Of a DNA stretch of 64,000 nt, positions 1 to 64,000 are shown piece by piece. The notes below the pieces were generated by a model. That model was given only the letters and a program-made list of their open reading frames with translations, was not told where the DNA came from and did not search any database. Origin of the DNA: Acetivibrio alkalicellulosi (lineage in GTDB: Bacteria; Bacillota; Clostridia; Acetivibrionales; Acetivibrionaceae); contig VLTH01000001.1 in the NCBI GenBank assembly GCA_008125075.1, positions 842,671 through 906,670 on the forward strand, in the 5' to 3' direction. A program made the position numbers and the translations under genes. Each line of letters opens with the position of its first letter. The first letter of the stretch is position 1.

Positions 1-168
1 AATTTTATAAAAGAAAACTATGCACAACTTTATAATACATTATTAGAAAAAGGATATAAGGTTGTCGATATAAGATATAGGATATTAGAAGATAGCGTAA
101 ATATATTAAATGTAAATAATATAGCAGAAAAGGAAAGTAAAACACAAAAACTTGATTATAAAATATAA
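1..168 (+). CDS. C-terminal end of FliK-like (flagellar hook-length control type) protein, partial
   Basis: The window opens inside a reading frame that runs to a TAA at 166-168. The visible 55 residues end in LDYKI and contain a pattern (Leu, Gly and Val spaced as in GYKVVDIRYRI) like the end of the Flg_hook domain of FliK-type proteins. The next gene is an FlhB-like switch protein, the usual neighbour of a FliK-like gene in Bacillus (ylqG-ylqH) and in clostridia. Identity rests mostly on that context because the main part of the gene lies outside the window. Confidence 0.5.
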   Translation, partial: NFIKENYAQLYNTLLEKGYKVVDIRYRILEDSVNILNVNNIAEKESKTQKLDYKI

Positions 169-195
169 AAAATAAAAGAAAGGTAGCTATTTTAT

Positions 196-480
196 ATGGA
201 AAACAAAAAAAACAAAGTAAAACAAGTTGCAGCTTTAAGGTATTCTCCTGATAAAAATAGTGCACCTGAAATAATAGGATTGGGAAAAGGAGAAATTGCC
301 CAAAAAATTCTTGAAAAAGCAAAAGAAAATCACATACCAATTTATGAAAATGAAGATCTTGCAACCACTTTAAATACTTTCAACATTGGAGATGAGGTAC
401 CACCAGAGCTTTATGAAGTTGTTGCAGGTATTCTTGCATTTATCGGAGCTATAGATAAGAAATATGGTGATAGAAAATGA
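196..480 (+). CDS. FlhB-like protein (cytoplasmic export-switch domain only)
   Basis: A 94-residue protein resembling only the C-terminal cytoplasmic domain of FlhB/YscU, like Bacillus YlqH. It lacks the four membrane helices of full FlhB. Visible are the AALRYSPDKNSAPEIIGLGKG start, where FlhB has its NPTH self-cleavage region (here NSAP), and the IPIYENEDLATTL segment typical of the family. It lies 27 bp after a FliK-like end and overlaps yraN by ATGA (477-480), so the three are probably co-transcribed. Its exact role is unknown; the domain in full FlhB switches export substrate. Confidence 0.85.
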   Translation: MENKKNKVKQVAALRYSPDKNSAPEIIGLGKGEIAQKILEKAKENHIPIYENEDLATTLNTFNIGDEVPPELYEVVAGILAFIGAIDKKYGDRK

Positions 481-848
481 TTAATAAATGTAAAATAGGA
501 GCAATTGGAGAGGAATATGCATTAAAATTTCTCAAACAAAACAACTTTAAGATTCTAGATAAAAATTTTAGATATAAAAGGTTAGGTGAAATTGACATAA
601 TTTCCTGGGAAAGCGACATTATTTGCTTTCAAGAAGTAAAGACACGAAGTTCCATAGAATATGGTTATCCCAGGGAGTCTGTAAATTTTAAGAAGCAGGA
701 AACTATAAGAAAACTTGCACAAATATACATAAATAGACATGGTTTGCAGGACGAAAATATTAGGTTTGATGTTATTGAGGTTTACATAGAAAAAAAGGAA
801 AGCCATATTTTTTTAAAAAGTATAAATTTAATTAAAAATGCCTTTTAA
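477..848 (+). CDS. YraN family (UPF0102) nuclease-fold protein
   Basis: A 123-residue protein of the YraN/UPF0102 family. The N-terminus GAIGEEYALKFLKQNNF, then RYKRLGEIDII and CFQEVKTRSS, form the restriction-endonuclease-like core (E..D..EVK) of the family at about residues 8-60. The start overlaps the FlhB-like stop by ATGA, so translation is probably coupled. The biological role of YraN is not settled; the gene commonly sits with rnhB, the FlhB-like gene and radC/DNA-processing genes. Length is normal for the family. Confidence 0.9.
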   Translation: MINKCKIGAIGEEYALKFLKQNNFKILDKNFRYKRLGEIDIISWESDIICFQEVKTRSSIEYGYPRESVNFKKQETIRKLAQIYINRHGLQDENIRFDVIEVYIEKKESHIFLKSINLIKNAF

Positions 849-864
849 GGAGGTAGTATATTGT

Positions 865-1533
865 ATGCATGAAGGTCATAGAATGAGACTTAAAAATAGA
901 TTTTTAAAAGAAGGATTGGATGGTTTTGAATCTCATCAAATACTTGAGTTACTCTTGTTTTTTTCTATTCCCAGAAGAGACACCAATGAAATAGCACATA
1001 GATTAATAGAAAAGTTTGGTTCTTTGTCAGGAGTGTTTGAAGCTGACCCTAAAGAGCTTGCTAAAATACAGGGAATAGGCGAAACCTCTGCTTTTTTACT
1101 ATCTTTAATTCCACAACTTTCAAGAAGATATGCAAGTGATAGATGGAGAGATAAGCCAGAACTTAATAGTTCTATAAAAGCAGGAGAGTATGCAGTATCA
1201 TTATTTACTGGAAGAAAATACGAGGTGTTTTATGTAATATGTTTAGATGCACAAAACAGGGTTAATTATGCCCAGATAGTTAATGAAGGTACAATAAACG
1301 AAGCTGCTGTATATCCAAGAAATATAGTTGAAACTGCTCTTTTGCATAAGGCAAATAGTGTTATTTTAGCTCACAATCATCCAGGAGGAAGTTTAAATCC
1401 CTCAAGAGGGGATATGGAAGCAACTAAAGCTATTAAGAGGGCATTAGAAGCAATTTCAATTAAAGTGGTTGACCATATAATAGTGTGTGGAGAAAAATAT
1501 GTTAGCTTTGCAGAAAGAGGCCTTTTAGATTAA
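865..1533 (+). CDS. radC: RadC family JAB/MPN-domain protein
   Basis: A 222-residue RadC (UPF0758). The N-terminal helix-hairpin-helix region (PKELAKIQGIGETSA) is followed by the MPN/JAB domain with its metal-binding motif HNHPGGSLNPSRGD. I start it at ATG 865, not an upstream in-frame ATG at 838, because AAGGAGG at 847-853 lies 11 bases before 865 and inside the longer version. That ribosome site overlaps the yraN stop, so the genes are tightly linked. Despite its name, a repair role for RadC is doubtful and its function is unknown. Confidence 0.93.
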   Translation: MHEGHRMRLKNRFLKEGLDGFESHQILELLLFFSIPRRDTNEIAHRLIEKFGSLSGVFEADPKELAKIQGIGETSAFLLSLIPQLSRRYASDRWRDKPELNSSIKAGEYAVSLFTGRKYEVFYVICLDAQNRVNYAQIVNEGTINEAAVYPRNIVETALLHKANSVILAHNHPGGSLNPSRGDMEATKAIKRALEAISIKVVDHIIVCGEKYVSFAERGLLD

Positions 1534-1605
1534 TCCATGTCTTAAAGTGAATTTATGGTCTATTTGACATCAAACAAGTTCCATAATGCACCCTTGTAGT
1601 GTTAT

Positions 1606-2739
1606 TTACAATTCCTCATTGCCACCCAGGCCTTTAGTCTTTAGTTTTTTATCTACATATTCATCAATAAATATTTTAATTACTGCAATTATAGGAACAC
1701 CTAAAAACATCCCTAGTAGCCCAAATAAACCACCACCAACAATTATTGCTGTTATTATTAATAGAGGACTTATTCCTACCTGATCTCCAATTATTTTAGG
1801 GCCTAAATACCAACCGTCAAATTGCTGAAGTAAAACTATTATTATTGCAACCCATAATGCCTGAATTGGACTTATAAAAAGGGTTATTATTATGGCAGGA
1901 ACTGCACCAATAAATGGCCCTACATAGGGAATCATATTGGTAATACCAACAATAATACTAATTAGTAGCGCAAAGGGAAGTTTGAAAATAGACAGTATTA
2001 TAAAACATAATATAGCTATAATAACAGAATCTAATGATTTACCAAATAGATATTTAGAAAATACATAGTGAGTTTTTTTGCCAACGCCAATAAAAGTATA
2101 TGCATTCTTATTAGTGAAAAAAGCATACAGTAGTTTTTTTGCGCCACGAGCTATCTTTTCTTTATCGCTTAACATGTATATAGAAATAATAAGTCCAAAT
2201 ACAAACTTTAGCAAATTAGATGTTAAACTCATAGTTGTTTTAAGTAAAAATTCAATGGGAACATCAATAATTTCCATTAATCTTGATGAAATTTTTTCTA
2301 AATTATCTCTGATATAAATTTCAACATTGTAATGATCATAGCTTTGGAGCTTTTCAATTAATTCATTAATCTGAATTTCATAATGGTTTATATGTCTTGG
2401 CAAATCATTTGATAGCTGTTTAACACTATTTGTTAAAGCAGGTGTAATTATTGTAATTGCAAAAACCACAACAGCTACTAAAAACACATATATTATTAAA
2501 ATACTAAAAATTCTTCTTATTTTAAGCTTTTTTTCAAGCAATACCATTATGGGATTTAGAAAATAGGCAATAGCAAAAGCCCATATTAAGTAACTAAAAA
2601 GAGAAAATACAAAGCTTAAAGCTACCTGTATTTCTGATAAAAAAGTATAAGGATTATTAATTAGCTTATAAAGTAGAAATGCTATAACCAAAATAGGTAT
2701 AAATTCAATATGTGGTATTTTTTTGTTTTTTAAAAACAT
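1606..2739 (-). CDS. AI-2E family transporter (PerM/YtvI type)
   Basis: A 377-residue multi-pass membrane protein of the AI-2E/PerM family (PF01594), with about eight helices. The C-terminal GITNMIPYVGPFIGAVPA motif and the following helices (LLQQFDGWYLGPKIIGDQVG) are diagnostic. The central region (about 105-160) is hydrophilic and helical, as in the family. Members export small molecules or act in Na+/H+ balance; the substrate here cannot be read from sequence. It is single and convergent with radC. Length is typical. Confidence 0.9.
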   Translation of the reverse strand: MFLKNKKIPHIEFIPILVIAFLLYKLINNPYTFLSEIQVALSFVFSLFSYLIWAFAIAYFLNPIMVLLEKKLKIRRIFSILIIYVFLVAVVVFAITIITPALTNSVKQLSNDLPRHINHYEIQINELIEKLQSYDHYNVEIYIRDNLEKISSRLMEIIDVPIEFLLKTTMSLTSNLLKFVFGLIISIYMLSDKEKIARGAKKLLYAFFTNKNAYTFIGVGKKTHYVFSKYLFGKSLDSVIIAILCFIILSIFKLPFALLISIIVGITNMIPYVGPFIGAVPAIIITLFISPIQALWVAIIIVLLQQFDGWYLGPKIIGDQVGISPLLIITAIIVGGGLFGLLGMFLGVPIIAVIKIFIDEYVDKKLKTKGLGGNEEL

Positions 2740-2960
2740 TAATTCTACTCCTTTTGTTAAAAACTGTATTTCGAAGAAAATAAGATATACAATTTGTATG
2801 AAAGCCTTCTAAATAAAGAGCTCCATGCCTTAAGTTTTATAAAACAAATTATATCATATGGTATTGTTGTCTACAAGACATAGAAAAAAATAAGTATATT
2901 TTTAATAGACTTTATATTATTATATATAAGAGGTTATTAATAATAAATGGATGTGATGAT

Positions 2961-3899
2961 ATGATTATTTTAGATGCTCATTGTGATACTTTAACCAAAA
3001 TAATGGAAACAAACTCAAATTTGTACCATAATAATTCACATGTAGATTTACAAAGATTAAAAAAAATAGGGAAATCCGTTCAATTTTTTGCTGCATTTAT
3101 AGATCCTGCATATTGTCAGGCCTATGCATTAAAAAGAGCTCTTCAGATAATAGATGTTTTTTATAGCCAATTAGAAATATATAAAGACAACATGATGTTA
3201 TGTTGTAATTACAATGATATTTTAGATGCTTTATCACAAAACAAAATTGCTGCAATACTATCAATAGAAGGCGGAGAAGCCCTTCAAGGAGACTTGGGTG
3301 TTTTGAGAATGCTTTATAAGCTTGGTGTAAGGAGCATTTGTCTTACGTGGAATTATAGAAATGAAATTGCAGATGGTGTTTTGGATGGACAATCAAAAGG
3401 CGGTCTTACTCCTTTTGGCAAAGAGGTAGTAAAAGAAATGAATAGTCTTGGAATGTTAGTAGATGTTTCCCACATTTCACAAAGGGGATTTTGGGATGTG
3501 CTTGAAATTTCAAATAAACCAGTTATTGCATCTCATTCAAATGCAAAAAAAATATGTAATCATCTAAGAAATCTTACAGATGAACAAATTTTAGCTCTAA
3601 AAGATAATGGAGGAGTAACAGGGATTAATTTATGTCCCGATTTTTTATGTGAAAGTGGCAATGCTACAATAAAAGATATTATAAATCATATTGAACATAT
3701 AATAAGCTTAGTAGGTACAGACCATATAGGTTTAGGAGCTGATTTTGATGGAATTGATAAATTACCAGATGATATAAATGGTGTAGAGCATGTTGACAAA
3801 ATAATAAACCAACTTATTAAATTAAATTATTCAAAAGATACCATTGAAAAAATTATGGGGGGTAATTTTTTAAGAACAATTAATAATTGTATGAAATAA
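2961..3899 (+). CDS. Membrane dipeptidase family (peptidase M19)
   Basis: A 312-residue M19 (renal-dipeptidase-like) zinc peptidase. Metal ligands are visible: DAHCDTL at the N-terminus (H-x-D), SIEGGEAL (bridging Glu, about residue 108), VDVSHIS (about 167), VIASHSNAK (His, about 188) and GLGADFDGID (Asp, about 250). The family cleaves dipeptides, often with D-residues, by a TIM-barrel fold. No signal peptide is seen, so it is likely cytoplasmic. The gene stands alone between the AI-2E transporter (divergent) and the mod operon (convergent). Confidence 0.93.
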   Translation: MIILDAHCDTLTKIMETNSNLYHNNSHVDLQRLKKIGKSVQFFAAFIDPAYCQAYALKRALQIIDVFYSQLEIYKDNMMLCCNYNDILDALSQNKIAAILSIEGGEALQGDLGVLRMLYKLGVRSICLTWNYRNEIADGVLDGQSKGGLTPFGKEVVKEMNSLGMLVDVSHISQRGFWDVLEISNKPVIASHSNAKKICNHLRNLTDEQILALKDNGGVTGINLCPDFLCESGNATIKDIINHIEHIISLVGTDHIGLGADFDGIDKLPDDINGVEHVDKIINQLIKLNYSKDTIEKIMGGNFLRTINNCMK

Positions 3900-4013
3900 A
3901 TGTCTTAAGAAACCCTTAGTAGTCAACATGACATTCTTACTTAAGCCTAAATGATACATTGTCCTAAGAATCAAACAGCAAATAGAAGAATTATTCTGAA
4001 AATACTTTTTAAG

Positions 4014-4139
4014 AATAGAACCTTTTGATTTAATGCGCGTGCAATTTGTTTGCTTCGCAAACATGCACATGCGCAGCGTCATTCATTCGCTTTATACTTT
4101 TCATTCTATGTTGGTGAGCTTTTTGCTCATGAATGTCTA
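4014..4139. repeat. Copy A of a ~125-nt structured repeat (pair with 8041-8164)
   Basis: This stretch aligns along its length with 8041-8164. It contains a long hairpin, GCGCGTGCA with TGCACATGCGC, whose inner arms TTTGC/GCAAA enclose a TTC loop, followed by a second hairpin GAGC-TTTTT-GCTC and the common end CATGAATGTCT. It lies just past the end of modC. The arms differ between the copies while pairing is mostly kept, so it may be a structured RNA or a palindromic mobile repeat. Confidence 0.7.
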
Positions 4140-4162
4140 ATTAAGAAAAGAAGGAACAATAA

Positions 4163-5233
4163 CTATTCATCTTTATCCATAACAAATACTTGATGGGGAG
4201 GAATATGCAACATCAACTTACTACTGTTACACTTGTGAATATGAGGACATGACATTTTCGATAATTCAACTTGTAGTATACATCTTTTGCAGTTTACAAC
4301 AATTATAGTTGAAAAAACTCCATTTATCTTGTCTATAATAGTACACTCAAAAGTATTATCATTATTATGTGAATCAGAGCAGAAACTTATATGGTGAGAT
4401 CTTATTCCTGCTACCTTTATTTTAGATGGTTTTAATTTTGGCTTTATTGCTTTAAAAATAAGTTCATTTGATTTAAGTATTAGATGCTGGTCAGTTTCTT
4501 TTAATACCGTCACATCTAATAAATTCTTGCATCCAGTTATTCTTGCAGTTGTTAAGTTAGCAGGGGTATGAACAATATCATCTTTTGTTCCATACTGTAG
4601 GTTATTGCCTTTATCCATAATCATAATGTGATCACAAATACGATATGCTTCCTCAATGTTATGAGTTACAAGTAATACAATACCGTCAAAATTATTTTTA
4701 ATAATTGATATTAATTCTTTTTCTAATAAATGTTTAATATGGCTATCAAGAGCTGAAAAGGGTTCGTCTAACAATAATAAATCAGGTTCTGTAATTAATG
4801 TTCTTGCAAGAGCGGTTCTTTGCTGTTGACCACCAGATAGTTGGCTTGGATAATGATCTTCTAGACCATCAAGCTGCATACGTTCAATCATTCTTTTTAT
4901 TTTTTGAATCCGTTGTTTTTTTTCTAAATGCTTTACCCCGTAACCAATATTGTTCATAACCGTCATATGAGGAAACAATGCATAATGTTGAAATACATAT
5001 CCAATGTTTCGTTTTCTAGAAGGGATATCTATTTTAAATTCAGAAGAAAACAATAACTTATCATTCAATCTAATTAATCCACTATCAGGGGTTTGAAGAC
5101 CAGCTATGCATTTTAGAGTCATACTTTTACCACAACCTGATGGTCCAAGTATACCTAATACACCATTTTTAGCAGTAAAAGTTGACTGAAGTGAAAAATT
5201 GCCTAATGTTTTTTTTATTAATAGTTCTAACAT
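4163..5233 (-). CDS. modC: Molybdate ABC transporter ATP-binding protein ModC
   Basis: A 356-residue ABC ATPase. Walker A GPSGCGKS, Q-loop YVFQHYALFPH, signature LSGGQQQR, Walker B LLLLDEPFSALD and H-loop LLVTHN are all intact in residues 1-230. The C-terminal ~120 residues form a TOBE/MOP-like regulatory region, less conserved than in enterobacterial ModC. It energises the ModB permease. It is the last gene of modA-modB-modC, 6 bp after modB. Tungstate as substrate is possible and cannot be excluded from this subunit. Confidence 0.92.
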   Translation of the reverse strand: MLELLIKKTLGNFSLQSTFTAKNGVLGILGPSGCGKSMTLKCIAGLQTPDSGLIRLNDKLLFSSEFKIDIPSRKRNIGYVFQHYALFPHMTVMNNIGYGVKHLEKKQRIQKIKRMIERMQLDGLEDHYPSQLSGGQQQRTALARTLITEPDLLLLDEPFSALDSHIKHLLEKELISIIKNNFDGIVLLVTHNIEEAYRICDHIMIMDKGNNLQYGTKDDIVHTPANLTTARITGCKNLLDVTVLKETDQHLILKSNELIFKAIKPKLKPSKIKVAGIRSHHISFCSDSHNNDNTFECTIIDKINGVFSTIIVVNCKRCILQVELSKMSCPHIHKCNSSKLMLHIPPHQVFVMDKDE

Positions 5234-5239
5234 AATAAA

Positions 5240-5911
5240 TCATCCTTTTCTCATCTTTCTTTCTAGAAGGTTTATTGTAAACAAAAATATGATTGCAATG
5301 CTAGTCATAATAAATACAAGTAAGTTAGCCATATATTTGTCACCAGCTTGAAGTGCATCATAAATTGCAATTGGCATAGTCATTGTTTTGTTAGGGATAC
5401 TTCCTGAAACCATTAAAGTTGTGCCGAAATCTCCCAAAGCCCTGACGAAAGACATTGTTATACCTGCAAGAATTCCACGCCAAGCAATGGGTAATACAAT
5501 AGTAAAGAAAATATTTAACTCATTTCGTCCAAGTAATCTTGCAGCATTCAAGTAATCTTCATTAATTTCAACAAAAGATGTCTTAGAGGATTTTATCAAG
5601 TAAGGAATAGAAACAACAGTTGAAGCAATTATAGCCCCTGTGGGTGTAAATACAATCATTTTACCAAAAGTATTTTCCATGAATGCGCCAATAGGAGATT
5701 GTCTTCCTAATAGGATAAGTAAGTAATATCCAAGAACTGTTGGTGGCAATACTACTGGTAAATTAGTCAAAGTATCCATAAAGTCAGTTACTTTTCCATC
5801 CCTTTTGCTTAAAAAGTAAGCAAAAGGGATACCTATAATAAAACTAATTATGGTAGCAGTTATAGCTACACGAAATGATAAATATAGTGGAAATAGATTA
5901 ATATTATCCAT
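5240..5911 (-). CDS. modB: Molybdate ABC transporter permease ModB
   Basis: A 223-residue inner-membrane permease with about five helices. The EAA loop contact for ModC is visible as YLNAARLLGRNELNIFFTIVLP (about residues 120-141), and the N-terminal PVVLPPTVLGYYLL segment is typical of ModB. It starts 3 bp after the modA stop and ends 6 bp before modC, so the three are one operon. Length is normal for the family. Confidence 0.95.
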   Translation of the reverse strand: MDNINLFPLYLSFRVAITATIISFIIGIPFAYFLSKRDGKVTDFMDTLTNLPVVLPPTVLGYYLLILLGRQSPIGAFMENTFGKMIVFTPTGAIIASTVVSIPYLIKSSKTSFVEINEDYLNAARLLGRNELNIFFTIVLPIAWRGILAGITMSFVRALGDFGTTLMVSGSIPNKTMTMPIAIYDALQAGDKYMANLLVFIMTSIAIIFLFTINLLERKMRKG

Positions 5912-5914
5912 AAA

Positions 5915-6694
5915 TTATTCCTCCGGTGTTACAAAACCATACTTACTCATTATTTCTTTTCCTTCTTTACTATTAACAAATTCAACAAACTTTCTTGCAA
6001 GCTCTTCTTCTTTTGTACTATTAATTACAGCCATAGATTGCCTTAATGGTTCATGCATACTTTCATTTATAAGATTAAAATTCATTAAAGAGTCATCTTT
6101 TAGTGATAAAGCAATGATTCCAGCTTCCGCATTTTTAGTAGTGATAAAAGTCAGTGCTTCTGATATATTTTTACCATAAACCATTTTAGACTCTAATCTT
6201 TCCCACAATCCAGCTGTTATTAAAGCTTGTTTTGCTGCTAATCCATAAGGTGCATGGTAGGGGTTTGCAATTGAAATTTTAACAATTTCAGGATTAAGTA
6301 AGTCCTCTAATGTAAAAACTTCTAAGTGGCTACCTTTTAATGTGACAATACCAATTCGTCCAAGAGCATATAGTTGTTTTGTTTCAGATTTAATATGACC
6401 TTTTGTGTCTAGTTCGTATATAACAATTTCATTTGCAGCGGCAAATACATCAAATGGGGCGCCGTTAGCAATTTGTTCAGCAAGCATTCCTGTGGAACCA
6501 AATGAAAAAGTAATAATACAATCATGCTTTTTTTCAAATGCTTCTCCAATTTCGCTAAATGCATTAGTTAAATCTGAGGCAGCAGCAATAGTAAGAGTTG
6601 CTTTTTGGGAGGATATAGTACCTGTGGGAAAATTACATGCTGTAAAAGTAATAACAATTGTCATAAGTATAGTTAAAAAAATGTTTTTGTTCAT
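5915..6694 (-). CDS. modA: Molybdate-binding lipoprotein ModA
   Basis: A 259-residue periplasmic-binding-type protein. The N-terminal hydrophobic segment ends in TFTAC, a lipobox, so it is probably a lipoprotein on the outer face of the membrane. The mature part begins with LTIAAASDLTNAFSEIGEAF, the classic ModA oxyanion-site start, and has FSFGSTGMLAEQIANGAPFD. First gene of the mod operon; the promoter and a palindromic operator lie upstream (6768-6814). Confidence 0.95.
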   Translation of the reverse strand: MNKNIFLTILMTIVITFTACNFPTGTISSQKATLTIAAASDLTNAFSEIGEAFEKKHDCIITFSFGSTGMLAEQIANGAPFDVFAAANEIVIYELDTKGHIKSETKQLYALGRIGIVTLKGSHLEVFTLEDLLNPEIVKISIANPYHAPYGLAAKQALITAGLWERLESKMVYGKNISEALTFITTKNAEAGIIALSLKDDSLMNFNLINESMHEPLRQSMAVINSTKEEELARKFVEFVNSKEGKEIMSKYGFVTPEE

Positions 6695-6767
6695 TTTAAT
6701 ATCCTCCTAATTTCATATGCGTAGTTTATAAATTCGAAACGTTATAAAAATAATTGAACTATGGTTT

Positions 6768-6783
6768 TATATAACGTTATATA
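6768..6783. promoter_or_regulatory. Perfect 16-bp palindrome, probable operator of the mod operon
   Basis: TATATAACGTTATATA is a perfect palindrome lying just downstream of the modA -10. Related half-sites are close by: ACGTTATA at 6739-6746, TACGTTG at 6804-6810 and ACGTAACG at 6841-6848. The TAACGTTA core resembles what I recall of E. coli ModE sites upstream of modA. No ModE is visible here, so the divergent HTH protein is the likely ligand (inference). Confidence 0.65.
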
Positions 6784-6784
6784 C

Positions 6785-6814
6785 AGTTTAGTATATTTAT
6801 CTATACGTTGTCAA
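6785..6814 (-). promoter_or_regulatory. Probable modA promoter
   Basis: Reading the minus strand, TTGACA (6814-6809) is followed after 18 bp by TAAACT (6790-6785). The palindrome at 6768-6783 would cover the start site and the TACGTTG half-site overlaps the -35, which suggests repression. Confidence 0.5.
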
Positions 6815-6833
6815 GACGGAAAAGAATTTAAAG

Positions 6834-6862
6834 TTGTAATACGTAACGAAAAATGATATAAT
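6834..6862 (+). promoter_or_regulatory. Probable promoter of the mod-linked regulator
   Basis: TTGTAA (6834-6839), 17 bp, then TATAAT (6857-6862), with TG one base before the -10 (extended -10). The motif ACGTAACG at 6841-6848 sits in the spacer, so self-regulation is possible. Confidence 0.6.
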
Positions 6863-6905
6863 ACTATTAAATATAAATATATAGCGAAAGGAATTGACAT
6901 ATACT

Positions 6906-7862
6906 ATGGAGAATAAAAATGCTCTTACAGCACAGGAAGTTGCTGATATGCTAAAAATAGCCAAAAACACTGTTTACGAATTGGTTAAAAGAGGAGAATT
7001 AAATTCATATAAGGTTGGTAGAAAGGTAAGATTTACTCTAAAAGATTTGGAGGACTATATTTCTAATTCAAAAAGTATTAAACCTTCACCTTCTAAATAT
7101 AATGAAGTGCATGAAGAAAACGATAGAATTGTAAAGTCAAGTTTTGGCTCTAATAATGATAATTTTGTTATATGTGGTCAGGACATTATGTTAGATGTGC
7201 TATCAAACTACATTGAATTTCATCCCAAGGGTGGAACTGCCCTTAGATCTTATATTGGAAGTTATAGTAGTCTTACTGCGTTATATCATGGGAGTGTTCA
7301 AGTTGCATCAGCCCATTTATGGGATGGTGAAACAAATCAATATAATTTACCCTATGTAAAGAGACTTTTACCAGGTACTCGTGTTGTAATAATACATCTT
7401 GCATGTAGAACCCAGGGATTTTACGTAGCAAAAGGCAATCCAAAAAAAATAATATCTTGGAGTGATCTTAAAAGAGAAGATATTACTATGATAAATCGTG
7501 AAAAAGGAGCTGGATCACGTGTTTTGTTAGATGAACATTTGAGATTATTAGGCATTTATGGTAGTAATATTAATGGTTATAAACGAGAATCTCAATCCCA
7601 TATTACAGTAGCAAGTACAGTTGCTCGTGGAGGAGCAGATGTAGCAGTTGGAGACGAGAAAATGGCTCGTCAAGTAGAGGGTATAGATTTTATTCCTTTA
7701 CAGAAAGAAAGATATGAATTAGTTGTTAGAAAAGAAGATATGAACATACCTCAAACTCAAGTATTATTGGAAATCCTTAGATCAGAAAACTTCAAGATGG
7801 AATTTAAAGGTGTTAGTGGCTATGATATAGCTGAAATGGGGAATATTGTGGCGGAAACTTAA
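6906..7862 (+). CDS. HTH (excisionase/MerR-like) plus PBP-like domain regulator, probable molybdate-responsive repressor
   Basis: A 318-residue protein. Residues ~5-55 form an excisionase-type HTH (LTAQEVADMLKIAKNTVYEL, then KVGRKVRFTLKDLEDYI). Residues ~95-300 match the PBP-like domain (PF12727) related to ModA-type binding proteins, with GSYSSLTALYHGSVQVASAH and NREKGAGSRVLLDEHL. ATG 6906 is preferred: a TTG at 6894 is only 1 base after AAAGGAA. It is divergent from modABC and shares its control region, so I infer it senses molybdate or tungstate and controls that operon. This fusion is known in clostridia and archaea, but its regulon is inferred. Confidence 0.85.
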   Translation: MENKNALTAQEVADMLKIAKNTVYELVKRGELNSYKVGRKVRFTLKDLEDYISNSKSIKPSPSKYNEVHEENDRIVKSSFGSNNDNFVICGQDIMLDVLSNYIEFHPKGGTALRSYIGSYSSLTALYHGSVQVASAHLWDGETNQYNLPYVKRLLPGTRVVIIHLACRTQGFYVAKGNPKKIISWSDLKREDITMINREKGAGSRVLLDEHLRLLGIYGSNINGYKRESQSHITVASTVARGGADVAVGDEKMARQVEGIDFIPLQKERYELVVRKEDMNIPQTQVLLEILRSENFKMEFKGVSGYDIAEMGNIVAET

Positions 7863-8040
7863 AGGGACGGATGCTCCCATTACCTCTAAAAGGAGAGCCC
7901 GTGATGATCTTCGCGCCGGCTCAATATCAAACCCCTTATTATTAGTTAAAAGAGTATTGCTTTGTGTTTGTAAAATACATAATAAGTTATTTTAACTAAT
8001 TTTAAAGATAATTAGATAGAAACCTTTGCTCGACCACTAT

Positions 8041-8164
8041 AATAGTACCTTAGTTTTTATGCGAGTGCAATTTGTTTGCTGACGCAAACATGCACATGGG
8101 CAATAACATTTATTGGTATAATGCTTTTATCTTATGTTATTGAGCTTTATGCTCATGAATGTCT
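8041..8164. repeat. Copy B of the ~125-nt structured repeat
   Basis: Aligns with 4014-4139 in direct orientation. The first hairpin keeps TGTTTGC/GCAAACA with a TGAC loop; the second is GAGC-TTTAT-GCTC. In this copy an extra 9-bp helix is perfect (CAATAACAT at 8101-8109 with ATGTTATTG); in copy A the same positions pair only partly. It lies downstream of the regulator gene, so the two copies bracket the mod locus. Confidence 0.7.
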
Positions 8165-8190
8165 GAAAAAATACTTCCAATTTTCACCGT

Positions 8191-8230
8191 GGTCTACTTA
8201 GCATCAAATAAACCTGTAGTGAAATAGTAC
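8191..8230. repeat. Dispersed repeat R1, copy 2
   Basis: The pattern GGTCTN-TTN-N-CATCAAATAA then CCTGTAGTGAAATAGTA is shared with 54522-54565 and 55973-56013, and in weaker form with 1557-1580. The copies are 40-45 bp and all are in the same orientation in this window. Confidence 0.65.
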
Positions 8231-8710
8231 TTTTATTTTAAGCATTCCTAATATAGTGATCTTAACTCGAACCAGACGTATTTATATCATTAGAAAATAA
8301 ATTTTCTTCAATAAATAAATCTAGCTCTTCCCTCCGACTAATAACAAGCCTTTGCGTCAACTTTTACTAAACCATGGACGAAACCTGTTATTAATCTTTG
8401 GCCGAATCTTATAAAGCTAAAAAAACCTCATAAAACTCTTGGTTCAACCATCACGAACCCTCGTTCTAATATCTTATCCATTTTGAAATTTAAATATTCA
8501 TATTAAGATAAATGATGCTAAAAGGTTAATTCTTAGAATAAAATAAAGAATGATGATTGCCTTAATTAAAATTGAATAAAAAAAAATACTATCTTGCATT
8601 TTTGATAAATTTACATTTAAAAATATTTCTCAATGCAAGAGAGTTTCGAATATAGTGTAGGTATTCTTTAAATATCACTTCAACTTTTTCTAGAACCTAT
8701 TTATCATAAT

Positions 8711-8743
8711 AAAAGAGAGGGGGCGTCGAACCCCCTCTCTTTT
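8711..8743. terminator. Strong 13-bp hairpin, possible bidirectional terminator
   Basis: AAAAGAGAGGGGG, a 7-base loop, then CCCCCTCTCTTTT. The stem is perfect; the following T-run is short on both strands. It lies 850 bp past the nearest upstream gene, so it may belong to a lost gene. Confidence 0.6.
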
Positions 8744-9199
8744 AAGTCTTTCACTTTGTTCCAAGACTTCTAATAAAATAGAAGAGAAAGTTGTGTTTTG
8801 GGCAGTCCTAAGCACTTTTCCAAACATCTCCTGTGTTCTAAATATCAGGTGCATTGTCATATTAAAGTTTATATTTTTTATCTTTCAAAAAAAATTTGCA
8901 TTTTTGATATCAAAAACTTGCAAAATAGAATATATTATATTAAAATTAAAGTACGGAAATAGCCCTTACCTTAATTTTCATTATTGGGCATATTGCGAAA
9001 GGGTAATACTATTATTCTTGGAAATTTTGTATTTAATAAATTTTCATTTAATGGTATTAAAATAATAGTTTTAAGTTAAAATCTACTGTATAGCAGATTT
9101 TAATGCCCTAAAAAGAAAGTTTTTTACAGCAATATATTATTTAAAGGGATGGTTGATTAAAGCCGTGGGATACAATATGAATTTTTGGAGGGTTATAAC

Positions 9200-10393
9200 A
9201 TGAAACTTTCTAAAAGAGCTCTTTCAATAAATCCGTCTTCAACTCTTGCTATTGATGCAAAAGCAAAAAAGATGAAGGCAGAAGGAGTAGATATAATTGG
9301 ATTTGGTGCAGGAGAACCGGATTTTGATACTCCAAAGCACATAAAAGAAGCAGCAGTTGAAGCAATAAAAGAAGGATTTACAAAATATACACCTGCTTCA
9401 GGTATGATAGAATTAAAACAAGCTGTATGTGAAAAATTTAAGAAGGACAATGGTTTGAGCTATTCACCTGAGAATATAGTAATAAGTAATGGCGCAAAGC
9501 ATTCTCTTGTTAATACTTTTCAAGCTATATGTAATCCTAGGGATGAAGTAATTATTCCAACTCCTTGTTGGGTAAGCTATCCTGAGATGGTTAAGTTGGC
9601 CAATGGCAAACCTGTATTATTAAAATCTACAGAAGAAGAGGGTTTTAAACCTACTATTGAAGAGTTTTTAAGTGCGGTAACAGATAAGACAAAAGCCATT
9701 GTAATTAATAGTCCAGGCAATCCAACAGGTATGATATATACAGAAGAAGAACTGAGGGCAATTGCTAAATTAGCTGTTGAAAGAAAAATATACATTATTT
9801 CTGATGAAATATATGAAAAATTAATCTATGATGGATTTAAACATATTAGCATCGCTTCATTTGATGACAAAATAAAGGAATTGACTATTTTGATAAATGG
9901 AGTTTCAAAGTCATACGCAATGACAGGGTGGCGAATAGGTTATACAGCTTCTAATGAAAAAATAGCTAAAATTATGGCAAATATGCAAAGCCATGCTACT
10001 TCAAACCCTAACTCTATAGCACAAAAGGCAGCTTTAGCTGCACTTAATGGAGCAGATGATATTATTGATACCATGGTTACAGAGTTTATAAAACGAAGGG
10101 ATTACATGGTATTTAGAATAAACTCTATCAAAGGAATATCATGTATCAAACCAAACGGTGCCTTTTATGTTATGATGAATATATCTAAACTAATTGGCAA
10201 GAAGATAGAAGGAATAGAAATTAAAGGCTCCGATGTTTTTGCAGATGTTCTTCTTGAGAACGCTAATGTGGCATTAGTTCCTGGCTCTGGTTTTGGGTCT
10301 GATATACATGTAAGGCTTTCATATGCAACATCATTTGAAAATATAACTGAAGGATTAAATAGAATTGAAAAACTATTAGAAACGGTAATATAA
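9200..10393 (+). CDS. PLP-dependent class I aminotransferase (aspartate aminotransferase type)
   Basis: A 397-residue fold-type I aminotransferase. N-terminal LSINPSSTLAIDAKA and FGAGEPDFDTP, then SPGNPTGMIY, DEIYEKLIYDG and the PLP-lysine motif SKSYAMTGWRIGY (Lys about residue 237) identify the AspC/PatA group of Gram-positives. It transfers amino groups between aspartate (or an aromatic amino acid) and 2-oxoglutarate. ATG 9200 is chosen because GGAGGG (9187-9192) sits 7 bases before it, whereas a TTG at 9185 would include that site. purB follows after 36 bp. Confidence 0.93.
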   Translation: MKLSKRALSINPSSTLAIDAKAKKMKAEGVDIIGFGAGEPDFDTPKHIKEAAVEAIKEGFTKYTPASGMIELKQAVCEKFKKDNGLSYSPENIVISNGAKHSLVNTFQAICNPRDEVIIPTPCWVSYPEMVKLANGKPVLLKSTEEEGFKPTIEEFLSAVTDKTKAIVINSPGNPTGMIYTEEELRAIAKLAVERKIYIISDEIYEKLIYDGFKHISIASFDDKIKELTILINGVSKSYAMTGWRIGYTASNEKIAKIMANMQSHATSNPNSIAQKAALAALNGADDIIDTMVTEFIKRRDYMVFRINSIKGISCIKPNGAFYVMMNISKLIGKKIEGIEIKGSDVFADVLLENANVALVPGSGFGSDIHVRLSYATSFENITEGLNRIEKLLETVI

Positions 10394-10429
10394 TATAACT
10401 TAGTAATGCTTTTTTGGAGGTAGATTAAT

Positions 10430-11857
10430 TTGAAAAACACATATGAGAATCCTTTAAACTCAAGATATGCAAGTAGCCAAATGCAGGAATTGTTTTCTCC
10501 TGATATGAAGTTTAAGACATGGAGGAGACTTTGGATAGCTCTTGCAGAAGCAGAAAAAGAGCTAGGACTTGAAATTACACAAGAACAAATTGATGAGATG
10601 ACAAAATTTAAGGATGACATAAATTATGATGTAGCAAAAGAAAAAGAAAGAGAATTTAGACATGATGTTATGGCTCATATACATGCCTATGGTGAACAAT
10701 GCCTTAGTGCAAAAGCTATAATTCACTTAGGAGCCACTTCGTGTTACGTTGGTGACAATACAGATATTATAATTATGACCGAGGGTCTAAAATTAATTAA
10801 GAAAAAACTTATAGGTGTAATTAAAAAGCTTTCAGAGTTTGCTTTAAAATATAAAGATATGCCTACTTTAGGGTTTACCCATTATCAGCCTGCTCAGCTT
10901 GTGACAGTTGGAAAAAGGGCCTGTCTTTGGTTACAGGACTTATTAATTGATTTAGAAGATACAGAATATGTTCTTTCAAATATGAAATTATTAGGTTCTA
11001 AAGGTACTACAGGCACACAGGCAAGCTTTTTAAGCCTTTTTGAGGGCGATGATGAAAAGGTCAAGAAGCTTGATAAGCTTATAGCACATAAAATGGGCTT
11101 TGATAATGTATTTCCTGTGTCTGGTCAAACTTATACCAGAAAACTTGATAGCAGGGTACTAAATATATTAAGCAGTATAGCACAAAGTGCATATAAGTTT
11201 AGTAATGATATGAGGTTGTTGCAAAGTATGAAAGAAATTGAAGAGCCCTTTGAAAAAAATCAGATAGGCTCATCAGCTATGGCATATAAAAGAAATCCTA
11301 TGAGATCTGAAAGGATTTCGGCTTTAGCAAGACATGTTATTGTTAATGCTCTAAACCCTGCCATAACAGCATCTACCCAGTGGTTTGAAAGAAGCCTTGA
11401 TGATTCTGCAAATAAAAGAATTAGCATCCCAGAAGGATTTTTGGCCATTGATGCCATTTTAAACATTTATATAAATATCTCAGAGGGTTTGGTAGTTTAT
11501 CCAAAAGTCATAGAAAAGCACATAGAGGATGAGTTACCCTTTATGGCCACTGAAAACATATTGATGGAAGCTGTTAAACGTGGTGGAGACCGTCAAGAAC
11601 TTCATGAAAAAATTCGTGTTCATTCAATGGAGGCAGCAAAAGAGGTTAAGGAAAAAGGTTTGAAAAATGACTTGATTGAAAGGATTGCAGGAGATAAGGC
11701 TTTTGGCCTTGATATTAGTGAATTGCAGTCAGTTCTTGACGGCAAAAATTACATAGGACGATCTTCAAAACAAGTTGAAGAATTTATTGAAGAGTTTATT
11801 AAGCCCATTTTAGACAAGCATAATGTTGATGATTTAAAGGTGGAATTAATGGTATAG
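10430..11857 (+). CDS. purB: Adenylosuccinate lyase
   Basis: A 475-residue fumarase/aspartase-superfamily lyase acting twice in purine synthesis (SAICAR to AICAR, adenylosuccinate to AMP). The signature loop [14 protein letters not shown] (about residues 283-296), [10 protein letters not shown] and [12 protein letters not shown] are clear. The start is TTG 10430, supported by TTGGAGG 9 bases upstream; the next ATG (10445) would lose conserved N-terminal residues. It sits 36 bp after the aminotransferase and probably shares its transcript, which links aspartate use to purine synthesis. Confidence 0.95.
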
Positions 11858-12094
11858 TATTATCATGTGCTATAATTTGCTTCATGAAGTTTCTTCCATA
11901 TTTTTCTTTACTTAAATAATATGCACTCAAATAGTATAATTAATGTTGAATTTCGAATATTTATGTAGTAAAATTAGATAGGATGTAATGATGTTTTATC
12001 CTTTGAACTGGTTTTTAAATCTTTAAGTAACATTCTATTTAGTAGAGTTTTAAAACTTAGACATCTTTTTACTATAAGTATTCGGAGGAATTTT

Positions 12095-12832
12095 ATGATC
12101 AATAAGTATAGTAATATACCTTTGTATTTCCAATTGAAAAATTTAATTATAGATAAAATTGAGAGCGGTATTTATCCACCTGACTCTAAAATTCCATCTG
12201 AGCAGGAATATTGCGAATTATATGGTATAAGCCGTCCTACAGTAAGACAGGCTATAAGTGAACTTACAAGTAATGGTTATTTATATAAGGAGAAGGGCAA
12301 AGGTACATTTGTATTAAAGCCTAAAACTTCTATTGATACAAAAAAATATACAGGTTTTACTGACTCAATTTTAGATAATGAGATTACAGAAGAAAGAGAA
12401 ATATTATCTATAGATACTATTGAAAGTGATGATTGTAATAATATTAAGGATATATTTAACTTTAGCGGCAATATGAGAGTGAATTTTGCTAAGATATGTT
12501 TTAGGACAAAGCATGAAAATGAAGTTTTTTCATTGAACACTTCATATATTCCACTAAGTCTTTTTCCTGATATCATAAATGATATTAATAAAAAGAAAGC
12601 TTCTTATGATATCTTGAGGGGAAAGTATCCTTTAGTACCTATAAAATCAAAAAGTTCTTTGGAAGTTATTTTTACTAATCCTGGTGAAGCACAGTATTTA
12701 ATGGTTCAACCTGGACATGCTCTTATGAAAATAACTAATATTATTTTTTCTAAAAGTGGTCAGGTTGTTGAGTATGTGGAATCAAAATACAGGTCTGATA
12801 AATGTAAGCTGTGTTTTGACAATGTTAAGTGA
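12095..12832 (+). CDS. GntR/HutC family transcriptional regulator with UTRA domain
   Basis: A 245-residue repressor-type protein. Residues 5-70 are the winged HTH (IPLYFQLKNLIIDKIESGIY, SRPTVRQAISELTSNGYL, KGKGTFV). Residues ~80-240 are a UTRA ligand-binding domain (VNFAKICFRTKHENEVFSLNTSYIPLSLFP). HutC-type members bind sugars or amino-acid derivatives; the ligand here is unknown because no catabolic operon adjoins it. Ribosome site CGGAGGA lies just upstream. It ends a group, with a strong terminator at 12999. Confidence 0.93.
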   Translation: MINKYSNIPLYFQLKNLIIDKIESGIYPPDSKIPSEQEYCELYGISRPTVRQAISELTSNGYLYKEKGKGTFVLKPKTSIDTKKYTGFTDSILDNEITEEREILSIDTIESDDCNNIKDIFNFSGNMRVNFAKICFRTKHENEVFSLNTSYIPLSLFPDIINDINKKKASYDILRGKYPLVPIKSKSSLEVIFTNPGEAQYLMVQPGHALMKITNIIFSKSGQVVEYVESKYRSDKCKLCFDNVK

Positions 12833-13315
12833 TGTATAGAGGCTTTGGAATGTTTTATAAAAAAAATTATAAAAACTTTAAAAAAACACTAATGTTATTT
12901 CATATATAGATCGATATATAATGTGAATCAAACAAAAGCTTACTTGATTCTAAACTTTAGTATTTTAAAAAATTTTTATATATAGTTTACTCCCCTAAAC
13001 ATTCCCATGTATTCTTCCCACCTATATGGAGTGCATGGGAGTTTTTTTTTTTTGCAAATTTACTTGAGATATAGGGAGGGTGTAATAAATGTGAAAAAAA
13101 CATTCTAGAAACTCAAGTTACCCAATGTTTTAAATTATAAATACTGATTTGTCTTAGTATGGTATAATTAATGTAAGAGTTGTATATTTAACGTGGTATT
13201 AATTTTTTAACCTTTAGAAAACAAAAAGGACAATAGGAGAAATCAACAATTTGTATTGTTATTAACAGTTGATTAATGTAAAATATAATATGAGAAAAAA
13301 AAGGGAGATAAATAT
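12833..13315. other. 480-bp intergenic region
   Basis: Apart from the terminator at 12999-13053 I see only AT-rich sequence. A possible -10 (TATAAT, 13283-13288) lies before the next gene. No small ORF with a ribosome site was found. Confidence 0.6.
12999..13053 (+). terminator. Rho-independent terminator
   Basis: TCCCATG (13003-13009) pairs with CATGGGA (13034-13040), extended by weaker pairs towards the loop, and is followed by a run of 12 T. It ends transcription from the GntR gene. Confidence 0.8.
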
Positions 13316-14323
13316 ATGGATTTAAAGATATTTAAAGGATATGAACGGTTTGATGATCATTATCCTTCAAATACTGTAAAATATGCTTTAGAAAATAAGG
13401 AAAAGGCAATACCTGAGCTTCTTAATATACTTAACTTTACACTTGAAAATGTAAGTAGTCTTTACAAGGACAGTAAATACCTTATTCATTTTCCAGCTGT
13501 TTATTTGTTGTCTTATTTTAGGGAAACTAGAGCCTATGAGACTATTATTAAGCTGGCAAAGTTAAAAGATGAAGTTATTTTTGGCTTATTTGGAGATACT
13601 GTAACAGAGGACTTAAAGAAGATTTTTGCCTCTTTATATGATGGAAATATAACTTTTCTTAAAGAAATAATTGAAAACTCATCTATTGATGAGAATATAA
13701 GATGTGAAGCATTAGAATCCCTTTTGATATTACTAAATCTAAATGATATCACTAGAGAAGAACTGGTTTTTTATTTTAAAGAGCTTATGAATGGTAAGCT
13801 TGAGAAAGACTATAGCTTTGTTTGGGAAACCCTTGTAAATTGTTGTTGTCTAATTCACCCTAAAGGACTTATTGATAATATTAAAGATGCTGTCAATGAT
13901 GGGAAAGTTGAGTCTTTCTTAATAGATTGGAGTCTAATGGAAACAAATTCAAAAAGAACAGTGAAAGATGTATTAGGTGAATTAAAAAAAGATGAATACT
14001 ATTCCATAATTACAAAAGAAGATGTACTTGCCTTAGAAGAATGGGTTGGAGGATTTAATTTTGATAAGGATGATGAATATGATGAGCAGGATGATGATGA
14101 ATATGATGATTGGTTTGATAATTATGATTATGATAAAGAATATTACATAAAAGAACATGATAATAAAATTGATATAAAGACAACTAAATATAGTAATAAT
14201 TTAATTACCATTCCTTTTTTTAAAGAGATCAGGACAGAGTTAAACTCACCATGTCATTGTGGTAGCAATAAAAAGTATAAAAATTGCTGTTTTTTTAAAG
14301 ATCAAAATATGAGAAAAGGATGA
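13316..14323 (+). CDS. DUF1186 protein with C-terminal SEC-C zinc motif
   Basis: A 335-residue protein. Residues ~1-225 are helical, HEAT-like and match DUF1186 (FPAVYLLSYFRETRAYETIIKLAK and DENIRCEALESLLILL patterns). A very acidic stretch follows (many D/E/Y, about 245-280), then a C-terminal SEC-C motif CHCGSNKKYKNCC that binds zinc, as in SecA. Family function is unknown; SEC-C tails often bind ribosomes or partner proteins. ATG 13316 has AAAGGGAGA just upstream. The gene is monocistronic. Confidence 0.88.
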   Translation: MDLKIFKGYERFDDHYPSNTVKYALENKEKAIPELLNILNFTLENVSSLYKDSKYLIHFPAVYLLSYFRETRAYETIIKLAKLKDEVIFGLFGDTVTEDLKKIFASLYDGNITFLKEIIENSSIDENIRCEALESLLILLNLNDITREELVFYFKELMNGKLEKDYSFVWETLVNCCCLIHPKGLIDNIKDAVNDGKVESFLIDWSLMETNSKRTVKDVLGELKKDEYYSIITKEDVLALEEWVGGFNFDKDDEYDEQDDDEYDDWFDNYDYDKEYYIKEHDNKIDIKTTKYSNNLITIPFFKEIRTELNSPCHCGSNKKYKNCCFFKDQNMRKG

Positions 14324-14344
14324 TAGGGGGTTCCCCTACCATCC

Positions 14345-15151
14345 TTAAAGTGAAATATTGTCCACTTTACCGTCTCCTAGTTTAACTAAATAGACGTCCC
14401 AATAGTCCTTACCTAGTTGTTTTGCAAAGTTTCTGTCAAATACTGCAAAGTCGAATCTGTATTTACCTTTTATGGCGCTTCCTGTATCCATGGCGACTGC
14501 ATAACCTAATCCTTTTATATAAAAAACTGTTCCAAAGGGCCAATAATCTTTATCTATTGCAATTGAAATTCCAGGAATTATTGGTTTTCCTGATCTGGTT
14601 ATACCTTTATTATTTCCACATTCTATTGCACTTGGAGTATAGAAAGTTCCAAGAAACTTGCCTAAATACTCTCCTCTTTCGATGGAATCTCTTGAGCTAA
14701 TTCCTTCAAAACTTGTATAGTTAAGTGGTTTAATACCAATTGATGCAGCTTGCTTTAGTGAGTTTTGAAGTTCTATATTATCTTCAACCAGCTCTTTGTT
14801 CATTTTCTCTAATTCATCAGTTTTTATTTTTAGCTCTTGAATTTGTTCTAATATTTCTTCATTTTGTATAAGTATTTTACTATATTGTTCTTTTAAAATT
14901 TGATAATCGCTTTTTATGGTTTCATTTTCATTTATTAAAACATTATTTTTATCATTTTCATACTGTGCTCTTAAAAATGCATCCTGATAGTCTTTTTTGG
15001 TTTCATTATACCAACCATATAAATTAAATGTAATTAAAGCTAAAGCTATGGCAACTACAAATAGTATATATATTAATGCTCTATATAATACCGTCAATTT
15101 TCTATTACGCTTTCGAGGCTCACTTAATGACGGTGCCTCATCGCTTGACAT
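14345..15151 (-). CDS. Membrane-anchored 3D-domain protein (cell-wall lytic type)
   Basis: A 268-residue protein. A transmembrane helix lies at about residues 24-45 (ALIYILFVVAIALALITFNL), then a coiled coil to ~135, then a 3D domain (PF06725) at ~165-265 with the Asp cluster IAIDKDYWPFGTVFYI, VAMDTGSAIKG and RFDFAVFD. The 3D domain is the double-psi barrel of MltA-like lytic transglycosylases, also seen in YabE/YocH/YuiC. It probably acts outside the cell on peptidoglycan. Convergent with the SEC-C gene; stop codons are ~20 bp apart. Confidence 0.88.
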   Translation of the reverse strand: MSSDEAPSLSEPRKRNRKLTVLYRALIYILFVVAIALALITFNLYGWYNETKKDYQDAFLRAQYENDKNNVLINENETIKSDYQILKEQYSKILIQNEEILEQIQELKIKTDELEKMNKELVEDNIELQNSLKQAASIGIKPLNYTSFEGISSRDSIERGEYLGKFLGTFYTPSAIECGNNKGITRSGKPIIPGISIAIDKDYWPFGTVFYIKGLGYAVAMDTGSAIKGKYRFDFAVFDRNFAKQLGKDYWDVYLVKLGDGKVDNISL

Positions 15152-15297
15152 ACTTTTATCCTCCTCTTTTATAGTCTTATTTTTCTATTTAAATTATCAA
15201 CATATTTTTATATTTTTATTCATATTATTTATAAATTAAATATTTGGGTGCATATTTTTCTTCACTTAACTTACGTACACCCAAAATATTTTTTATA

Positions 15298-15390
15298 TAT
15301 TTACATCAAAAAAAAATTGTGCTATAATTAATATTCGTTATCGGGGTGTAGCTCAGCTTGGTATGAGTGCTTGCTTGGGGTGCAAGAGGT
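15298..15390. repeat. attL: left 93-bp direct repeat of element 1
   Basis: Identical over 93 bp to 25124-25216. It contains the tRNA-Pro promoter (TTTACA 15300-15305, 17 bp, TATAAT 15323-15328) and the first 49 nt of the tRNA. Its promoter therefore points into the left end of the element. Confidence 0.95.
15342..15390 (+). pseudogene. Truncated tRNA-Pro (5' half) left by integration
   Basis: The first 49 nt of tRNA-Pro, through the anticodon arm, then unrelated sequence (ACAAATACG). It lacks the T arm and acceptor 3' strand, so it cannot function as tRNA, but it keeps a complete promoter. Confidence 0.92.
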
Positions 15391-15443
15391 ACAAATACGT
15401 GAGATATCCTAAATGTAAGACTTAGAAGGTGGTAAAAAATAAT

Positions 15444-15466
15444 TTGACAACAATTTTGACAACAAT
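15444..15466. repeat. Tandem TTGACAACAAT, candidate integrase arm sites
   Basis: Two 11-bp copies separated by one base, ~54 bp inside attL. A near copy, TTGACAACTAT, lies at 24988-24998, ~126 bp inside attR. Short repeats placed like this near both ends suit arm-type sites of a tyrosine integrase with an AP2-like N-terminal domain; this is inference. Confidence 0.5.
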
Positions 15467-15591
15467 GCTCTAAAATTAGAATTAAATATATATTATAATT
15501 ATATGTTTAATTGTGATATTAGACATCCGAAAGAAATATATTCTCAATTTGCAAAAATCTTTGTAATTCTCATGTAATCATACATATCAGT

Positions 15592-15820
15592 AAAAGCATT
15601 TAAACATGCTTTAAACATCTTTAAATATCCAAATGGTAAAATCCCTTAAACTTCATTTAAGCAGCTAGAAACTATCTTAATCAGCCTTAAACTATACTTA
15701 AAATTAATAAGAATAGATGATATTAAAACTAGTTACATAAGAATTTTGTTCTAAATTTATATTATCTTGTTTACAAAATAACCAAAAAAATGATACACTA
15801 AACTAAAAAAATATAGATCA
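15592..15820. repeat. ~230-bp imperfect repeat, copy 1 (pair with 18012-18240)
   Basis: Begins AAAAGCATTTAAACAT and ends in an AACTAAA-rich block before the K+ channel gene. Matches 18012-18240 at both ends and in the middle (TTAAACTATA, GTTACATAA, TTATATTATCT). It has TTTAAACAT iterated at the start. Confidence 0.6.
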
Positions 15821-15834
15821 AGGTTGTAAGATGA

Positions 15835-16596
15835 ATGAAAAAAATTATATATGAGGTATGTATATCGATTTTAGCTATTATTGCAGTCGGTATTACATTT
15901 TTAGATTTGGTTAATAAAATTAATATAGAAGATACAATTGTTTTACAATTAATAGATAATGTGGTTTTAGGCATTTTTATAGTGGACTATTTTATAAGAT
16001 TATTATTAAGCAATGAAAAGAAGCTGTATTTTAAGCAGAATATATTTGATTTAGTTGCAATAATACCTTTTAGTTCATTATTTAGAGTTTTTAGAATATT
16101 TAGATTATTCAGAATAATAAAAATGGTTAAAGTAACGAGATTGTTGAAATTATCAAAATTAGTAGTGTTTTTTGTTAGAGCTACAAAAAGACTACAAAGT
16201 TTTTTACAAACTAATGGTTTTATATATTCTCTATATATTACTTTTGGAACAATAATTCTAGGTGCAACAGCAATATATACTTTTGAAAGAAATTATTCTA
16301 TAAATACTTTTGAGGATGCTTTATGGTGGAGCTTTGTCACAACAACTACGGTAGGTTATGGAGATATTTCACCAGAAACACAATCAGGACGGTTAGTTGC
16401 AGTTGTATTAATGATTGTTGGAATAGGTTTTTTAGGAATGTTTACAGGTACTGTAGCAACATACTTTATAAGAAATAAGAAAACTGTAGAAATCAATGAA
16501 AATAATATTGATTTATCAGGTTTAGATAAAGAACAACTACAACAAGTTAATGATTTTGTTAATTTTCTAAAAAGTAAACAGTCTGAGTATTTATAA
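15835..16596 (+). CDS. Voltage-gated potassium channel
   Basis: A 253-residue six-helix channel subunit. S1-S3 lie at ~1-75, and S4 has basic residues every third position (RVFRIFRLFRIIKMVKVTR, ~82-100). The pore loop carries the K+ filter TTTTVGYGD (about 175-183) and S6 is VLMIVGIGFLGMFTGTVATYF. A short cytoplasmic helix follows, with no RCK domain. It should sit in the cytoplasmic membrane as a tetramer. Finding it as element cargo is odd; a role in phage exclusion or membrane potential is possible but unproven. ATG 15835 has AAGG 11 bases upstream. Confidence 0.92.
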   Translation: MKKIIYEVCISILAIIAVGITFLDLVNKINIEDTIVLQLIDNVVLGIFIVDYFIRLLLSNEKKLYFKQNIFDLVAIIPFSSLFRVFRIFRLFRIIKMVKVTRLLKLSKLVVFFVRATKRLQSFLQTNGFIYSLYITFGTIILGATAIYTFERNYSINTFEDALWWSFVTTTTVGYGDISPETQSGRLVAVVLMIVGIGFLGMFTGTVATYFIRNKKTVEINENNIDLSGLDKEQLQQVNDFVNFLKSKQSEYL

Positions 16597-16622
16597 ATTA
16601 TCTTAAGAGTGAGGTTATTACA

Positions 16623-17600
16623 ATGGGGTTTAAATTCGGAAAAAGTATTAGAGTTGGAAAAAGTATGAGGTTAAATGTAAGTAAAAGTGGAATAGGAATG
16701 AGTGTAGGGGTTAAAGGAGCGAGAGTTGGAATAGGATCAAGAGGCATTAGACAGACATACTCGATACCTGGAACTGGTCTTTCATATTCAAAACAAACTT
16801 CACTTAATTCAAATAGAAGGTATGGTAATAAAAATGTAAATTTCAAAGACAGTAATAATTTATCAGATAATCATTTTGGATTTGATCTTCAACAACAAAG
16901 AATACGTGGAAGTAAATGGGTAATATTTAGTATAATATCCTTATTTCTTATTCTAGGCAATATTATTTTTATTGTGCCTTGTATAATATTCTCTTTTTTA
17001 TATTATAAATCATTGAAAGATTCAGAAAATAATTCTAATAAACTATTTAATAAAGCCCTAACTTTTTATATAAATGGAAACTTTACCGCTGCTTTACCAT
17101 TACTACAAAAATCAGTTGAATATTTCGATAGTAATATTAATGCACATCTTCTTTTAGCCTTAGTATATTATAATAAGGAACAATTTAAACAATCAATACA
17201 TCACATTGATAAATATTGTGGAGGATCTATAGCAAGTGCAATGGTTAACTTTATTAAGTCAGAAAGCTTATTTGAAATAAATGAATATAACCAAGCAATA
17301 AAAATATTACAGTCTTTTAAATTTAACAATGAAGAGCATGATATAAAAAGAATAACTCTTATGGGAAAAAGTTTCTTTTTCTCGGGTAAATTTGATATAG
17401 CTATTGAACAGTTTAAAAAAGCACCTATAGGAAGAAGAAATCTTACTGAAGATATACTTGAGTGTAAGTATTGGCTTGGAGTTGCATATTACAACATAGA
17501 TGATAAAAAGAAAGCAAAAACTCAATTAGCAAAAGTCTATTCAGAAGATGTAAATTACAGAAAAATAGAAAAATATGCAAAAGAATTAGGTTTATTATAG
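16623..17600 (+). CDS. DUF4236 membrane protein with TPR-like C-terminus
   Basis: A 325-residue protein. Residues 1-58 are a DUF4236 domain (RLNVSKSGIGMSVGVKGARVG, then YSIPGTGLSY). Two hydrophobic helices lie at ~98-130. Residues ~145-325 are TPR-like (ALTFYINGNFTAALPLLQKS, DIAIEQFKKAP, YYNIDDKKKAKTQL). It starts 26 bp after the K+ channel and probably shares its transcript. Function is unknown; DUF4236 often occurs in phage- or element-borne genes. The TPR half suggests protein contact on one side of the membrane. Confidence 0.82.
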   Translation: MGFKFGKSIRVGKSMRLNVSKSGIGMSVGVKGARVGIGSRGIRQTYSIPGTGLSYSKQTSLNSNRRYGNKNVNFKDSNNLSDNHFGFDLQQQRIRGSKWVIFSIISLFLILGNIIFIVPCIIFSFLYYKSLKDSENNSNKLFNKALTFYINGNFTAALPLLQKSVEYFDSNINAHLLLALVYYNKEQFKQSIHHIDKYCGGSIASAMVNFIKSESLFEINEYNQAIKILQSFKFNNEEHDIKRITLMGKSFFFSGKFDIAIEQFKKAPIGRRNLTEDILECKYWLGVAYYNIDDKKKAKTQLAKVYSEDVNYRKIEKYAKELGLL

Positions 17601-17770
17601 AGATATTTTTAAACTATTGCAATTCTAGAACAAATATGGAATAATTACGAGCTTTGATTTATTTACATAAGTAGTTATTCCTATATCTGTATTGCTGTAA
17701 AAACATTGTCCTATTAATTATATATTTTGTGTTAAAATTTATGAGAACTACAAGACAATTTGCGTTTTAA

Positions 17771-17990
17771 CTACGAAAAATAGATTTGATTTTCGCAATA
17801 TAAACATAAATTTTGTGGTTGTTTATTGTCATAGTTCTTTTCGCAATTACCGAAAGATTTTATCATCTTTTTTACTAAAATCTATGCAAATTTGTATATT
17901 AAAACCCTTGTTTTTACGAAAAATAAATAAAATTCGTAGTATTTACATAAATCTTTCGTTGTATATAGCAAAATCCTTCGGTATTTAGCA
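17771..17990. repeat. Cluster of CGAAA/TTTCG inverted repeats
   Basis: CGAAAA 17774-17779 with TTTTCG 17790-17795; CTTTTCG/CGAAAG around 17837-17856; TACGAA 17915-17920 with TTCGTA 17933-17938; further CTTTCG and CCTTCG to 17980. The motif ACGAAAAATARAT recurs twice. Placement before a replication-type gene suggests an origin or operator cluster. Confidence 0.55.
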
Positions 17991-18011
17991 GGAAAATGTG
18001 TTAATACGATT

Positions 18012-18240
18012 AAAAGCATTTAAACATACCTTAAACAGTTTCAGTTTGCAAATGAATAACTTCCTTTGGTCTTTATTTGAATAAATAGAATTACATGTAC
18101 AGTTTTGCAGTCTTAAACTATAGTTGAAATTCACAAAAATGGGTGATATATTAAAATTAAGTACATAAAAATTTAAAAAAATAAATATTATCTAGTTAAC
18201 AAAATAATCTTATCATGATAAACTAAAGAAAAAGATAAGT
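18012..18240. repeat. ~230-bp imperfect repeat, copy 2
   Basis: Aligns with 15592-15820. It ends just before the ribosome site of the RepA_N-like gene, so the two copies form similar upstream regions for two different genes. Confidence 0.6.
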
Positions 18241-18254
18241 GGAGGTGTAAGTTT

Positions 18255-18614
18255 ATGAACAAAGATAAATCTATTATTGATAAATTTATAAAGAAATATG
18301 GAAAATCTATTTCAGTTCCTGTTGAATTGCTTGTTAATCCACGATATAACAATGAAGGCAATAGAGACAGATTTAGTCAAAGTTCTGCTATATTATATGG
18401 CGTACTTTTATTTTTATCGAAAAAAGAAAATAATAAAGATATAAACGGTTATGTGACTATAACAAATAAAGAAATTGCCAATATTATAGGAACTACTACT
18501 GGTGAAACTGTAAGAAAAAAGATTGAGGAATTAGAAAGATTTGATTTAATTGAACGAGCTCAATTTAAGCTAGGACAACCATATAAATTATATGTAAAAG
18601 AAATAATAAGATAG
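18255..18614 (+). CDS. RepA_N-like (replication initiator N-terminal domain) protein
   Basis: A 119-residue winged-helix protein resembling only the N-terminal domain of RepA_N plasmid initiators (PF06970). Visible are VPVELLVNPRYN, then SSAILYGVLLFLSKK, then INGYVTITNKEIANIIGTTTGETVRKKIEELERFDLIERAQ. Full RepA_N initiators are ~300 residues, so this is a stand-alone DNA-binding domain: an initiator fragment or a regulator derived from one. Ribosome site GTGGAGGTG is strong. It follows the inverted-repeat region it may bind. Confidence 0.65.
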   Translation: MNKDKSIIDKFIKKYGKSISVPVELLVNPRYNNEGNRDRFSQSSAILYGVLLFLSKKENNKDINGYVTITNKEIANIIGTTTGETVRKKIEELERFDLIERAQFKLGQPYKLYVKEIIR

Positions 18615-18735
18615 CATTATAAGTTATTAATAACTACATATCCTTAACTATTGATATTTTTTATATATTATTTTAAGTAAAGAAGAATTTGGAATTCCAA
18701 AAAAATGTAAAAGGAATAGATGATAAGGTGTAATT

Positions 18736-18912
18736 ATGTGTATAATTGATAGACTTAAGTCTAAAAATCCATTTTTCTATATAATTGATGATATAGTTTA
18801 TGTAATTGGGAAAAATGTTGTTACAGTTATTGATCTAATTAGATTAAATAGATACGAAGAAATGCTTATATACTATCAAGAAAATCTTAATAATATTAAA
18901 AACAATGAATGA
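18736..18912 (+). CDS. Small hypothetical protein (58 aa)
   Basis: ATG 18736 to TGA 18910-18912. The sequence starts MCIIDRLKSKNPFFYIIDD and is amphipathic, with no recognised family. AAGGTG lies 5 bases upstream. The next tiny ORF begins inside its end (ATG 18905), which suggests coupling. Coding status rests on the ribosome site, the overlap and the protein-like composition only. Confidence 0.4.
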   Translation: MCIIDRLKSKNPFFYIIDDIVYVIGKNVVTVIDLIRLNRYEEMLIYYQENLNNIKNNE

Positions 18913-19051
18913 GAAAAATGCAGCATCTATTGAAGAATTTTATAATAAACAGAGCGCGGAAAATAAAAAAGATATTGAGATACCATTAAATGATTTTAAA
19001 CTCGTATATCAAGAACTTGAATTGCTTAATAGATATCCTGGTTTATCATGA
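18905..19051 (+). CDS. Small hypothetical protein (48 aa)
   Basis: ATG 18905 overlaps the previous stop by 8 bp and runs to TGA 19049-19051. It begins MNEKNAASIEEFYNKQ and is acidic and helical (DFKLVYQELELLNRYPGL). No family is recognised. It would be translated by coupling with its neighbour; there is no separate ribosome site. Confidence 0.35.
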   Translation: MNEKNAASIEEFYNKQSAENKKDIEIPLNDFKLVYQELELLNRYPGLS

Positions 19052-19360
19052 ATTTGAATATAATGAAGACTTTGTATCTTTAGAAATATGTTTATAAAAA
19101 TTGATATAGGTAAGGGGTAAAAGCTTGTATGTATCCTTTCGGATGGAGAGAGAAAATAATAAAGTTTTTGAATACTTAATAAATATAATATAGATAAGTA
19201 TTATTATATAATATAAAAGAAATAAAAAAAGAAAACCTGCTTGTTAATTTTAGTATAAAAAATTCCTCCTTGGTTTTCATGATTTTTAACTCTTGCCAAG
19301 AAGGAATTTGTTTATCATTCATACATAAAATTTGTTACATCCTAAAAATGAATACGAGTG
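19052..19360. other. 310-bp gap
   Basis: Holds only the hairpin at 19261-19308 between converging genes. Otherwise AT-rich with nothing recognisable. Confidence 0.5.
19261..19308. terminator. Bidirectional terminator-like hairpin
   Basis: AATTCCTCCTTGG (19261-19273) pairs with CCAAGAAGGAATT (19296-19308) with one mismatch. It lies between the small plus-strand ORFs and a minus-strand gene. Confidence 0.65.
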
Positions 19361-19825
19361 CTAATTCCAAAACGATGAATCATAATAGGTGGGAGTTTCT
19401 ATTCTATTAAAATAATATGAACCTCCAATTGGATCAATTCTTAACCAAACATTTATTTTTTCATCATAAGTTTGAACTGAGACCTTATATTTATTCTTTT
19501 TTTCTTCGACGACTTTGATTTCAAAATCTGATAACTTATAGTTAGAATATTCAGAAGCAAAATCAGATAAAAGATAATGCGTAGGATAGTGAAAGGGATC
19601 AGATCTGTTTATTTTATTTAGCATTTCTTCATCGCCACGTATTAATGCATTAATAAAGGTCTTTGCTGCGTTTTCAGGAGTAGAATTATTAGGTTTTGAA
19701 GACATATGTGGTTGAATAAAATGCCACAAAAATGCTCCGACAATAGTTATTATTACTCCAGTAGCAACTGTTTTAAACCAGTTTGTTTCTTTTTTTTCTT
19801 CATATGTATTTGCTTTTTCTTGCAT
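19361..19825 (-). CDS. Membrane-anchored hypothetical protein with NTF2-like outer domain
   Basis: A 154-residue protein. A short polar N-terminus is followed by one transmembrane helix (about 22-42, VATGVIITIVGAFLWHFI), then an outer domain. That domain starts PENAAKTFINALIRGDEEML and ends in beta strands (KYKVSVQTYDEKINVWLRID), the pattern of an NTF2-like/DUF4878 lipid- or ligand-fold domain. Ribosome site AGGAGGG lies just upstream. It stands alone on the minus strand inside element 1. Function is unknown. Confidence 0.65.
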   Translation of the reverse strand: MQEKANTYEEKKETNWFKTVATGVIITIVGAFLWHFIQPHMSSKPNNSTPENAAKTFINALIRGDEEMLNKINRSDPFHYPTHYLLSDFASEYSNYKLSDFEIKVVEEKKNKYKVSVQTYDEKINVWLRIDPIGGSYYFNRIETPTYYDSSFWN

Positions 19826-20003
19826 AATTAACTCCCTCCTAATGTTTGTTGAATAAGTTTATTAGTATAATTAGATATATTAACCAATTAAATTTTAACA
19901 TATGTATAAAGTAAGGTCAATTGAAAATATGGTAATTACTAATAACTGTCCATAAAGTTATCTTCATTATTCTTTATTTAAAGATGAAGAAGGAAAAATT
20001 AAA

Positions 20004-20186
20004 ATGATTACATGCACAGGGAGAACAGGTGGATTTACTACATATGGAGAACAGACAATATACAAAATATTAAGAGCAATCTTAATTACAGCAAAGAGAA
20101 TGGGGATATATAGGAAATTTGAAATAGTGGAAGTTGATCGGAACAATATACCTTCAGGAAAACAGATTATTGAAGTGGTTAATTAA
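20004..20186 (+). CDS. Small hypothetical protein (60 aa)
   Basis: A 60-residue basic protein, MITCTGRTGGFTTYGEQTI onward, ending in a beta-rich tail (KFEIVEVDRNNIPSGKQIIEV). No family is recognised. A hairpin (20193-20210) follows directly, as a terminator for a real gene would. The ribosome site (GAAGGAAAA) is weak. A small regulator or nucleic-acid-binding protein would fit but this is not shown. Confidence 0.5.
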   Translation: MITCTGRTGGFTTYGEQTIYKILRAILITAKRMGIYRKFEIVEVDRNNIPSGKQIIEVVN

Positions 20187-20192
20187 TCATTT

Positions 20193-20210
20193 AGGGGCTT
20201 AATTGCCCCT
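20193..20210 (+). terminator. Hairpin terminator
   Basis: AGGGGC-TTAATT-GCCCCT followed by TTTAAG. It lies 7 bp after the 60-residue ORF. Confidence 0.6.
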
Positions 20211-20295
20211 TTAAGTGTTGAGTTATTGATAGACATATTTTCCCTCAAATGATATAATACCTTTAAAAATAATATATAAAGAAGGTGGAGGGGAG

Positions 20296-20916
20296 ATGGG
20301 CAATCCGAAAGCATTTGCAGAATCAAAAGATGATATTGCGAATCAAAGTATTGAGGTTAAGATTGATACTATAAAAAGTATAGAGAAAATGATAGTCGCT
20401 GGTGTTATTAGTAAAGAAGAGGGAAGATATATAATTGAGTCTACTATTGCAAAAGTGAGTAAAGATGTAAAAAAAGTTAAACCTAGTAAACCACCTAATC
20501 CTAATGCAGTTCCAGAAGGAGATAAAACAAAAATAGGTAAGAAGGTTGATGATGCCGAAAAACGTTCTTTAAATAGAGAAAATGAGTCAGCTATTATTCT
20601 TGCAAAAGAGGGATACAAAATTAAACAAAATCCAGTTGCTCTTGAAGTAGCACCCAAAAAACCAGATTATCGTATAGAAGGGCAATTATTTGATTGTTAT
20701 GCACCTGATGAGGGAACACCAATCAAAAACATATTATCTACTATAAATGAGAAGGTTAATATAAAGAAGCAAGCCAATAGAATGGTTGTAAATTTACAGG
20801 ATTGGGATGGGAACATGGATGATTTAGCTAAGGAATTTATAAAAAAACCAGTTAAAAATCTTGAAGAGGTAATAGTAATAACAAAAGAGGAAAAAGCAAT
20901 TTCTATTTTCCCATAA
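20296..20916 (+). CDS. Orphan CdiA_C-like nuclease toxin domain protein
   Basis: A 206-residue protein. Residues ~92-206 resemble the CdiA C-terminal tRNA-nuclease toxin domain (PF18451): NRENESAIILAKEGYKIKQNP, then KPDYRIEGQLFDCYAP, then KQANRMVVNLQDW. The PDY-IEG-FD arrangement fits a PD-(D/E)xK-type nuclease centre. Residues 1-90 are a helical segment and a Pro/Lys linker. There is no signal peptide, haemagglutinin repeat or Rhs region, so it is a toxin domain cut free from a delivery protein. GGAGGGGAG precedes ATG 20296. The next gene is likely its immunity protein. Confidence 0.65.
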   Translation: MGNPKAFAESKDDIANQSIEVKIDTIKSIEKMIVAGVISKEEGRYIIESTIAKVSKDVKKVKPSKPPNPNAVPEGDKTKIGKKVDDAEKRSLNRENESAIILAKEGYKIKQNPVALEVAPKKPDYRIEGQLFDCYAPDEGTPIKNILSTINEKVNIKKQANRMVVNLQDWDGNMDDLAKEFIKKPVKNLEEVIVITKEEKAISIFP

Positions 20917-20947
20917 TAAACTAAATTTGATTAGGAGGAAGTTTAAA

Positions 20948-21427
20948 ATGTCAATTCATTTTTCCTTAAAAATAAAAGATATTATTATAAATGAAAAAAT
21001 GTTAGTAGCTGAAATTAACAATTTAGGTGTGTCTTTAGATTTAAATTGCAATAGTGAGGAGAATATTATAGACTTTACTTCAACATACGATATATATGGT
21101 TTTGACATAACCTTTGTAAAAAATGAAGAACCACCATTTAATGAATATGAAACAGTTTTTTTACAAAATGAATTCGTGTATAATCAATCAATTATATTCG
21201 GAATTAATAAAGAAGGTGATTTTAGAAATATATATAGTAAAATGCTAGAATTAATTTTTAATTTAATATCTAAAGGAAATACTACTGCAATACTAACAAG
21301 TACTGTGCATAATGATGTGTGCTATTTTGAAAATGGCAAAAAGATTTATATTAAATCAGCAATTTCGTTTTCTGATATAATAGAACATTATTCTAGGATA
21401 CATGGACTTAATTTATCTGTTGTATAA
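20948..21427 (+). CDS. Putative immunity protein for the CdiA_C-like toxin
   Basis: A 159-residue acidic protein (MSIHFSLKIKDIIINEK onward), 31 bp after the toxin gene. A TTG at 20927 was not used because AGGAGG (20933-20938) lies 9 bases before ATG 20948. It shows mixed alpha/beta composition (FDITFVKNEEPPFNEYE, SIIFGINKEGDF) loosely like SitI3-type immunity proteins. I cannot assign a family; the role is inferred from small size, acidity and position directly after a toxin. Confidence 0.5.
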   Translation: MSIHFSLKIKDIIINEKMLVAEINNLGVSLDLNCNSEENIIDFTSTYDIYGFDITFVKNEEPPFNEYETVFLQNEFVYNQSIIFGINKEGDFRNIYSKMLELIFNLISKGNTTAILTSTVHNDVCYFENGKKIYIKSAISFSDIIEHYSRIHGLNLSVV

Positions 21428-21590
21428 AAGTAAAAGTTAACTCTACAAAATACTTCTCTCTACACCAAAATATGATATAATAATATCAAATAATATCCAT
21501 AAAATATTAATTACTATCATATTTTATGTTATAATGTATAATGTTGTATGTATTTTGGTTAAATAAGTATTTTGTGTGGAGGCGTTATTT

Positions 21591-21866
21591 ATGACATATA
21601 GAATGAAAATCGTTTCAGAAGAATCAGTAAAAATATTTAGTCACAAATTAAATGAACATTTTGAGATAAAAGTAGGCAACAAATATCAATGCTATTATGA
21701 GAAGCCTTCAAATAAGAAGGAACAAAAAGAACATAATAAGATTGTAGAAGTATTAGGATTTACTTGTGATTTTTCGCCAGATGGTGCTATTGTACGATAT
21801 AAAGACACGATGAGGAGAGGTATGGTTAACCCAACTTGTTTAATTCCATATAAATTTGAAGAATAA
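21591..21866 (+). CDS. Small hypothetical protein (91 aa)
   Basis: MTYRMKIVSEESVKIFSHKL onward. ATG 21591 is used because GGAGG (21578-21582) is 8 bases before it; a GTG at 21576 overlaps that site. The C-terminal half is beta-rich (VEVLGFTCDFSPDGAIVRYKD), suggesting a small SH3-like barrel, but no family is recognised. Its upstream sequence (AAGTATTTTGTG-GGAGG) is nearly the same as that of the ADP-ribosyltransferase-like gene 450 bp on, so the two may be co-regulated. Confidence 0.55.
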   Translation: MTYRMKIVSEESVKIFSHKLNEHFEIKVGNKYQCYYEKPSNKKEQKEHNKIVEVLGFTCDFSPDGAIVRYKDTMRRGMVNPTCLIPYKFEE

Positions 21867-22052
21867 AATTAAATAAACAAAACATTAAACATATGAACAT
21901 AGTGAACACAGGGAAATGAGCTTTTGAGATTCCTTCTCTCACCAAATATCACAAATAAAATTACTAAAACTTTATAATTAAAACTAACAAAAAGTATTTC
22001 TTATGTCGATATTTATGATATAATGAATAAAAAGTATTTTGTGGAGGGTATT

Positions 22053-22583
22053 TTGAATATATTAAAACTTGAAAGACTTCCTGAAATAGTTTATCATGGA
22101 ACAACTACAGAATATCAATTAAGTTTAGAAAAAATTAAAGTAGATTATGGAAGAAAAGATTTGGATTTTGGACAAGGGTTTTACACTACATCTATAAAAA
22201 ACGTTGCAATAGAATGGGCGAAAGGTAAAGTATGGAATAATTTTAAGCCGTTAGTGTTGACTTATAGGGTGAATATTGATATAATTAAATCACTTAAACA
22301 TATTCATTTTATTTCGGCAGGAATTGATTGGGTTAATTTTGTGTATAAACATCGTATGGAATTATTTAATGAATCTGATATGAATTATGAATTTGTTTAT
22401 GGACATATGGCAGATGGTTTAATGTCAACATTAATGGGAGACATTAAAACTGGAAAGAAGACATATGAAGATTTTAAAACAGAAATTTATCCTAGGAAAA
22501 ATATACTTTATTATGATCAGTTATTTTTTAGAACTGAATCATCTTTGAATTCTTTGGATAAAATAGAAGAGGAGGTGCTTTAA
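22053..22583 (+). CDS. DUF3990 ADP-ribosyltransferase-like protein
   Basis: A 176-residue protein of the DUF3990 group (ART-like fold). Motifs: YHGTTTEYQLSLEKIKVDYG, DFGQGFYTTSIKNVAIEWA and the late segment FVYGHMADGLMSTLMGDIK, matching the usual GxxAD region. I choose TTG 22053, just after GGAGGG; an ATG at 22023 lies at a TATAAT that looks like the -10, upstream of any ribosome site, though the TTG spacing is short. It overlaps no gene and touches the next ORF directly (stop 22583, start 22584). Likely a toxin or protein modifier with the next gene as partner. Confidence 0.75.
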   Translation: MNILKLERLPEIVYHGTTTEYQLSLEKIKVDYGRKDLDFGQGFYTTSIKNVAIEWAKGKVWNNFKPLVLTYRVNIDIIKSLKHIHFISAGIDWVNFVYKHRMELFNESDMNYEFVYGHMADGLMSTLMGDIKTGKKTYEDFKTEIYPRKNILYYDQLFFRTESSLNSLDKIEEEVL

Positions 22584-22820
22584 ATGAAATTTACTAGAGA
22601 AGAAAAGGAAAAAATGCTTAATTATGTAGCAAGCAATTTGGCTGAAGATTGTGACTTACCCATGGATGAGTCTAAAATATATGTAAAAAACTCAACACTA
22701 GTAGATAAATTTAACTCATCACCAGATTTTATAGCACATTGTAGCATAGGACAATTAGTAGATATGGTAAAAAAAGAAAAACATTTAGGTAAAAAAAATA
22801 AACAATTACTTTGCGTATAA
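22584..22820 (+). CDS. Small partner protein of the DUF3990 gene, possible antitoxin
   Basis: A 78-residue protein beginning immediately after the DUF3990 stop (GAGGAGGTGCTTTAA-ATG). It is helical and charged, MKFTREEKEKMLNYVASNLA, with a later FIAHCSIGQLVDMVKKEKH. DUF3990 genes commonly sit beside small DUF3791-type genes; this one is not clearly DUF3791. The tight two-gene unit ending in a terminator (22845-22877) suggests a toxin-antitoxin or effector-adaptor pair, by inference. Confidence 0.55.
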   Translation: MKFTREEKEKMLNYVASNLAEDCDLPMDESKIYVKNSTLVDKFNSSPDFIAHCSIGQLVDMVKKEKHLGKKNKQLLCV

Positions 22821-22844
22821 TTAAGCATATTAATTAATAATAGT

Positions 22845-22877
22845 AAAAAAGCACAGGTAAACAATCCTGTGTTTTTT
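22845..22877 (+). terminator. Rho-independent terminator
   Basis: AAAAAAGCACAGG, loop, CCTGTGTTTTTT. It closes the DUF3990 unit. Confidence 0.85.
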
Positions 22878-22962
22878 GTTTGTGTAAATTTATAAAAGTT
22901 GGAATTAATATTACAAATATTAATTCTGTAAAAAGTATTTTTATGTAGAATGTTTATAAAAC

Positions 22963-22987
22963 AGCGGGATTAACAGTTAATCCCGCT
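22963..22987. terminator. Perfect hairpin AGCGGGATTAAC/GTTAATCCCGCT
   Basis: A 12-bp perfect stem with a single-base loop, before the holin remnant. Possibly a terminator left from phage structural genes. Confidence 0.55.
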
Positions 22988-23014
22988 ATAAAATATTTCT
23001 ATCAGAAAGGGGCA

Positions 23015-23421
23015 ATAGATAAAAGTATTACAACATCAATTGTAGGTGGCTTATGTGGTCTATCAGCTTATTTTTGTGGTTTGCCATGGGAACTGTTAAT
23101 TATATGGTGTGTTCTCTAATGGTATTAGATATATTTACGGGTTTAATAAAGTCCGTCAAAGCTGGGGAGTAGTCTAGTCGAGAAATGAAACATGGCTTGT
23201 TGAAGAAAGCTTTAGAGATAATTATAATGTTTAGTTTGCTACTTATACAAAGAGTTGCAATAATTAATAATATTAATATTCCTGTTGCTTCAATTATTGT
23301 AGGAATATTCTGTTTTATAGAGTTTGGATCTATAGTAGAAAACTATATAAGCATGGGTAATAAGCTACCTGAAAAAATAATGAAATGGTTTAAAGTAGCA
23401 AAGGATAAAATCAAGAAGTAA
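23015..23421 (+). pseudogene. Decayed phage holin (toxin secretion/phage lysis holin family)
   Basis: The reading frame resembles the phage holin 4_1/TcdE family: SITTSIVGGLCGLSAYFCGL, then MVLDIFTGLIKSVKAGE, then SSREMKHGLLKKALEIII and two membrane segments. There are three lesions. The expected start reads ATA (23015-23017) after AAAGGGG. A frameshift falls near 23118 (GTGTTCTCTAATGG). An in-frame TAG falls after KAGE, where the family has Leu. Shorter frames from 23185 encode only the last 78 residues. Shows phage ancestry for element 1. Confidence 0.8.
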
Positions 23422-23460
23422 ACCTGAGTTAAGTAAAACTTAATAGTGTACATACATTTA

Positions 23461-23501
23461 ACACATAGTTTAGTTGTTATGACTAGGCTATGTGTTTTTT
23501 A
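23461..23501 (+). terminator. Rho-independent terminator
   Basis: ACACATAG (23461-23468) pairs with CTATGTGT (23488-23495), followed by T6. It separates the holin remnant from xis-int. Confidence 0.75.
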
Positions 23502-23555
23502 TTGCAATTTTAATTGTCAGAAAAACTTTAATAATATAAAATGGAGGTAGTTAGT

Positions 23556-23777
23556 ATGAACCTTGAAAATATAATTACAGATGTTGAACAATTACCACTT
23601 TCTCTTACAGTTAGTGATATTTCACGTATTTTGAGAATTGGAAAACAGAATGCTTATGACTTATGTCATTCTAAAGGTTTTCCTTCTGTGCAAATTGGAA
23701 AAAGGATTATAGTGCCTAAACCAGCTTTTATTGAGTGGTTAAATAATCCTAACAAATTTGATAAAATAGGAGCGTGA
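23556..23777 (+). CDS. Excisionase family DNA-binding protein
   Basis: A 73-residue MerR-like HTH protein with SLTVSDISRILRIGKQNAYD and the wing FPSVQIGKRIIVPKPAFIEWL, as in Xis proteins. ATG 23556 is chosen because GGAGG lies 8 bases before it; an ATG at 23541 contains that site. Its stop overlaps the integrase region, so the two genes are co-transcribed. It probably directs excision by bending DNA at the att sites. Confidence 0.88.
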   Translation: MNLENIITDVEQLPLSLTVSDISRILRIGKQNAYDLCHSKGFPSVQIGKRIIVPKPAFIEWLNNPNKFDKIGA

Positions 23778-23782
23778 AATAT

Positions 23783-24916
23783 ATGGCTAAAAGAGGTAAT
23801 GGAGAAGGAACAATAGTAAAAAGAAAAGATGGTAGGTGGATGGGAAGTATTACAACTGGAAGGGATATTACTGGAAAGCAAAAAAGAAAAAGTGTTTATG
23901 GTAAAACCAAAAAAGAAGTACAAGAAAAACTAAACAAAATATCAATGGAAGTATATCAAGAAAGCTATATAGAACCATCTACAATTACACTATATACATG
24001 GTTAGAAAATTGGTTAAAAAATTATAAAGCAATATCTTTGAAACCTGCTACATATGATTTGTATGAAACATTAATTGAAACTGTAATAAAGCAAGAAATA
24101 GGACATATAAAATTAAAAGATATCAAACCTATACATATTCAGGCTTTTTATAATAAATTATTTGACGATGGTAAAGGATACGCAACTTCCACTATTCAGA
24201 AAGTTAATAATATACTAAATCCTGCATTTAAAATAGCGATAAAAAACGAACTTATAAGGATTAATCCTGTTGATTCTGTGGAAATGCCTAAACATAAAGA
24301 AAGACAAGTCAGAGCTTTAACAATGGAAGAGCAAATAATATTTTTAGAAGCAGCAAAAAATAATTGGTATTATTCTGCTTTTGTTATTGCTTTAGATACT
24401 GGGTTAAGATGTGGAGAATTATTGGCATTAGAATGGGATGATATAGACCTAAAAAATAGTGAAATTAAAGTTTATAAAAATATTGTTGCAGTTAAAGATA
24501 GAGATTGTAAAGAGTCAAAACAAAAAATAGTAGTTCAAACAAGTCCTAAGACCGCTAAAAGTGTTAGAACAATACCATTAACACAAAGAGCCACAAGTAC
24601 ACTTAAAGAATTAAAACTAAAACAACAAAGTTTAAGTAATATTGTTGTTTGCACTAAAAATGGTACACATGTTTTTCCTAAGAATTTACGAAGAACATTT
24701 CAATGTATTTTAAAGAATGCAAACATTGAAAAACTAGGATTACATGTGTTAAGACATACATATGCTACAAGATTATTTGAAGCAGGTGCAAACCCTAAAA
24801 CAGTATCGGAACTATTAGGACATACTAATGTAAGCATAACATTAGATACTTACACCCATGTTTTACCACATCAAAAGAAAGAAACAGTAAAATTACTTGA
24901 CACATTAAGTATATAG
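23783..24916 (+). CDS. Site-specific tyrosine integrase (Tn916/phage type)
   Basis: A 377-residue integrase. An AP2-like arm-binding domain lies at ~1-55 (GEGTIVKRKDGRWMGSITTG), a core-binding SAM-like domain at ~60-160, and the catalytic domain at ~170-370 with Arg in DTGLRCGELLALEW, HVLRHTYATRL (H-x-x-R), LGHTNVSITLDTYTHV (His and nucleophile Tyr). ATG 23783 is chosen over GTG 23774 because TAGGAG lies 10 bases before the ATG and only 1 before the GTG. It lies 200 bp from attR at tRNA-Pro and should catalyse integration there. Confidence 0.95.
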   Translation: MAKRGNGEGTIVKRKDGRWMGSITTGRDITGKQKRKSVYGKTKKEVQEKLNKISMEVYQESYIEPSTITLYTWLENWLKNYKAISLKPATYDLYETLIETVIKQEIGHIKLKDIKPIHIQAFYNKLFDDGKGYATSTIQKVNNILNPAFKIAIKNELIRINPVDSVEMPKHKERQVRALTMEEQIIFLEAAKNNWYYSAFVIALDTGLRCGELLALEWDDIDLKNSEIKVYKNIVAVKDRDCKESKQKIVVQTSPKTAKSVRTIPLTQRATSTLKELKLKQQSLSNIVVCTKNGTHVFPKNLRRTFQCILKNANIEKLGLHVLRHTYATRLFEAGANPKTVSELLGHTNVSITLDTYTHVLPHQKKETVKLLDTLSI

Positions 24917-24987
24917 TTTTAACATCAAATTTTAAGTTTCAAATAACTACTCTAATGCTTATTGTTTCTAGTTTTGAAGGAATTATT

Positions 24988-24998
24988 TTGACAACTAT
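24988..24998. repeat. TTGACAACTAT, candidate right arm site
   Basis: One mismatch from the two left-end copies at 15444-15466, in the same orientation. Confidence 0.4.
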
Positions 24999-25123
24999 AA
25001 ATGACACCAATTAAGGTGATTTTAGATAGAAATAGATAAGATTAGACGGGAACAAATATTTAATTACTAAACAGCTTTAGTGTTATAAATCTATATAAAA
25101 ATCTGTAAGCAAGCTATATCAAG

Positions 25124-25216
25124 TATTTACATCAAAAAAAAATTGTGCTATAATTAATATTCGTTATCGGGGTGTAGCTCAGCTTGGTATGAGTGCTTGC
25201 TTGGGGTGCAAGAGGT
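25124..25216. repeat. attR: right 93-bp direct repeat of element 1
   Basis: Identical to 15298-15390, including a run of nine A. It covers the promoter and the first 49 nt of the intact tRNA-Pro gene. Confidence 0.95.
25126..25154 (+). promoter_or_regulatory. tRNA-Pro promoter
   Basis: TTTACA (25126-25131), 17-bp spacer, TATAAT (25149-25154). It is duplicated exactly in attL. Confidence 0.8.
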
Positions 25217-25245
25217 CGCTGGTTCAAATCCAGTCACTCCGACCA
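25168..25245 (+). tRNA. tRNA-Pro (anticodon GGG)
   Basis: A 78-nt tRNA. Acceptor CGGGGTG pairs with CACTCCG; anticodon arm CTTGC-TTGGGGT-GCAAG gives anticodon GGG; T arm is CTGG-TTCAAAT-CCAG; CCA is encoded (25243-25245). It is the target of element 1, which restored the whole gene at its right end. Confidence 0.95.
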
Positions 25246-25283
25246 AAAAACCAGGGTTAGATTAAGACCTTGGTTTTTTTTGT
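25246..25283 (+). terminator. tRNA-Pro terminator
   Basis: AAAACCAGGGT pairs with ACCTTGGTTTT and is followed by T-rich sequence. Confidence 0.75.
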
Positions 25284-25401
25284 TAGAAGTTTTGGAATAA
25301 TATAGAAATTATTTTATTATTATTAATTTACCAACTTATAAATATGAAAAAAAAGAGGAATTAATGAATATAAAATAGAATAAAGGTTTATGTCATAACT
25401 T

Positions 25402-25419
25402 GTTTAGCTAAAGCTAAAC
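25402..25419. repeat. Palindrome R3, copy 1
   Basis: GTTTAGCT-AA-AGCTAAAC, an 8-bp perfect stem. A copy with TT centre lies at 62409-62426. Confidence 0.6.
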
Positions 25420-25437
25420 ATCAGGACTTTAGGCGGA

Positions 25438-25486
25438 TACTCTACTCCATCTTATAGTGGAGTCATAGAATATGATATAAAATACA
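25438..25486. repeat. Dispersed hairpin repeat R2, copy 1
   Basis: ACTCCA-TCTTATAG-TGGAGT followed by CATAGAATATGATATAAAATACAA. It matches 56028-56078 along its length, and the hairpin resembles 62338-62364. It lies directly before the hflK ribosome site. Confidence 0.6.
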
Positions 25487-25500
25487 AGGGAGGGGTTTTA

Positions 25501-26463
25501 ATGGAAGTAATTAAACCATCATTTGGAGGTAATGATAAAATCAAAATACCTAAAAACACCATTGGTATAGTCTTTGGTGTTTTGGGTCTGGTTGTTTTAG
25601 TATACATACTTTTAAACTCTTGGTATACAGTAAACGATCAGCAACAAGCAGTAGTACTTACTTTTGGCAAAGTGACAAGCGTAGAGGGAGCAGGTATTCA
25701 TTTTAAGTTTCCATATCCAATACAAACAGTTGAAAAAGTACCTGTTCATATGACTCAAAAACTTGAGCTGGGATATAGGGAACATAGCAAGGGAAATTAT
25801 GTAACGGTTGAAGAAGAGTCAAAAATGATTACTGGTGACTTTAATTTTGTTAATATTGATTTTTTTATTGAGTGGAAAGTATCAGACCCTAAAAAGTACC
25901 TTTTCACCTCACTTGATCCACAAAGCATTCTTAAAAAAACAAGTCTTAGTGCTGTGCGCTCAGTTGTTGGAGCTTCTACAATTGATGAAGTTTTAACTAG
26001 TGGAAAAATTGTTATAGAAAATGAAATTAAAGATGAAGTTATAAGCAAATTAGATGCATATGACATAGGTATACAGGTTCTTGAAATAAAAATTCAAGAT
26101 TCTGAAGCTCCTACAGATGAGGTAAGACAAGCATTTAAGGATGTTGAAAATGCAAAACAAAGTAAAGAAACTGCAATTAACGAAGCAACTAGATATAGAA
26201 ACTCAGAGCTTCCTAAAGCTCAAGCAGAGGCAGACAGAATAATTCGAAATGCAGAGTCTCTTAAGCAGCAAAGGATTAATGAAGCAACAGGTGAGGTTGC
26301 TAAATTTCTTATTATGCATGAAGAGTATAAAAACTTTAAAGATATTACTAGGACAAGAATTTATTTAGAAGCTATGGAGGAAATACTTCCAAAAATCGAA
26401 GTTTATATAGAAAATGATTCAGGTAGTATACAAAAGCATGTTCCATTAAGGCCATTTAATTAA
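25501..26463 (+). CDS. hflK: FtsH protease modulator HflK
   Basis: A 320-residue SPFH/band-7 protein. One N-terminal transmembrane helix (about 20-42), then the SPFH domain (VNDQQQAVVLTFGKV to ~190), then a coiled-coil region rich in Ala/Glu (KDVENAKQSKETAINEATRY) typical of HflK. It forms a membrane cage with HflC around FtsH. The next gene is hflC, 15 bp on. A strong GGGAGGGG site precedes ATG 25501. Confidence 0.93.
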   Translation: MEVIKPSFGGNDKIKIPKNTIGIVFGVLGLVVLVYILLNSWYTVNDQQQAVVLTFGKVTSVEGAGIHFKFPYPIQTVEKVPVHMTQKLELGYREHSKGNYVTVEEESKMITGDFNFVNIDFFIEWKVSDPKKYLFTSLDPQSILKKTSLSAVRSVVGASTIDEVLTSGKIVIENEIKDEVISKLDAYDIGIQVLEIKIQDSEAPTDEVRQAFKDVENAKQSKETAINEATRYRNSELPKAQAEADRIIRNAESLKQQRINEATGEVAKFLIMHEEYKNFKDITRTRIYLEAMEEILPKIEVYIENDSGSIQKHVPLRPFN

Positions 26464-26478
26464 GAGGGGGGAAATGAT

Positions 26479-27348
26479 GTGAAAAAAATAGCCATAGTAT
26501 TTGTTGTACTTATAGTGGGGTTGATCTTGTTAGCTTCAAGTGCATATACAGTAAATGAAGGTGAATATGTTTGTATAAGAAGATTTAGCAAAATAATTGA
26601 GATAAAGAGTTCACCAGGCTTAAATTTTAAAATGCCTTTTTTAGACTCTATGATAAGATTACCTAACAAGCAGATAGCATATGATTTAAAAGCTTCAAAT
26701 GTTTTGACAAGAGATAAAAAGGATATGCTTATTGACAATTATGTAATATGGAAAATATCAGATCCATTAAGGTTTATTACCTCTGTAACTTTTATATCAG
26801 AGGCAGAAAAAAGAATTGATGCTGCTGTTTATAATTCTGTAAAAAACACCATGGGAACTCTTGAACAAAATAGCATAATTAATAAAAAACTATCGGGAAG
26901 AGAAATGGTAGATGAAGCCGTAACTACTGAAGTTGGAAGACAGCTTTCAAACTATGGTATTGAAGTCCTTGATGTAAAAATAAAAAGACTTGACTTGCCG
27001 CCTGAAAATGAATCTGCTGTACACAAAAGAATGATATCTGAAAGAGAAAAAATAGCCGAGCAGTATAGAGCAGAGGGTGAGTATGAAGCAAGAAAGATAA
27101 AAAATGAAGTGGACAAAGAGGCAAGCATACTTATATCAGAGGCAAAAGCAATGGAGCAGCAGTTAATTGGTGAGGGTGAGGCAGAATATATAAGAATTTT
27201 ATCAGAAGCATACTCTGATGATAAAAAAGAATTTTATGAATTTGTAAGAACAATAGATGCTATGAAAAAATCACTTCAAGGAGATAAAACCATTATATTA
27301 CCTATAGATTCTCCTATTACTAGATATTTTATAGATCCTAATAGCTAA
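26479..27348 (+). CDS. hflC: FtsH protease modulator HflC
   Basis: A 289-residue SPFH protein with an N-terminal helix (AIVFVVLIVGLILLASSAYT), then VNEGEYVCIRRFSKI and the band-7 domain, ending in the HflC-type coiled coil (ISEREKIAEQYRAEGEYEARKI). Start is GTG 26479, after GAGGGGGG; nearby ATGs run into stops. With HflK it makes the HflKC complex in the membrane. A terminator (27367-27402) ends the operon. Confidence 0.93.
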   Translation: MKKIAIVFVVLIVGLILLASSAYTVNEGEYVCIRRFSKIIEIKSSPGLNFKMPFLDSMIRLPNKQIAYDLKASNVLTRDKKDMLIDNYVIWKISDPLRFITSVTFISEAEKRIDAAVYNSVKNTMGTLEQNSIINKKLSGREMVDEAVTTEVGRQLSNYGIEVLDVKIKRLDLPPENESAVHKRMISEREKIAEQYRAEGEYEARKIKNEVDKEASILISEAKAMEQQLIGEGEAEYIRILSEAYSDDKKEFYEFVRTIDAMKKSLQGDKTIILPIDSPITRYFIDPNS

Positions 27349-27366
27349 AAGAATTGAATATAGTGT

Positions 27367-27402
27367 AAAAGGCCCTTACTTTAAAAGTCTGGGTCTTTTT
27401 TT
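27367..27402 (+). terminator. hflKC terminator
   Basis: AAAAGGCCC pairs with GGGTCTTTT (one G-U), followed by T-rich sequence. Confidence 0.75.
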
Positions 27403-27477
27403 ATGAATTAGTACTTTTGGATTTTTCACGTAGACTATTGGCCTTAAGTGAAATTATAGCCCAAGTTGGGGTTGTAA

Positions 27478-27569
27478 GCCCAAAGCTACGCATTTTCTGA
27501 AAATGTTTAAATATGGTAAGTTTAGAAAAACGAACGTTGGTTTCCGAGACGGTGGGTAGGTTTGTGTAC
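27478..27569 (+). repeat. Left terminal inverted repeat of the composite
   Basis: Starts GGGGTTGTAAGCCCAAAGC. Its reverse complement is at 38785-38876. The ends proper of Tn3 elements are ~38 bp; the longer match shows that the two ends are recent duplicates. Confidence 0.85.
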
Positions 27570-27585
27570 ATTACGAACGACTCTT

Positions 27586-27933
27586 TTATTTTTTATATGC
27601 GGTTAATGTATAGGCTTCTAAATTCATTACTACTTTACACGCTGTTAGTAAATCAAGTCCAATAATAGCATCTAATTCGATACCATAATTCATAGTACCG
27701 ACCTGAATATCAAAATTTGTTGCCGCAATATTATCAAGGCTTATGGCATCTATTTTCTTTTCAACAACAGACTCTGAGCCTCCAATTCCTAAACTATGAG
27801 CAATATCTCTTGAAATTACTGTAGCGGATGATCCAGTATCAACTAAAGCATTTTTGATTGTAATACTACTGATTCCATGAATCAGGGTAGCATCTACATA
27901 TATCAATCCATCTTTTAAACTAATATTTATCAT
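27586..27933 (-). CDS. Retropepsin-like aspartyl protease family protein
   Basis: A 115-residue clan AA aspartic protease-like protein. The active-site motif is LVDTGSSATVI (Asp about residue 31), with a family-like second motif IIGLDLL near the end. A functional enzyme would be a dimer, as in retropepsins. ATG 27933 is used, 8 bases after GGGGGTG; the GTG seven codons earlier would include that site. It sits just inside the left transposon end. A 3'-deleted copy is at 38600. Substrate is unknown. Confidence 0.85.
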   Translation of the reverse strand: MINISLKDGLIYVDATLIHGISSITIKNALVDTGSSATVISRDIAHSLGIGGSESVVEKKIDAISLDNIAATNFDIQVGTMNYGIELDAIIGLDLLTACKVVMNLEAYTLTAYKK

Positions 27934-27969
27934 TATAGCCGCACCCCCAGCCACTTTTTAATGCCTATA

Positions 27970-28300
27970 TTTATAATCTTAATGCATTAGCGTAGTTAAC
28001 TATTTGAGCGTACTGCTGTCTTATAAGTTCCCAGTTTATTGTTCTTGTTAGTACTAGCTTTAAATTAGAGAACATATCTAAAATACCTGTATCAGGACGA
28101 TATAATTTCTGTTTCCCAATGTTTTTAAACGTGGTATTAAGTTAAATCCTAATAGATGACAAAATGGAAAGGTAATTTCACTTTTTCCGTGAGTGTCTAC
28201 ATAGTTACTTTCTATTTCCATATCAGTACAATGTTTCAGAAGCCCCTCGATCATTGATGCTACTTCGGGTGATGAACAAGAACTTCCTGTCATAGAAAAC
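27970..28300 (-). pseudogene. Tn3-family transposase C-terminal remnant, frameshifted
   Basis: Minus strand: [21 protein letters not shown] then [20 protein letters not shown] are typical Tn3 TnpA. After PRLK a one-base shift leads to [40 protein letters not shown] and a stop near 27975. The sequence differs from the tnpA at 35084, so it comes from another Tn3 subgroup. Everything upstream of it is lost. Confidence 0.85.
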
Positions 28301-28642
28301 GGGAATTCTGCAAACGGATTTATCTTTTACGGAAAAGGTGTTATCCCAACTTATCTATACATATGGAAATTTTGATCTTAATATGGATGAAAGAATCTCA
28401 ATAGATAATTTCATTATTTAACACTTGCTCTGCCCCTGTTGACACGGACGCTCCCACTAAACCTTATTCACATAAAAACTCACAAAAAGTGTAACACATA
28501 ACTTAACTATTTAATAAAATAAATAATAACTTAATTATTCATATAAGAAAAAAATATAAACTTAATTGTATTTTTTAAAAGGTTTAATTGTAATTTTTAA
28601 AATGTAAGAAGTGAATTTGACAAAATAAAAGGAGTGAACATT
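28301..28642. other. 340-bp gap before the SPOCS cluster
   Basis: The first ~100 bp look like further debris (no open frame, possible transposase relic). The rest is AT-rich, with repeated AATTGTANTTTTTAAAA just before the first SPOCS gene. No clear promoter could be fixed. Confidence 0.5.
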
Positions 28643-29203
28643 ATGAAGTCTAATACTAGCGGGTGTAATTGTGATAGTGCCTTAATAGATATTATAGGCC
28701 TTTGTAATCCTAGCAACATTACTGAAGTCATAAACAACTACCCTTATTGGAAACAAATGTATATATCAGAAAAACTAACGATTCCATCAAATAAACCAGA
28801 TATTGAACAAATAAACTCTGTAGATATTTCTGTTAGTATTATTAGAAAAAAAGTTATTAAAACACCTACTATTCCGATCCCAAACATTGAAGGAAAGCTT
28901 TTGAGTGGAAGAAAACTTATAATTGAAGGTCAACTATGTCAAAAAATAGTTTATACTGCCGATATTCCAGATCAACCTGTACACTCTGTACACTTTTATG
29001 TCCCCTTTTCTTCTTTTATTGTAGTTCCAGAAGAAGTAACCTTTGAAGTGCAAAATGGTCAAGATATAACTCGTGATTCTCTGGATGTCAATTATGAAGT
29101 AAACTCATGCGTAGAAGATGTTTCAGCTTGCATATTAGATAATAGAAGCATTTTGAAGCAAGTAACACTATTATTATATGCAGTACCTACACAAAATTGT
29201 TAA
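28643..29203 (+). CDS. SPOCS/DUF3794 domain protein 1
   Basis: A 186-residue protein with a Cys-rich start (MKSNTSGCNCDSALI). One SPOCS (DUF3794) domain fills ~35-185: SEKLTIPSNKPDIEQI, then KTPTIPIPNIEGKLLSGRKL, VHSVHFYVPFSSFIVV and the end VEDVSACILDNRSILKQVTL. SPOCS domains occur in spore coat/cortex proteins such as SipL. AAAGGAG lies just before; a GTG at 28634 would overlap it, so ATG 28643 is used. First of a three-gene run with two relatives directly after. Probably made in sporulation. Confidence 0.85.
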   Translation: MKSNTSGCNCDSALIDIIGLCNPSNITEVINNYPYWKQMYISEKLTIPSNKPDIEQINSVDISVSIIRKKVIKTPTIPIPNIEGKLLSGRKLIIEGQLCQKIVYTADIPDQPVHSVHFYVPFSSFIVVPEEVTFEVQNGQDITRDSLDVNYEVNSCVEDVSACILDNRSILKQVTLLLYAVPTQNC

Positions 29204-29224
29204 GTAAAGGAAGGAGTGAAATAT

Positions 29225-29821
29225 ATGTATAGTTGTAATTATACTAATAATACTGAATATCAATTCAATAATGAGTGCTGTAATACAAGTGAAAATATAA
29301 ATTTGGTAGGTGTATATCCTCAAAATAAGCTTGAAAATGTATTGCAATGCAACCCTATTACCAATAAATGGGTTCAGTTTTATGTTAGCGAAATTGTAGA
29401 CATACCAGAACAAAAACCAGATATAGAAGGAATAGTTGGAGTTAATTCATGTGTAGAAATCATATCACAAAGAGTTATAAAAACTCCTGAAGTAACAGGC
29501 TATACAACAAATGATGGAACATTTATTCCTGGCAACACAATTTCAAATTCTGAGTGCACAAATTTGACAGGAAGGAAACTTGTTATTGAGGGGTTATTAA
29601 ATCAAAAGATAATATACACTGCACTAGTTGATAATCAGGCATTGCATTCAGCTTCATTTACAATACCATTTTCTGTTTTTATAATAATTGATAAAAACAC
29701 ACCATTGTCTCAAACATTTAAATTGTATTCTTATATAGAAGATATCTTTGCATGTCAATTATCTGAAAGAAGCGTTTTCAAGAATACAACATTGTTTATC
29801 AAAGCATCTCCTGTATGCTAA
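29225..29821 (+). CDS. SPOCS/DUF3794 domain protein 2
   Basis: A 198-residue paralogue of the previous protein, 21 bp after it. Its N-terminus has Cys pairs and Asn/Tyr-rich sequence; the SPOCS core has SEIVDIPEQKPDIEGIVG, RVIKTPEVTGYTTNDG, NLTGRKLVIEGLLNQKIIYT and ALHSASFTIPFSVFIII, ending YIEDIFACQLSERSVFKNTT. ATG 29225 lies 7 bases after AAGGAG; the GTG at 29216 overlaps that site. Likely a spore-surface or coat component. Confidence 0.85.
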   Translation: MYSCNYTNNTEYQFNNECCNTSENINLVGVYPQNKLENVLQCNPITNKWVQFYVSEIVDIPEQKPDIEGIVGVNSCVEIISQRVIKTPEVTGYTTNDGTFIPGNTISNSECTNLTGRKLVIEGLLNQKIIYTALVDNQALHSASFTIPFSVFIIIDKNTPLSQTFKLYSYIEDIFACQLSERSVFKNTTLFIKASPVC

Positions 29822-29870
29822 TTTATGAATAAAAAGTTAATAAAATATTATTTAGAAAGAAGGGAATACT

Positions 29871-31022
29871 ATGTCATGCCAAAAACAACCTAATTGCTGT
29901 AATTGTAATTTTAATATTAAATGCTTTGGAACAGCGGATTTAGCAAGAATTAGAATAGATGGTGAAGACAGAACAGAACTTAACTGGAATGAAATCTCAG
30001 TTCCTGAGATATTAACAGTACCTATACAAAAACCGGATATTGAAAGTATTGATCAGGTGCATGTTGATGTACAATTAAATTGTGTAAAGCTAATTGAAAC
30101 TCCTTTTGCTTACAAGGTTTATGATAGGTTGGCTACTGCTTACGAAATAACAGCAGCTACTGATGCTATTAATCTCGCTGTTGTAGATATTACCCCTATT
30201 GTAGATGCAGTTAATGCAATTCTTGCGATTCCTGGGTTGCCAGTTATACCTGAAGTTGCAGAACTCCAAGTAGCTCTTGATGCAGTTATTGCAGCTGACG
30301 CAAATCTTACTACCGCTATTACAAATGCTCTTGCAGTACTTGCAGGTACTTGTGTTTCAGCGTCCGCTATTTTATCGGCACTCCAAAGTGTTTCAGCAGC
30401 TATAGTAGTTTTACAAACAGCTCTTAACTTGCTTTTAGCCGCAGCCAACGCTTTAGCAACTGCAACAGCTGGAATTCCAATTGTTGGTCCTGCAGTAGCG
30501 GCAGCAGTGGCAGTTCTTGCAGCAGCTATAGATGCAGTTGTTGTACTACTTGTTACAGCTTTGCAATCAATTGCAGGCGCAATTACCTTAATAGGAGATA
30601 CAAGTTATTTTGCTATAATTCCTAATGAAGAAGGCACTTGTCTTAGTGGGAGAAAAATAATCGTAGAAGGAGTTTTAACACAGAAAGTTGTTTATACTGG
30701 TTTAGTAAATACTCAATCAGTTCATTCTGCTTGCTTCAAAGTGCCTTTTTCTACGTATATAATACCATATGCAAAATTTGTTGGCCTGGAATATGAGGAA
30801 AACGTAGAAGTTATATTAGATCCTGACACTGTTCCATGTACTACAACTACAATAAACGGATTTGCATTCAATCCTAATGATCCCATAAATGTGGATTTGT
30901 GTGAGGAATTCTGTGTAGATGCATATATTGAAGATATATTTGCACACATGCTAGATGTAAGAACAATATTCAAAAATGTAACATTATTCTTGCAAGCTAA
31001 ACCATCAACTGTTTGTGATTAA
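29871..31022 (+). CDS. SPOCS/DUF3794 protein 3 with a large Ala/Val-rich insertion
   Basis: A 383-residue protein. Residues 1-80 and ~256-383 make one SPOCS domain (SVPEILTVPIQKPDIESI; CLSGRKIIVEGVLTQKVVYT; YIEDIFAHMLDVRTIFKNVT). It is split by a ~150-residue insert (about 92-242) of Ala, Val, Leu and Ile with helix-like periodicity (ALDAVIAADANLTTAITNAL; GIPIVGPAVAAAVAVLAAAI). The insert falls between the KTP-type strand and the LSGRK strand of its paralogues. Its DNA (30144-30596) is visibly more GC-rich. The N-terminus has CCNCNFNIKC. Ribosome site AGAAGGG precedes ATG 29871. Confidence 0.85.
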   Translation: MSCQKQPNCCNCNFNIKCFGTADLARIRIDGEDRTELNWNEISVPEILTVPIQKPDIESIDQVHVDVQLNCVKLIETPFAYKVYDRLATAYEITAATDAINLAVVDITPIVDAVNAILAIPGLPVIPEVAELQVALDAVIAADANLTTAITNALAVLAGTCVSASAILSALQSVSAAIVVLQTALNLLLAAANALATATAGIPIVGPAVAAAVAVLAAAIDAVVVLLVTALQSIAGAITLIGDTSYFAIIPNEEGTCLSGRKIIVEGVLTQKVVYTGLVNTQSVHSACFKVPFSTYIIPYAKFVGLEYEENVEVILDPDTVPCTTTTINGFAFNPNDPINVDLCEEFCVDAYIEDIFAHMLDVRTIFKNVTLFLQAKPSTVCD

Positions 31023-31529
31023 ACAATGCAATTTTTTAATTTGTATATTTATTCATTAGTGTTGCATAATAGAATTTAGCAATAGGGGGTTGTAGGCACA
31101 AAGCAACCAAGTTTTTAATTTTTCTACTAAACACCATTTTATTATTGATATTACCTAAACTGTCAATATAGGCTCTATGACTTTGTATGTAATGTGTAAG
31201 TAAATACCGAACTCAACTTTATTCTTACACTATTTAAATTCAAATTTGACGTCAATTTAAAGTATACTTCAACCTTACACAATGTTATTATATGGGAAAA
31301 GCAAAAATAAGGAGGGGTTGTGGCTAGGACCCCCAATAGGCAAAATTAATATTGATTCAACAATAAGTTTTGTGGTATATTGATAATTCCATAAAGTACC
31401 TTGGCAAAGTTTTGGTAAAAAGGGCACAAAAAAATCCAATACACCGTTTATTCTGAAATACACGACTAAAACAGAAAGAAGGAGGATGTAGTCAACTTGC
31501 CTCAAAAGATGGCCTGAGTAGGTAAGGGC
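31023..31529. other. Gap between SPOCS genes, IS debris
   Basis: Contains a sequence close to the transposon end, GGGGTTGTAGGCACAAAGC (31086-31104), and downstream sequence without an open frame that leads into an ISL3-type remnant. No gene is called. Confidence 0.5.
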
Positions 31530-32067
31530 TGAGGTTGAAGCAGTATCCATGGATATGAGCCGTAGTTACTGTAAATATATCCTCTTCTGTTTTCCCAATG
31601 CTAAACCGGTTATCGACCTTTCATTTGGCACAAAACTTTTACAAGTGTGTGGATGATGCAAGGAAACACATTCAAAATCATATACTTAAACATGGCAAAA
31701 AGGAAGAAGTATTTAAAATACGTTGGGCTCTTTTAAAACATGTAGAAGACCTTAAAAGAGAAGAGGCTGTTTGTTGACTCTGGCTTGTATCAAGTACCCT
31801 GTGATCGAGAATCTGCACTATCTCAAAGAAGAATTCAGAGAGTTCTTCAACCTCGAAACCAAACAGGAAGCAATTGTTTTTGTTGAATATTTCAAAGACC
31901 TTGTTGCAGAATACAATATACCAGAACTAAAAATGTTCTGTAAGACCCTGGATAATTGGCTACCGTATATCCTTAACTACTATGATTACGGTATATCCAA
32001 CGGGCTTACCGAGGGTAATAATCATAAGGTAAAACATAAAAAGAAGGGGTTACGGATACAGGAATGA
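31530..32067 (+). pseudogene. ISL3-family transposase remnant with frameshifts
   Basis: Three pieces in different frames match the ISL3 DDE transposase in order: VEAVSMDMSRSYCKYI, then FHLAQNFYKCVDDARKHIQN, then YLKEEFREFFNLETKQEAIV through NWLPYILNYYDYGISNGLTE. Frame changes fall near 31618 and 31771. The N-terminal zinc region is missing. It separates SPOCS genes 3 and 4. Confidence 0.8.
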
Positions 32068-32430
32068 TAGTAATTTATTTGATTACCTGATTTATCCCCA
32101 AATGGATAACCTGTGTTGCATAGGATGTGGTAGGAATCTCAGGAAAACCTGTATTTTGAACTCCGTTGAATCTTAATATTTATTTGTAAGAAAAACTCTT
32201 TTGCTAATATTAGCAACTGCCAAACCACTTCATTAAATAGCAAAGGATCCGCACAGCCTAATGCTGTAAATATTGCTTTTGATATTATATGTAATACAAT
32301 TAGGTTTTTAATGCTAACATAACTTTGCTAACCTTGGAAGAGAGTCTGATATATTACTGGTAAACAATTTACAATTAGCACCTAGTCATTTGTGCAGAAC
32401 TTAGGTAGTTTATCTAAAGGAGAATTTTGT
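32068..32430. other. 360-bp gap after the IS remnant
   Basis: No open frame or hairpin of note is seen. It is followed by AAAGGAG before the next SPOCS-type gene. Confidence 0.4.
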
Positions 32431-33180
32431 ATGACCTGTATTAAAAATAATAGTAATCAGATACTAGAGCCGTGTAAATTAATTAGTGATAGTTTAAACT
32501 TACCAACTCCTACTGAACTAGTTTGGGTACAAATACCTAAAATATTCGATCATATTTATACTAGAGGCTGTATAAAAAAAACTATTCAACTAAGCGGATG
32601 CCCTGTAAAGCGTTCTTCACAATTTTCTTTTAAAGGTATTTCTAACTATGATATTTTTGATATTAAAATAGTATCAGATATAGATTTGTTAAAAAAGCCT
32701 GGCTTTAAAAAAATTAATTTAAATATACTTATGAAATTCAATATAAACTTTTTAAATGGAGATATACTCTTTTCAAAACGTGAAGAAGTTGAATTCTCTA
32801 TCATAGTAGATGAAATTTATTGTCCCTCTAGTATAGTAGAACCATGCTTATTAAAGTTTTCTAAAAGTGTATTTTCTAAAACCAATGAAAATTATAAAAT
32901 GAATGAAACATATATAGATGTAGAAGCAATACCGGAACTAATGGATAGTACTCTCCACCCTGAAAAAGGAATTCTTTATCTTGAAATTGGTGCTTTTTTC
33001 ATTATAGATACTTATAATATAGTTAGATTATTAATTCCTTCGTATGGGCACTATGCTTTAATGTCTGAAAAAAACTATGAAAACAGTTCTGAGTTTTCAA
33101 AATTCTATGATAAAGAAAAATACCCCTTCCCTACAAGGATTTTTCCTTTATCAAAAAAAATACCATTTATTTATCGATAA
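32431..33180 (+). CDS. Divergent DUF3794-type spore protein 4
   Basis: A 249-residue protein. It shares the DUF3794-like layout: VWVQIPKIFDHIYTRGCIKK at the N-terminus, INLNILMKFNINFLNGDILF, then REEVEFSIIVDEIYCP, but the classic IPxxKPDIE and GRKLVIEG motifs are absent. A C-terminal ~60 residues (LLIPSYGHYALMSEKNYE) is extra. ATG 32431 lies 8 bases after AAAGGAG; a GTG at 32392 has no site. Its place inside the SPOCS cluster supports a related role. Confidence 0.65.
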   Translation: MTCIKNNSNQILEPCKLISDSLNLPTPTELVWVQIPKIFDHIYTRGCIKKTIQLSGCPVKRSSQFSFKGISNYDIFDIKIVSDIDLLKKPGFKKINLNILMKFNINFLNGDILFSKREEVEFSIIVDEIYCPSSIVEPCLLKFSKSVFSKTNENYKMNETYIDVEAIPELMDSTLHPEKGILYLEIGAFFIIDTYNIVRLLIPSYGHYALMSEKNYENSSEFSKFYDKEKYPFPTRIFPLSKKIPFIYR

Positions 33181-33342
33181 ATATTTTGAAAAAACAGGTA
33201 GTATTTTAGTACTATCGGTTTATGGAATTATTATTATATGATACAAATGAATTACTTTTTTTAAAATATAAACATCTGGAATTAAACAGTAAATTTTTTA
33301 TAAAATGGTTACATAATACCACTATATAAAGGAGTTTTAGAA

Positions 33343-34062
33343 ATGATTAATAATATAGAGATTTTAGGAATAACCCCTTATAATTTTTACCCAAAATGTC
33401 CTTCAAATTTTCCATCAAGTCAAATGTGTGAAACCGATAAACTGCATATACCTGCACAAAAACCTCCAATTGAGTCTATTTTACAAATAAAGGTATGTAT
33501 TTCTGTCTGCTCTCATAATGTGATTTGTACCCCCAAAGGAAAAAAACTTGTTATTGAAGGAATTAAGCATATAAAAATTATGTATGTTGCTGACGAACCA
33601 TGTCAATCAGTTCACTCAGCTCATTTTGATATTCCTTTTTGTATGTTTGTTTTATTAAAAGGTTACAACTGTGAAGTAACTGATGTATTTACAGCTATTG
33701 AAGATATTAAAGTAAATCAGCTTGGTCCAAGGTGTTTCTCAATATCCATAATAGTCTTTGCAGCTCCAAAAATAAAAAAGTCTTCTAATAATTTTGAAGA
33801 TAGCAAGTATTTCTCTGATGATTGGCTTGATGAAGGTTACTACGAATGCAATAATTATAGTAAAAATTCACTTAAAAACTGTTATGATAATAATCCAAAG
33901 GAAGTTTCTCACTCTAATGATAATTGCACTATTAATGTAAGCACAAGTGTAGATGTATCAGGCTTTCATTCTAATAAACATAAAAAAAATAATAGTTCAA
34001 ATACAAATTATCATGCGTGCAATTACTGTAAAAATAAAAACGATTGTAAATACTGTAAATGA
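33343..34062 (+). CDS. SPOCS/DUF3794 domain protein 5 with Cys/Asn-rich tail
   Basis: A 239-residue protein. Residues ~30-145 are a compact SPOCS domain (KLHIPAQKPPIESILQIKVC; CTPKGKKLVIEGIKHIKIMY; VHSAHFDIPFCMFVLL). Residues ~146-239 are an Asn/Ser/Tyr-rich tail ending in HACNYCKNKNDCKYCK, a cluster of closely spaced Cys. Such tails could cross-link by disulfides or bind metal in a spore layer (inference). AAGGAG lies before ATG 33343. Confidence 0.8.
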   Translation: MINNIEILGITPYNFYPKCPSNFPSSQMCETDKLHIPAQKPPIESILQIKVCISVCSHNVICTPKGKKLVIEGIKHIKIMYVADEPCQSVHSAHFDIPFCMFVLLKGYNCEVTDVFTAIEDIKVNQLGPRCFSISIIVFAAPKIKKSSNNFEDSKYFSDDWLDEGYYECNNYSKNSLKNCYDNNPKEVSHSNDNCTINVSTSVDVSGFHSNKHKKNNSSNTNYHACNYCKNKNDCKYCK

Positions 34063-34090
34063 ATTAATTATTGTTTTTGTCTCTGGTATA

Positions 34091-34235
34091 GGAAAAAGAA
34101 AATCTCCACTCAAAAAGACTTTGGAAGAACTGGATGAATACCTATCAAGGATCAAGAAATATAATAAGCATCTGCATGTTATCGGTGATAGAAATAGCTA
34201 TTGAAAGACAGGCCCTGATAATTCTTATGGTATTA
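34091..34235 (+). pseudogene. IS1182-type transposase fragment
   Basis: A short frame GKRKSPLKKTLEELDEYLSR continuing to NKHLHVIGDRNSY, then TGA and TGPDNS, resembles the catalytic region of IS1182-family transposases (usually RNSYSKTDPDATF). Only ~45 residues remain, cut by a transposon end at 34237. Confidence 0.6.
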
Positions 34236-34236
34236 A

Positions 34237-34274
34237 GGGGTTCTAAGCCCAAAGCACCGTATTTTCTAAGTATG
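34237..34274 (+). repeat. Inner Tn3-type terminal repeat
   Basis: GGGGTTCTAAGCCCAAAGC then ACCGTATTTTCT, close to the outer end. Homology to the outer end resumes at 34330-34363 (AAACGTTCGTTTTTGAGACAGTG). It precedes the resolvase and points the same way as the left outer end. Bases before it are ATTAA, which do not match AAGTT at the right end. Confidence 0.75.
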
Positions 34275-34390
34275 GTTAATAATAGCAAATGGTGGTATTA
34301 TTGCCTTTTGAAATTCCTATACGCTTAGTAAAATAAACGTTCGTTTTTGAGACAGTGAGTAGCGCAAAAAATCCAAATACAGAACACATC

Positions 34391-34480
34391 AAAAACTGTA
34401 TCAATATCCGTATCAAAAACAAAGTAAAATAAATTGAATGTATTATTGAATTTTGATACAATTACCTTATCAAATATCGG
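34391..34480. promoter_or_regulatory. Candidate resolvase (res) site
   Basis: Repeated TATCAA-type subsites in both directions: TGTATCAATATCCGTATCAA (34397-34416) and TTGATACAATTACCTTATCAA (34453-34473), then ATATCGGATA, just before tnpR. This layout suits a serine-resolvase site and promoter, by inference. Confidence 0.55.
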
Positions 34481-34495
34481 ATAGGGTGATTGTTT

Positions 34496-35047
34496 ATGCT
34501 CATAGGCTATGCAAGAGTTTCAACTCAGGATCAGAATGTTGACTTGCAGAAAGATAAACTTACTAAAGCTGGTTGTGAGAAAATATTTTATGATGTTGCT
34601 AGTGGAGCAAAACCAGAACGCACAGGCTTAAAGGATGCAATTGAATATATGCGTGAAGGAGACATTCTTGTCGTTTGGAAATTAGACAGGCTAGGGCGTT
34701 CGTTGAAACATTTAATAGAGGTTGTTTCAGAACTTGAAAAAGGTAAAATAGGCTTTAAAAGCTTGCGAGAAAACATAGATACAACATCATCAGGTGGAAG
34801 ACTTATTTTTCATGTATTTGGTGCATTGGCTGAATTTGAAAGAGAAATTATAAGAGAACGGACAAATGCCGGTTTATCGGCAGCGCGATCCAGAGGAAAA
34901 AAAGGTGGTAGACCTAAGTCTATGGATTCTAAAAAAATAACTATGGCAAAAGCTTTATTCTATGATAAAAAAAATTCAATTAAAGATATATGTGAAACCT
35001 TAAAGGTTTCAAAACCTACATTATATAGATATTTAAATTCATTTTAG
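34496..35047 (+). CDS. tnpR: Tn3-family serine resolvase
   Basis: A 183-residue serine recombinase. IGYARVSTQDQNVDLQ holds the catalytic Ser (Ser9); VVWKLDRLGRSLKHL, FEREIIRERTNAGL and a C-terminal HTH (DICETLKVSKPTLYRYL) complete the family. It should resolve cointegrates at the res site upstream. ATG 34496 is used; a TTG at 34490 has poor spacing to GGGTG. tnpA follows after 36 bp. Confidence 0.93.
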   Translation: MLIGYARVSTQDQNVDLQKDKLTKAGCEKIFYDVASGAKPERTGLKDAIEYMREGDILVVWKLDRLGRSLKHLIEVVSELEKGKIGFKSLRENIDTTSSGGRLIFHVFGALAEFEREIIRERTNAGLSAARSRGKKGGRPKSMDSKKITMAKALFYDKKNSIKDICETLKVSKPTLYRYLNSF

Positions 35048-35083
35048 GTTAAAAAACAAAATGAGAAAGAAAAGGAAGTTTCA

Positions 35084-38000
35084 ATGGGAGTTAGATTAGC
35101 AATTTTGTCAGAAGAAGAAAAATTTGCGCTATATGGTATTCCTGACTTTGATGAATTACAACAGCATGAATATCTTGCTTTAACAAAAGATGAACAAAAA
35201 TTAGTATTTTCACGCTCTAATTTGTCTTCTCAATTTTATTGTGCTTTACAAATTGGATATTTTAAAGCCAAACAAATGTTTTTTCATTTTGATTGGAATG
35301 AAATTTCACAAGAAGATATTGATTTTTTGATGAAGTAACATTTTTCAGCTCAACAATTTTCCCTTGAACCTATTACAAAACATGAGTATTATGATCAAAT
35401 CAAGCTGATTTCAGCTCTTTATGGTTATAAGCTGTGGTCAAAAAGCTTTACTGAGCAGTTGTATAACTATGTAGTCAAAGCATCCAAGCGAGATATCAGT
35501 ACAGGATTTATTCTGACAGAATTGTTACAGTTTCTTCGTAACGAAAAAATTGTTCGTCCTGGTTATACTGTTTTGCAAGACATTATTAGTAAAGCAATTA
35601 ATTCGGAAAGTGAACGCTTAGGTAATATTATAACAAATTCATTGGATGATGAATCAAAAAAAGCAATTGATCAGCTCCTTGTTCGGGATGATGTATTGTC
35701 CTATCTCTCGATTATTAAGCAAGATTCCAAAGACTTTGGATATAGAGTAATGAAGATTGAACGGCATAAATTAGAGACAATTAAACCCCTATATATTTTA
35801 GTGAAAAAACTGATGCCGAAATTTGATATTTCAAGGTATAATTTGCTTTATTATGCTGACTTAATCAACTATTATACTGTCTATGATTTGCGACGATTCA
35901 AAACTAACCGCTCTTATCTGTATTTGCTTTGTTATATTTGGCAACGTTACCTTCAGCTGACGGACAATCTAATAAATGCTTTTGGATACCACTTAAAACA
36001 ATTTGACGAAGAAACCAGGGAAACTGCTGAAGAAGGTTTTACAAAACATGCACGACATCAACAGGGACAATCAGCAACGATTGGCAAGTTACTCCAACTG
36101 TACGTTGATAAAAATGTTAGTGACAGCACTACTTTTGGTGAGATTAGGCAAAAGCATGTATTTTCATTGATGCCGGAAGATGCTTTAAGGAATACAGCCA
36201 ATCAAATGATACAAAAGCCAATAACTGAACTCTCCTTAAAATGGAAAGCTGTTGACACTATAGGGCATAAATTCAAAAAGCATTTATGGGCTATATTTAT
36301 GACTTTTGACTTTGCCACATCTAGCTCTAATAGTCTTTGGTTAACAGCAATTGAGCAGCTTAAACAGGATTTATTAAAACAAAAAAGTCTTAAAAATGCT
36401 ATTAATGTTGAGTATTATATTGCAACTATTCCAAAGAAGTTAAAACAGCATCTGACATTTACTAATTCAGAAGGCAACATTACCGGATTACAATCTAACC
36501 GTTATGAATATTGGTTATATAGACAAATTATGAAGCGTTTAGAATCTGGTGAGCTATATATAGACGACAGTATTAATCACCGTTATTTTGAGCACGAATT
36601 AGTTCCCATGATTGATGATGAAGCAATACTCCAACAGTTTAACTTACCATGTCTACTCAAACCAATTACTGAACAAATCGAAGAATTATATACTGAGCTT
36701 AAAACTCACTGGATATTATTTGATGAAATGTTAAAAAGGAAAGATTCAGAACATATTCAATATGATGTTCAAAATAAGACCATTTCCTTTCACAAGCCTA
36801 AAATAGAGCAAAAAGAGGAAGATTTACAGGATAGCTTTTATCAAAAATTATCAATGGTTGATAATATAGATGTTCTCAGGTTTGTTAATGAAAAATGTGC
36901 TTTTTTATCAGCATTTAGTCCTTTACAATCTAATTATGTAAAACAAAAAGCTGATGAAGATGTACTTCTTGCTGTTATTATTTCTCAAGCTATGAATCAC
37001 GGAAGATTAAAGCTATCAAAGATAAGTGATATACCTTACTACAGTTTAAATTATGCTTACCAGCAGTATTTTCGCAAAAATACGCTTCAGGAGGCAAATG
37101 ATATAATAAGCAATGCCATTTCAAAATTACCTATTTATAATAATTATTCTTTTGATTTATCAAATCTTTATGGAAGTGTAGATGGTCAAAAGTATGGTGT
37201 AGATCATCCAACAACCAAAGCACGTTATTCTAAAAAGTACTTTGGAAAAGGAAAGGGTGTGGTTGCATATACTTTGCTTGTTAATCACATTCCATTACAG
37301 GGGGAACTTATAGGAGCACACGAGCATGAGAGCTATTATGTCTTTGATGTTTTTTATAATAATACAACTGATATTGTACCAAACGCAATTACAGGCGATA
37401 TGCATAGTATCAATAAAGCCAATTTCATTATTTTGCACTGGTTTAAAACCGATTTCAGACCACGGTTTACTGATTTAGAAACACAGTTAAAGCATCTTTA
37501 TTGTGGAGATGAAGTTTCTAACTATCAAGACTTCTGGATAAAACCTGTTTGTCAGATTGACCGTAATTTAATAATTGAAGAATGGCCTAAAATAAAGCAA
37601 ATTATTTTGACTCTTGCAAATAAAGAAACTACTCAAAGTAAAATTATCAAAAAGCTTTGCACCTATAAGCAAAACCGGATATTAAAGGCTATATTTGAGT
37701 TTGATAAATTGAAACGAAGCACCTATACTTTAAAATATTTAAGTGACTATAAATTACAGCAAAATGTGCATCGCTCTCAGAACCGTATTGAATCATACCA
37801 TCAACTACGTGCAGCCATCTCACAGGTAAATGGGAGGAAACAGTTATCTGGTAAGACTGATTTAGAAGTAGAAATTGCTAATCAATGCGGTCGATTAGTT
37901 GCAAATGCTATTATTTATTACAACTCTGTAATATTATCAATATTACTTGAAAAGTATCAGAAAAATGGTAATCAAGAAGCTCTAGAAAAACTACTTAAAA

Positions 38001-38116
38001 TTTCTCCTGTAGCTTGGCAACATATACATTTGTCGGGGCAGTATACCTTTAGTAGTAATAAAAAAACTATTAACTTAGATGAACTACTTTGTGCATTTGA
38101 ATTAGGGCTATACTAA
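35084..38116 (+). pseudogene. tnpA: Tn3-family transposase TnpA with an in-frame stop
   Basis: The frame encodes ~1010 residues, full length for Tn3 TnpA. ILSEEEKFALYGIPDFDELQ starts it and it ends WQHIHLSGQYTFSSNKKTIN. The DDE region is intact (LYGSVDGQKYGVDHPTTKAR; HEHESYYVFDVFYNNTTDIV; RSQNRIESYHQLR). A single TAA at 35336-35338 interrupts it after DIDFLMK; the frame is the same on both sides. The 885-residue downstream part could start at TTG 35459. Either inactive or needing readthrough. Confidence 0.88.
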
Positions 38117-38342
38117 TAATAATAAAAAGATAAGATATAATAATTTGTATGTTTGTTTTTCATATTTACCATTTACAGGTGAATCTGATGCAGTTGCAAG
38201 TATATAGATTAAAAAGTGAAAAGTAAAGCTATTTGCGATATTTATAAGAGGAAACAGAATTCCGTAAGGTAGCCATGTTGATAGTAGATAATATTTGGAA
38301 ATAGTTTATTATAAAAAGCAATTTAAAAAGGAGGTAAATTTT

Positions 38343-38600
38343 ATGAATTGGGAAAATGTAAGAAAAACTTATCCACAGCAGTGGGTACTGATAGAAGTCA
38401 TAAATGCTAAGACAGAAGGAGATAAAAGGATTGTTGAAAACATGGATGTCATTGCTAGTTTTGCAGATGATGGTGATGGTGCTTTCCAAAAATATATTGA
38501 ACTGCACAAGGTTCATAAGGAAAGAGAGTACTATATTTATCATACTTCAAACGATATCTTAAATCTAGGCATTAAAAAGTGGCTGGGGGTGCGGCTATAA
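38343..38600 (+). CDS. Small acidic protein coupled to the retropepsin-like gene
   Basis: An 85-residue protein, MNWENVRKTYPQQWVLIEVI onward. AAGGAGG lies 8 bases before ATG 38343. Its stop TAA shares a base with the protease start (TAATG at 38598-38602), so translation is coupled. No named domain is recognised. The pairing suggests a partner of the protease. In the left-end protease copy only the last ~20 bp of this gene remain. Confidence 0.7.
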   Translation: MNWENVRKTYPQQWVLIEVINAKTEGDKRIVENMDVIASFADDGDGAFQKYIELHKVHKEREYYIYHTSNDILNLGIKKWLGVRL

Positions 38601-38911
38601 TGATAAATATTAGTTTAAAAGATGGATTGATATATGTAGATGCTACCCTGATTCATGGAATCAGTAGTATTAAAATCAAAAATACTTTAGTTGATACTGG
38701 ATCATCCGCTACAGTAATTTCAAGAGATATTGCTCATAGTTTAGGAATTGGAGGCTCAGAGTCTGTTGTTGAAAAGAAAATAGATTACCCACCGTCTCGG
38801 AAACCAACGTTCGTTTTTCTAAACTTACCATATTTAAACATTTTCAGAAAATGCGTAGCTTTGGGCTTACAACCCCAAGTTATTTTTCAAAATCTCTTTG
38901 TATTTTATTGA
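38600..38911 (+). pseudogene. 3'-deleted copy of the retropepsin-like protease gene
   Basis: The first ~60 codons match the gene at 27586-27933 with two or three changes (IKIKNTLVDTGSSATV). After VVEKKID the sequence jumps to TACCCACCGTCTCGG, the downstream flank of the other copy, which deletes ~178 bp including the GLD region. The frame then reads through the transposon end to a stop at 38909-38911. It keeps the DTG motif but not the rest of the fold. Confidence 0.85.
38785..38876 (-). repeat. Right terminal inverted repeat of the composite
   Basis: Reverse complement of 27478-27569; it ends in CCCC at 38873-38876, followed by the target duplicate AAGTT. Confidence 0.85.
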
Positions 38912-38984
38912 ATAATAAATCTTTAATAAACCATAATATAACTGTAATACACTTAAAAACTAATTCCTTAAAGGAGTGAAGTGC

Positions 38985-40727
38985 TTGGTAGATTTTATAA
39001 AAACTGTTAAAGATTTTTTTGCTTTCAAAGAACCTAAAGAAATAGAACAATTTGTTTTAAAAGAAGATGAAAATGAAAAGCCTAAACCAGAGGAAAAAAG
39101 TGATAAAAAACAGAAACCAAAGCAAAAAGAAAGCTTTATAAGTAAACTTACTAGTAATAATCATCAAAAAGAAAAAGAAAAAGAAGATAAAGCAGAGGAC
39201 GAAAAGTCTGTAGGAATAAGTAAAGATATTAATGAAAACTTAGAACATATTAAAAAAGTGTATAATATACCTGATAATGGCGATCTTGTAATAAGAGAGT
39301 TTGAAATAGTTGCAAAAGACAAATCTCTTAATGCCTTTATTATTTTGTTTGATGGAATGTCTGATTCTACAATAATAAATTCAAGTATATTGCAGCCTCT
39401 AATGCTTCTATCAAATGTTGAAGTTAAAGGAAAGGAAAATGATCTGGCACTATATATAAGAAATCATTTAATTCCTCATAATCAGGTTAAAATGGTGGAA
39501 AAAATTAGTGATATTATAGATGAAGTAAACTTTGGAGGAAGCGGTCTATTCATAGATGGAATAGATAAGGCCTATGCATGTGACACAAAAGGGTGGTTGC
39601 AAAGGTCTGTAGATAGGCCAAACACTGAAATTGTAATTAGAGGTCCACAAGAGGCTTTTACAGAAGGAATGAGAGTAAATACATCACTTATTAGGAAGAC
39701 TTTAAAAGATAAAAATTTGATAGTTGAAAATTTTAAAATCGGTAAAAGAAGCCAAACACCTTGCTCACTTTTATATTTAAAGGACATAGCAAACGAGTCT
39801 TTAGTAGATGAGGCAAGAAGAAGACTTGAAAACATAAATGTAGATTTTATATTTGACTCTGGAGAATTAGAACAGTTTTTAGAGGACAGTACCTTTTTAC
39901 CTGCACCTCAAATTTTAGCAACAGAAAGACCTGATAGGACATCTAATTTGATCACTCAGGGAAAATTGGCTGTTTTGATGCATGGAAGCCCCTTTGCCCT
40001 TATCATGCCAATAACAAATAGTGATTTACTTCATTCTCCTGAAGATGCTTATGTGCGATTTCCATTTTCAAATTTATTCAGGGTAGTAAGGATTATAGCA
40101 GTATTATTATCACTACTATTACCAGGATTTTATATTGCAATAACAAATTACCATCACGAAATGATACCAACGGATTTGTTAATTGCCATTGAAGCAGCCA
40201 GAGAAGCAGTTCCCTTTCCATCTGTTATGGAAATACTTATGATGGAGTTTGCCTTTGAGCTTATTCGAGAAGCAGGTGTCAGGATTCCAGGGCCAATTGG
40301 ACCTACCCTTGGCATTATAGGAGCTTTAATTTTAGGACAGGCAGCAGTTGCAGCAAATATTGTTAGTCCTATTCTTATAATTGTAGTAGCAGTTACTGGT
40401 ATAGGCTCCTTTGCTGTACCAAACTTTGCACTTGCCTTTTCATTTAGGATACTACGGTTTGTTTATATTATTTTAGCAGCACTAGCAGGTTTTTTGGGAA
40501 TTACTTTAGGCATTTTTGTCCATGGAATAATGCTGGTTAGTGCTAAGTCATTTGGTGTTCCTTTTATGGCTCCATTTGGACCTAGAACAAGTGACGGTAT
40601 TGCAGATCAGTTTTTAAGAAGTCCTATATGGAATCAAGAAAAAAGACCTGATTATCTAAATGTAAAAAATCAAAAAAAGCAGCCAGAAATTTCACGGAAA
40701 TGGACTCAAAAAGAAAAGAAGAAGTGA
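38985..40727 (+). CDS. GerA family spore germination receptor subunit A
   Basis: A ~580-residue GerA protein (PF03323). A Lys/Glu-rich hydrophilic N-terminus (to ~90) is followed by the conserved domain (SGLFIDGIDKAYACDTKGW; RTSNLITQGKLAVLMHGSPF) and five helices toward the C-terminus (PFSNLFRVVRIIAVLLSLLL, REAGVRIPGPIGPTLGIIGA). It sits in the spore inner membrane and senses germinants with GerB and GerC. TTG 38985 is favoured, 8 bases after AAAGGAG; a GTG at 38976 overlaps that site. First gene of the operon. Confidence 0.93.
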   Translation: MVDFIKTVKDFFAFKEPKEIEQFVLKEDENEKPKPEEKSDKKQKPKQKESFISKLTSNNHQKEKEKEDKAEDEKSVGISKDINENLEHIKKVYNIPDNGDLVIREFEIVAKDKSLNAFIILFDGMSDSTIINSSILQPLMLLSNVEVKGKENDLALYIRNHLIPHNQVKMVEKISDIIDEVNFGGSGLFIDGIDKAYACDTKGWLQRSVDRPNTEIVIRGPQEAFTEGMRVNTSLIRKTLKDKNLIVENFKIGKRSQTPCSLLYLKDIANESLVDEARRRLENINVDFIFDSGELEQFLEDSTFLPAPQILATERPDRTSNLITQGKLAVLMHGSPFALIMPITNSDLLHSPEDAYVRFPFSNLFRVVRIIAVLLSLLLPGFYIAITNYHHEMIPTDLLIAIEAAREAVPFPSVMEILMMEFAFELIREAGVRIPGPIGPTLGIIGALILGQAAVAANIVSPILIIVVAVTGIGSFAVPNFALAFSFRILRFVYIILAALAGFLGITLGIFVHGIMLVSAKSFGVPFMAPFGPRTSDGIADQFLRSPIWNQEKRPDYLNVKNQKKQPEISRKWTQKEKKK

Positions 40728-40746
40728 AAGAGCAGGGAGGATTAGG

Positions 40747-41844
40747 ATGGAAAATAAAATTATATTTGGAAGAGCCGAGGCAATATCGGTTTTAATTATT
40801 ATAATGACAACCCAGTTGTTTATAAGTTTTCCCCGTTTAATGGCTGAAAGTGGAGGTAACGCAGGATGGCTTCTTACTATATATGTAACATTACTTTCAC
40901 TTTTTTTCTTTATGATTATTTCTAAATTGTATAAACCCTTTGAGGGAAAGGATATACTTGACATTGGGGAATATGTGGCAGGAAATACTGGTAGGATTTT
41001 AGTAGGTGTAATAATATTAATAACATATGTTTTTATCATTTCAATTGTATTAAGAGAGTTTAGCGATGGCTTAAAAATTCTAGCCTTTGAAAAATCTCCT
41101 GTAAGCTTTATTATGATTTTTTTTCTAATTGGTATGATTTTAGCAGCATATTATGGACTTGAACCACTAACAAGATATTCTGCAATTATCGTTCCTATTA
41201 TTGCAGCAGCTTTTTTGTTTATTATAATTGGAGTGGTGCCCAACTTTGATACCAATAATATCATTCCTATATTAGGCAAAGGCCCATCGGAATTATTTTT
41301 GAAGGGAGCAACAAAAATCTCTGTTTATTCAGGCCTCAGCATATTGTTTTTAATACCACCTTTTTTGGGCAATTACAATAACTTTAAAAAAACAGGATAT
41401 TACAGCATAATTCTATCTTCTATTTTCCTAACTGGAGGATCTTTAGTATATTCTTTAGCTATTCCTTACCCTGCCACAACAGAATTTGTTTTACCTATTT
41501 ATACACTTGCCAGATTTATTGATCTTGGAAGGTTTTTTAAAAGAATTGAATCTGTTTTTTTACTTGCATGGGCTACATCTGCATATATTTATCTTAGCAT
41601 TGTACTGTTTTTTATTGTATATGTTTATAAAAAAGCATTTAAGTTAAAATATCATAGCCCCCTTATAATGCCTTTTTCCATATTGATTTTTACTTTTGCT
41701 CTTTTACCTGAAAGTATGATGGCAGCACTTGAGCTTGAAAGTAATATTTTTAGAGTCTTTGCATGGATAGTTACATTTTGTATGCCACTATTTCTTTTAA
41801 CAATTGCATCAATAATAAAAAAGAAAAAGAGGGTGAAGAAATGA
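40747..41844 (+). CDS. GerB family spore germination permease
   Basis: A 365-residue, ten-helix APC-type permease (spore_permease, PF03845). Typical starts and motifs are IIFGRAEAISVLIIIMTTQL, FPRLMAESGGNAGWLLTIYV and the later FIDLGRFFKRIESVFLLAWA. It is likely the germinant-binding subunit. It follows gerA by 19 bp and overlaps gerC by ATGA. A second GerB-type gene sits three genes on. Confidence 0.93.
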   Translation: MENKIIFGRAEAISVLIIIMTTQLFISFPRLMAESGGNAGWLLTIYVTLLSLFFFMIISKLYKPFEGKDILDIGEYVAGNTGRILVGVIILITYVFIISIVLREFSDGLKILAFEKSPVSFIMIFFLIGMILAAYYGLEPLTRYSAIIVPIIAAAFLFIIIGVVPNFDTNNIIPILGKGPSELFLKGATKISVYSGLSILFLIPPFLGNYNNFKKTGYYSIILSSIFLTGGSLVYSLAIPYPATTEFVLPIYTLARFIDLGRFFKRIESVFLLAWATSAYIYLSIVLFFIVYVYKKAFKLKYHSPLIMPFSILIFTFALLPESMMAALELESNIFRVFAWIVTFCMPLFLLTIASIIKKKKRVKK

Positions 41845-43142
41845 TTATAAAACTTAAACTTTTGTTGGCTATAATTATACCATGTATTATACTTTCAGTG
41901 CTTTCAGGGTGTTTTGATGCAAGAGAAATTGATGATCTTGCCTATCCAATGGCTATAGGTCTTGATAAGGGGGATGACAACTTACTTAAGATTACACTGC
42001 AGCTGGCCGTACCCGTTGCAATTGCAGGAGGTGGAGGTGAAGAAGCACCAGGCGGAGGAGGAGGTACTTCCACAATAGTTACTATTGAAGCTCCTGCAAT
42101 ATACTCAGGTATAAACATGGCAAATACTTTTATAAGTAAACAAATAAATCTATCCCATGCAAAAGTAATTGTTTTTTCTGAAGAGCTTGCAAAAGAAGGA
42201 ATAGGAAAATATATTAGTGCTATTGCAAGGGGAAGAGAATTTAGGCCTAGTATGTTTGTAATGGTTGCAAAGGGAAGTGCTGAAGAATATATAAGAGCAG
42301 TTGAACCTGCACTTGAGGCTAATCCAGCTAAGTATTATGAAATGAAACTTAGAGCATTTGACTACACAGGTTTTACTACCGATGCCACCTTTACTAGGTT
42401 TTACCATAATATAAAAAGTACCGCAGCACAAAGTTATGCAATTTTAGCATCTGTCAGTAAATTTGATTCTTCTAAAGATATTGATAATGATGAGTCCACA
42501 TATTTAGAAAAGGGAAGAGATATTCCTTTTGAGGGAGATTTTAAAGCAGGAAGTATGCCAAAGGTAGGAGATATAAAATCAGAAGTAATGGGTCTTGCTG
42601 TGTTTGATGGAGATAAAATGGTTGGAGAACTAGATGGAGGGAAAACTACATCACATCTTATGGTAATGGGAGGGTTTAATTATGCTTTTATAACTATTCC
42701 TGACCCTATTAAAGAAGGCTTTTATGTGCTTATAAACACAAGTCAGAGAAGAAATCCAGAAGTTGAAGTTTCGATGGTAAATAATTCACCTCACATAAGT
42801 GTAAAGGTTTTATTAGAAGGGGATATTCTCTCCATACAAAGTGGTATTAATTATGAGGATGTAGACAAATTAAAAGTATTAGAAGATGGTGCAGAAGAGT
42901 TTTTTAAAGAGGAAATTTCTCATTATCTTACAAAGATAATAGAAGAGTATGGAGTTGACATTTGTGGATTTGGTAATAATATGAAGCGTAATTTTTTAAC
43001 ATGGAGAGAGTGGGAAAACTTTAACTGGCTTAACAAATTTAAAAATTCTACTTTTGATGTAGAGGTGGACTTAAAGATAAGAAGACCGGGACTTATGATG
43101 AGAACTATGCCAGTACCTGATTCAAAAGGAGATGAGGATTAA
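41841..43142 (+). CDS. GerC family germination lipoprotein
   Basis: A 433-residue Ger(x)C lipoprotein. The signal peptide ends in the lipobox LSGC (IIPCIILSVLSGCFDAREID), and the mature part has the family start (DDLAYPMAIGLDKGDD). A Gly-rich loop GGGGEEAPGGGGG at ~65-77 is unusual. Start ATG 41841 overlaps the gerB stop. An earlier frame to 41763 is rejected because it would put the signal peptide inside the protein. Sits on the outer face of the inner spore membrane. Confidence 0.93.
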   Translation: MIIKLKLLLAIIIPCIILSVLSGCFDAREIDDLAYPMAIGLDKGDDNLLKITLQLAVPVAIAGGGGEEAPGGGGGTSTIVTIEAPAIYSGINMANTFISKQINLSHAKVIVFSEELAKEGIGKYISAIARGREFRPSMFVMVAKGSAEEYIRAVEPALEANPAKYYEMKLRAFDYTGFTTDATFTRFYHNIKSTAAQSYAILASVSKFDSSKDIDNDESTYLEKGRDIPFEGDFKAGSMPKVGDIKSEVMGLAVFDGDKMVGELDGGKTTSHLMVMGGFNYAFITIPDPIKEGFYVLINTSQRRNPEVEVSMVNNSPHISVKVLLEGDILSIQSGINYEDVDKLKVLEDGAEEFFKEEISHYLTKIIEEYGVDICGFGNNMKRNFLTWREWENFNWLNKFKNSTFDVEVDLKIRRPGLMMRTMPVPDSKGDED

Positions 43143-43315
43143 TGACAATTGACAGAATTGTAGTTTTTATTTTGCTTTTATGGGTATTTTTAAAAACTAT
43201 AGGCTATGCTAAGTGGACATGGGATAAAAAAAACAAATTAGGTGGTATAATGATATTTGTTGTTGCACTAGCAGCATTAATACTACCCATATATTCAATG
43301 TATTTTAGAGATTAA
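43142..43315 (+). CDS. Small two-helix germination receptor D-type subunit
   Basis: A 57-residue protein (MTIDRIVVFILLLWVFLKTI onward) with two membrane helices (~5-20 and ~34-53). Its ATG shares a base with the gerC stop (TAATG). Small two-helix D subunits are known in several Bacillus/Clostridium ger operons, where they modulate receptor function. Assigned by size, topology and position. Confidence 0.75.
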   Translation: MTIDRIVVFILLLWVFLKTIGYAKWTWDKKNKLGGIMIFVVALAALILPIYSMYFRD

Positions 43316-43327
43316 GGTGGTTTTTAT

Positions 43328-44437
43328 ATGGACAATAAAATTATTTTTGGAAGATGGGAAGCAACCAGCCTTATGATAACTATGATTTCAACAAAGGCCA
43401 TATTAGATTTCCCAAGACTTATGTTGGAAGATGCAGCTTCGGCAGGATGGCTTCTTTCTTTATATGTATCTATACTTGCCCTCATAGGATTTATTTTAAT
43501 AAACAAACTATACAAAGGATTTTCAGGAAAAGACATTTTAGATATAAGTGAGATTGTAGGATGTGCACCTGTAAAAATACTGGTAGGAACAATATTATTA
43601 GTGTTTTTAATACTTCTTACATCTTTTTCTCTAAGGTTATTTGGTGAACTAATTAAAGCTATGGGTTTTGTCGTAACGCCCATAAGTTTTATTTTTTTAT
43701 TTTTATTTACTGGAATATTATTTGGTGCATATATGGGAATAGAGGCTTTGGTAAGATTTATGTCTATAATTGTTCCTATAACTATTTTAAGTTTTGGCAT
43801 TTTTATATTGGCAATATTACCCAAAACAGATATTAATAATATTTTCCCTTTGCTAGGCATAGGTCCATATGATGTTTTTGTTAAGGGTTCTTTAAGGTTA
43901 TCTTCATATACAGAACTTATATTTTTATTTTTACTGATACCTTTTATTAAAACCCATGAAAATTTTAAGAAAACAGGTTTTTGGGCAATAGGAATATGCT
44001 CAATAGTTTTTATAAGTATAACAATAGCTTTTACAAATCTATACCCATATCCTGCTGCCATTGAAGAGTTTTTTCCAGCATATCAAATGGCAAGGATAAT
44101 TGATTATGGTAGGTTTTTTAAAAGACTTGAATCTGTTTTAATAATTACATGGGCAACAATAGCTTTTATGTATCTTAGTACGGCATTTTATTTTATACTG
44201 TATGTTTTTAAAAAAACCTTTAATCTCAAATATTACAGACCTCTTTTATTTCCTTTTGGCATTCTTATATTTGTTATTAGCCTTCTTCCTGAAAGTCTTT
44301 TACAGACTGTTGAGTTTGAGAAAATGTATTTAAGAAATTGGGGATGGACAGTTGGATTTGCTCTGGTTATTATATTACTTATTATTGCAAACATATTAAA
44401 GTCAAACAAGAAAAAAGCAAAATTATCTAGCTCTTAA
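43328..44437 (+). CDS. Second GerB family germination permease
   Basis: A 369-residue GerB-type permease, related to the one at 40747 (IIFGRWEATSLMITMISTKA; FPRLMLEDAASAGWLLSLYV; IIDYGRFFKRLESVLIITWA). It starts 12 bp after the D-type gene with GGTGG ahead of it. An operon with two B subunits may make receptors of two specificities sharing A and C, as in some Bacillus species. Confidence 0.92.
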   Translation: MDNKIIFGRWEATSLMITMISTKAILDFPRLMLEDAASAGWLLSLYVSILALIGFILINKLYKGFSGKDILDISEIVGCAPVKILVGTILLVFLILLTSFSLRLFGELIKAMGFVVTPISFIFLFLFTGILFGAYMGIEALVRFMSIIVPITILSFGIFILAILPKTDINNIFPLLGIGPYDVFVKGSLRLSSYTELIFLFLLIPFIKTHENFKKTGFWAIGICSIVFISITIAFTNLYPYPAAIEEFFPAYQMARIIDYGRFFKRLESVLIITWATIAFMYLSTAFYFILYVFKKTFNLKYYRPLLFPFGILIFVISLLPESLLQTVEFEKMYLRNWGWTVGFALVIILLIIANILKSNKKKAKLSSS

Positions 44438-44511
44438 AAGGCTTTTAGTTATCTGAGCTTATTATATAAAGTAATTTTAAGACTTTTTAACAAATAAGCC
44501 TTTTACTTTGT

Positions 44512-44618
44512 TCTAAGGCTCGGCTAAAGAATTACTTCCTCTTTTTCGCGTAACGCGTGTGGTAATGAAAGCGTTGGAAGTGAAAGCTTAGAGGAAGTTA
44601 TTTTTAAACGATGCCTAA
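44512..44618. other. Long imperfect stem-loop after the ger operon
   Basis: ATTACTTCCTCT (44531-44542) pairs with AGAGGAAGTTAT (44590-44601) with one mismatch. Inside are CGCG-TAA-CGCG and further short pairs. Possibly a terminator or a palindromic repeat. Confidence 0.45.
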
Positions 44619-44631
44619 GATCTATAACTAA

Positions 44632-44672
44632 AAAAACAGAACCAAAGATTATCATAATCTGGTTCTGTTTTT
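44632..44672. terminator. Strong bidirectional terminator
   Basis: AAAAACAGAACCA pairs with GGTTCTGTTTTT, with an inner AGATTAT/ATAATCT helix. It was probably the original tRNA-Trp terminator before element 2 split the gene. Confidence 0.8.
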
Positions 44673-44720
44673 GGCAGGGGCAGCAGGAATCGAACCCGCA
44701 ACCAACGGTTTTGGAGACCG
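44672..44720. repeat. Left 49-bp direct repeat of element 2 (displaced tRNA-Trp 3' end)
   Basis: Identical to 54136-54184: the 3' half of tRNA-Trp (minus strand), from CCA to the anticodon. After 44720 the sequence departs (TTCCG against CTACT). Confidence 0.95.
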
Positions 44721-44852
44721 TTCCGAACGTCCTGCCTAATAAAGTCCTTATTTCAAGCGGTTTTCAGCCGCTTTGCGTCCTGTTTATCTTACGGTTCTAT
44801 TATAACATAGCTTGTTACAATAGTGTACTGGAAATGCTTCCCGAACACGAGT

Positions 44853-45419
44853 TTAATTTGGTCTTGCCCATATATTCCCTTTTTTTCTTCTATAACACTT
44901 AAAGCCACCAAGCTTTAATAGAGGCACTATTTTTTCTCTATCAGTGTTTAAAAGACTTTCTAATTCATTTATAGTTGCACATTCATGTTCCTTAAAATAT
45001 TCGTTAAGCTTTTCTACATGAATCTTGATATTCAAAAATATTTCAGTTCTTTTATTATCTTTATTTTTAAATTTTAATGTTACGTGTTTTAATAACTTTA
45101 TTAAAACAGTAAAAGCAGTATTCCCAATTACTCCTGCTAATGCGATTTCAATAGAAAAGCCTAAAGACGAATACTTAGTTACTGCTTCTACTATTTCCTT
45201 GACGATTTGTAATTCAAACTCATGTCTTTTTGGAGTGAAATAATTTTCGTATAACTCAAATATTACAAGGTTCTTGAATTCAAATGTTTGTAATAACAAA
45301 GAATAATCATCATAATCTTCTTCAATATCATCATAGCCTCTTTTTATCACATTGTCTATTATCCAGTCAATATTTAACTGTATCTCACTAAAAATATTAT
45401 CGTCGCTAGCTTTACCCAT
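44853..45419 (-). CDS. Hydrophobic-helix plus HTH protein, partner of the PPDK-like protein
   Basis: A 188-residue protein. Residues 1-80 are acidic and helical; ~85-112 hold a strongly hydrophobic, Gly-containing helix (GFSIEIALAGVIGNTAFTVL); ~135-188 look like a winged HTH (CATINELESLLNTDREKIVP, then CYRRKKGNIWARPN). It overlaps the PPDK-like gene by 8 bp, so the two are coupled. No family is recognised. It could be a membrane-linked effector or regulator. Confidence 0.65.
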   Translation of the reverse strand: MGKASDDNIFSEIQLNIDWIIDNVIKRGYDDIEEDYDDYSLLLQTFEFKNLVIFELYENYFTPKRHEFELQIVKEIVEAVTKYSSLGFSIEIALAGVIGNTAFTVLIKLLKHVTLKFKNKDNKRTEIFLNIKIHVEKLNEYFKEHECATINELESLLNTDREKIVPLLKLGGFKCYRRKKGNIWARPN

Positions 45420-46941
45420 TCAAGCATCCTCCCTCAGTATCTATAAGTGACTTACCAGTAAAAGTTAATTTATTTTTTTCTAACAATCCTAATTCGTGTG
45501 ATATTATGTTTAACTTTGGATTAGATAAATAGTTTTTTTCACCCAGTTTTAGGTAGAAAACAATTTCCTCATAATTAGTATTGTTTAATTGATACCAATT
45601 CCAATAATATTCTCTTTTCCTAATACAGTGGTAAAAGTAGGGTAAATCTACATGGTCAACTATTGCTTCATTTACAAGTATGCTATATCTAGATATATTC
45701 TCGCCTCTTAAAACTAAACTTTCACCTTTGGCATTTGTGTTGTCTAAAAAACATAGTCCTTCTTCATTATAACATTCTATTTCAAAATAGACTTTTATAT
45801 TGGAAATATCAACAAGAAATGGAATGTACCTATTAATGTTCATAAATTCTATACCTACAAGTTGTTTATAACTTTTTTCTAATTCTACTACACTTAACAT
45901 AGGGTCGAACAAAGGTCTAAAATACTTATAATGATTTCCAATGCCAATTTTACTGCTTATTACTCTTAAAAGCATTTTATATATACCTAAAAGTATAAAT
46001 TTATAATTTCCTTTCTCAGTATTATTTAAGGTATATAAATCATTACGTATTGATTCTATTATTGAGAATGAAGGTTGAGAAAAAGATATATAATCACGCA
46101 AGTGTGGTATAGGCTTTTTACACGTTTCGTAAGGCTTAGAAGAAATATTATGTAGAAGAAAATCTCTTATTGTCCAACAATGTCCAATATTTTTACCATC
46201 TAAATTATTTGACTTTATAGAATGTTCAATCATTTTAAAAGCAAATAATATCTCCTTGTGATTTTTCCAGTTTCCATCCTTTACATGTGCTTTTCCCATG
46301 TAGACACAACCATCACTACCGTTAATAGTTATATACTCACCACTTTTTAGTACATTCTTTTTTAGGGGAGAAGAATTTTGAGGAATACAAATATCACTGC
46401 ACCCACTCACACAAGGTATATTCATACCTCTAGATATACATGCAGCATGAGAAGTCATTCCGCCTCTTGAAGTTAATACTCCTACTGACTGATGTATTAT
46501 TTCTATATGTTCTGGAGCTACTTCAATTTGAGAAAATATAATTTTTTCACCTTTTTGTATATATTCTTTAGCACCATTTTCATCAAAAACGACTACTCCT
46601 GTTGCAACTCCTTTACTGGCTGGCAGACCCTTTCCTATAAGCTTTAATTCATTTAAGTTAATTATTTGAGGTTCTATAATGTTTTCAATATCACAGGGTG
46701 TAACTCTTTCTAATGCTTCACTTAAATTAATTTTACCTTCACTAAATAAATCAATTGTAAACTTAAGTTTTACTTTAGGTTTTATGCTATGCATTTCTTT
46801 TACAGTTCTAGTGTTAAGAATAAACAACTGTCCTTTTTCTATAGTAAATTCAAAATCACACACATCTCTAAAATTCAACTCAAGCACATCACATATATCT
46901 AATAACTGCTTATATATATCTTGTGAATTCTCACCAAACAC
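45412..46941 (-). CDS. PPDK-derived phosphohistidine-swivel protein with a novel C-terminal domain
   Basis: A ~509-residue protein. Residues 1-90 match only the end of the PPDK ATP-grasp domain (LELNFRDVCDFEFTIEKGQL; LNTRTVKE; DLFSEGKINLSEALERVTPC). Residues ~104-220 are the swivel domain with the phospho-His motif GVLTSRGGMTSHAACISRG (His165). The ATP-binding N-lobe and the PEP/pyruvate barrel are missing; ~240-509 is a domain I do not recognise. Start GTG 46941 lies 7 bases after GGAGG. Divergent from element genes, coupled to 44853. Confidence 0.8.
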   Translation of the reverse strand: MFGENSQDIYKQLLDICDVLELNFRDVCDFEFTIEKGQLFILNTRTVKEMHSIKPKVKLKFTIDLFSEGKINLSEALERVTPCDIENIIEPQIINLNELKLIGKGLPASKGVATGVVVFDENGAKEYIQKGEKIIFSQIEVAPEHIEIIHQSVGVLTSRGGMTSHAACISRGMNIPCVSGCSDICIPQNSSPLKKNVLKSGEYITINGSDGCVYMGKAHVKDGNWKNHKEILFAFKMIEHSIKSNNLDGKNIGHCWTIRDFLLHNISSKPYETCKKPIPHLRDYISFSQPSFSIIESIRNDLYTLNNTEKGNYKFILLGIYKMLLRVISSKIGIGNHYKYFRPLFDPMLSVVELEKSYKQLVGIEFMNINRYIPFLVDISNIKVYFEIECYNEEGLCFLDNTNAKGESLVLRGENISRYSILVNEAIVDHVDLPYFYHCIRKREYYWNWYQLNNTNYEEIVFYLKLGEKNYLSNPKLNIISHELGLLEKNKLTFTGKSLIDTEGGCLNG

Positions 46942-47004
46942 ACTTTCACCTCCAACATAGACATAAGTATCAATTATTTTAATAATACAGCAAAAATATA
47001 TCAT

Positions 47005-47243
47005 TTGTCTATAAATGTTGAAGAAAAGAAGAAAACATGAGATAGTTTTCTGTAAAAAGTGGTTTTGTTATAAAAAATATTAGCAAAAAAAATCTCATAA
47101 TAACCATAAGAACGTATAATAATTATAATGTCTAAAATCCTTTTATAACAAGGAATTCCGTATCTAAATTACTTGTTATTTGCATACAAATAGCGTATAA
47201 TAATATTATGTAAACCTAATGAAATTATATAGGGGGTAAACAA
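47005..47243. promoter_or_regulatory. Divergent control region of element 2
   Basis: Contains the promoter at 47173-47201 and a duplicated tract CGTATAATAAT (47113-47123 and 47194-47204) with similar downstream bases, a possible operator pair. It controls the cargo unit on one side and the replication genes on the other. Confidence 0.5.
47173..47201 (+). promoter_or_regulatory. Promoter for the HTH-HNH-primase genes
   Basis: TTGTTA (47173-47178), 17 bp, TATAAT (47196-47201). GGGGGT and ATG 47244 follow. Confidence 0.65.
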
Positions 47244-47531
47244 ATGCCAAGACAAGGACGCTATAAAAAAGAAGGTTGGCTGACAAAAGCAGAAGCGGCT
47301 AAAATTATCGGTTGCCACCCGAACACTATTTTACACAAATGCAAGAACAATAAAATTCCATATTCAATAATTGACGGAGTTTATTATATATCACCTCAAA
47401 CAGCTAAACTGCTAAAAAAGGAAGCGGCGGAATTCAGGACATTAGAAAAAAGCTTGAAGAACGAAGGAAAGAACTCAAAAGGAGGTACGAAAGCTAATGA
47501 ATACAAAACTTTTGAAAAGAGAAATTGCTGA
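47244..47531 (+). CDS. HTH DNA-binding protein (excisionase/regulator type)
   Basis: A 95-residue basic protein. Residues ~12-58 form an HTH (GWLTKAEAAKIIGCHPNTIL; YSIIDGVYYISPQTAKLL) of the kind in excisionases and satellite regulators. The C-terminal 35 residues are Lys-rich. It overlaps the HNH gene by 35 bp, and the HNH ribosome site (AAAGGAGGT) lies inside it. It could be Xis or the switch protein of the element. Confidence 0.75.
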   Translation: MPRQGRYKKEGWLTKAEAAKIIGCHPNTILHKCKNNKIPYSIIDGVYYISPQTAKLLKKEAAEFRTLEKSLKNEGKNSKGGTKANEYKTFEKRNC

Positions 47532-48066
47532 TATTCTTTCTATGACTATTGAGGAATTGGGAGACATTAGATTTCTAAAGAACCCTATTGAGGTAAAGGG
47601 AGTTCCTGCACCTAAAGGGAAACATTATAAAAACCTTAAAGGTGACTGTTGGACAATTACAAGTCATAAAGCAAGAAGCGAAGAGAACGGCTACCCTGTT
47701 TTAAAGAGTCCGTCAATAGGTTTGCACCGTTATTTCTATGAAAGGGCTTATGAAGAGATTCCAGAGGGCTTACACGTCCTTCATAAATGCGACAATAAAT
47801 CATGCGTAAACCCACATCATTTATTTTTAGGCACAGACAAAGACAATGCAAACGACAGAGGGGCAAAAGGCAGAACAGCTAAGGGAGAAAGACAAGGAAG
47901 TGCTAAATTGACTGGTGAACAGGTAAAAGCAATATTCCATGATACACGGCTTCAAAAGGATATAGCGAAAGAATATGGAATCAGCCGACCTTTGGTAAGC
48001 AGTATAAAGAATAGAAAGGCATGGACACATATAACTAAAAATGAAAATGATAAAAGCCTTGCGTGA
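47497..48066 (+). CDS. HNH endonuclease with C-terminal HTH
   Basis: A 189-residue protein. The HNH_3-type nuclease lies at ~50-125 with IGLHRYFYERAYEEIPEG, VLHKCDNKSCVNPHHLFLGT and NANDRG (Cys/His metal pairs). Residues ~128-180 look like a resolvase-type HTH (AKLTGEQVKAIF; DIAKEYGISRPLVSSIKN). This layout is common in homing-type HNH genes of phages, although here it is not inside an intron. ATG 47497 is preceded by AAAGGAGGT at good spacing. Confidence 0.85.
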   Translation: MNTKLLKREIADILSMTIEELGDIRFLKNPIEVKGVPAPKGKHYKNLKGDCWTITSHKARSEENGYPVLKSPSIGLHRYFYERAYEEIPEGLHVLHKCDNKSCVNPHHLFLGTDKDNANDRGAKGRTAKGERQGSAKLTGEQVKAIFHDTRLQKDIAKEYGISRPLVSSIKNRKAWTHITKNENDKSLA

Positions 48067-48080
48067 ACAGGGCAGAATAC

Positions 48081-48140
48081 GGTTTGAAAAGGAATATTGT
48101 CTACTAATATTATAACATATTTTAAGCACCTTTTCAAACC
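48081..48140. other. 12-bp perfect stem-loop before the primase gene
   Basis: GGTTTGAAAAGG (48081-48092) pairs perfectly with CCTTTTCAAACC (48129-48140), with a 36-nt AT-rich loop. It might be a regulatory RNA structure or a replication signal. Confidence 0.6.
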
Positions 48141-48179
48141 TCCAAATGCAGTAATACTAAGCGGAAGGGGGGTTATACA

Positions 48180-51008
48180 ATGCGTTTGGTTCACGTTTCA
48201 ACAGATTTTTATTCGTATGAATTTATAGCAAAGAATACTGATAATCAGTTTCCAGATAAAATATTACTTGCACATAAAGGTTTTCCTATAAACAGTCGTA
48301 AGCCTGAAAGTATTGGATATGTTTCTAATAAAGTATCATTGCCTGATAACAGGTTTTATGTAACTTTTAAAAGGCTTATGGAAGCTGTGGCTACACAAGG
48401 AATGTCATTTAGCCCAACAATCTTTGAGGATTATAACAGAAGTCAGGCAGGATTTATTGGCGGTGAAATGGTAGCCCTTGATATTGATACAGGGTTAACC
48501 ATGCAAGAAGCTTTAGACATTGCAAACCTTTATGGAGTGCCGCCCAACTGCATATATGAAAGTTTTTCTTCAACACCACAATTAAGAAAGTTCCGTTTAG
48601 TGTGGCTTTTAGACCATTTTGTCACAAATGAAAAAGCTTTCAGGTTTATTATTGAAGCACTGGACAGAATTTTTGACTGCAAGGCAGACAGACAGGCAAA
48701 AGAACCTTCAAGGCTTTATTTTGGGAGTAATAATGGCATATGGTATTATAATGAGGGTTTTGAATTGAGTATATCGAACCTTACAAGTGCAGTAATGACA
48801 AAAATTGAAAATTTATATAGCAAGAACATATTTAAGAAAAAACAGCAGGAGTTTTTCGAGAGTCAAGGAATTTTATGGGAGAATAGTAGTCCACAAATAG
48901 GAATTATAGGAGTTGACAGGGAAAAAAGAGTGGAAAACCATATATATTATATATGTAATTCCACCTCAAATTCCCAGCTTCACCAAATGGAAATAGAAAC
49001 ACCTGACGACCCAAACAGTCCCTATTTGGTAAGAATCGGTGAAGATATTCTTTCTGTTACTCTATGTCACACTTATAGAGGTGCGAAAACAAAGAATACC
49101 AGACCTGAAAACTATAAAATTGATCCCGAGGACTTTAAGAAATGCCCTTTAATTGAAACAGGATTAAAAGGACAGTTAAATGAACCGCCGCTATGGCTTT
49201 ATGACCCTGCTCTATGGAACATGGTCAGGAACTTAGCCCTTTTTAAAGGTGGTGAAAAACTTTTTAAAGAGATTATGAATTCAAATCCTGTTTATTGGCA
49301 GGAAACAATTTTAAATGAGGATGGGAAGCAAAAGACGTATAAAAAGGCACAACATTATATAAAAAGGTTTAAAGATATACGCAAGATCAATGACGTTAAA
49401 CCTTCAAAGTGCAGTGAAGAAGTTTGTCCACTTTTTGAAAAGTGCAAGTGGCAAGGAACAATGTACAGCAAAATTAAACCCATGAAACGCCGTCCACAGG
49501 TCGAGGACATTCCAGTGATTTCACTGCAAGAGGGACAAAAGCTATTAGAACAATATTTTATTGAAGCAGTAGACCAAACCGACAAAGTGACGCTTTTAAA
49601 AGCACCTACAGCAATTGGAAAAACCCAAATGGTTATTAAATGGCTTAAAGACAATAAAAGGACATCTTTAATTGCTGTTCCAACGCATAAATTGGCGGCA
49701 GAACTTGAACAAAGGCTTGAAGCGTCAGGAGTAGAAGTGTTGAGGCTTTTGCCGCTTCCAACATGGGAAGATCTAAAACAGTCACAGTTGCCCATTGAAC
49801 AGGTGGAGTATTTGCAGTTTTATAGTGAAATTGCAAATCTCAAGAGGACTGGATATTATGGAACGGTTTTTGCCAAAGAACAGGACATGTTCAACCATTT
49901 ATGCAAGTACCAGACAACGAAAAAATTTTCTTGTGTGTATTGGGACTATTACGCCGCTAAAATAAATGCCCAAACACACAAAGGCAATTTAATAATGACC
50001 CATGACCAATTAATGTATTGGGACAAGCCCATGCAGGATACAATAATTATTGACGAATGCCCTTCAAACAGTCTGAATAAACAGGGAGTTGCTAAAAATA
50101 AGGACATAATCCATTTGAAAAGCCTTTTAAGCCATTCTGAAACATGGGAGAACAAAGATATTACGCCAATAGTTTTAGACTTCCTGCAAGGTGTTTTAGA
50201 CCTTCCATACGAGAAACCGACAAAAATTGAACCCCCATTGTTCAATGAACAGGAGTTTTCGGAACTTTTAAAGTCTTTCAGATACGACCTCAAAACAGGT
50301 GATACAAACTTTTGGCAGTTATTCAGTGCAGATTGTGTATTTAAACAAAATGAAGAAGTTACATTCAGACAGAAAAACCACATAAAGAGGGGTGAATTAC
50401 CAATGGCTATTCTGTCAGCAACACCTAATGAATTTTTATTGAAACATTTTTATTCCGACTTACAAATAAAAGAAGTTCCTCCATTAAAAGCAGTAGGAAC
50501 ATTAAAGCATTACTGGAAGTATGCTTGTTCAAAGAAATATTTCAAGGCACGGCATGACTTCAAAGACTTCATGGAAAATGTAGTTTTCCCGATTACAGGG
50601 CGTAACGTAAATATATTGACCTACAAAAAATATTATGACCTTTACAAAGATGAAATGCCTATAGTAGGATATTTCTTTAATACAGCAGGACGTGATGAAT
50701 GGAAGGCTAAAGATCTTGTAGTTGTGGGTGTGCCATGGCAAGATCCGAGTATGTGGAAGCTAGAAGCCCTTTCATTAGGAATAGATATTGAGAATAAGGA
50801 TTTTAACTGTCAATACAACCGTGTCAATTGGAACGACAGAACATTTTATTTCAATGTTTTTGATGATCCTGAATTAAGAGAAATGCAAATGTATAGCATT
50901 GAAGCGGAATTGTTGCAAACAATAGGGCGTGCAAGGCATTTACGGCATGATGTGACGGTGTATTACTTTGGTAATTTTCCATTGCCACAGGCTATAATTA
51001 TTGATTAA
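48180..51008 (+). CDS. Primase-helicase fusion (AEP-type primase with SF-type helicase)
   Basis: A 942-residue replication protein. An AEP-like primase region at ~60-200 has the acidic pair LDIDTG (101-105) and SSTPQLRKFRLVWLLDHFV. A Cys cluster KCSEEVCPLFEKCKWQG lies at ~410. The helicase follows with Walker A-like LKAPTAIGKTQM (~472), TSLIAVPTHKLAAEL and Walker B IIIDECPS (~622); the end LLQTIGRARHL is motif VI. Such fusions replicate satellites and small plasmids. GGAAGGGGGG precedes ATG 48180. A hairpin ends it. Confidence 0.82.
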   Translation: MRLVHVSTDFYSYEFIAKNTDNQFPDKILLAHKGFPINSRKPESIGYVSNKVSLPDNRFYVTFKRLMEAVATQGMSFSPTIFEDYNRSQAGFIGGEMVALDIDTGLTMQEALDIANLYGVPPNCIYESFSSTPQLRKFRLVWLLDHFVTNEKAFRFIIEALDRIFDCKADRQAKEPSRLYFGSNNGIWYYNEGFELSISNLTSAVMTKIENLYSKNIFKKKQQEFFESQGILWENSSPQIGIIGVDREKRVENHIYYICNSTSNSQLHQMEIETPDDPNSPYLVRIGEDILSVTLCHTYRGAKTKNTRPENYKIDPEDFKKCPLIETGLKGQLNEPPLWLYDPALWNMVRNLALFKGGEKLFKEIMNSNPVYWQETILNEDGKQKTYKKAQHYIKRFKDIRKINDVKPSKCSEEVCPLFEKCKWQGTMYSKIKPMKRRPQVEDIPVISLQEGQKLLEQYFIEAVDQTDKVTLLKAPTAIGKTQMVIKWLKDNKRTSLIAVPTHKLAAELEQRLEASGVEVLRLLPLPTWEDLKQSQLPIEQVEYLQFYSEIANLKRTGYYGTVFAKEQDMFNHLCKYQTTKKFSCVYWDYYAAKINAQTHKGNLIMTHDQLMYWDKPMQDTIIIDECPSNSLNKQGVAKNKDIIHLKSLLSHSETWENKDITPIVLDFLQGVLDLPYEKPTKIEPPLFNEQEFSELLKSFRYDLKTGDTNFWQLFSADCVFKQNEEVTFRQKNHIKRGELPMAILSATPNEFLLKHFYSDLQIKEVPPLKAVGTLKHYWKYACSKKYFKARHDFKDFMENVVFPITGRNVNILTYKKYYDLYKDEMPIVGYFFNTAGRDEWKAKDLVVVGVPWQDPSMWKLEALSLGIDIENKDFNCQYNRVNWNDRTFYFNVFDDPELREMQMYSIEAELLQTIGRARHLRHDVTVYYFGNFPLPQAIIID

Positions 51009-51009
51009 T

Positions 51010-51026
51010 AGGGCGTTTAACGCCCT
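51010..51026 (+). terminator. Hairpin after the primase-helicase
   Basis: AGGGCG-TTTAA-CGCCCT then TTAC. A short terminator-like structure. Confidence 0.55.
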
Positions 51027-51083
51027 TTACATAGCAAACTGCCATTTTGTCGGTTTGTAATAATCTTAACAGGAGTTGAAGCA

Positions 51084-51554
51084 ATGAGACAATTAATTAA
51101 GGAAGATAAAGAGGAACTTGATGTTCAGGAATGGATTGAAGCTGTTTATGAGGATTTACGTTGTATCATAGAATATACAGAGAAAAAATTTAAGCAACGA
51201 GATAAGGGCAGGCAGTACAAGACTGACTCATTTGACGGACGTAGAGGAAACGGAGGGGCGAGAAAAGGTGCAGGGGCAAAACCTGAAAGCATGAAACATA
51301 ATATAAATGCCTGTAAAACCTTTTTAAATTTTGACATTGAGAAAAGGTATGGGATATCCAAGGGAGGTATGTTAGAGACTGATATTTTAGTACAGCTTAT
51401 AAATAGTGTGGTTATTATTCTATCAGCAGAAATAATAAGTCAGAAGGACTTACAGGAAGTTTTCAGGCAAATGGATATTCAGTTAAGAATACAGAATAGA
51501 CAATTAAGGATGATGCAAAAGTGTTTAGGTCTGAAAAGATTGCATAACAAATAA
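51084..51554 (+). CDS. Hypothetical element protein with a GGARKGAGAKP segment
   Basis: A 156-residue helical, basic protein. A central GRRGNGGARKGAGAKPES resembles the AT-hook-like start of small terminase and HNH-linked proteins, but the rest (ACKTFLNFDIEKRYGISKGG) does not match a terminase I know. It follows the primase-helicase by 75 bp with AGGAG before ATG 51084. Function unknown; possibly DNA-binding. Confidence 0.6.
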   Translation: MRQLIKEDKEELDVQEWIEAVYEDLRCIIEYTEKKFKQRDKGRQYKTDSFDGRRGNGGARKGAGAKPESMKHNINACKTFLNFDIEKRYGISKGGMLETDILVQLINSVVIILSAEIISQKDLQEVFRQMDIQLRIQNRQLRMMQKCLGLKRLHNK

Positions 51555-51804
51555 TGGAACATTGATTTGCTTTTGCATTCTTAAGGATCAATTCTTTTAG
51601 GTTAACATTTAGAAAGGTTGATTGAAAAAGTAAAATCAACTTTGAATGTTTAAAAAATCCACCCCTCCAGAAAATTTTAAGAATTTTAAAGAGGTATTGA
51701 ATTTTTATTCATATTATTTTATAATGTAAACATATTACCATACATAATTTTGAATATTTAAAGTAATTGTTAATATGAGTAGAAAATTTTATTGGAGATA
51801 TATA

Positions 51805-52914
51805 ATGAAGAGTGGGAAACTTTCAAAAATAAGCTTATTTGGGCGTATTATCGGCATTGTGGTTATATTTGCTTTTCCATGTATTCTAATATATCTGATA
51901 AATATGTCTATTTCTCTGTTTTCAATAAAAAACAATTATATACCTCTCTTACATATTAACATGGACGAAGAAATAAAAATATCTGAGTATATAGCAATGT
52001 ATGTAGCTGTGTTGGGAATAGAGATAACTGCTATCCTCTCTTGGGTTATTCATAAACTTTCAATATCTAAGGAAATGCAAGAAAAAAACGATAAAATAAA
52101 AAAGTGTAGAAATAAAGTATATATTAGTTTAATAAATTCTTTAGAAAACTTGTTTCAAAAGTATCTGTTCGAACTATTTACAACAAATGAATATTTAGAT
52201 AAATTTATTCCTATAGAAGACAGTTTGGAAGATTACTTTATAAATCTCGATATAGATGGCAAACATGTTGAAATTTATAGATATATATATATTGATATAT
52301 TAAATATTAAACGTCTAAAAGAAGAAGGGAAAAAGATTTTTAATCATCTTGACGAGATGTTTAAAAAAATAACTTTAGATTTTTATTACTATTATAAAAG
52401 AGAATTAGGTACAGATATAAGAGTTTCAGACATATTGAAATTGAAATATATTAACGCATTTAATGAATTATCAATTGCTAGTATTGATAAAACTAAATCA
52501 CAATACAAGTATATAAATGGTAATCTAATGTACATTAAGAAAAACAATAATTATATAGTATATAATAAGAAAAATGAAAAACTTTGCGATTGTACTTTTG
52601 AGAATTCCATGCCATATTCTGGATGGGCAAGGTTGTATTCTGGCGGAGAGGTATATTATGAAGGTACAATTGAAAATGGAGTTGAGATAAAAGGAATGTT
52701 TTTCAATTGTGAGATAGATAAAAATAATAAAACTGTAATTAGTAATAATAAGCCAAATTTTATAGGGTTAGGTAGATTTAAAGATAATGAGTATGTTCTA
52801 AAAAACAATATTAAACATGGTAAGGATTATAGAATTGCAAATATTGAATATATAAATAATGAATATGTTGTTGATAAAAATACAATTAAAGAAGGAAAAT
52901 TGCTTCTATTTTAG
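51805..52914 (+). CDS. Two-helix membrane protein with MORN-like C-terminus
   Basis: A 369-residue protein. Two transmembrane helices lie at ~8-35 (RIIGIVVIFAFPCILIYLIN) and ~60-85 (MYVAVLGIEITAILSWVIHK), followed by a long charged helical region, then MORN-like strands (YSGWARLYSGGEVYYEGTIE; LGRFKDNEYVLKNNIKHGKD). ATG 51805 is used, 7 bases after GGAG; an ATG at 51775 has no site. Accessory cargo of element 2. MORN-type and membrane proteins of this sort appear in some phage-defence systems, but no function is shown. Confidence 0.65.
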   Translation: MKSGKLSKISLFGRIIGIVVIFAFPCILIYLINMSISLFSIKNNYIPLLHINMDEEIKISEYIAMYVAVLGIEITAILSWVIHKLSISKEMQEKNDKIKKCRNKVYISLINSLENLFQKYLFELFTTNEYLDKFIPIEDSLEDYFINLDIDGKHVEIYRYIYIDILNIKRLKEEGKKIFNHLDEMFKKITLDFYYYYKRELGTDIRVSDILKLKYINAFNELSIASIDKTKSQYKYINGNLMYIKKNNNYIVYNKKNEKLCDCTFENSMPYSGWARLYSGGEVYYEGTIENGVEIKGMFFNCEIDKNNKTVISNNKPNFIGLGRFKDNEYVLKNNIKHGKDYRIANIEYINNEYVVDKNTIKEGKLLLF

Positions 52915-52964
52915 CATGTCATGAATTAAAGCATTATTTATTATTATATAAATTATCAAAAAAG

Positions 52965-53040
52965 AAAAATGGGAATTCGGAGTCGATTTGTATAAATATT
53001 ATTATAGCTTTTGACCTCAAATTCCCAATAAAAAACCCTG
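52965..53040. terminator. Hairpin between converging element genes
   Basis: TGGGAATT (about 52969) pairs with AATTCCCA (about 53021-53028). It lies between the MORN-like gene and the minus-strand integrase. Confidence 0.5.
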
Positions 53041-53063
53041 TAAAAACATAGATGGGGATAGGC

Positions 53064-54023
53064 TTATTCTAAAAATCTCTCTAATATTCCTGCTTCACTA
53101 TGCTTTTGCTGAATGTCGCTTGTCTGCATCTGGACATATTGGCGTGTAGTCTGAATATTGCTATGCCCTAAAATCCTTTGCAGGGTAAAAACGTCCATTC
53201 CTTTCTTAACCGCTTCAACGGCGAAGGTATGCCGCCACACATGTGGAGTGCAACGCTTTTCAACATTCGCCCTTTTACCATGTCGCTGAAAGTTTCTTAT
53301 AATATAGTCAGTATTGATCTTGACTCCATTGTTACTATTAAAAACATACTCACAGCTGTTATCATTAGCAATATCAATCAATTGCTTAAAAAGGCTTGAA
53401 GTCTGTTTTGACAGGGGTAAAACCCTTTCAATTCTTGTTTTGGATACCTCCGCTCTTACTCTCAAAAGCCTATTTTTGGTGTCCACATCCTCAATTCTGG
53501 TTTCGCATAATTCATTTATTCTTATGCCTGTATCAAGGATTGTAAGCATTATTACAAAGTCCCTGAACCCTGAATAGGTATTTGTGTCGCATGAATTAAG
53601 CATTTTTTTGATTTCATTTCTGTTTAGTGGTTGTATTGTATCCTGAGGCACTTTTACAAGGGTTATTCCTACTGCAAAATTCTCTTTTAGATGTCCGTTG
53701 TTGTGAAGCCATGCAAGGTAACATTTAAGAGTCCTAAGCCTTAAATTGATGGTACAGGGTTTGAACTGTTTTTCATGAAGCATAAAATAAATATAATTTT
53801 TAAGCATTTGACGATCAACAATAGACTGGTTTTCGATATTGACCGTGGTATAGGATTTGAAATATTCCATGTGCCGTTTATGGTCATTAAGTGTCCGTGG
53901 TGCAAGTCCTTCAAGGGTTTTGTCCTTTAAAAAGTCCTCATGAAGGGTGAAGAACTCCTGTAATGAAATAGTGCGTCTTATTTGTCGCACGGTTTGTAAT
54001 TGGGGTTTGAACTGCATTCTCAT
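53064..54023 (-). CDS. Tyrosine integrase of element 2
   Basis: A 319-residue XerC/D-type recombinase. Core-binding domain at ~20-125; catalytic residues in LDTGIRINELCETRIED (Arg), PHVWRHTFAVEAVKKG (H-x-x-R) and LGHSNIQTTRQYVQMQ (His, Tyr). It lacks the AP2-like arm domain seen in element 1's integrase, so the two elements use different integrase classes. It lies ~110 bp from the tRNA-Trp 3' end, its presumed target. Confidence 0.93.
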   Translation of the reverse strand: MRMQFKPQLQTVRQIRRTISLQEFFTLHEDFLKDKTLEGLAPRTLNDHKRHMEYFKSYTTVNIENQSIVDRQMLKNYIYFMLHEKQFKPCTINLRLRTLKCYLAWLHNNGHLKENFAVGITLVKVPQDTIQPLNRNEIKKMLNSCDTNTYSGFRDFVIMLTILDTGIRINELCETRIEDVDTKNRLLRVRAEVSKTRIERVLPLSKQTSSLFKQLIDIANDNSCEYVFNSNNGVKINTDYIIRNFQRHGKRANVEKRCTPHVWRHTFAVEAVKKGMDVFTLQRILGHSNIQTTRQYVQMQTSDIQQKHSEAGILERFLE

Positions 54024-54087
54024 AGGGTTTCGTCCTTTCGTTTTTAGATTTCAGGACGCACGGTCTATATTTCAGCAGGAAATGTAA

Positions 54088-54132
54088 AAAAACCTCATTC
54101 CAAGTTAAAATCTTGAAATAAGGCTTCTTTTT
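54088..54132 (-). terminator. Element-supplied terminator for tRNA-Trp
   Basis: On the minus strand, AAGCCTTATTTCAAG pairs imperfectly with CTTGGAATGAGGTTT (with G-U pairs) and is followed by a T run. It replaces the native terminator left at 44632-44672. Confidence 0.6.
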
Positions 54133-54135
54133 ATC

Positions 54136-54184
54136 TGGCAGGGGCAGCAGGAATCGAACCCGCAACCAACGGTTTTGGAGACCG
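54136..54184. repeat. Right 49-bp direct repeat of element 2
   Basis: Matches 44672-44720. It forms the 3' half of the functional tRNA-Trp. Confidence 0.95.
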
Positions 54185-54211
54185 CTACTCTACCAATTGA
54201 GCTATACCCCT
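54136..54211 (-). tRNA. tRNA-Trp (anticodon CCA)
   Basis: A 76-nt tRNA on the minus strand. Acceptor AGGGGTA pairs with TGCCCCT (one T-G pair); D arm GCTC-GAGT; anticodon arm GCGGT-CTCCAAA-ACCGT gives CCA; T arm is TTGCGGGTTCGATTCCTGC; CCA is encoded (54136-54138). Target of element 2, which rebuilt its 3' end. Confidence 0.95.
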
Positions 54212-54592
54212 ATAGCGCTTTTTTAGTATACAACAGCTTTTTATTTATGTCAATGGCTAAAAGAATTTTTTTATAAAATTCTTTTGATAAAGTCCTAGAG
54301 CCAGTTTAATGAATTGAAAGTCAAAGGTATCTATACTTTAAATGTATATTAAAGAAAGGCAAGTGGTAAGGAATGTATGAAATATTACTTCTACTTTTGT
54401 TGCAGCTTTTATCGGTATGTGTTAATATAGATTCAGAATTTAAGAATAGGAAAATTTTAAATGTTCTAAATACTAAATTTATAAGTATCTACAGCAATAT
54501 ATTATCACCAACTTTTCTAGGGGTCTATTTTTAAATCAAATAAGGTCTGTAGTTAAATAGTAGTGGAAGTTAATTAAATGGAGGTTTTTAAT
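54212..54592. other. 380-bp region between tRNA-Trp and proC
   Basis: Contains the dispersed repeat R1 copy at 54522-54565. A 17-codon frame near 54374 is too short to call. Otherwise nothing is recognised. Confidence 0.5.
54522..54565. repeat. Dispersed repeat R1, copy 3
   Basis: GGTCTATTTTTAAATCAAAT then AAGGTCTGTAGTTAAATAGT. It lies ~28 bp before the proC start. Confidence 0.7.
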
Positions 54593-55408
54593 ATGAATAT
54601 AAAGATTGGTTTTATTGGTGCTGGTAATATGGGTTGTGCCATGATAAAAAGTATTGTAAATTCCAACATAATTTCAAAAGAGAATATTTTTGTATATGAT
54701 GTTGATACAGAGAAAATATCTCAACTAAAAGTTGAAACAGGAATATCCACTTTATCTAGCAGTATTGAAGTTGTTGATAATTCTGATATTGTTATTTTAT
54801 GTGTAAAACCTAAGACTGTTAAAGATGTTCTTTTGTCTTGCAAATCTGCCTTTGACCATAATAAAATTCTTATTTCTGTTGCAGTAGGTATACCTATAGC
54901 TTTTTATAAGGATATTATTGGAGATAATAAAAAAATAATTCGTTCAATGCCAAATACACCAGCTCTTGTTGGAGAGGGAATGACTTTAATTTCTTACGAG
55001 GATAATGTTATATCAGTAGATGATATTAAAATAGTTGAAAAGATATTTAATTGTTTTGGAAAAGTAGAAGTTCTAGATGAAAAACTAATGAACGAGGTAA
55101 CGGCAGTTACTGCTAGCAGTCCGGCATATGTATTTATGTTTATAGAGGCTATGGCTGATGCGGCTGTTTTATCTGGGCTTCCACGAAATCTATCATATAA
55201 ACTTGCAGCTCAAGCTGTTTTAGGTTCTGCAAAAATGGTTCTTGAGACCAACAAACATCCAGGCGAACTAAAAGATCAGGTGTGCTCACCGGCTGGTACT
55301 ACAATAGAAGCAGTACAGGCATTAGAAAAAAATGGTTTTAGATATGCTATAATTGAGGCAATGAACCAATGCACAAAAAGAGCTCGTGAGATTGGTGATA
55401 AGCAGTAA
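54593..55408 (+). CDS. proC: Pyrroline-5-carboxylate reductase
   Basis: A 271-residue ProC making proline from P5C with NAD(P)H. Rossmann motif IGFIGAGNMGCAMI at the N-terminus, VILCVKPKTVKDV, then VTAVTASSPAYVFMFIEAMA and the signature PGELKDQVCSPAGTTIEAV. ATG 54593 is chosen; the ATG at 54578 contains the ribosome site GGAGG. A NUDIX gene follows after 30 bp. Confidence 0.95.
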   Translation: MNIKIGFIGAGNMGCAMIKSIVNSNIISKENIFVYDVDTEKISQLKVETGISTLSSSIEVVDNSDIVILCVKPKTVKDVLLSCKSAFDHNKILISVAVGIPIAFYKDIIGDNKKIIRSMPNTPALVGEGMTLISYEDNVISVDDIKIVEKIFNCFGKVEVLDEKLMNEVTAVTASSPAYVFMFIEAMADAAVLSGLPRNLSYKLAAQAVLGSAKMVLETNKHPGELKDQVCSPAGTTIEAVQALEKNGFRYAIIEAMNQCTKRAREIGDKQ

Positions 55409-55438
55409 AACAAGCTTAATAACTGGAGGGGTTTAAAA

Positions 55439-55993
55439 GTGAAATATGAAGAAAAGACCGTTTCAAAAGAAAATAAATATAGTGGAAATATAATTGGAGT
55501 AGATTTATTAAAGGTTTTGCAACCTGATGGAAAAGAAGCTTTTCGTGAAGTTGTAACACATAGTGGGGGATCAGCAGTTATACCCATAAGTAATAATGGT
55601 GAAATCTATATGGTAAGGCAATTTAGAAAGCCTATAGAAAGAGAGTCATTAGAAATTCCTGCAGGAAAGCTTGATTTAGGTGAAGATCCTTTAGTGTGTG
55701 CACATAGAGAATTAAAAGAAGAAACAGGGCTTGAAACAAAAAACATGAAGTTTTTGTTAAATATCCACTGTGCACCTGGTTTTTCAACTGAAAAATTATA
55801 CATATATGCTGCTACTGACCTTATAGAAGGTGAAGCTTGTGCTGATGAAGGAGAATTTATTTCTACACAAAAGATTCCTATTAATGAGCTAATAAAAATG
55901 ATTATAAATAATGAAATAACTGACGCCAAAAGCATTATAGGTATACTTTTAGCTGATAAAATAATTAAAGAGGGTCTGTTTGACATCAAATAA
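55439..55993 (+). CDS. NUDIX hydrolase, ADP-ribose pyrophosphatase type
   Basis: A 184-residue NUDIX protein. The NUDIX box is present (GKLDLGEDPLVCAHRELKEE, then TGLE; about residues 77-100), with VRQFRKPIERESLEIPAGKL ahead of it as in NudF/YqkG ADP-ribose pyrophosphatases. GTG 55439 follows TGGAGGGG. Its last codons and stop (GLFDIK, TAA) fall inside dispersed repeat R1, which thus supplied the C-terminus. Follows proC. Confidence 0.92.
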   Translation: MKYEEKTVSKENKYSGNIIGVDLLKVLQPDGKEAFREVVTHSGGSAVIPISNNGEIYMVRQFRKPIERESLEIPAGKLDLGEDPLVCAHRELKEETGLETKNMKFLLNIHCAPGFSTEKLYIYAATDLIEGEACADEGEFISTQKIPINELIKMIINNEITDAKSIIGILLADKIIKEGLFDIK

Positions 55994-56013
55994 GGCCTGT
56001 AGTGAAATAGTAG
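55973..56013. repeat. Dispersed repeat R1, copy 4, overlapping the NUDIX stop
   Basis: GGTCTGTTTGACATCAAATA then AGGCCTGTAGTGAAATAGTAG. The NUDIX stop TAA is at 55991-55993, inside it. R2 follows directly. Confidence 0.7.
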
Positions 56014-56027
56014 TAGATATAAGGATA

Positions 56028-56078
56028 ACTCCACCTTATAGTAAGTGGAGTCATTGAATAAGATATAGTTTACAATAC
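56028..56078. repeat. Dispersed hairpin repeat R2, copy 2
   Basis: ACTCCACCTTATAGTAAGTG then GAGTCATTGAATAAGATATA, matching 25438-25486. ACTCCAC pairs with GTGGAGT. Confidence 0.65.
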
Positions 56079-56177
56079 ATCTTTTAGTATTGTAATTTTT
56101 TTATTCTTAGCAGCATAGAATTATTATGTAAGGAGTTAAGTATAAAAAAAGTATAAATGAACATGAGGGGATAAAAC

Positions 56178-56807
56178 TTGATTTCAAGAATACAAGATAC
56201 AATATTAAACCATATCAGAATCAATAAAAATATTTACTTTTTTTTGTTTTTAGCATTTGTTGTAGGTATATCTGCTGGAGCTTTTACTGTAAATGGATTA
56301 AGTCCAATTCAAAGAAAAGAATTGACCAATTATTTACAGGGGTTTTTTCAGCTTTTTGAACACCAAAGAGTAGACAGTAATGAAATATTAAGAATATCTC
56401 TTATAGACAACATAAAAATAATAGTAATATTGTGGGTTTTGGGATTAACTATAATTGGTATACCTTTTATTTACATGCTTGTAGGTGTAAAAGGATTTAT
56501 AACTGGTTTTACATCTGGTCTAATAATTGAATACATGGGTTTTAAAGGAGCATTATTTACACTTATTACAATTTTGCCAAAAGAAATAATACTAATTCCT
56601 TGCATAATAGCATTAGGGGTAAATGGTATAAACTTTTCACTAAATATTATAAAAAGTAAATCCAATAAAATATCGGCAAAGAATAGTCTAAAAATTAATT
56701 TTTTTGCCTACTGTTTTGTTACATTAGTTTTTTCATGTATAATGTTTGGAGGTGTTTTAATAGAGGCCTATATTTCTCCCGTTTTTATAAGAATGATTTT
56801 TTTATAA
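56178..56807 (+). CDS. spoIIM: Stage II sporulation protein M
   Basis: A 209-residue, five-helix membrane protein (SpoIIM, PF01944), part of the SpoIIDMP complex that removes septal peptidoglycan in engulfment. Motifs: FLFLAFVVGISAGAFTVNGL, LWVLGLTIIGIPFIYMLVGV, KGFITGFTSGLIIEYMGFKG. TTG 56178 lies 7 bases after GAGGGG. xerD follows after ~330 bp, the usual clostridial neighbour. Confidence 0.93.
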   Translation: MISRIQDTILNHIRINKNIYFFLFLAFVVGISAGAFTVNGLSPIQRKELTNYLQGFFQLFEHQRVDSNEILRISLIDNIKIIVILWVLGLTIIGIPFIYMLVGVKGFITGFTSGLIIEYMGFKGALFTLITILPKEIILIPCIIALGVNGINFSLNIIKSKSNKISAKNSLKINFFAYCFVTLVFSCIMFGGVLIEAYISPVFIRMIFL

Positions 56808-57137
56808 TAAGTAAGTATAAGGGTAGGATAATATGTCAACAATAAATAATGTTCATATGATATTATGGTATTCATCAGAAATAATAGTATAAATGCAATT
56901 TTTTTGTTATTAATGCACAAAAAAAACATAAATAATTATACAAAGCTACAAACTAGGTTGCATATAATGGATATTTATTGCATAATGAGTAGTAGTTCTT
57001 ATATAATATGGAGGATTAGAAAAATTTTTTTTTAAAACTACTAATTGAACTTTACATTAGTAAGAATATGTATAGTATGATATGTTTAATTTTAAACTAT
57101 TAATAAATAATGTAAACAAGAAGGGGTAGGTAAAATA
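56808..57137. other. 330-bp gap
   Basis: AT-rich; no ORF, hairpin or repeat was recognised. Probably the xerD promoter region. Confidence 0.5.
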
Positions 57138-58022
57138 ATGGAAGAATTAGTTTTGAAATTTCTAAATTTTTTGGAAAAAGACAAGCGGTTGTCCTTAAAT
57201 ACCTTACAGTCATACAAACGGGATATTGAGCAGTTTATTACATATTTAAAAGAGATGAAGCTAAATACTATTGAAAATACAAGTAAAACAACAGTTATTG
57301 CTTATCTTTTACATTTACAGAAAAAAGGAAGGGCCACATCAACTATATCCCGTAATTTAGCTTCTATAAGATCCTTTTGTCAATACCTAACAAAGATTGG
57401 CAGGTTAAATCAGGATCCTACAGAAGAACTTGAATCTCCAAAGGTTGAAAAGAAGCTTCCTCAAATTCTTTCAACAAAAGAAGTTGAGTTACTGCTAGAG
57501 CAACCAAAATGTGATGACTTAAAGGGTTTTAGAGACAAAGCAATGCTTGAACTTTTGTACGCTACTGGAATAAGAGTGACAGAACTTATTTGTCTAAATG
57601 TTAATGACATTAACATTGATATGGGATTTATTCGTTGTAGCAAAGGAACAAGAGAAAGAATGATACCAATAGGTTCACTTTCTGTCAATGCAATTAGTGA
57701 ATACCTTAAAAAATCAAGGGATCTTTTAATACAATCAAGCGATGAGACCGCTTTGTTTGTAAATGTAAATGGAAAGAGGCTTACGAGACAGGGGTTTTGG
57801 AAAATAATAAAGCAGTATAAAAATCAAGCTCAAATTAATAAAGACATAACTCCTCACACTCTAAGACATTCATTTGCAGCACATTTACTGGAAAATGGAG
57901 CTGATTTAAGATCAATACAGGAGATGTTAGGTCATTCTGACATATCTTCAACTCAGATTTATGCTCAGATGGCTAAGTCAAAAATTAAAGAAGTTTATAA
58001 AAAGACACATCCTAGAGCTTAG
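57138..58022 (+). CDS. xerD: Site-specific tyrosine recombinase XerD
   Basis: A 294-residue XerD, normal in length. Core-binding domain (LKFLNFLEKDKRLSLNTLQS) and catalytic domain with ATGIRVTELICLNV (Arg), HTLRHSFAAHLLENG (H-x-x-R), LGHSDISSTQIYAQM (His, Tyr). It resolves chromosome dimers at dif with XerC. Between spoIIM and deoB, its common clostridial place, so it is chromosomal and not element-borne. Confidence 0.93.
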   Translation: MEELVLKFLNFLEKDKRLSLNTLQSYKRDIEQFITYLKEMKLNTIENTSKTTVIAYLLHLQKKGRATSTISRNLASIRSFCQYLTKIGRLNQDPTEELESPKVEKKLPQILSTKEVELLLEQPKCDDLKGFRDKAMLELLYATGIRVTELICLNVNDINIDMGFIRCSKGTRERMIPIGSLSVNAISEYLKKSRDLLIQSSDETALFVNVNGKRLTRQGFWKIIKQYKNQAQINKDITPHTLRHSFAAHLLENGADLRSIQEMLGHSDISSTQIYAQMAKSKIKEVYKKTHPRA

Positions 58023-58067
58023 TATTAAAAATAAAATGTTACAAATTAATTGATTTTGTAATATAAT

Positions 58068-58124
58068 AAAAAGTAAGATATTAGATGTAAACTCAATATA
58101 AGTTTACAAATATCTTACTTTTTT
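58068..58124. terminator. Bidirectional terminator
   Basis: AAAAAGTAAGATA pairs with TATCTTACTTTTT, with an inner GTAAAC/GTTTAC helix. Confidence 0.85.
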
Positions 58125-58189
58125 GTTTTGTCAGAAGTCTTAGAAGGTCGTGAATATTTTATATTGACTAAGAGAGGAGACTATTAAAA

Positions 58190-59356
58190 ATGAAAAGAAG
58201 TATTATAATTGTATTAGACAGTTTTGGAATTGGACAGCTTCCAGATGCAGCAAAATACGGTGATGAGGGTAGCGATACACTGGGGAATATAGCTTTAAAA
58301 GTTAAGAATTTTTCTTTGCCCAATTTAGAAAGTCTTGGACTGGGAAACATTGATAATATAAAAGGAGTTAATTATTTTAAAAACCCAATAGGTTGTTTTG
58401 GTAAAATGGCTGAAAAGTCTATGGGAAAAGATACTACAACTGGTCACTGGGAGTTAGCTGGGATTATTTTAGAAAAACCTTTTCCAGTATACCCAAATGG
58501 TTTTCCAGAAGAAATAATAAGTAGTTTTGAAAGTGCCATAAAAACATCTACAATTGGCAATATTGCTGCATCGGGGACAGAAATTATTAACATGTTAGGA
58601 GATCAGCATGTAAAGACAGGATATCCAATTATATACACATCGGCAGACAGTGTATTTCAAATTGCTGCACATGAAGATATAATTCCTGTTGAAAAGTTGT
58701 ATGAAATGTGTAAAATAGCCCGTGATATGCTAAAAGGTGATAATGGTGTAGGAAGAGTAATAGCAAGGCCTTTTATTGGTAGTTCGGGTAATTATAAAAG
58801 AACTGTTAGAAGAAAAGATTTTTCTTTAGACCCTATCAGTAAAACAGTTTTAGATTATGCTTATGAAAAGGGATTAAGTGTTAAAGCGATAGGTAAAATA
58901 GAAGATATTTTTAATAACCAGGGAATTACTCATTCAGTACACACTAATAATAATATGGATGGGGTAGATAAGACAATTGAATTTATAAAGGAAGATTTTG
59001 AAGGAATCTTATTTACCAATTTAGTTGATTTTGATATGCTTTATGGTCACAGGAATGACTATGAAGGTTATGCTAAAGCTCTAATTGAATTTGACAATAG
59101 AATTACTGAAATTTTAAATGTACTTAAGGAAGATGATATGCTCATATTAACAGCAGATCATGGTTGTGATCCTACTACAGAAAGTACAGATCATTCAAGA
59201 GAATATGTTCCTTTGATTGTTTATGGAAAGAAATTTAAGAAAAATGTTAATCTTAATACAAGAAGCAGTTTTGCAGATGTAGCAGCAACAATTGCAGATT
59301 ATCTTGATATTAAGGCAGATATAAAGGGAGAAAGCTTTTTAAACATCATAAAGTGA
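58190..59356 (+). CDS. deoB: Phosphopentomutase
   Basis: A 388-residue alkaline-phosphatase-superfamily enzyme converting (deoxy)ribose-1-phosphate to the 5-phosphate. Motifs: [20 protein letters not shown] (metal Asp), [15 protein letters not shown] (Thr centre), [41 protein letters not shown] precedes ATG 58190. pdp follows after 43 bp; together they form a nucleoside-salvage pair. Confidence 0.95.
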
Positions 59357-59399
59357 CAAGACATAAGGGACATGTCAAATAATTTTGGAGGTCATAAAA

Positions 59400-60701
59400 A
59401 TGAGGATGTACGATATTATTGAGAAGAAAAGAGATGGAAAAGAACTTACCCAAGAGGAAATAGAATATTTTATAAAAGGGTATTGTGAGGATAGTATACC
59501 AGATTATCAAGCGTCAGCTCTTCTTATGGCTATTTTTTTAAAGGGAATGAATGAAAATGAGACTGCTATTCTTACTCAGGCTATGGCAAATTCAGGGGAC
59601 ATGATTGATTTGTCAGAGATTGATGGGGTTAAAGTAGACAAACACAGTACTGGAGGTGTTGGAGATAAAACTACACTTATTTTAGCTCCTATTTGTGCTG
59701 CATGTGGCATACCAGTAGCAAAAATGTCAGGTAGAGGCCTTGGGCATACAGGTGGTACTATAGACAAATTAGAGTCAATACCGGGTTTTAAAACATCTCT
59801 TACTAATGATGAATTTATAAAGAATGTGAAGGAAATCGGCTTGGCTGTTGTAGGTCAGACAGGTAATCTTGCCCCCGCAGATAAAAAACTATATGCACTG
59901 CGTGACGTAACTGCAACAGTAGATAATATTTCCTTAATTGCAAGCAGTATTATGAGTAAAAAAATTGCAAGTGGTGCAGATTGCATCGTATTAGATGTAA
60001 AAGTAGGCAGTGGAGCTTTTATGAAGACTATTGAACAGTCTGTTGAGCTTGCAAAACTAATGGTGAAAACGGGTAATTTAAATAATAGAAAAACAGTAGC
60101 TGTAGTTACTGATATGGATATTCCTTTAGGAAATTCAATTGGTAATTCTTTAGAAGTTATAGAGGCAATAGAGATATTAAAGGGAAGAGGACCTGAAGAT
60201 TTAAAAGAGTTATCCTTAGAATTGGCAGCAAGGATGCTTCAAGTATCGGGCGCAGGAGATATAAATACATGTATAAAATTGGCTCAAAAGGCATTAGATA
60301 ATGGAAGTGCATTAGAAAAGCTTAGATACATGATTGATCGACAAGGTGGAAACTCACATGTAATTGATGACTATAAACTATTTGGCAGTTCAAATGAAGT
60401 TTGTGAATGTGTCAGCTGTGAGGATGGATATATTGATGGAATAAGAGCTGATGCACTTGGTGTTGCTTCAATGGTTTTAGGTGCAGGAAGAGAAACAAAA
60501 GATAGTCATATTGATTACTGTGCAGGTATAATACTAAATAAAAAAAGGGGAATGGAAGTTAAAAAGGGCGAAACAATAGCTACTCTTTATAGCAGTAGTA
60601 TTAAAAAAATAGAAGAGGCAAAAAAAATTGTTAAAAATAGTGTTACTATTTCAAAAAAGCAACCGGAAAAGAGGCCATTAATACTATCTAATGTTGATTA
60701 A
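59400..60701 (+). CDS. pdp: Pyrimidine-nucleoside phosphorylase
   Basis: A 433-residue phosphorylase of the thymidine phosphorylase family. The signature SGRGLGHTGGTIDKLESI and KHSTGGVGDKTTLILAPICA are present, as is the anthranilate-PRT-like fold pattern. It cleaves thymidine/uridine to base and pentose-1-phosphate, the substrate for DeoB just upstream. ATG 59400 is used because GGAGG is 9 bases before; a TTG at 59385 overlaps it. Confidence 0.94.
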   Translation: MRMYDIIEKKRDGKELTQEEIEYFIKGYCEDSIPDYQASALLMAIFLKGMNENETAILTQAMANSGDMIDLSEIDGVKVDKHSTGGVGDKTTLILAPICAACGIPVAKMSGRGLGHTGGTIDKLESIPGFKTSLTNDEFIKNVKEIGLAVVGQTGNLAPADKKLYALRDVTATVDNISLIASSIMSKKIASGADCIVLDVKVGSGAFMKTIEQSVELAKLMVKTGNLNNRKTVAVVTDMDIPLGNSIGNSLEVIEAIEILKGRGPEDLKELSLELAARMLQVSGAGDINTCIKLAQKALDNGSALEKLRYMIDRQGGNSHVIDDYKLFGSSNEVCECVSCEDGYIDGIRADALGVASMVLGAGRETKDSHIDYCAGIILNKKRGMEVKKGETIATLYSSSIKKIEEAKKIVKNSVTISKKQPEKRPLILSNVD

Positions 60702-60892
60702 TGCTAAAGAAATTAATGTAAATTTAATGCCAAATAGGTTTTTTGAAAAGCAGAAGTAATAGCTTAAATTAAAAGTCGGGTTTATATAATATATACTCGG
60801 CTTTTTTATAGCTTTTCAAGTATATATGTATTTTTTTTTGCATAATTTTAAGTAGTGATATTTTTGTATGTAAAAAAGTATAGGGGGCTTTT

Positions 60893-62104
60893 ATGTTTAG
60901 AAAGTTTTTGTGTTTTGTAATATCGGTTTTTTTGTTGAATATTTTAAACCCTGTTGTTTATAGTAATTTTATCGATGAATTGTATCAATATGATGAAGAA
61001 ACTGTTGATGCTATTGCTGCAAATACCAGCTTTGACAGTTTTAATGCAAAAGCATTTATTCTAATGGATGCTCAAACAGGACAAATACTTAGTGAAGAAA
61101 ATAGTAATGATACACTTCCAATTGCAAGTGTAACTAAAGTCATGTCCATGCTTTTGATAATGGAAGCTATTGATTCTGGAAAAATTAAATTGACTGATAA
61201 TGTTACAGTTTCGGAATATGCAGCTGGAATGGGAGGTTCTCAGGCTTATATTGAACCAGGTGAACAGTACACTGTACATGAAGCACTAAAGGCTGTTGCT
61301 CTTCACTCATCTAATGATGTTACTGTTTCATTGGCAGAATTAATAAACGGAAGTGAAGAGGCTTTTGTTGTTATGATGAATGAAAAAGCACAGCAGCTAG
61401 GGATGAAAAACACTCGTTTTCTAGACTGTACAGGGCTTACAGATGAGGGACATTACAGTACTGCCTATGATATTGCAATTATGTCTAGAGAACTTATAAC
61501 TAATCATTCTAAAATACTGGAATATACATGTATTTGGATGGACACTTTCAGAGGGGGAGAATTTGAACTAACAAACACAAATAAATTAGTACGGTTTTAC
61601 AATGGCGCTGATGGCCTAAAAACAGGATTTACAAGAGCTGCCGGTCATTGCTTATCTGCTACTGCAAAGCGAAATGACATGAGGCTAATTTCTGTTGTAT
61701 TAGGTGGAAGTGATTCTAATACTCGTTTTGCTCTCTCTAGGAAACTATTAGACTATGGGTTTGCAAATTTTGAGTCTGTTAAGGTAAATATTAAAGGTGA
61801 AGAGGTTAGAGATGTAGTGGTAAAAAAAGGTATAGAGGATATGGCTAAATGCATTTATGGAGATGACTTAAGTATTTTACTATCAAGAGGACAAAAAGAC
61901 AAAGTAAAAAGAGAAATACGTATTGTAGAGTTTGTTGAAGCACCTGTTAAAAAAGGCCAAAAGATAGGTGAAGTAGTATATAAAGTTGATGATAAGGAAG
62001 TAGGTAAGGTAGACCTTGTTTGTGACAGGGACATTCCAAAAGCCTCTTTTGGAAAATTGCTCTTACGATTATTTACTAGCTGGTACAGTTTAGGTAGAAG
62101 ATAA
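60893..62104 (+). CDS. D-alanyl-D-alanine carboxypeptidase (DacF-like, S11)
   Basis: A 403-residue penicillin-binding S11 peptidase. An N-terminal signal segment (to ~24); active site SVTK (Ser79, Lys82), SSN (139-141) and KTG (243-245). The C-terminal ~130 residues are the PBP5-C-like domain and a basic amphipathic end. Trims the stem peptide of peptidoglycan. In sporeformers this position, after deoB-pdp, is that of dacF, made in the forespore. GGGGGC precedes ATG 60893. Confidence 0.92.
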   Translation: MFRKFLCFVISVFLLNILNPVVYSNFIDELYQYDEETVDAIAANTSFDSFNAKAFILMDAQTGQILSEENSNDTLPIASVTKVMSMLLIMEAIDSGKIKLTDNVTVSEYAAGMGGSQAYIEPGEQYTVHEALKAVALHSSNDVTVSLAELINGSEEAFVVMMNEKAQQLGMKNTRFLDCTGLTDEGHYSTAYDIAIMSRELITNHSKILEYTCIWMDTFRGGEFELTNTNKLVRFYNGADGLKTGFTRAAGHCLSATAKRNDMRLISVVLGGSDSNTRFALSRKLLDYGFANFESVKVNIKGEEVRDVVVKKGIEDMAKCIYGDDLSILLSRGQKDKVKREIRIVEFVEAPVKKGQKIGEVVYKVDDKEVGKVDLVCDRDIPKASFGKLLLRLFTSWYSLGRR

Positions 62105-62166
62105 ATCTATAGTAAAATGGTTCTTCTGAGGATTTTAGGAGAACTGTTTTACTTTAGAAATGTATA

Positions 62167-62213
62167 TCGCAGCGGAAGCTGCAATTATAGTAGTTAAGTT
62201 CCGCTGCGATAAA
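62167..62213 (+). terminator. 13-bp perfect hairpin after the carboxypeptidase gene
   Basis: TATCGCAGCGGAA and TTCCGCTGCGATA, with a 21-nt loop. T-run is absent, so terminator function is uncertain. Confidence 0.5.
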
Positions 62214-62336
62214 CAGAGGAGCTATATCTTCTAAAAAAGTTTGCTAAAAAAGCAAACTTTTTTAAGAAGAATAGTATACCATTAAAACAGCAAATAATAT
62301 CCAAAATAGTATAAATCCCTTTTATCTTATTTTTAG

Positions 62337-62426
62337 ACTCCACCTTCTTGAAGGTGGAGTCCTTAGGTGGAGTCCTTAGGTGGAGTATAGTCTCCACCTA
62401 AAGCAAATGTTTAGCTTTAGCTAAAC
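62337..62426. repeat. R2-type hairpin array and R3 copy 2
   Basis: A perfect 12-bp GACTCCACCTTC hairpin, then two more GGTGGAGT units and TCTCCACCT, then GTTTAGCT-TT-AGCTAAAC. Confidence 0.65.
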
Positions 62427-62433
62427 GATTTTA

Positions 62434-62598
62434 CTAGTTTGTTTTGCAGCAACTTCTTGGTGGTACAACTTGTGATTTTTCGCAACAGTCTGAGTCTTTA
62501 CAGCAAATGTACCCTTGGCATTCGCAAATAGCGTATTTAGTGAAAGTGAAGAAAAATATGCACCCCTTAGGTTTTTTAACTATTGAAATTAAAGCCAT
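62434..62598 (-). CDS. Possible small Cys-rich protein
   Basis: A 54-residue minus-strand frame from ATG 62598: MALISIVKKPKGCIFFFTFT then CECQGYICCKDSDCCEKSQ. Eight or more Cys in 30 residues are striking. However, no ribosome site is seen and it lies in a repeat-rich gap, so coding is uncertain. Confidence 0.3.
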   Translation of the reverse strand: MALISIVKKPKGCIFFFTFTKYAICECQGYICCKDSDCCEKSQVVPPRSCCKTN

Positions 62599-62645
62599 AA
62601 TATGATATTTTAAAAAGAAAAAAGTAAGAGAGGGCACTTTTTAAT

Positions 62646-63653
62646 ATGAATCATAACACTACTGATTTAAAGCCTATGAGAATTGGAGATGTAATTGATT
62701 ACTCTATTGAAATATTTAAGACTAATTTTAAAACTTTAGCTCTTTTATCTTTGATACTATATGTTCCATGGATTTTTATAAGTTCTCTTATAAGTAGTCA
62801 GCTATTAGAAAATCAGCTTGCTCCCTTTTTAAATTTGATTTCTGACTTTGATGCTTTTAACTTTGAAGAAACATATGATTATCAACCAAATTTTAATTAC
62901 TTGATTTTAAATTATCTGTTAATGTTTTTAGATTATGCCTATAAGCTTTCAATAAAGGTTGTATTTCATGCTGCCATTATATTAGTTGTGTATGATTATG
63001 TTGTAAAAGGTACTATAATGCCCTTTAGCTTTCAAAACACATTAAATATAATAAAACAGTCTTTTTCATATATATTGAAGCTTGCAGGATATACGTTTTT
63101 ATTTGGCCTTATTATGTTTGGAGTAATGTCTACCTTAGGAACTGTCTTGGTTTTTCTTATTGGGTTTTTAAGTGTATTTATAATTTCTATGACAATTGCA
63201 TTACCCTTTGGATTAAATTTTATAGCTTCATTAGTAGCTATTATTTTGGGAGTTTTACTTTTATTGGCTGGATTTATATTATTAGGCTTTTTTTGGGTGA
63301 AATTTATATTTGGTTTCAATTTAATAGTTGTTGAGAAAAGATCTGTGGGTGATAGTCTTAAAAGAAGTTTTGATCTTTCAAAGGGTTATTTTTGGCATAT
63401 AGGTTTATCAAGTTTATTAAGTTATTTCCTTTTTTCACTTATAGGTGGTATGTTTGTTTTAGCTTCTCTTTCAACCATGTTTATAAACAACATACTGTAT
63501 TCTTTGCTCTTCTCGTTCGCACAGGTTTTTAATGCAATACTATATCCTTTTATATATGTGTTTATTACCGTTTTATTTATTGATATGAAAGTTAGAAAAG
63601 AAGGTTTAGACCTTGATGTGAAATTTAATAAATTGATAAGTAGAGACTCATGA
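62646..63653 (+). CDS. Multi-pass membrane protein, glycerophosphodiester phosphodiesterase membrane-domain-like
   Basis: A 335-residue protein with about six or seven helices. An N-terminal cytoplasmic segment (LKPMRIGDVIDYSIEIFKTN) precedes the helices and FILLGFFWVKFIFGFNLIVV, then SVGDSLKRSFDLSKGYFWHI. This layout is common in clostridial proteins encoded before DUF4129 genes. Function is unknown; no catalytic motif is visible. GAGAGGG precedes ATG 62646. Confidence 0.75.
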   Translation: MNHNTTDLKPMRIGDVIDYSIEIFKTNFKTLALLSLILYVPWIFISSLISSQLLENQLAPFLNLISDFDAFNFEETYDYQPNFNYLILNYLLMFLDYAYKLSIKVVFHAAIILVVYDYVVKGTIMPFSFQNTLNIIKQSFSYILKLAGYTFLFGLIMFGVMSTLGTVLVFLIGFLSVFIISMTIALPFGLNFIASLVAIILGVLLLLAGFILLGFFWVKFIFGFNLIVVEKRSVGDSLKRSFDLSKGYFWHIGLSSLLSYFLFSLIGGMFVLASLSTMFINNILYSLLFSFAQVFNAILYPFIYVFITVLFIDMKVRKEGLDLDVKFNKLISRDS

Positions 63654-63708
63654 ACATAAGGTTTTATTTTAAAAAAAGTATTTTCACAACAGATATGGGG
63701 AAAAATAA

Positions 63709-64000
63709 ATGAAAAAAAAGCTTTGTTTTAACATGAAAATAATTGAATTTAAGCAAATAATTACTACTCGTTATGGGTTTGATTTTTTTTCTAAGCTTAT
63801 GATAAGTACCTTTATTATTCTTGCATTGGCACTTTCTTTTCATAGTTTTTCATATGCTAATGATACACCTCCTTCTAACGAAGATGAAATCAGAGAAACT
63901 CTATCTGAAATTGTTTCCTCAAATACAATAAAAAGATCTGAGAATGATAATAAAAATATATTTGATGATTTAAGAGAAAGAATACGAGAATTTATAAAGG
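63709..64000 (+). CDS. Secreted/membrane protein, 5' part (DUF4129 type likely), partial
   Basis: Starts at ATG 63709, 9 bases after TGGGGA, and is open at the window end. A basic leader is followed by one hydrophobic helix ending in SFSYA (signal peptide or anchor, about 30-52), then a charged, exported region (DEIRETLSEIVSSN). Position after a GP_PDE-membrane-like gene suggests a DUF4129 protein, but the diagnostic part is outside the window. Confidence 0.5.
   Translation, partial: MKKKLCFNMKIIEFKQIITTRYGFDFFSKLMISTFIILALALSFHSFSYANDTPPSNEDEIRETLSEIVSSNTIKRSENDNKNIFDDLRERIREFIK

Follow-up and report, generated by a model that had tools for sequence, protein, structure and literature searches.

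Among the described systems, the closest to the locus considered here are those that contain the SPOCS domain (PF12673/DUF3794). The N-terminal SPOCS domain of SpoVID is reported to interact with CotE and SafA (PMC10867305), and the C. difficile SipL is described as combining three DUF3794 domains with a LysM domain (PMC6436350). The four paralogues O1 to O4, encoded in the window, i.e., the whole stretch of 64,000 nucleotides of Acetivibrio alkalicellulosi DNA that was analysed, belong to the same domain family as SipL and SpoVID and share their motifs, but they differ from SipL in being single-domain proteins, one of which, O3, bears a large insert predicted to be helical.

A second system is the appendage locus of C. 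taeniosporum, given as CRD1, HYPO1-3, CRD2, P29a, GP85, P29b and CL2 (PMC5749712). One of the genomes compared here, G428, contains nine genes of the same kinds in the same order (L061, 2338-11609), and the six lengths printed for C. taeniosporum agree with those of G428 within 8 residues (printed/G428: CRD1 564/556, HYPO2 158/166, HYPO3 160/160, CRD2 413/413, P29a 269/269, P29b 269/268). This likeness, drawn from gene order, kind and printed lengths rather than from the C. taeniosporum sequences, has its exceptions: the P29-like pair is 48% identical in G428 versus a reported 87% in C. taeniosporum (PMC5749712), and the longer collagen run lies in the last gene in G428 but in the first in C. 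taeniosporum. In Pfam, the G428 counterparts of HYPO2, HYPO3 and CRD2 match SPOCS, HYPO3 with 20.0 bits being under the cut-off, and that of CRD1 gives no SPOCS match at E<=0.01; all four match a profile built from short SPOCS paralogues. Therefore, short SPOCS proteins belong to the C. taeniosporum-type locus, at least as represented in G428. The name 'SipL' is absent from the main text of PMC5749712, and the paper was not retrieved under DUF3794 or SPOCS domain. Compared to that locus, which combines DUF11 and collagen-like genes in one cluster, the window cluster has neither of the two as neighbours and possesses the insert.

Finally, a parallel can be drawn with the Ena fibres of Bacillus cereus, which consist of DUF3992 proteins. 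Pfam-A holds a DUF3992 model, and O3 shows no match to it at E<=1, PF12673 being the only Pfam family that it matches at this threshold. Ena and O3 are both beta proteins of spore-surface type with N-terminal cysteines, those of Ena making disulphides between subunits (PMC8619143), and the parallel is one of analogy only.

The four SPOCS paralogues of the window lie within 5.5 kb (Table 1) and account for four of the nine SPOCS matches in the source genome, the others being three in a SipL-like protein of 525 aa and two on contig 3. No relative of the ORF located between O3 and O4 was found among the ORFs of 20 loci. The sigma-K-like site preceding O1 departs at one position from the consensus given in PMC5749712; the + strand of the window has five matches of this kind in all, and no such site was found upstream of O1 in the five other insert-bearing loci.

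Table 1. Features of the SPOCS cluster and of the surrounding element, in window coordinates.
Feature	Position	Strand	Basis or flanking sequence
Left terminal inverted repeat (GGGGTTGTAAGCCC...) of Tn3-family element	27468..27558	+	AAGTT at 27463-27467
Second Tn3 transposase remnant, frameshifted, opposite orientation	27977..28293	-	PF01526, 1.5e-18 and 0.0011
Sigma-K-like site AC-N17-CATAACTTA upstream of O1, putative promoter	28478..28505	+	
O1, insert-free SPOCS paralogue, loop 10	28634..29203	+	Pfam, loop measurement, tree
O2, insert-free SPOCS paralogue, loop 24	29216..29821	+	Pfam, loop measurement, tree
O3, SPOCS-domain protein with predicted helical insert, 383 aa	29871..31022	+	ORF, Pfam SPOCS match, orthologues
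O3 N-terminal part: Cys-containing tail and first SPOCS strands	29871..30122	+	
O3 apolar insert as aligned, after AYKVY, through ...DTSYF	30123..30611	+	
O3 C-terminal part: remainder of SPOCS domain	30612..31022	+	
262-aa ORF between O3 and O4, without family match	32392..33180	+	
O4, fourth SPOCS paralogue, Cys/Asn-rich tail, loop absent	33343..34062	+	Pfam, tree, loop measurement
Resolvase of Tn3-family element	34490..35047	+	PF00239, 3.2e-45
Tn3 transposase, one in-frame stop near start	35084..38116	+	PF01526, 6.7e-102 on 885-aa open part
Right terminal inverted repeat of Tn3-family element	38786..38876	-	AAGTT at 38877-38881

The preliminary description of this DNA, made from its letters alone, had proposed that an Ala/Val-rich insertion of about 150 residues splits one SPOCS domain at a loop that is short in the paralogues. 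This insertion is real, and the segment first delimited (30144-30596) is its core: counted from 'AYKVY' to 'EEGTCL', it covers residues 85-252 of O3, i.e., 168 aa. In the alignment, the extra residues fall between 'LIETPF' and 'CLSGRKIIVEG', that is, between the strand ending in LIETPF and the strand starting with GRKIIVEG. The loop is indeed short elsewhere: in the tree set, where the script returned a length for 40 of 43 SPOCS rows, it measures at most 42 residues in all 34 rows without insert, and at most 26 in each of these except G458, compared to 178-215 residues in the six rows with insert. Since the insert splits the domain, the protein scan matches PF12673 only to residues 259-297 of O3, just below the cut-off (23.4 versus 23.6 bits). 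In the genome search, the same family reaches 27 bits on O3, above the cut-off; it matches all six insert-bearing orthologues, O3 included, at E<=0.1, and the short-SPOCS profile matches both halves of O3 on either side of the insert.

The composition first described as almost restricted to a few apolar residues was also borne out, the window insert being made of 72% A+V+L+I+T, with 27% Ala, one Lys/Arg and 11 Asp/Glu. As claimed, its DNA is richer in GC than the flanks (0.42 versus 0.33), but GC3 is lower in the insert (0.15 versus 0.19 in the flanks), so that the GC rise is attributed to the amino-acid composition, through the Ala codons, codon use does not look foreign, and a foreign origin deduced from GC was rejected. 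In the same line, the repeated ALxxAIxxA-like spacing is helix periodicity rather than DNA repetition, only two arrays of 22-23 bases scoring >=30. A candidate internal duplication, consisting of one 38-nt pair, 74% alike, was too weak to be claimed. Outside the insert, residues 300-344 form a second, smaller loop of low confidence in the model described below, and the cysteines C3, C10, C12, C257, C344 and C382 are invariant across the six orthologues, the first three being located in the N-terminal tail.

In AlphaFold2, the insert alone is modelled with a mean pLDDT of 91 and a pTM of 0.85, one of the five models being poor (65); the predicted helices span residues 2-24, 30-40, 49-80, 86-120 and 127-167 of the model. 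This model is derived from a single sequence, and AlphaFold2 is known to be generous to Ala-rich helices. A second run, on full-length O3 together with the three window paralogues, places closely similar helices (90-101, 108-118, 127-157, 164-199 and 205-242 in O3 numbering) between the SPOCS strands, within a weak overall model (mean pLDDT 69, pTM 0.47). The strands of this model, at 40-49, 57-75, 262-277, 284-297, 347-360 and 365-378 with ten-residue pLDDT means mostly of 66-85, would provide the beta-strand core expected of a SPOCS domain. The helical stalk proposed in the preliminary description is thereby half retained: the insert is helical in both runs, but it is predicted to form a compact antiparallel up-down helix bundle, not a stalk. 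With the insert model as query, Foldseek found no PDB match at E<=0.001, and the best VIA alignment (Z 14.6, rmsd 2.8, 164 residues) is to a designed four-helix bundle, which possibly just reflects a common arrangement. With the full-length model, the Foldseek and VIA matches concern the helical part or are of unclear kind.

A hydrophobic helix group of this kind could also be lipid-binding or membrane-inserting and fix a spore layer to a membrane, in line with the membrane hairpin initially suggested. The mean Kyte-Doolittle value of the window insert is 1.37, with 57 nineteen-residue windows above 1.6, and tetraspan membrane proteins occur among its fold matches; yet the chains best aligned by VIA are designed four-helix bundles, charged residues are present in four of the five predicted helices, and the summed insertion energy does not fall below zero over any 19 or 21 consecutive residues of the six orthologues, the minimum ranging from 0.01 in the window copy to +6.31 in G345 when calculated as a plain sum rather than with a trained predictor. 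The hairpin is not supported by these values, and a membrane role appears improbable. It is still less probable that the insert is the core of a self-assembling filament, in which helices would stack on helices into a fibre decorated by the SPOCS domains. Ala-rich, charge-poor helices would suit such tight packing, some relatives sit in appendage-type loci, and weak profile matches to coiled-coil and bundle proteins are seen, but the model shows a closed monomeric bundle and not an open repeat. As for the profile matches, those to a phage tape-measure family (PHROG 2854, E 0.00035 for the full-length protein and 0.00029 for the insert alone), to tape-measure, chemotaxis and other coiled-coil proteins of the PDB (best 3e-5) and to Baculo_PEP_C (four of six orthologues, best 0.00091) are spread over many unrelated helical proteins, and were therefore treated as compositional helix similarity and not as homology.

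When used alone as a single-sequence query, the insert looks unique, as it matches only itself among 58 genomes of the order and gives no match in plasmids or phages. Four further genomes out of 391 of the class matched the insert alone at E 0.0004-0.009, but these matches contain stops and were judged to be noise. Profile searches led to a different picture. The short-SPOCS profile gave matches in 83 of the 391 class genomes, mostly in SipL-looking frames of 510-620 residues, and exposed in G345 a frame of 403 residues whose domain is split at the same place. Among 71 genomes of the family of G345, seven matched, five of them at full length; among 297 genomes of its order, 12 matched at E<=1e-10, the full-length ones being the same five; and among 398 genomes of the phylum, four matched, only the window's own at full length. 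These counts are lower bounds, given that the genome draws overlap, that some omit known carriers and that scoring was limited to the top candidates of each genome. The O3 orthologues of five genomes of another order (G345, G437, G480, G470 and G441) carry a same-site insert of 190-205 residues and are encoded in the same O1-O2-O3 order as in the window. A profile of the insert itself matches this gene in six of eight genomes tested, namely all six carriers, with one additional weak match in G480 (E 3.4e-4) and none in G458 and G487. Judging from these alignments, the insert is not unique, since it occurs at the same site in another order. The preliminary description had asked whether many DUF3794 proteins with the same insert were already described: the insert recurs in five genomes, and no description of an insert in the SPOCS loop was found in literature screened by title and the start of the abstract, with most subscription journals outside the scope of this screening.

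The insert evolves much faster than the rest of O3. Compared to the window copy, the inserts of the five orthologues are 21-28% identical and their flanks 57-62%, and in the closest pair, G345/G437, identity amounts to 58% in the insert and 83% in the flanks. The dN/dS ratio, estimated by the Nei-Gojobori method on a MAFFT alignment that is uncertain within the insert, is about 0.79 for the insert (0.27/0.34) versus 0.20 for the flanks (0.09/0.45) in G345/G437, about 0.84 (0.53/0.63) versus 0.26 (0.14/0.53) in G470/G480, and about 0.63 (0.42/0.67) versus 0.31 (0.22/0.70) in G470/G441, pairs including the window copy being near saturation at synonymous sites. Besides, the Ala content of the inserts varies from 5% in G345 to 27% in the window, and the number of charged residues from 6 in G441 to 32 in G345, while all six are apolar, with a mean Kyte-Doolittle value of 0.71-1.37 over 168-205 aa. 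Across the six copies compared, the extreme Ala/Val richness peaks in the window genome and the apolar block is the common trait; by these estimates, the insert drifts near-neutrally while remaining apolar. Helicity, modelled for the window copy only, and apolarity appear to be what is kept, rather than exact residues.

Such rates would also be expected if the insert merely took up space, as a nearly neutral helical spacer or filler that arose once in a loop tolerant of additions and has persisted only because it folds harmlessly. An insert dN/dS of about 0.6-0.8 versus 0.2-0.3 in the flanks fits a dispensable segment, the loop varies in length among paralogues, and G458 does without the insert. 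Nevertheless, stops, charges or deletions should accumulate in a stretch free of constraint, whereas this one is open, apolar and 168-205 aa long in six genomes of two orders; a mere filler is consequently considered a rather doubtful explanation, if a less improbable one than a membrane or filament role. The O3-like gene of G458 (L099, 7955-8707), which has a 42-residue loop without helical insert and lies beside a DUF11 giant, is a natural insert-minus comparator. As G458 neighbours the insert clade on a very long branch, a gain of the insert after the split of G458 and its loss in G458 both fit the tree and cannot be told apart.

This tree was built from 43 hand-picked SPOCS rows with the insert left out, and does not include, among others, the two SPOCS genes of contig 3 (L025), O4 of G437, G441 and G560, and the genes of G428, G405, G207, G530 and G829. 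Within these 43 rows, O1, O2, O4 and O3 with insert each fall on one side of a branch, the support for O3 with insert being 96/85. The insert-free O3 of G487, G537, G550 and G560 lie outside the latter group, and that of G458 beside it. The window O4 groups with O4 of G487, G537 and G550, not with O4 of G345, G470 and G480, and the cluster may therefore be of mixed ancestry.

In several relatives, SPOCS clusters adjoin collagen-like or DUF11 genes. Collagen-like genes occur beside those of G441 and G487, as detected with Pfam, and of G537, G550 and G560, as detected by repeat pattern; none was seen in the ORFs printed beside the clusters of G345, G437, G470 and G480. DUF11 is fused to SPOCS or lies beside it in G428 and G458, and, as judged by visual inspection alone, in G530, G829 and G822; it is absent at E<=1e-5 from three of the six insert carriers. 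The ten ORFs scanned between 27 and 39 kb of the window include neither a collagen-like nor a DUF11 gene, the two DUF11 matches of the source genome being elsewhere. In G441, a Cys-rich protein of 380 aa without Pfam family (L098, 7661-8803), which has an apolar helix-like stretch, adjoins collagen-like genes. Four giant proteins of about 1210-2440 aa that end in a SPOCS-like domain were also observed (L062 5777-13090, L124 4864-19179, L125 3136-9789 and L126 2432-6073), which suggests that SPOCS may serve as the docking end of long surface fibres.

The window cluster is flanked by the two ends of an element of the Tn3 family. Members of this family make 5-bp target duplications. The GGGGTTGTAAGCCC end is present at 27468 and, inverted, at 38876, with the direct repeat AAGTT outward of each; the inverted repeats (96 + 226 nt, 99% alike, with 189 nt extra between the pieces of the left arm) bound the region 27463-38881. 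Terminal inverted repeats, a 5-bp duplication, a DDE transposase and a resolvase are all present, but the transposase is not intact. An ISL3 transposase fragment is also found inside the element, and the gerA germination operon lies just downstream, GerA starting at 38976. Elsewhere in the genome, the arm sequence has nothing but a 43-nt match at an inner copy, 34237. Internal copies of the GGGGTT-type end sequence were observed at 34237 (77-86% alike) and 31086 (79%), hinting at nested or composite elements. To the left of the transposon, a gene for a phage-type integrase adjoins one for tRNA-Pro (23774-24916 and 25168-25245), and two Band_7 genes come next; this is another possibly mobile stretch. 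The Tn3-family element probably brought the SPOCS module into this genome. As ends of the same sequence were not found in the ten relative loci scanned, a transfer between orders is plausible only. Tn1546 belongs to the Tn3 family as well. In Bacillus, it is reported to carry the spoVA2mob operon (PMC5133452), and thus shares with the window the presence of spore genes on a transposon; its cargo is a spoVA operon for heat resistance, whereas that of the window consists of surface-type proteins.

Taken together, these data are best explained, with moderate confidence, by a mobile module for spore-surface assembly whose third subunit, O3, displays a fast-evolving apolar helix-bundle head. This explanation is preferred because four paralogues are clustered, because five orthologues share both the insertion site and the gene order O1-O2-O3, because O3 with insert is set apart in the tree with a support of 96/85, and because the bundle model, the apolarity kept despite drift, the collagen and DUF11 context in relatives and the Tn3-family ends all agree with it. 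It is weakened by the window cluster being without collagen-like or DUF11 genes, by the sigma-K-like site being unshared, by the insert-free G458 and by the weak full-length model. The spore-surface location advanced in the preliminary description is supported by the domain family and by the context in relatives, as far as sequence comparison goes. More precisely, O3 would be the third subunit of a small spore-surface module of SPOCS paralogues. Its beta-rich SPOCS core would likely bind the sister subunits, which conserved cysteines may cross-link, and the insert, borne on a loop of this core, is predicted to fold on its own into an apolar bundle of antiparallel helices comprising about 160-200 residues. 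The hydrophobic head would most likely pack against its own copies or against another layer, and would thereby make the spore surface, or its appendages, assemble laterally. A bolder version, put forward tentatively and considered no likelier than the filler explanation, is that a spore-surface module, possibly one for appendages, travels on a transposon from one order of Clostridia to another. The insert would then be an undescribed kind of apolar helix-bundle domain, whose sequence could drift freely provided that helicity and apolarity are retained; as an all-purpose head packing on itself, it would enable foreign subunits to be incorporated into the spore surface of the recipient.

The short SPOCS/DUF3794 paralogues, a poorly described family, are hereby tied to appendage-type spore loci, and a bulky apolar domain seems able to sit in the SPOCS fold with a sequence drifting almost freely. 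The link of SPOCS to HYPO and CRD makes testable those genes of the appendage locus that were still 'hypothetical' in 2018. Besides, the window shows by example that genes of spore-surface type can lie between the ends of a transposon, an arrangement that would help to explain the patchy differences in spore surface among relatives.
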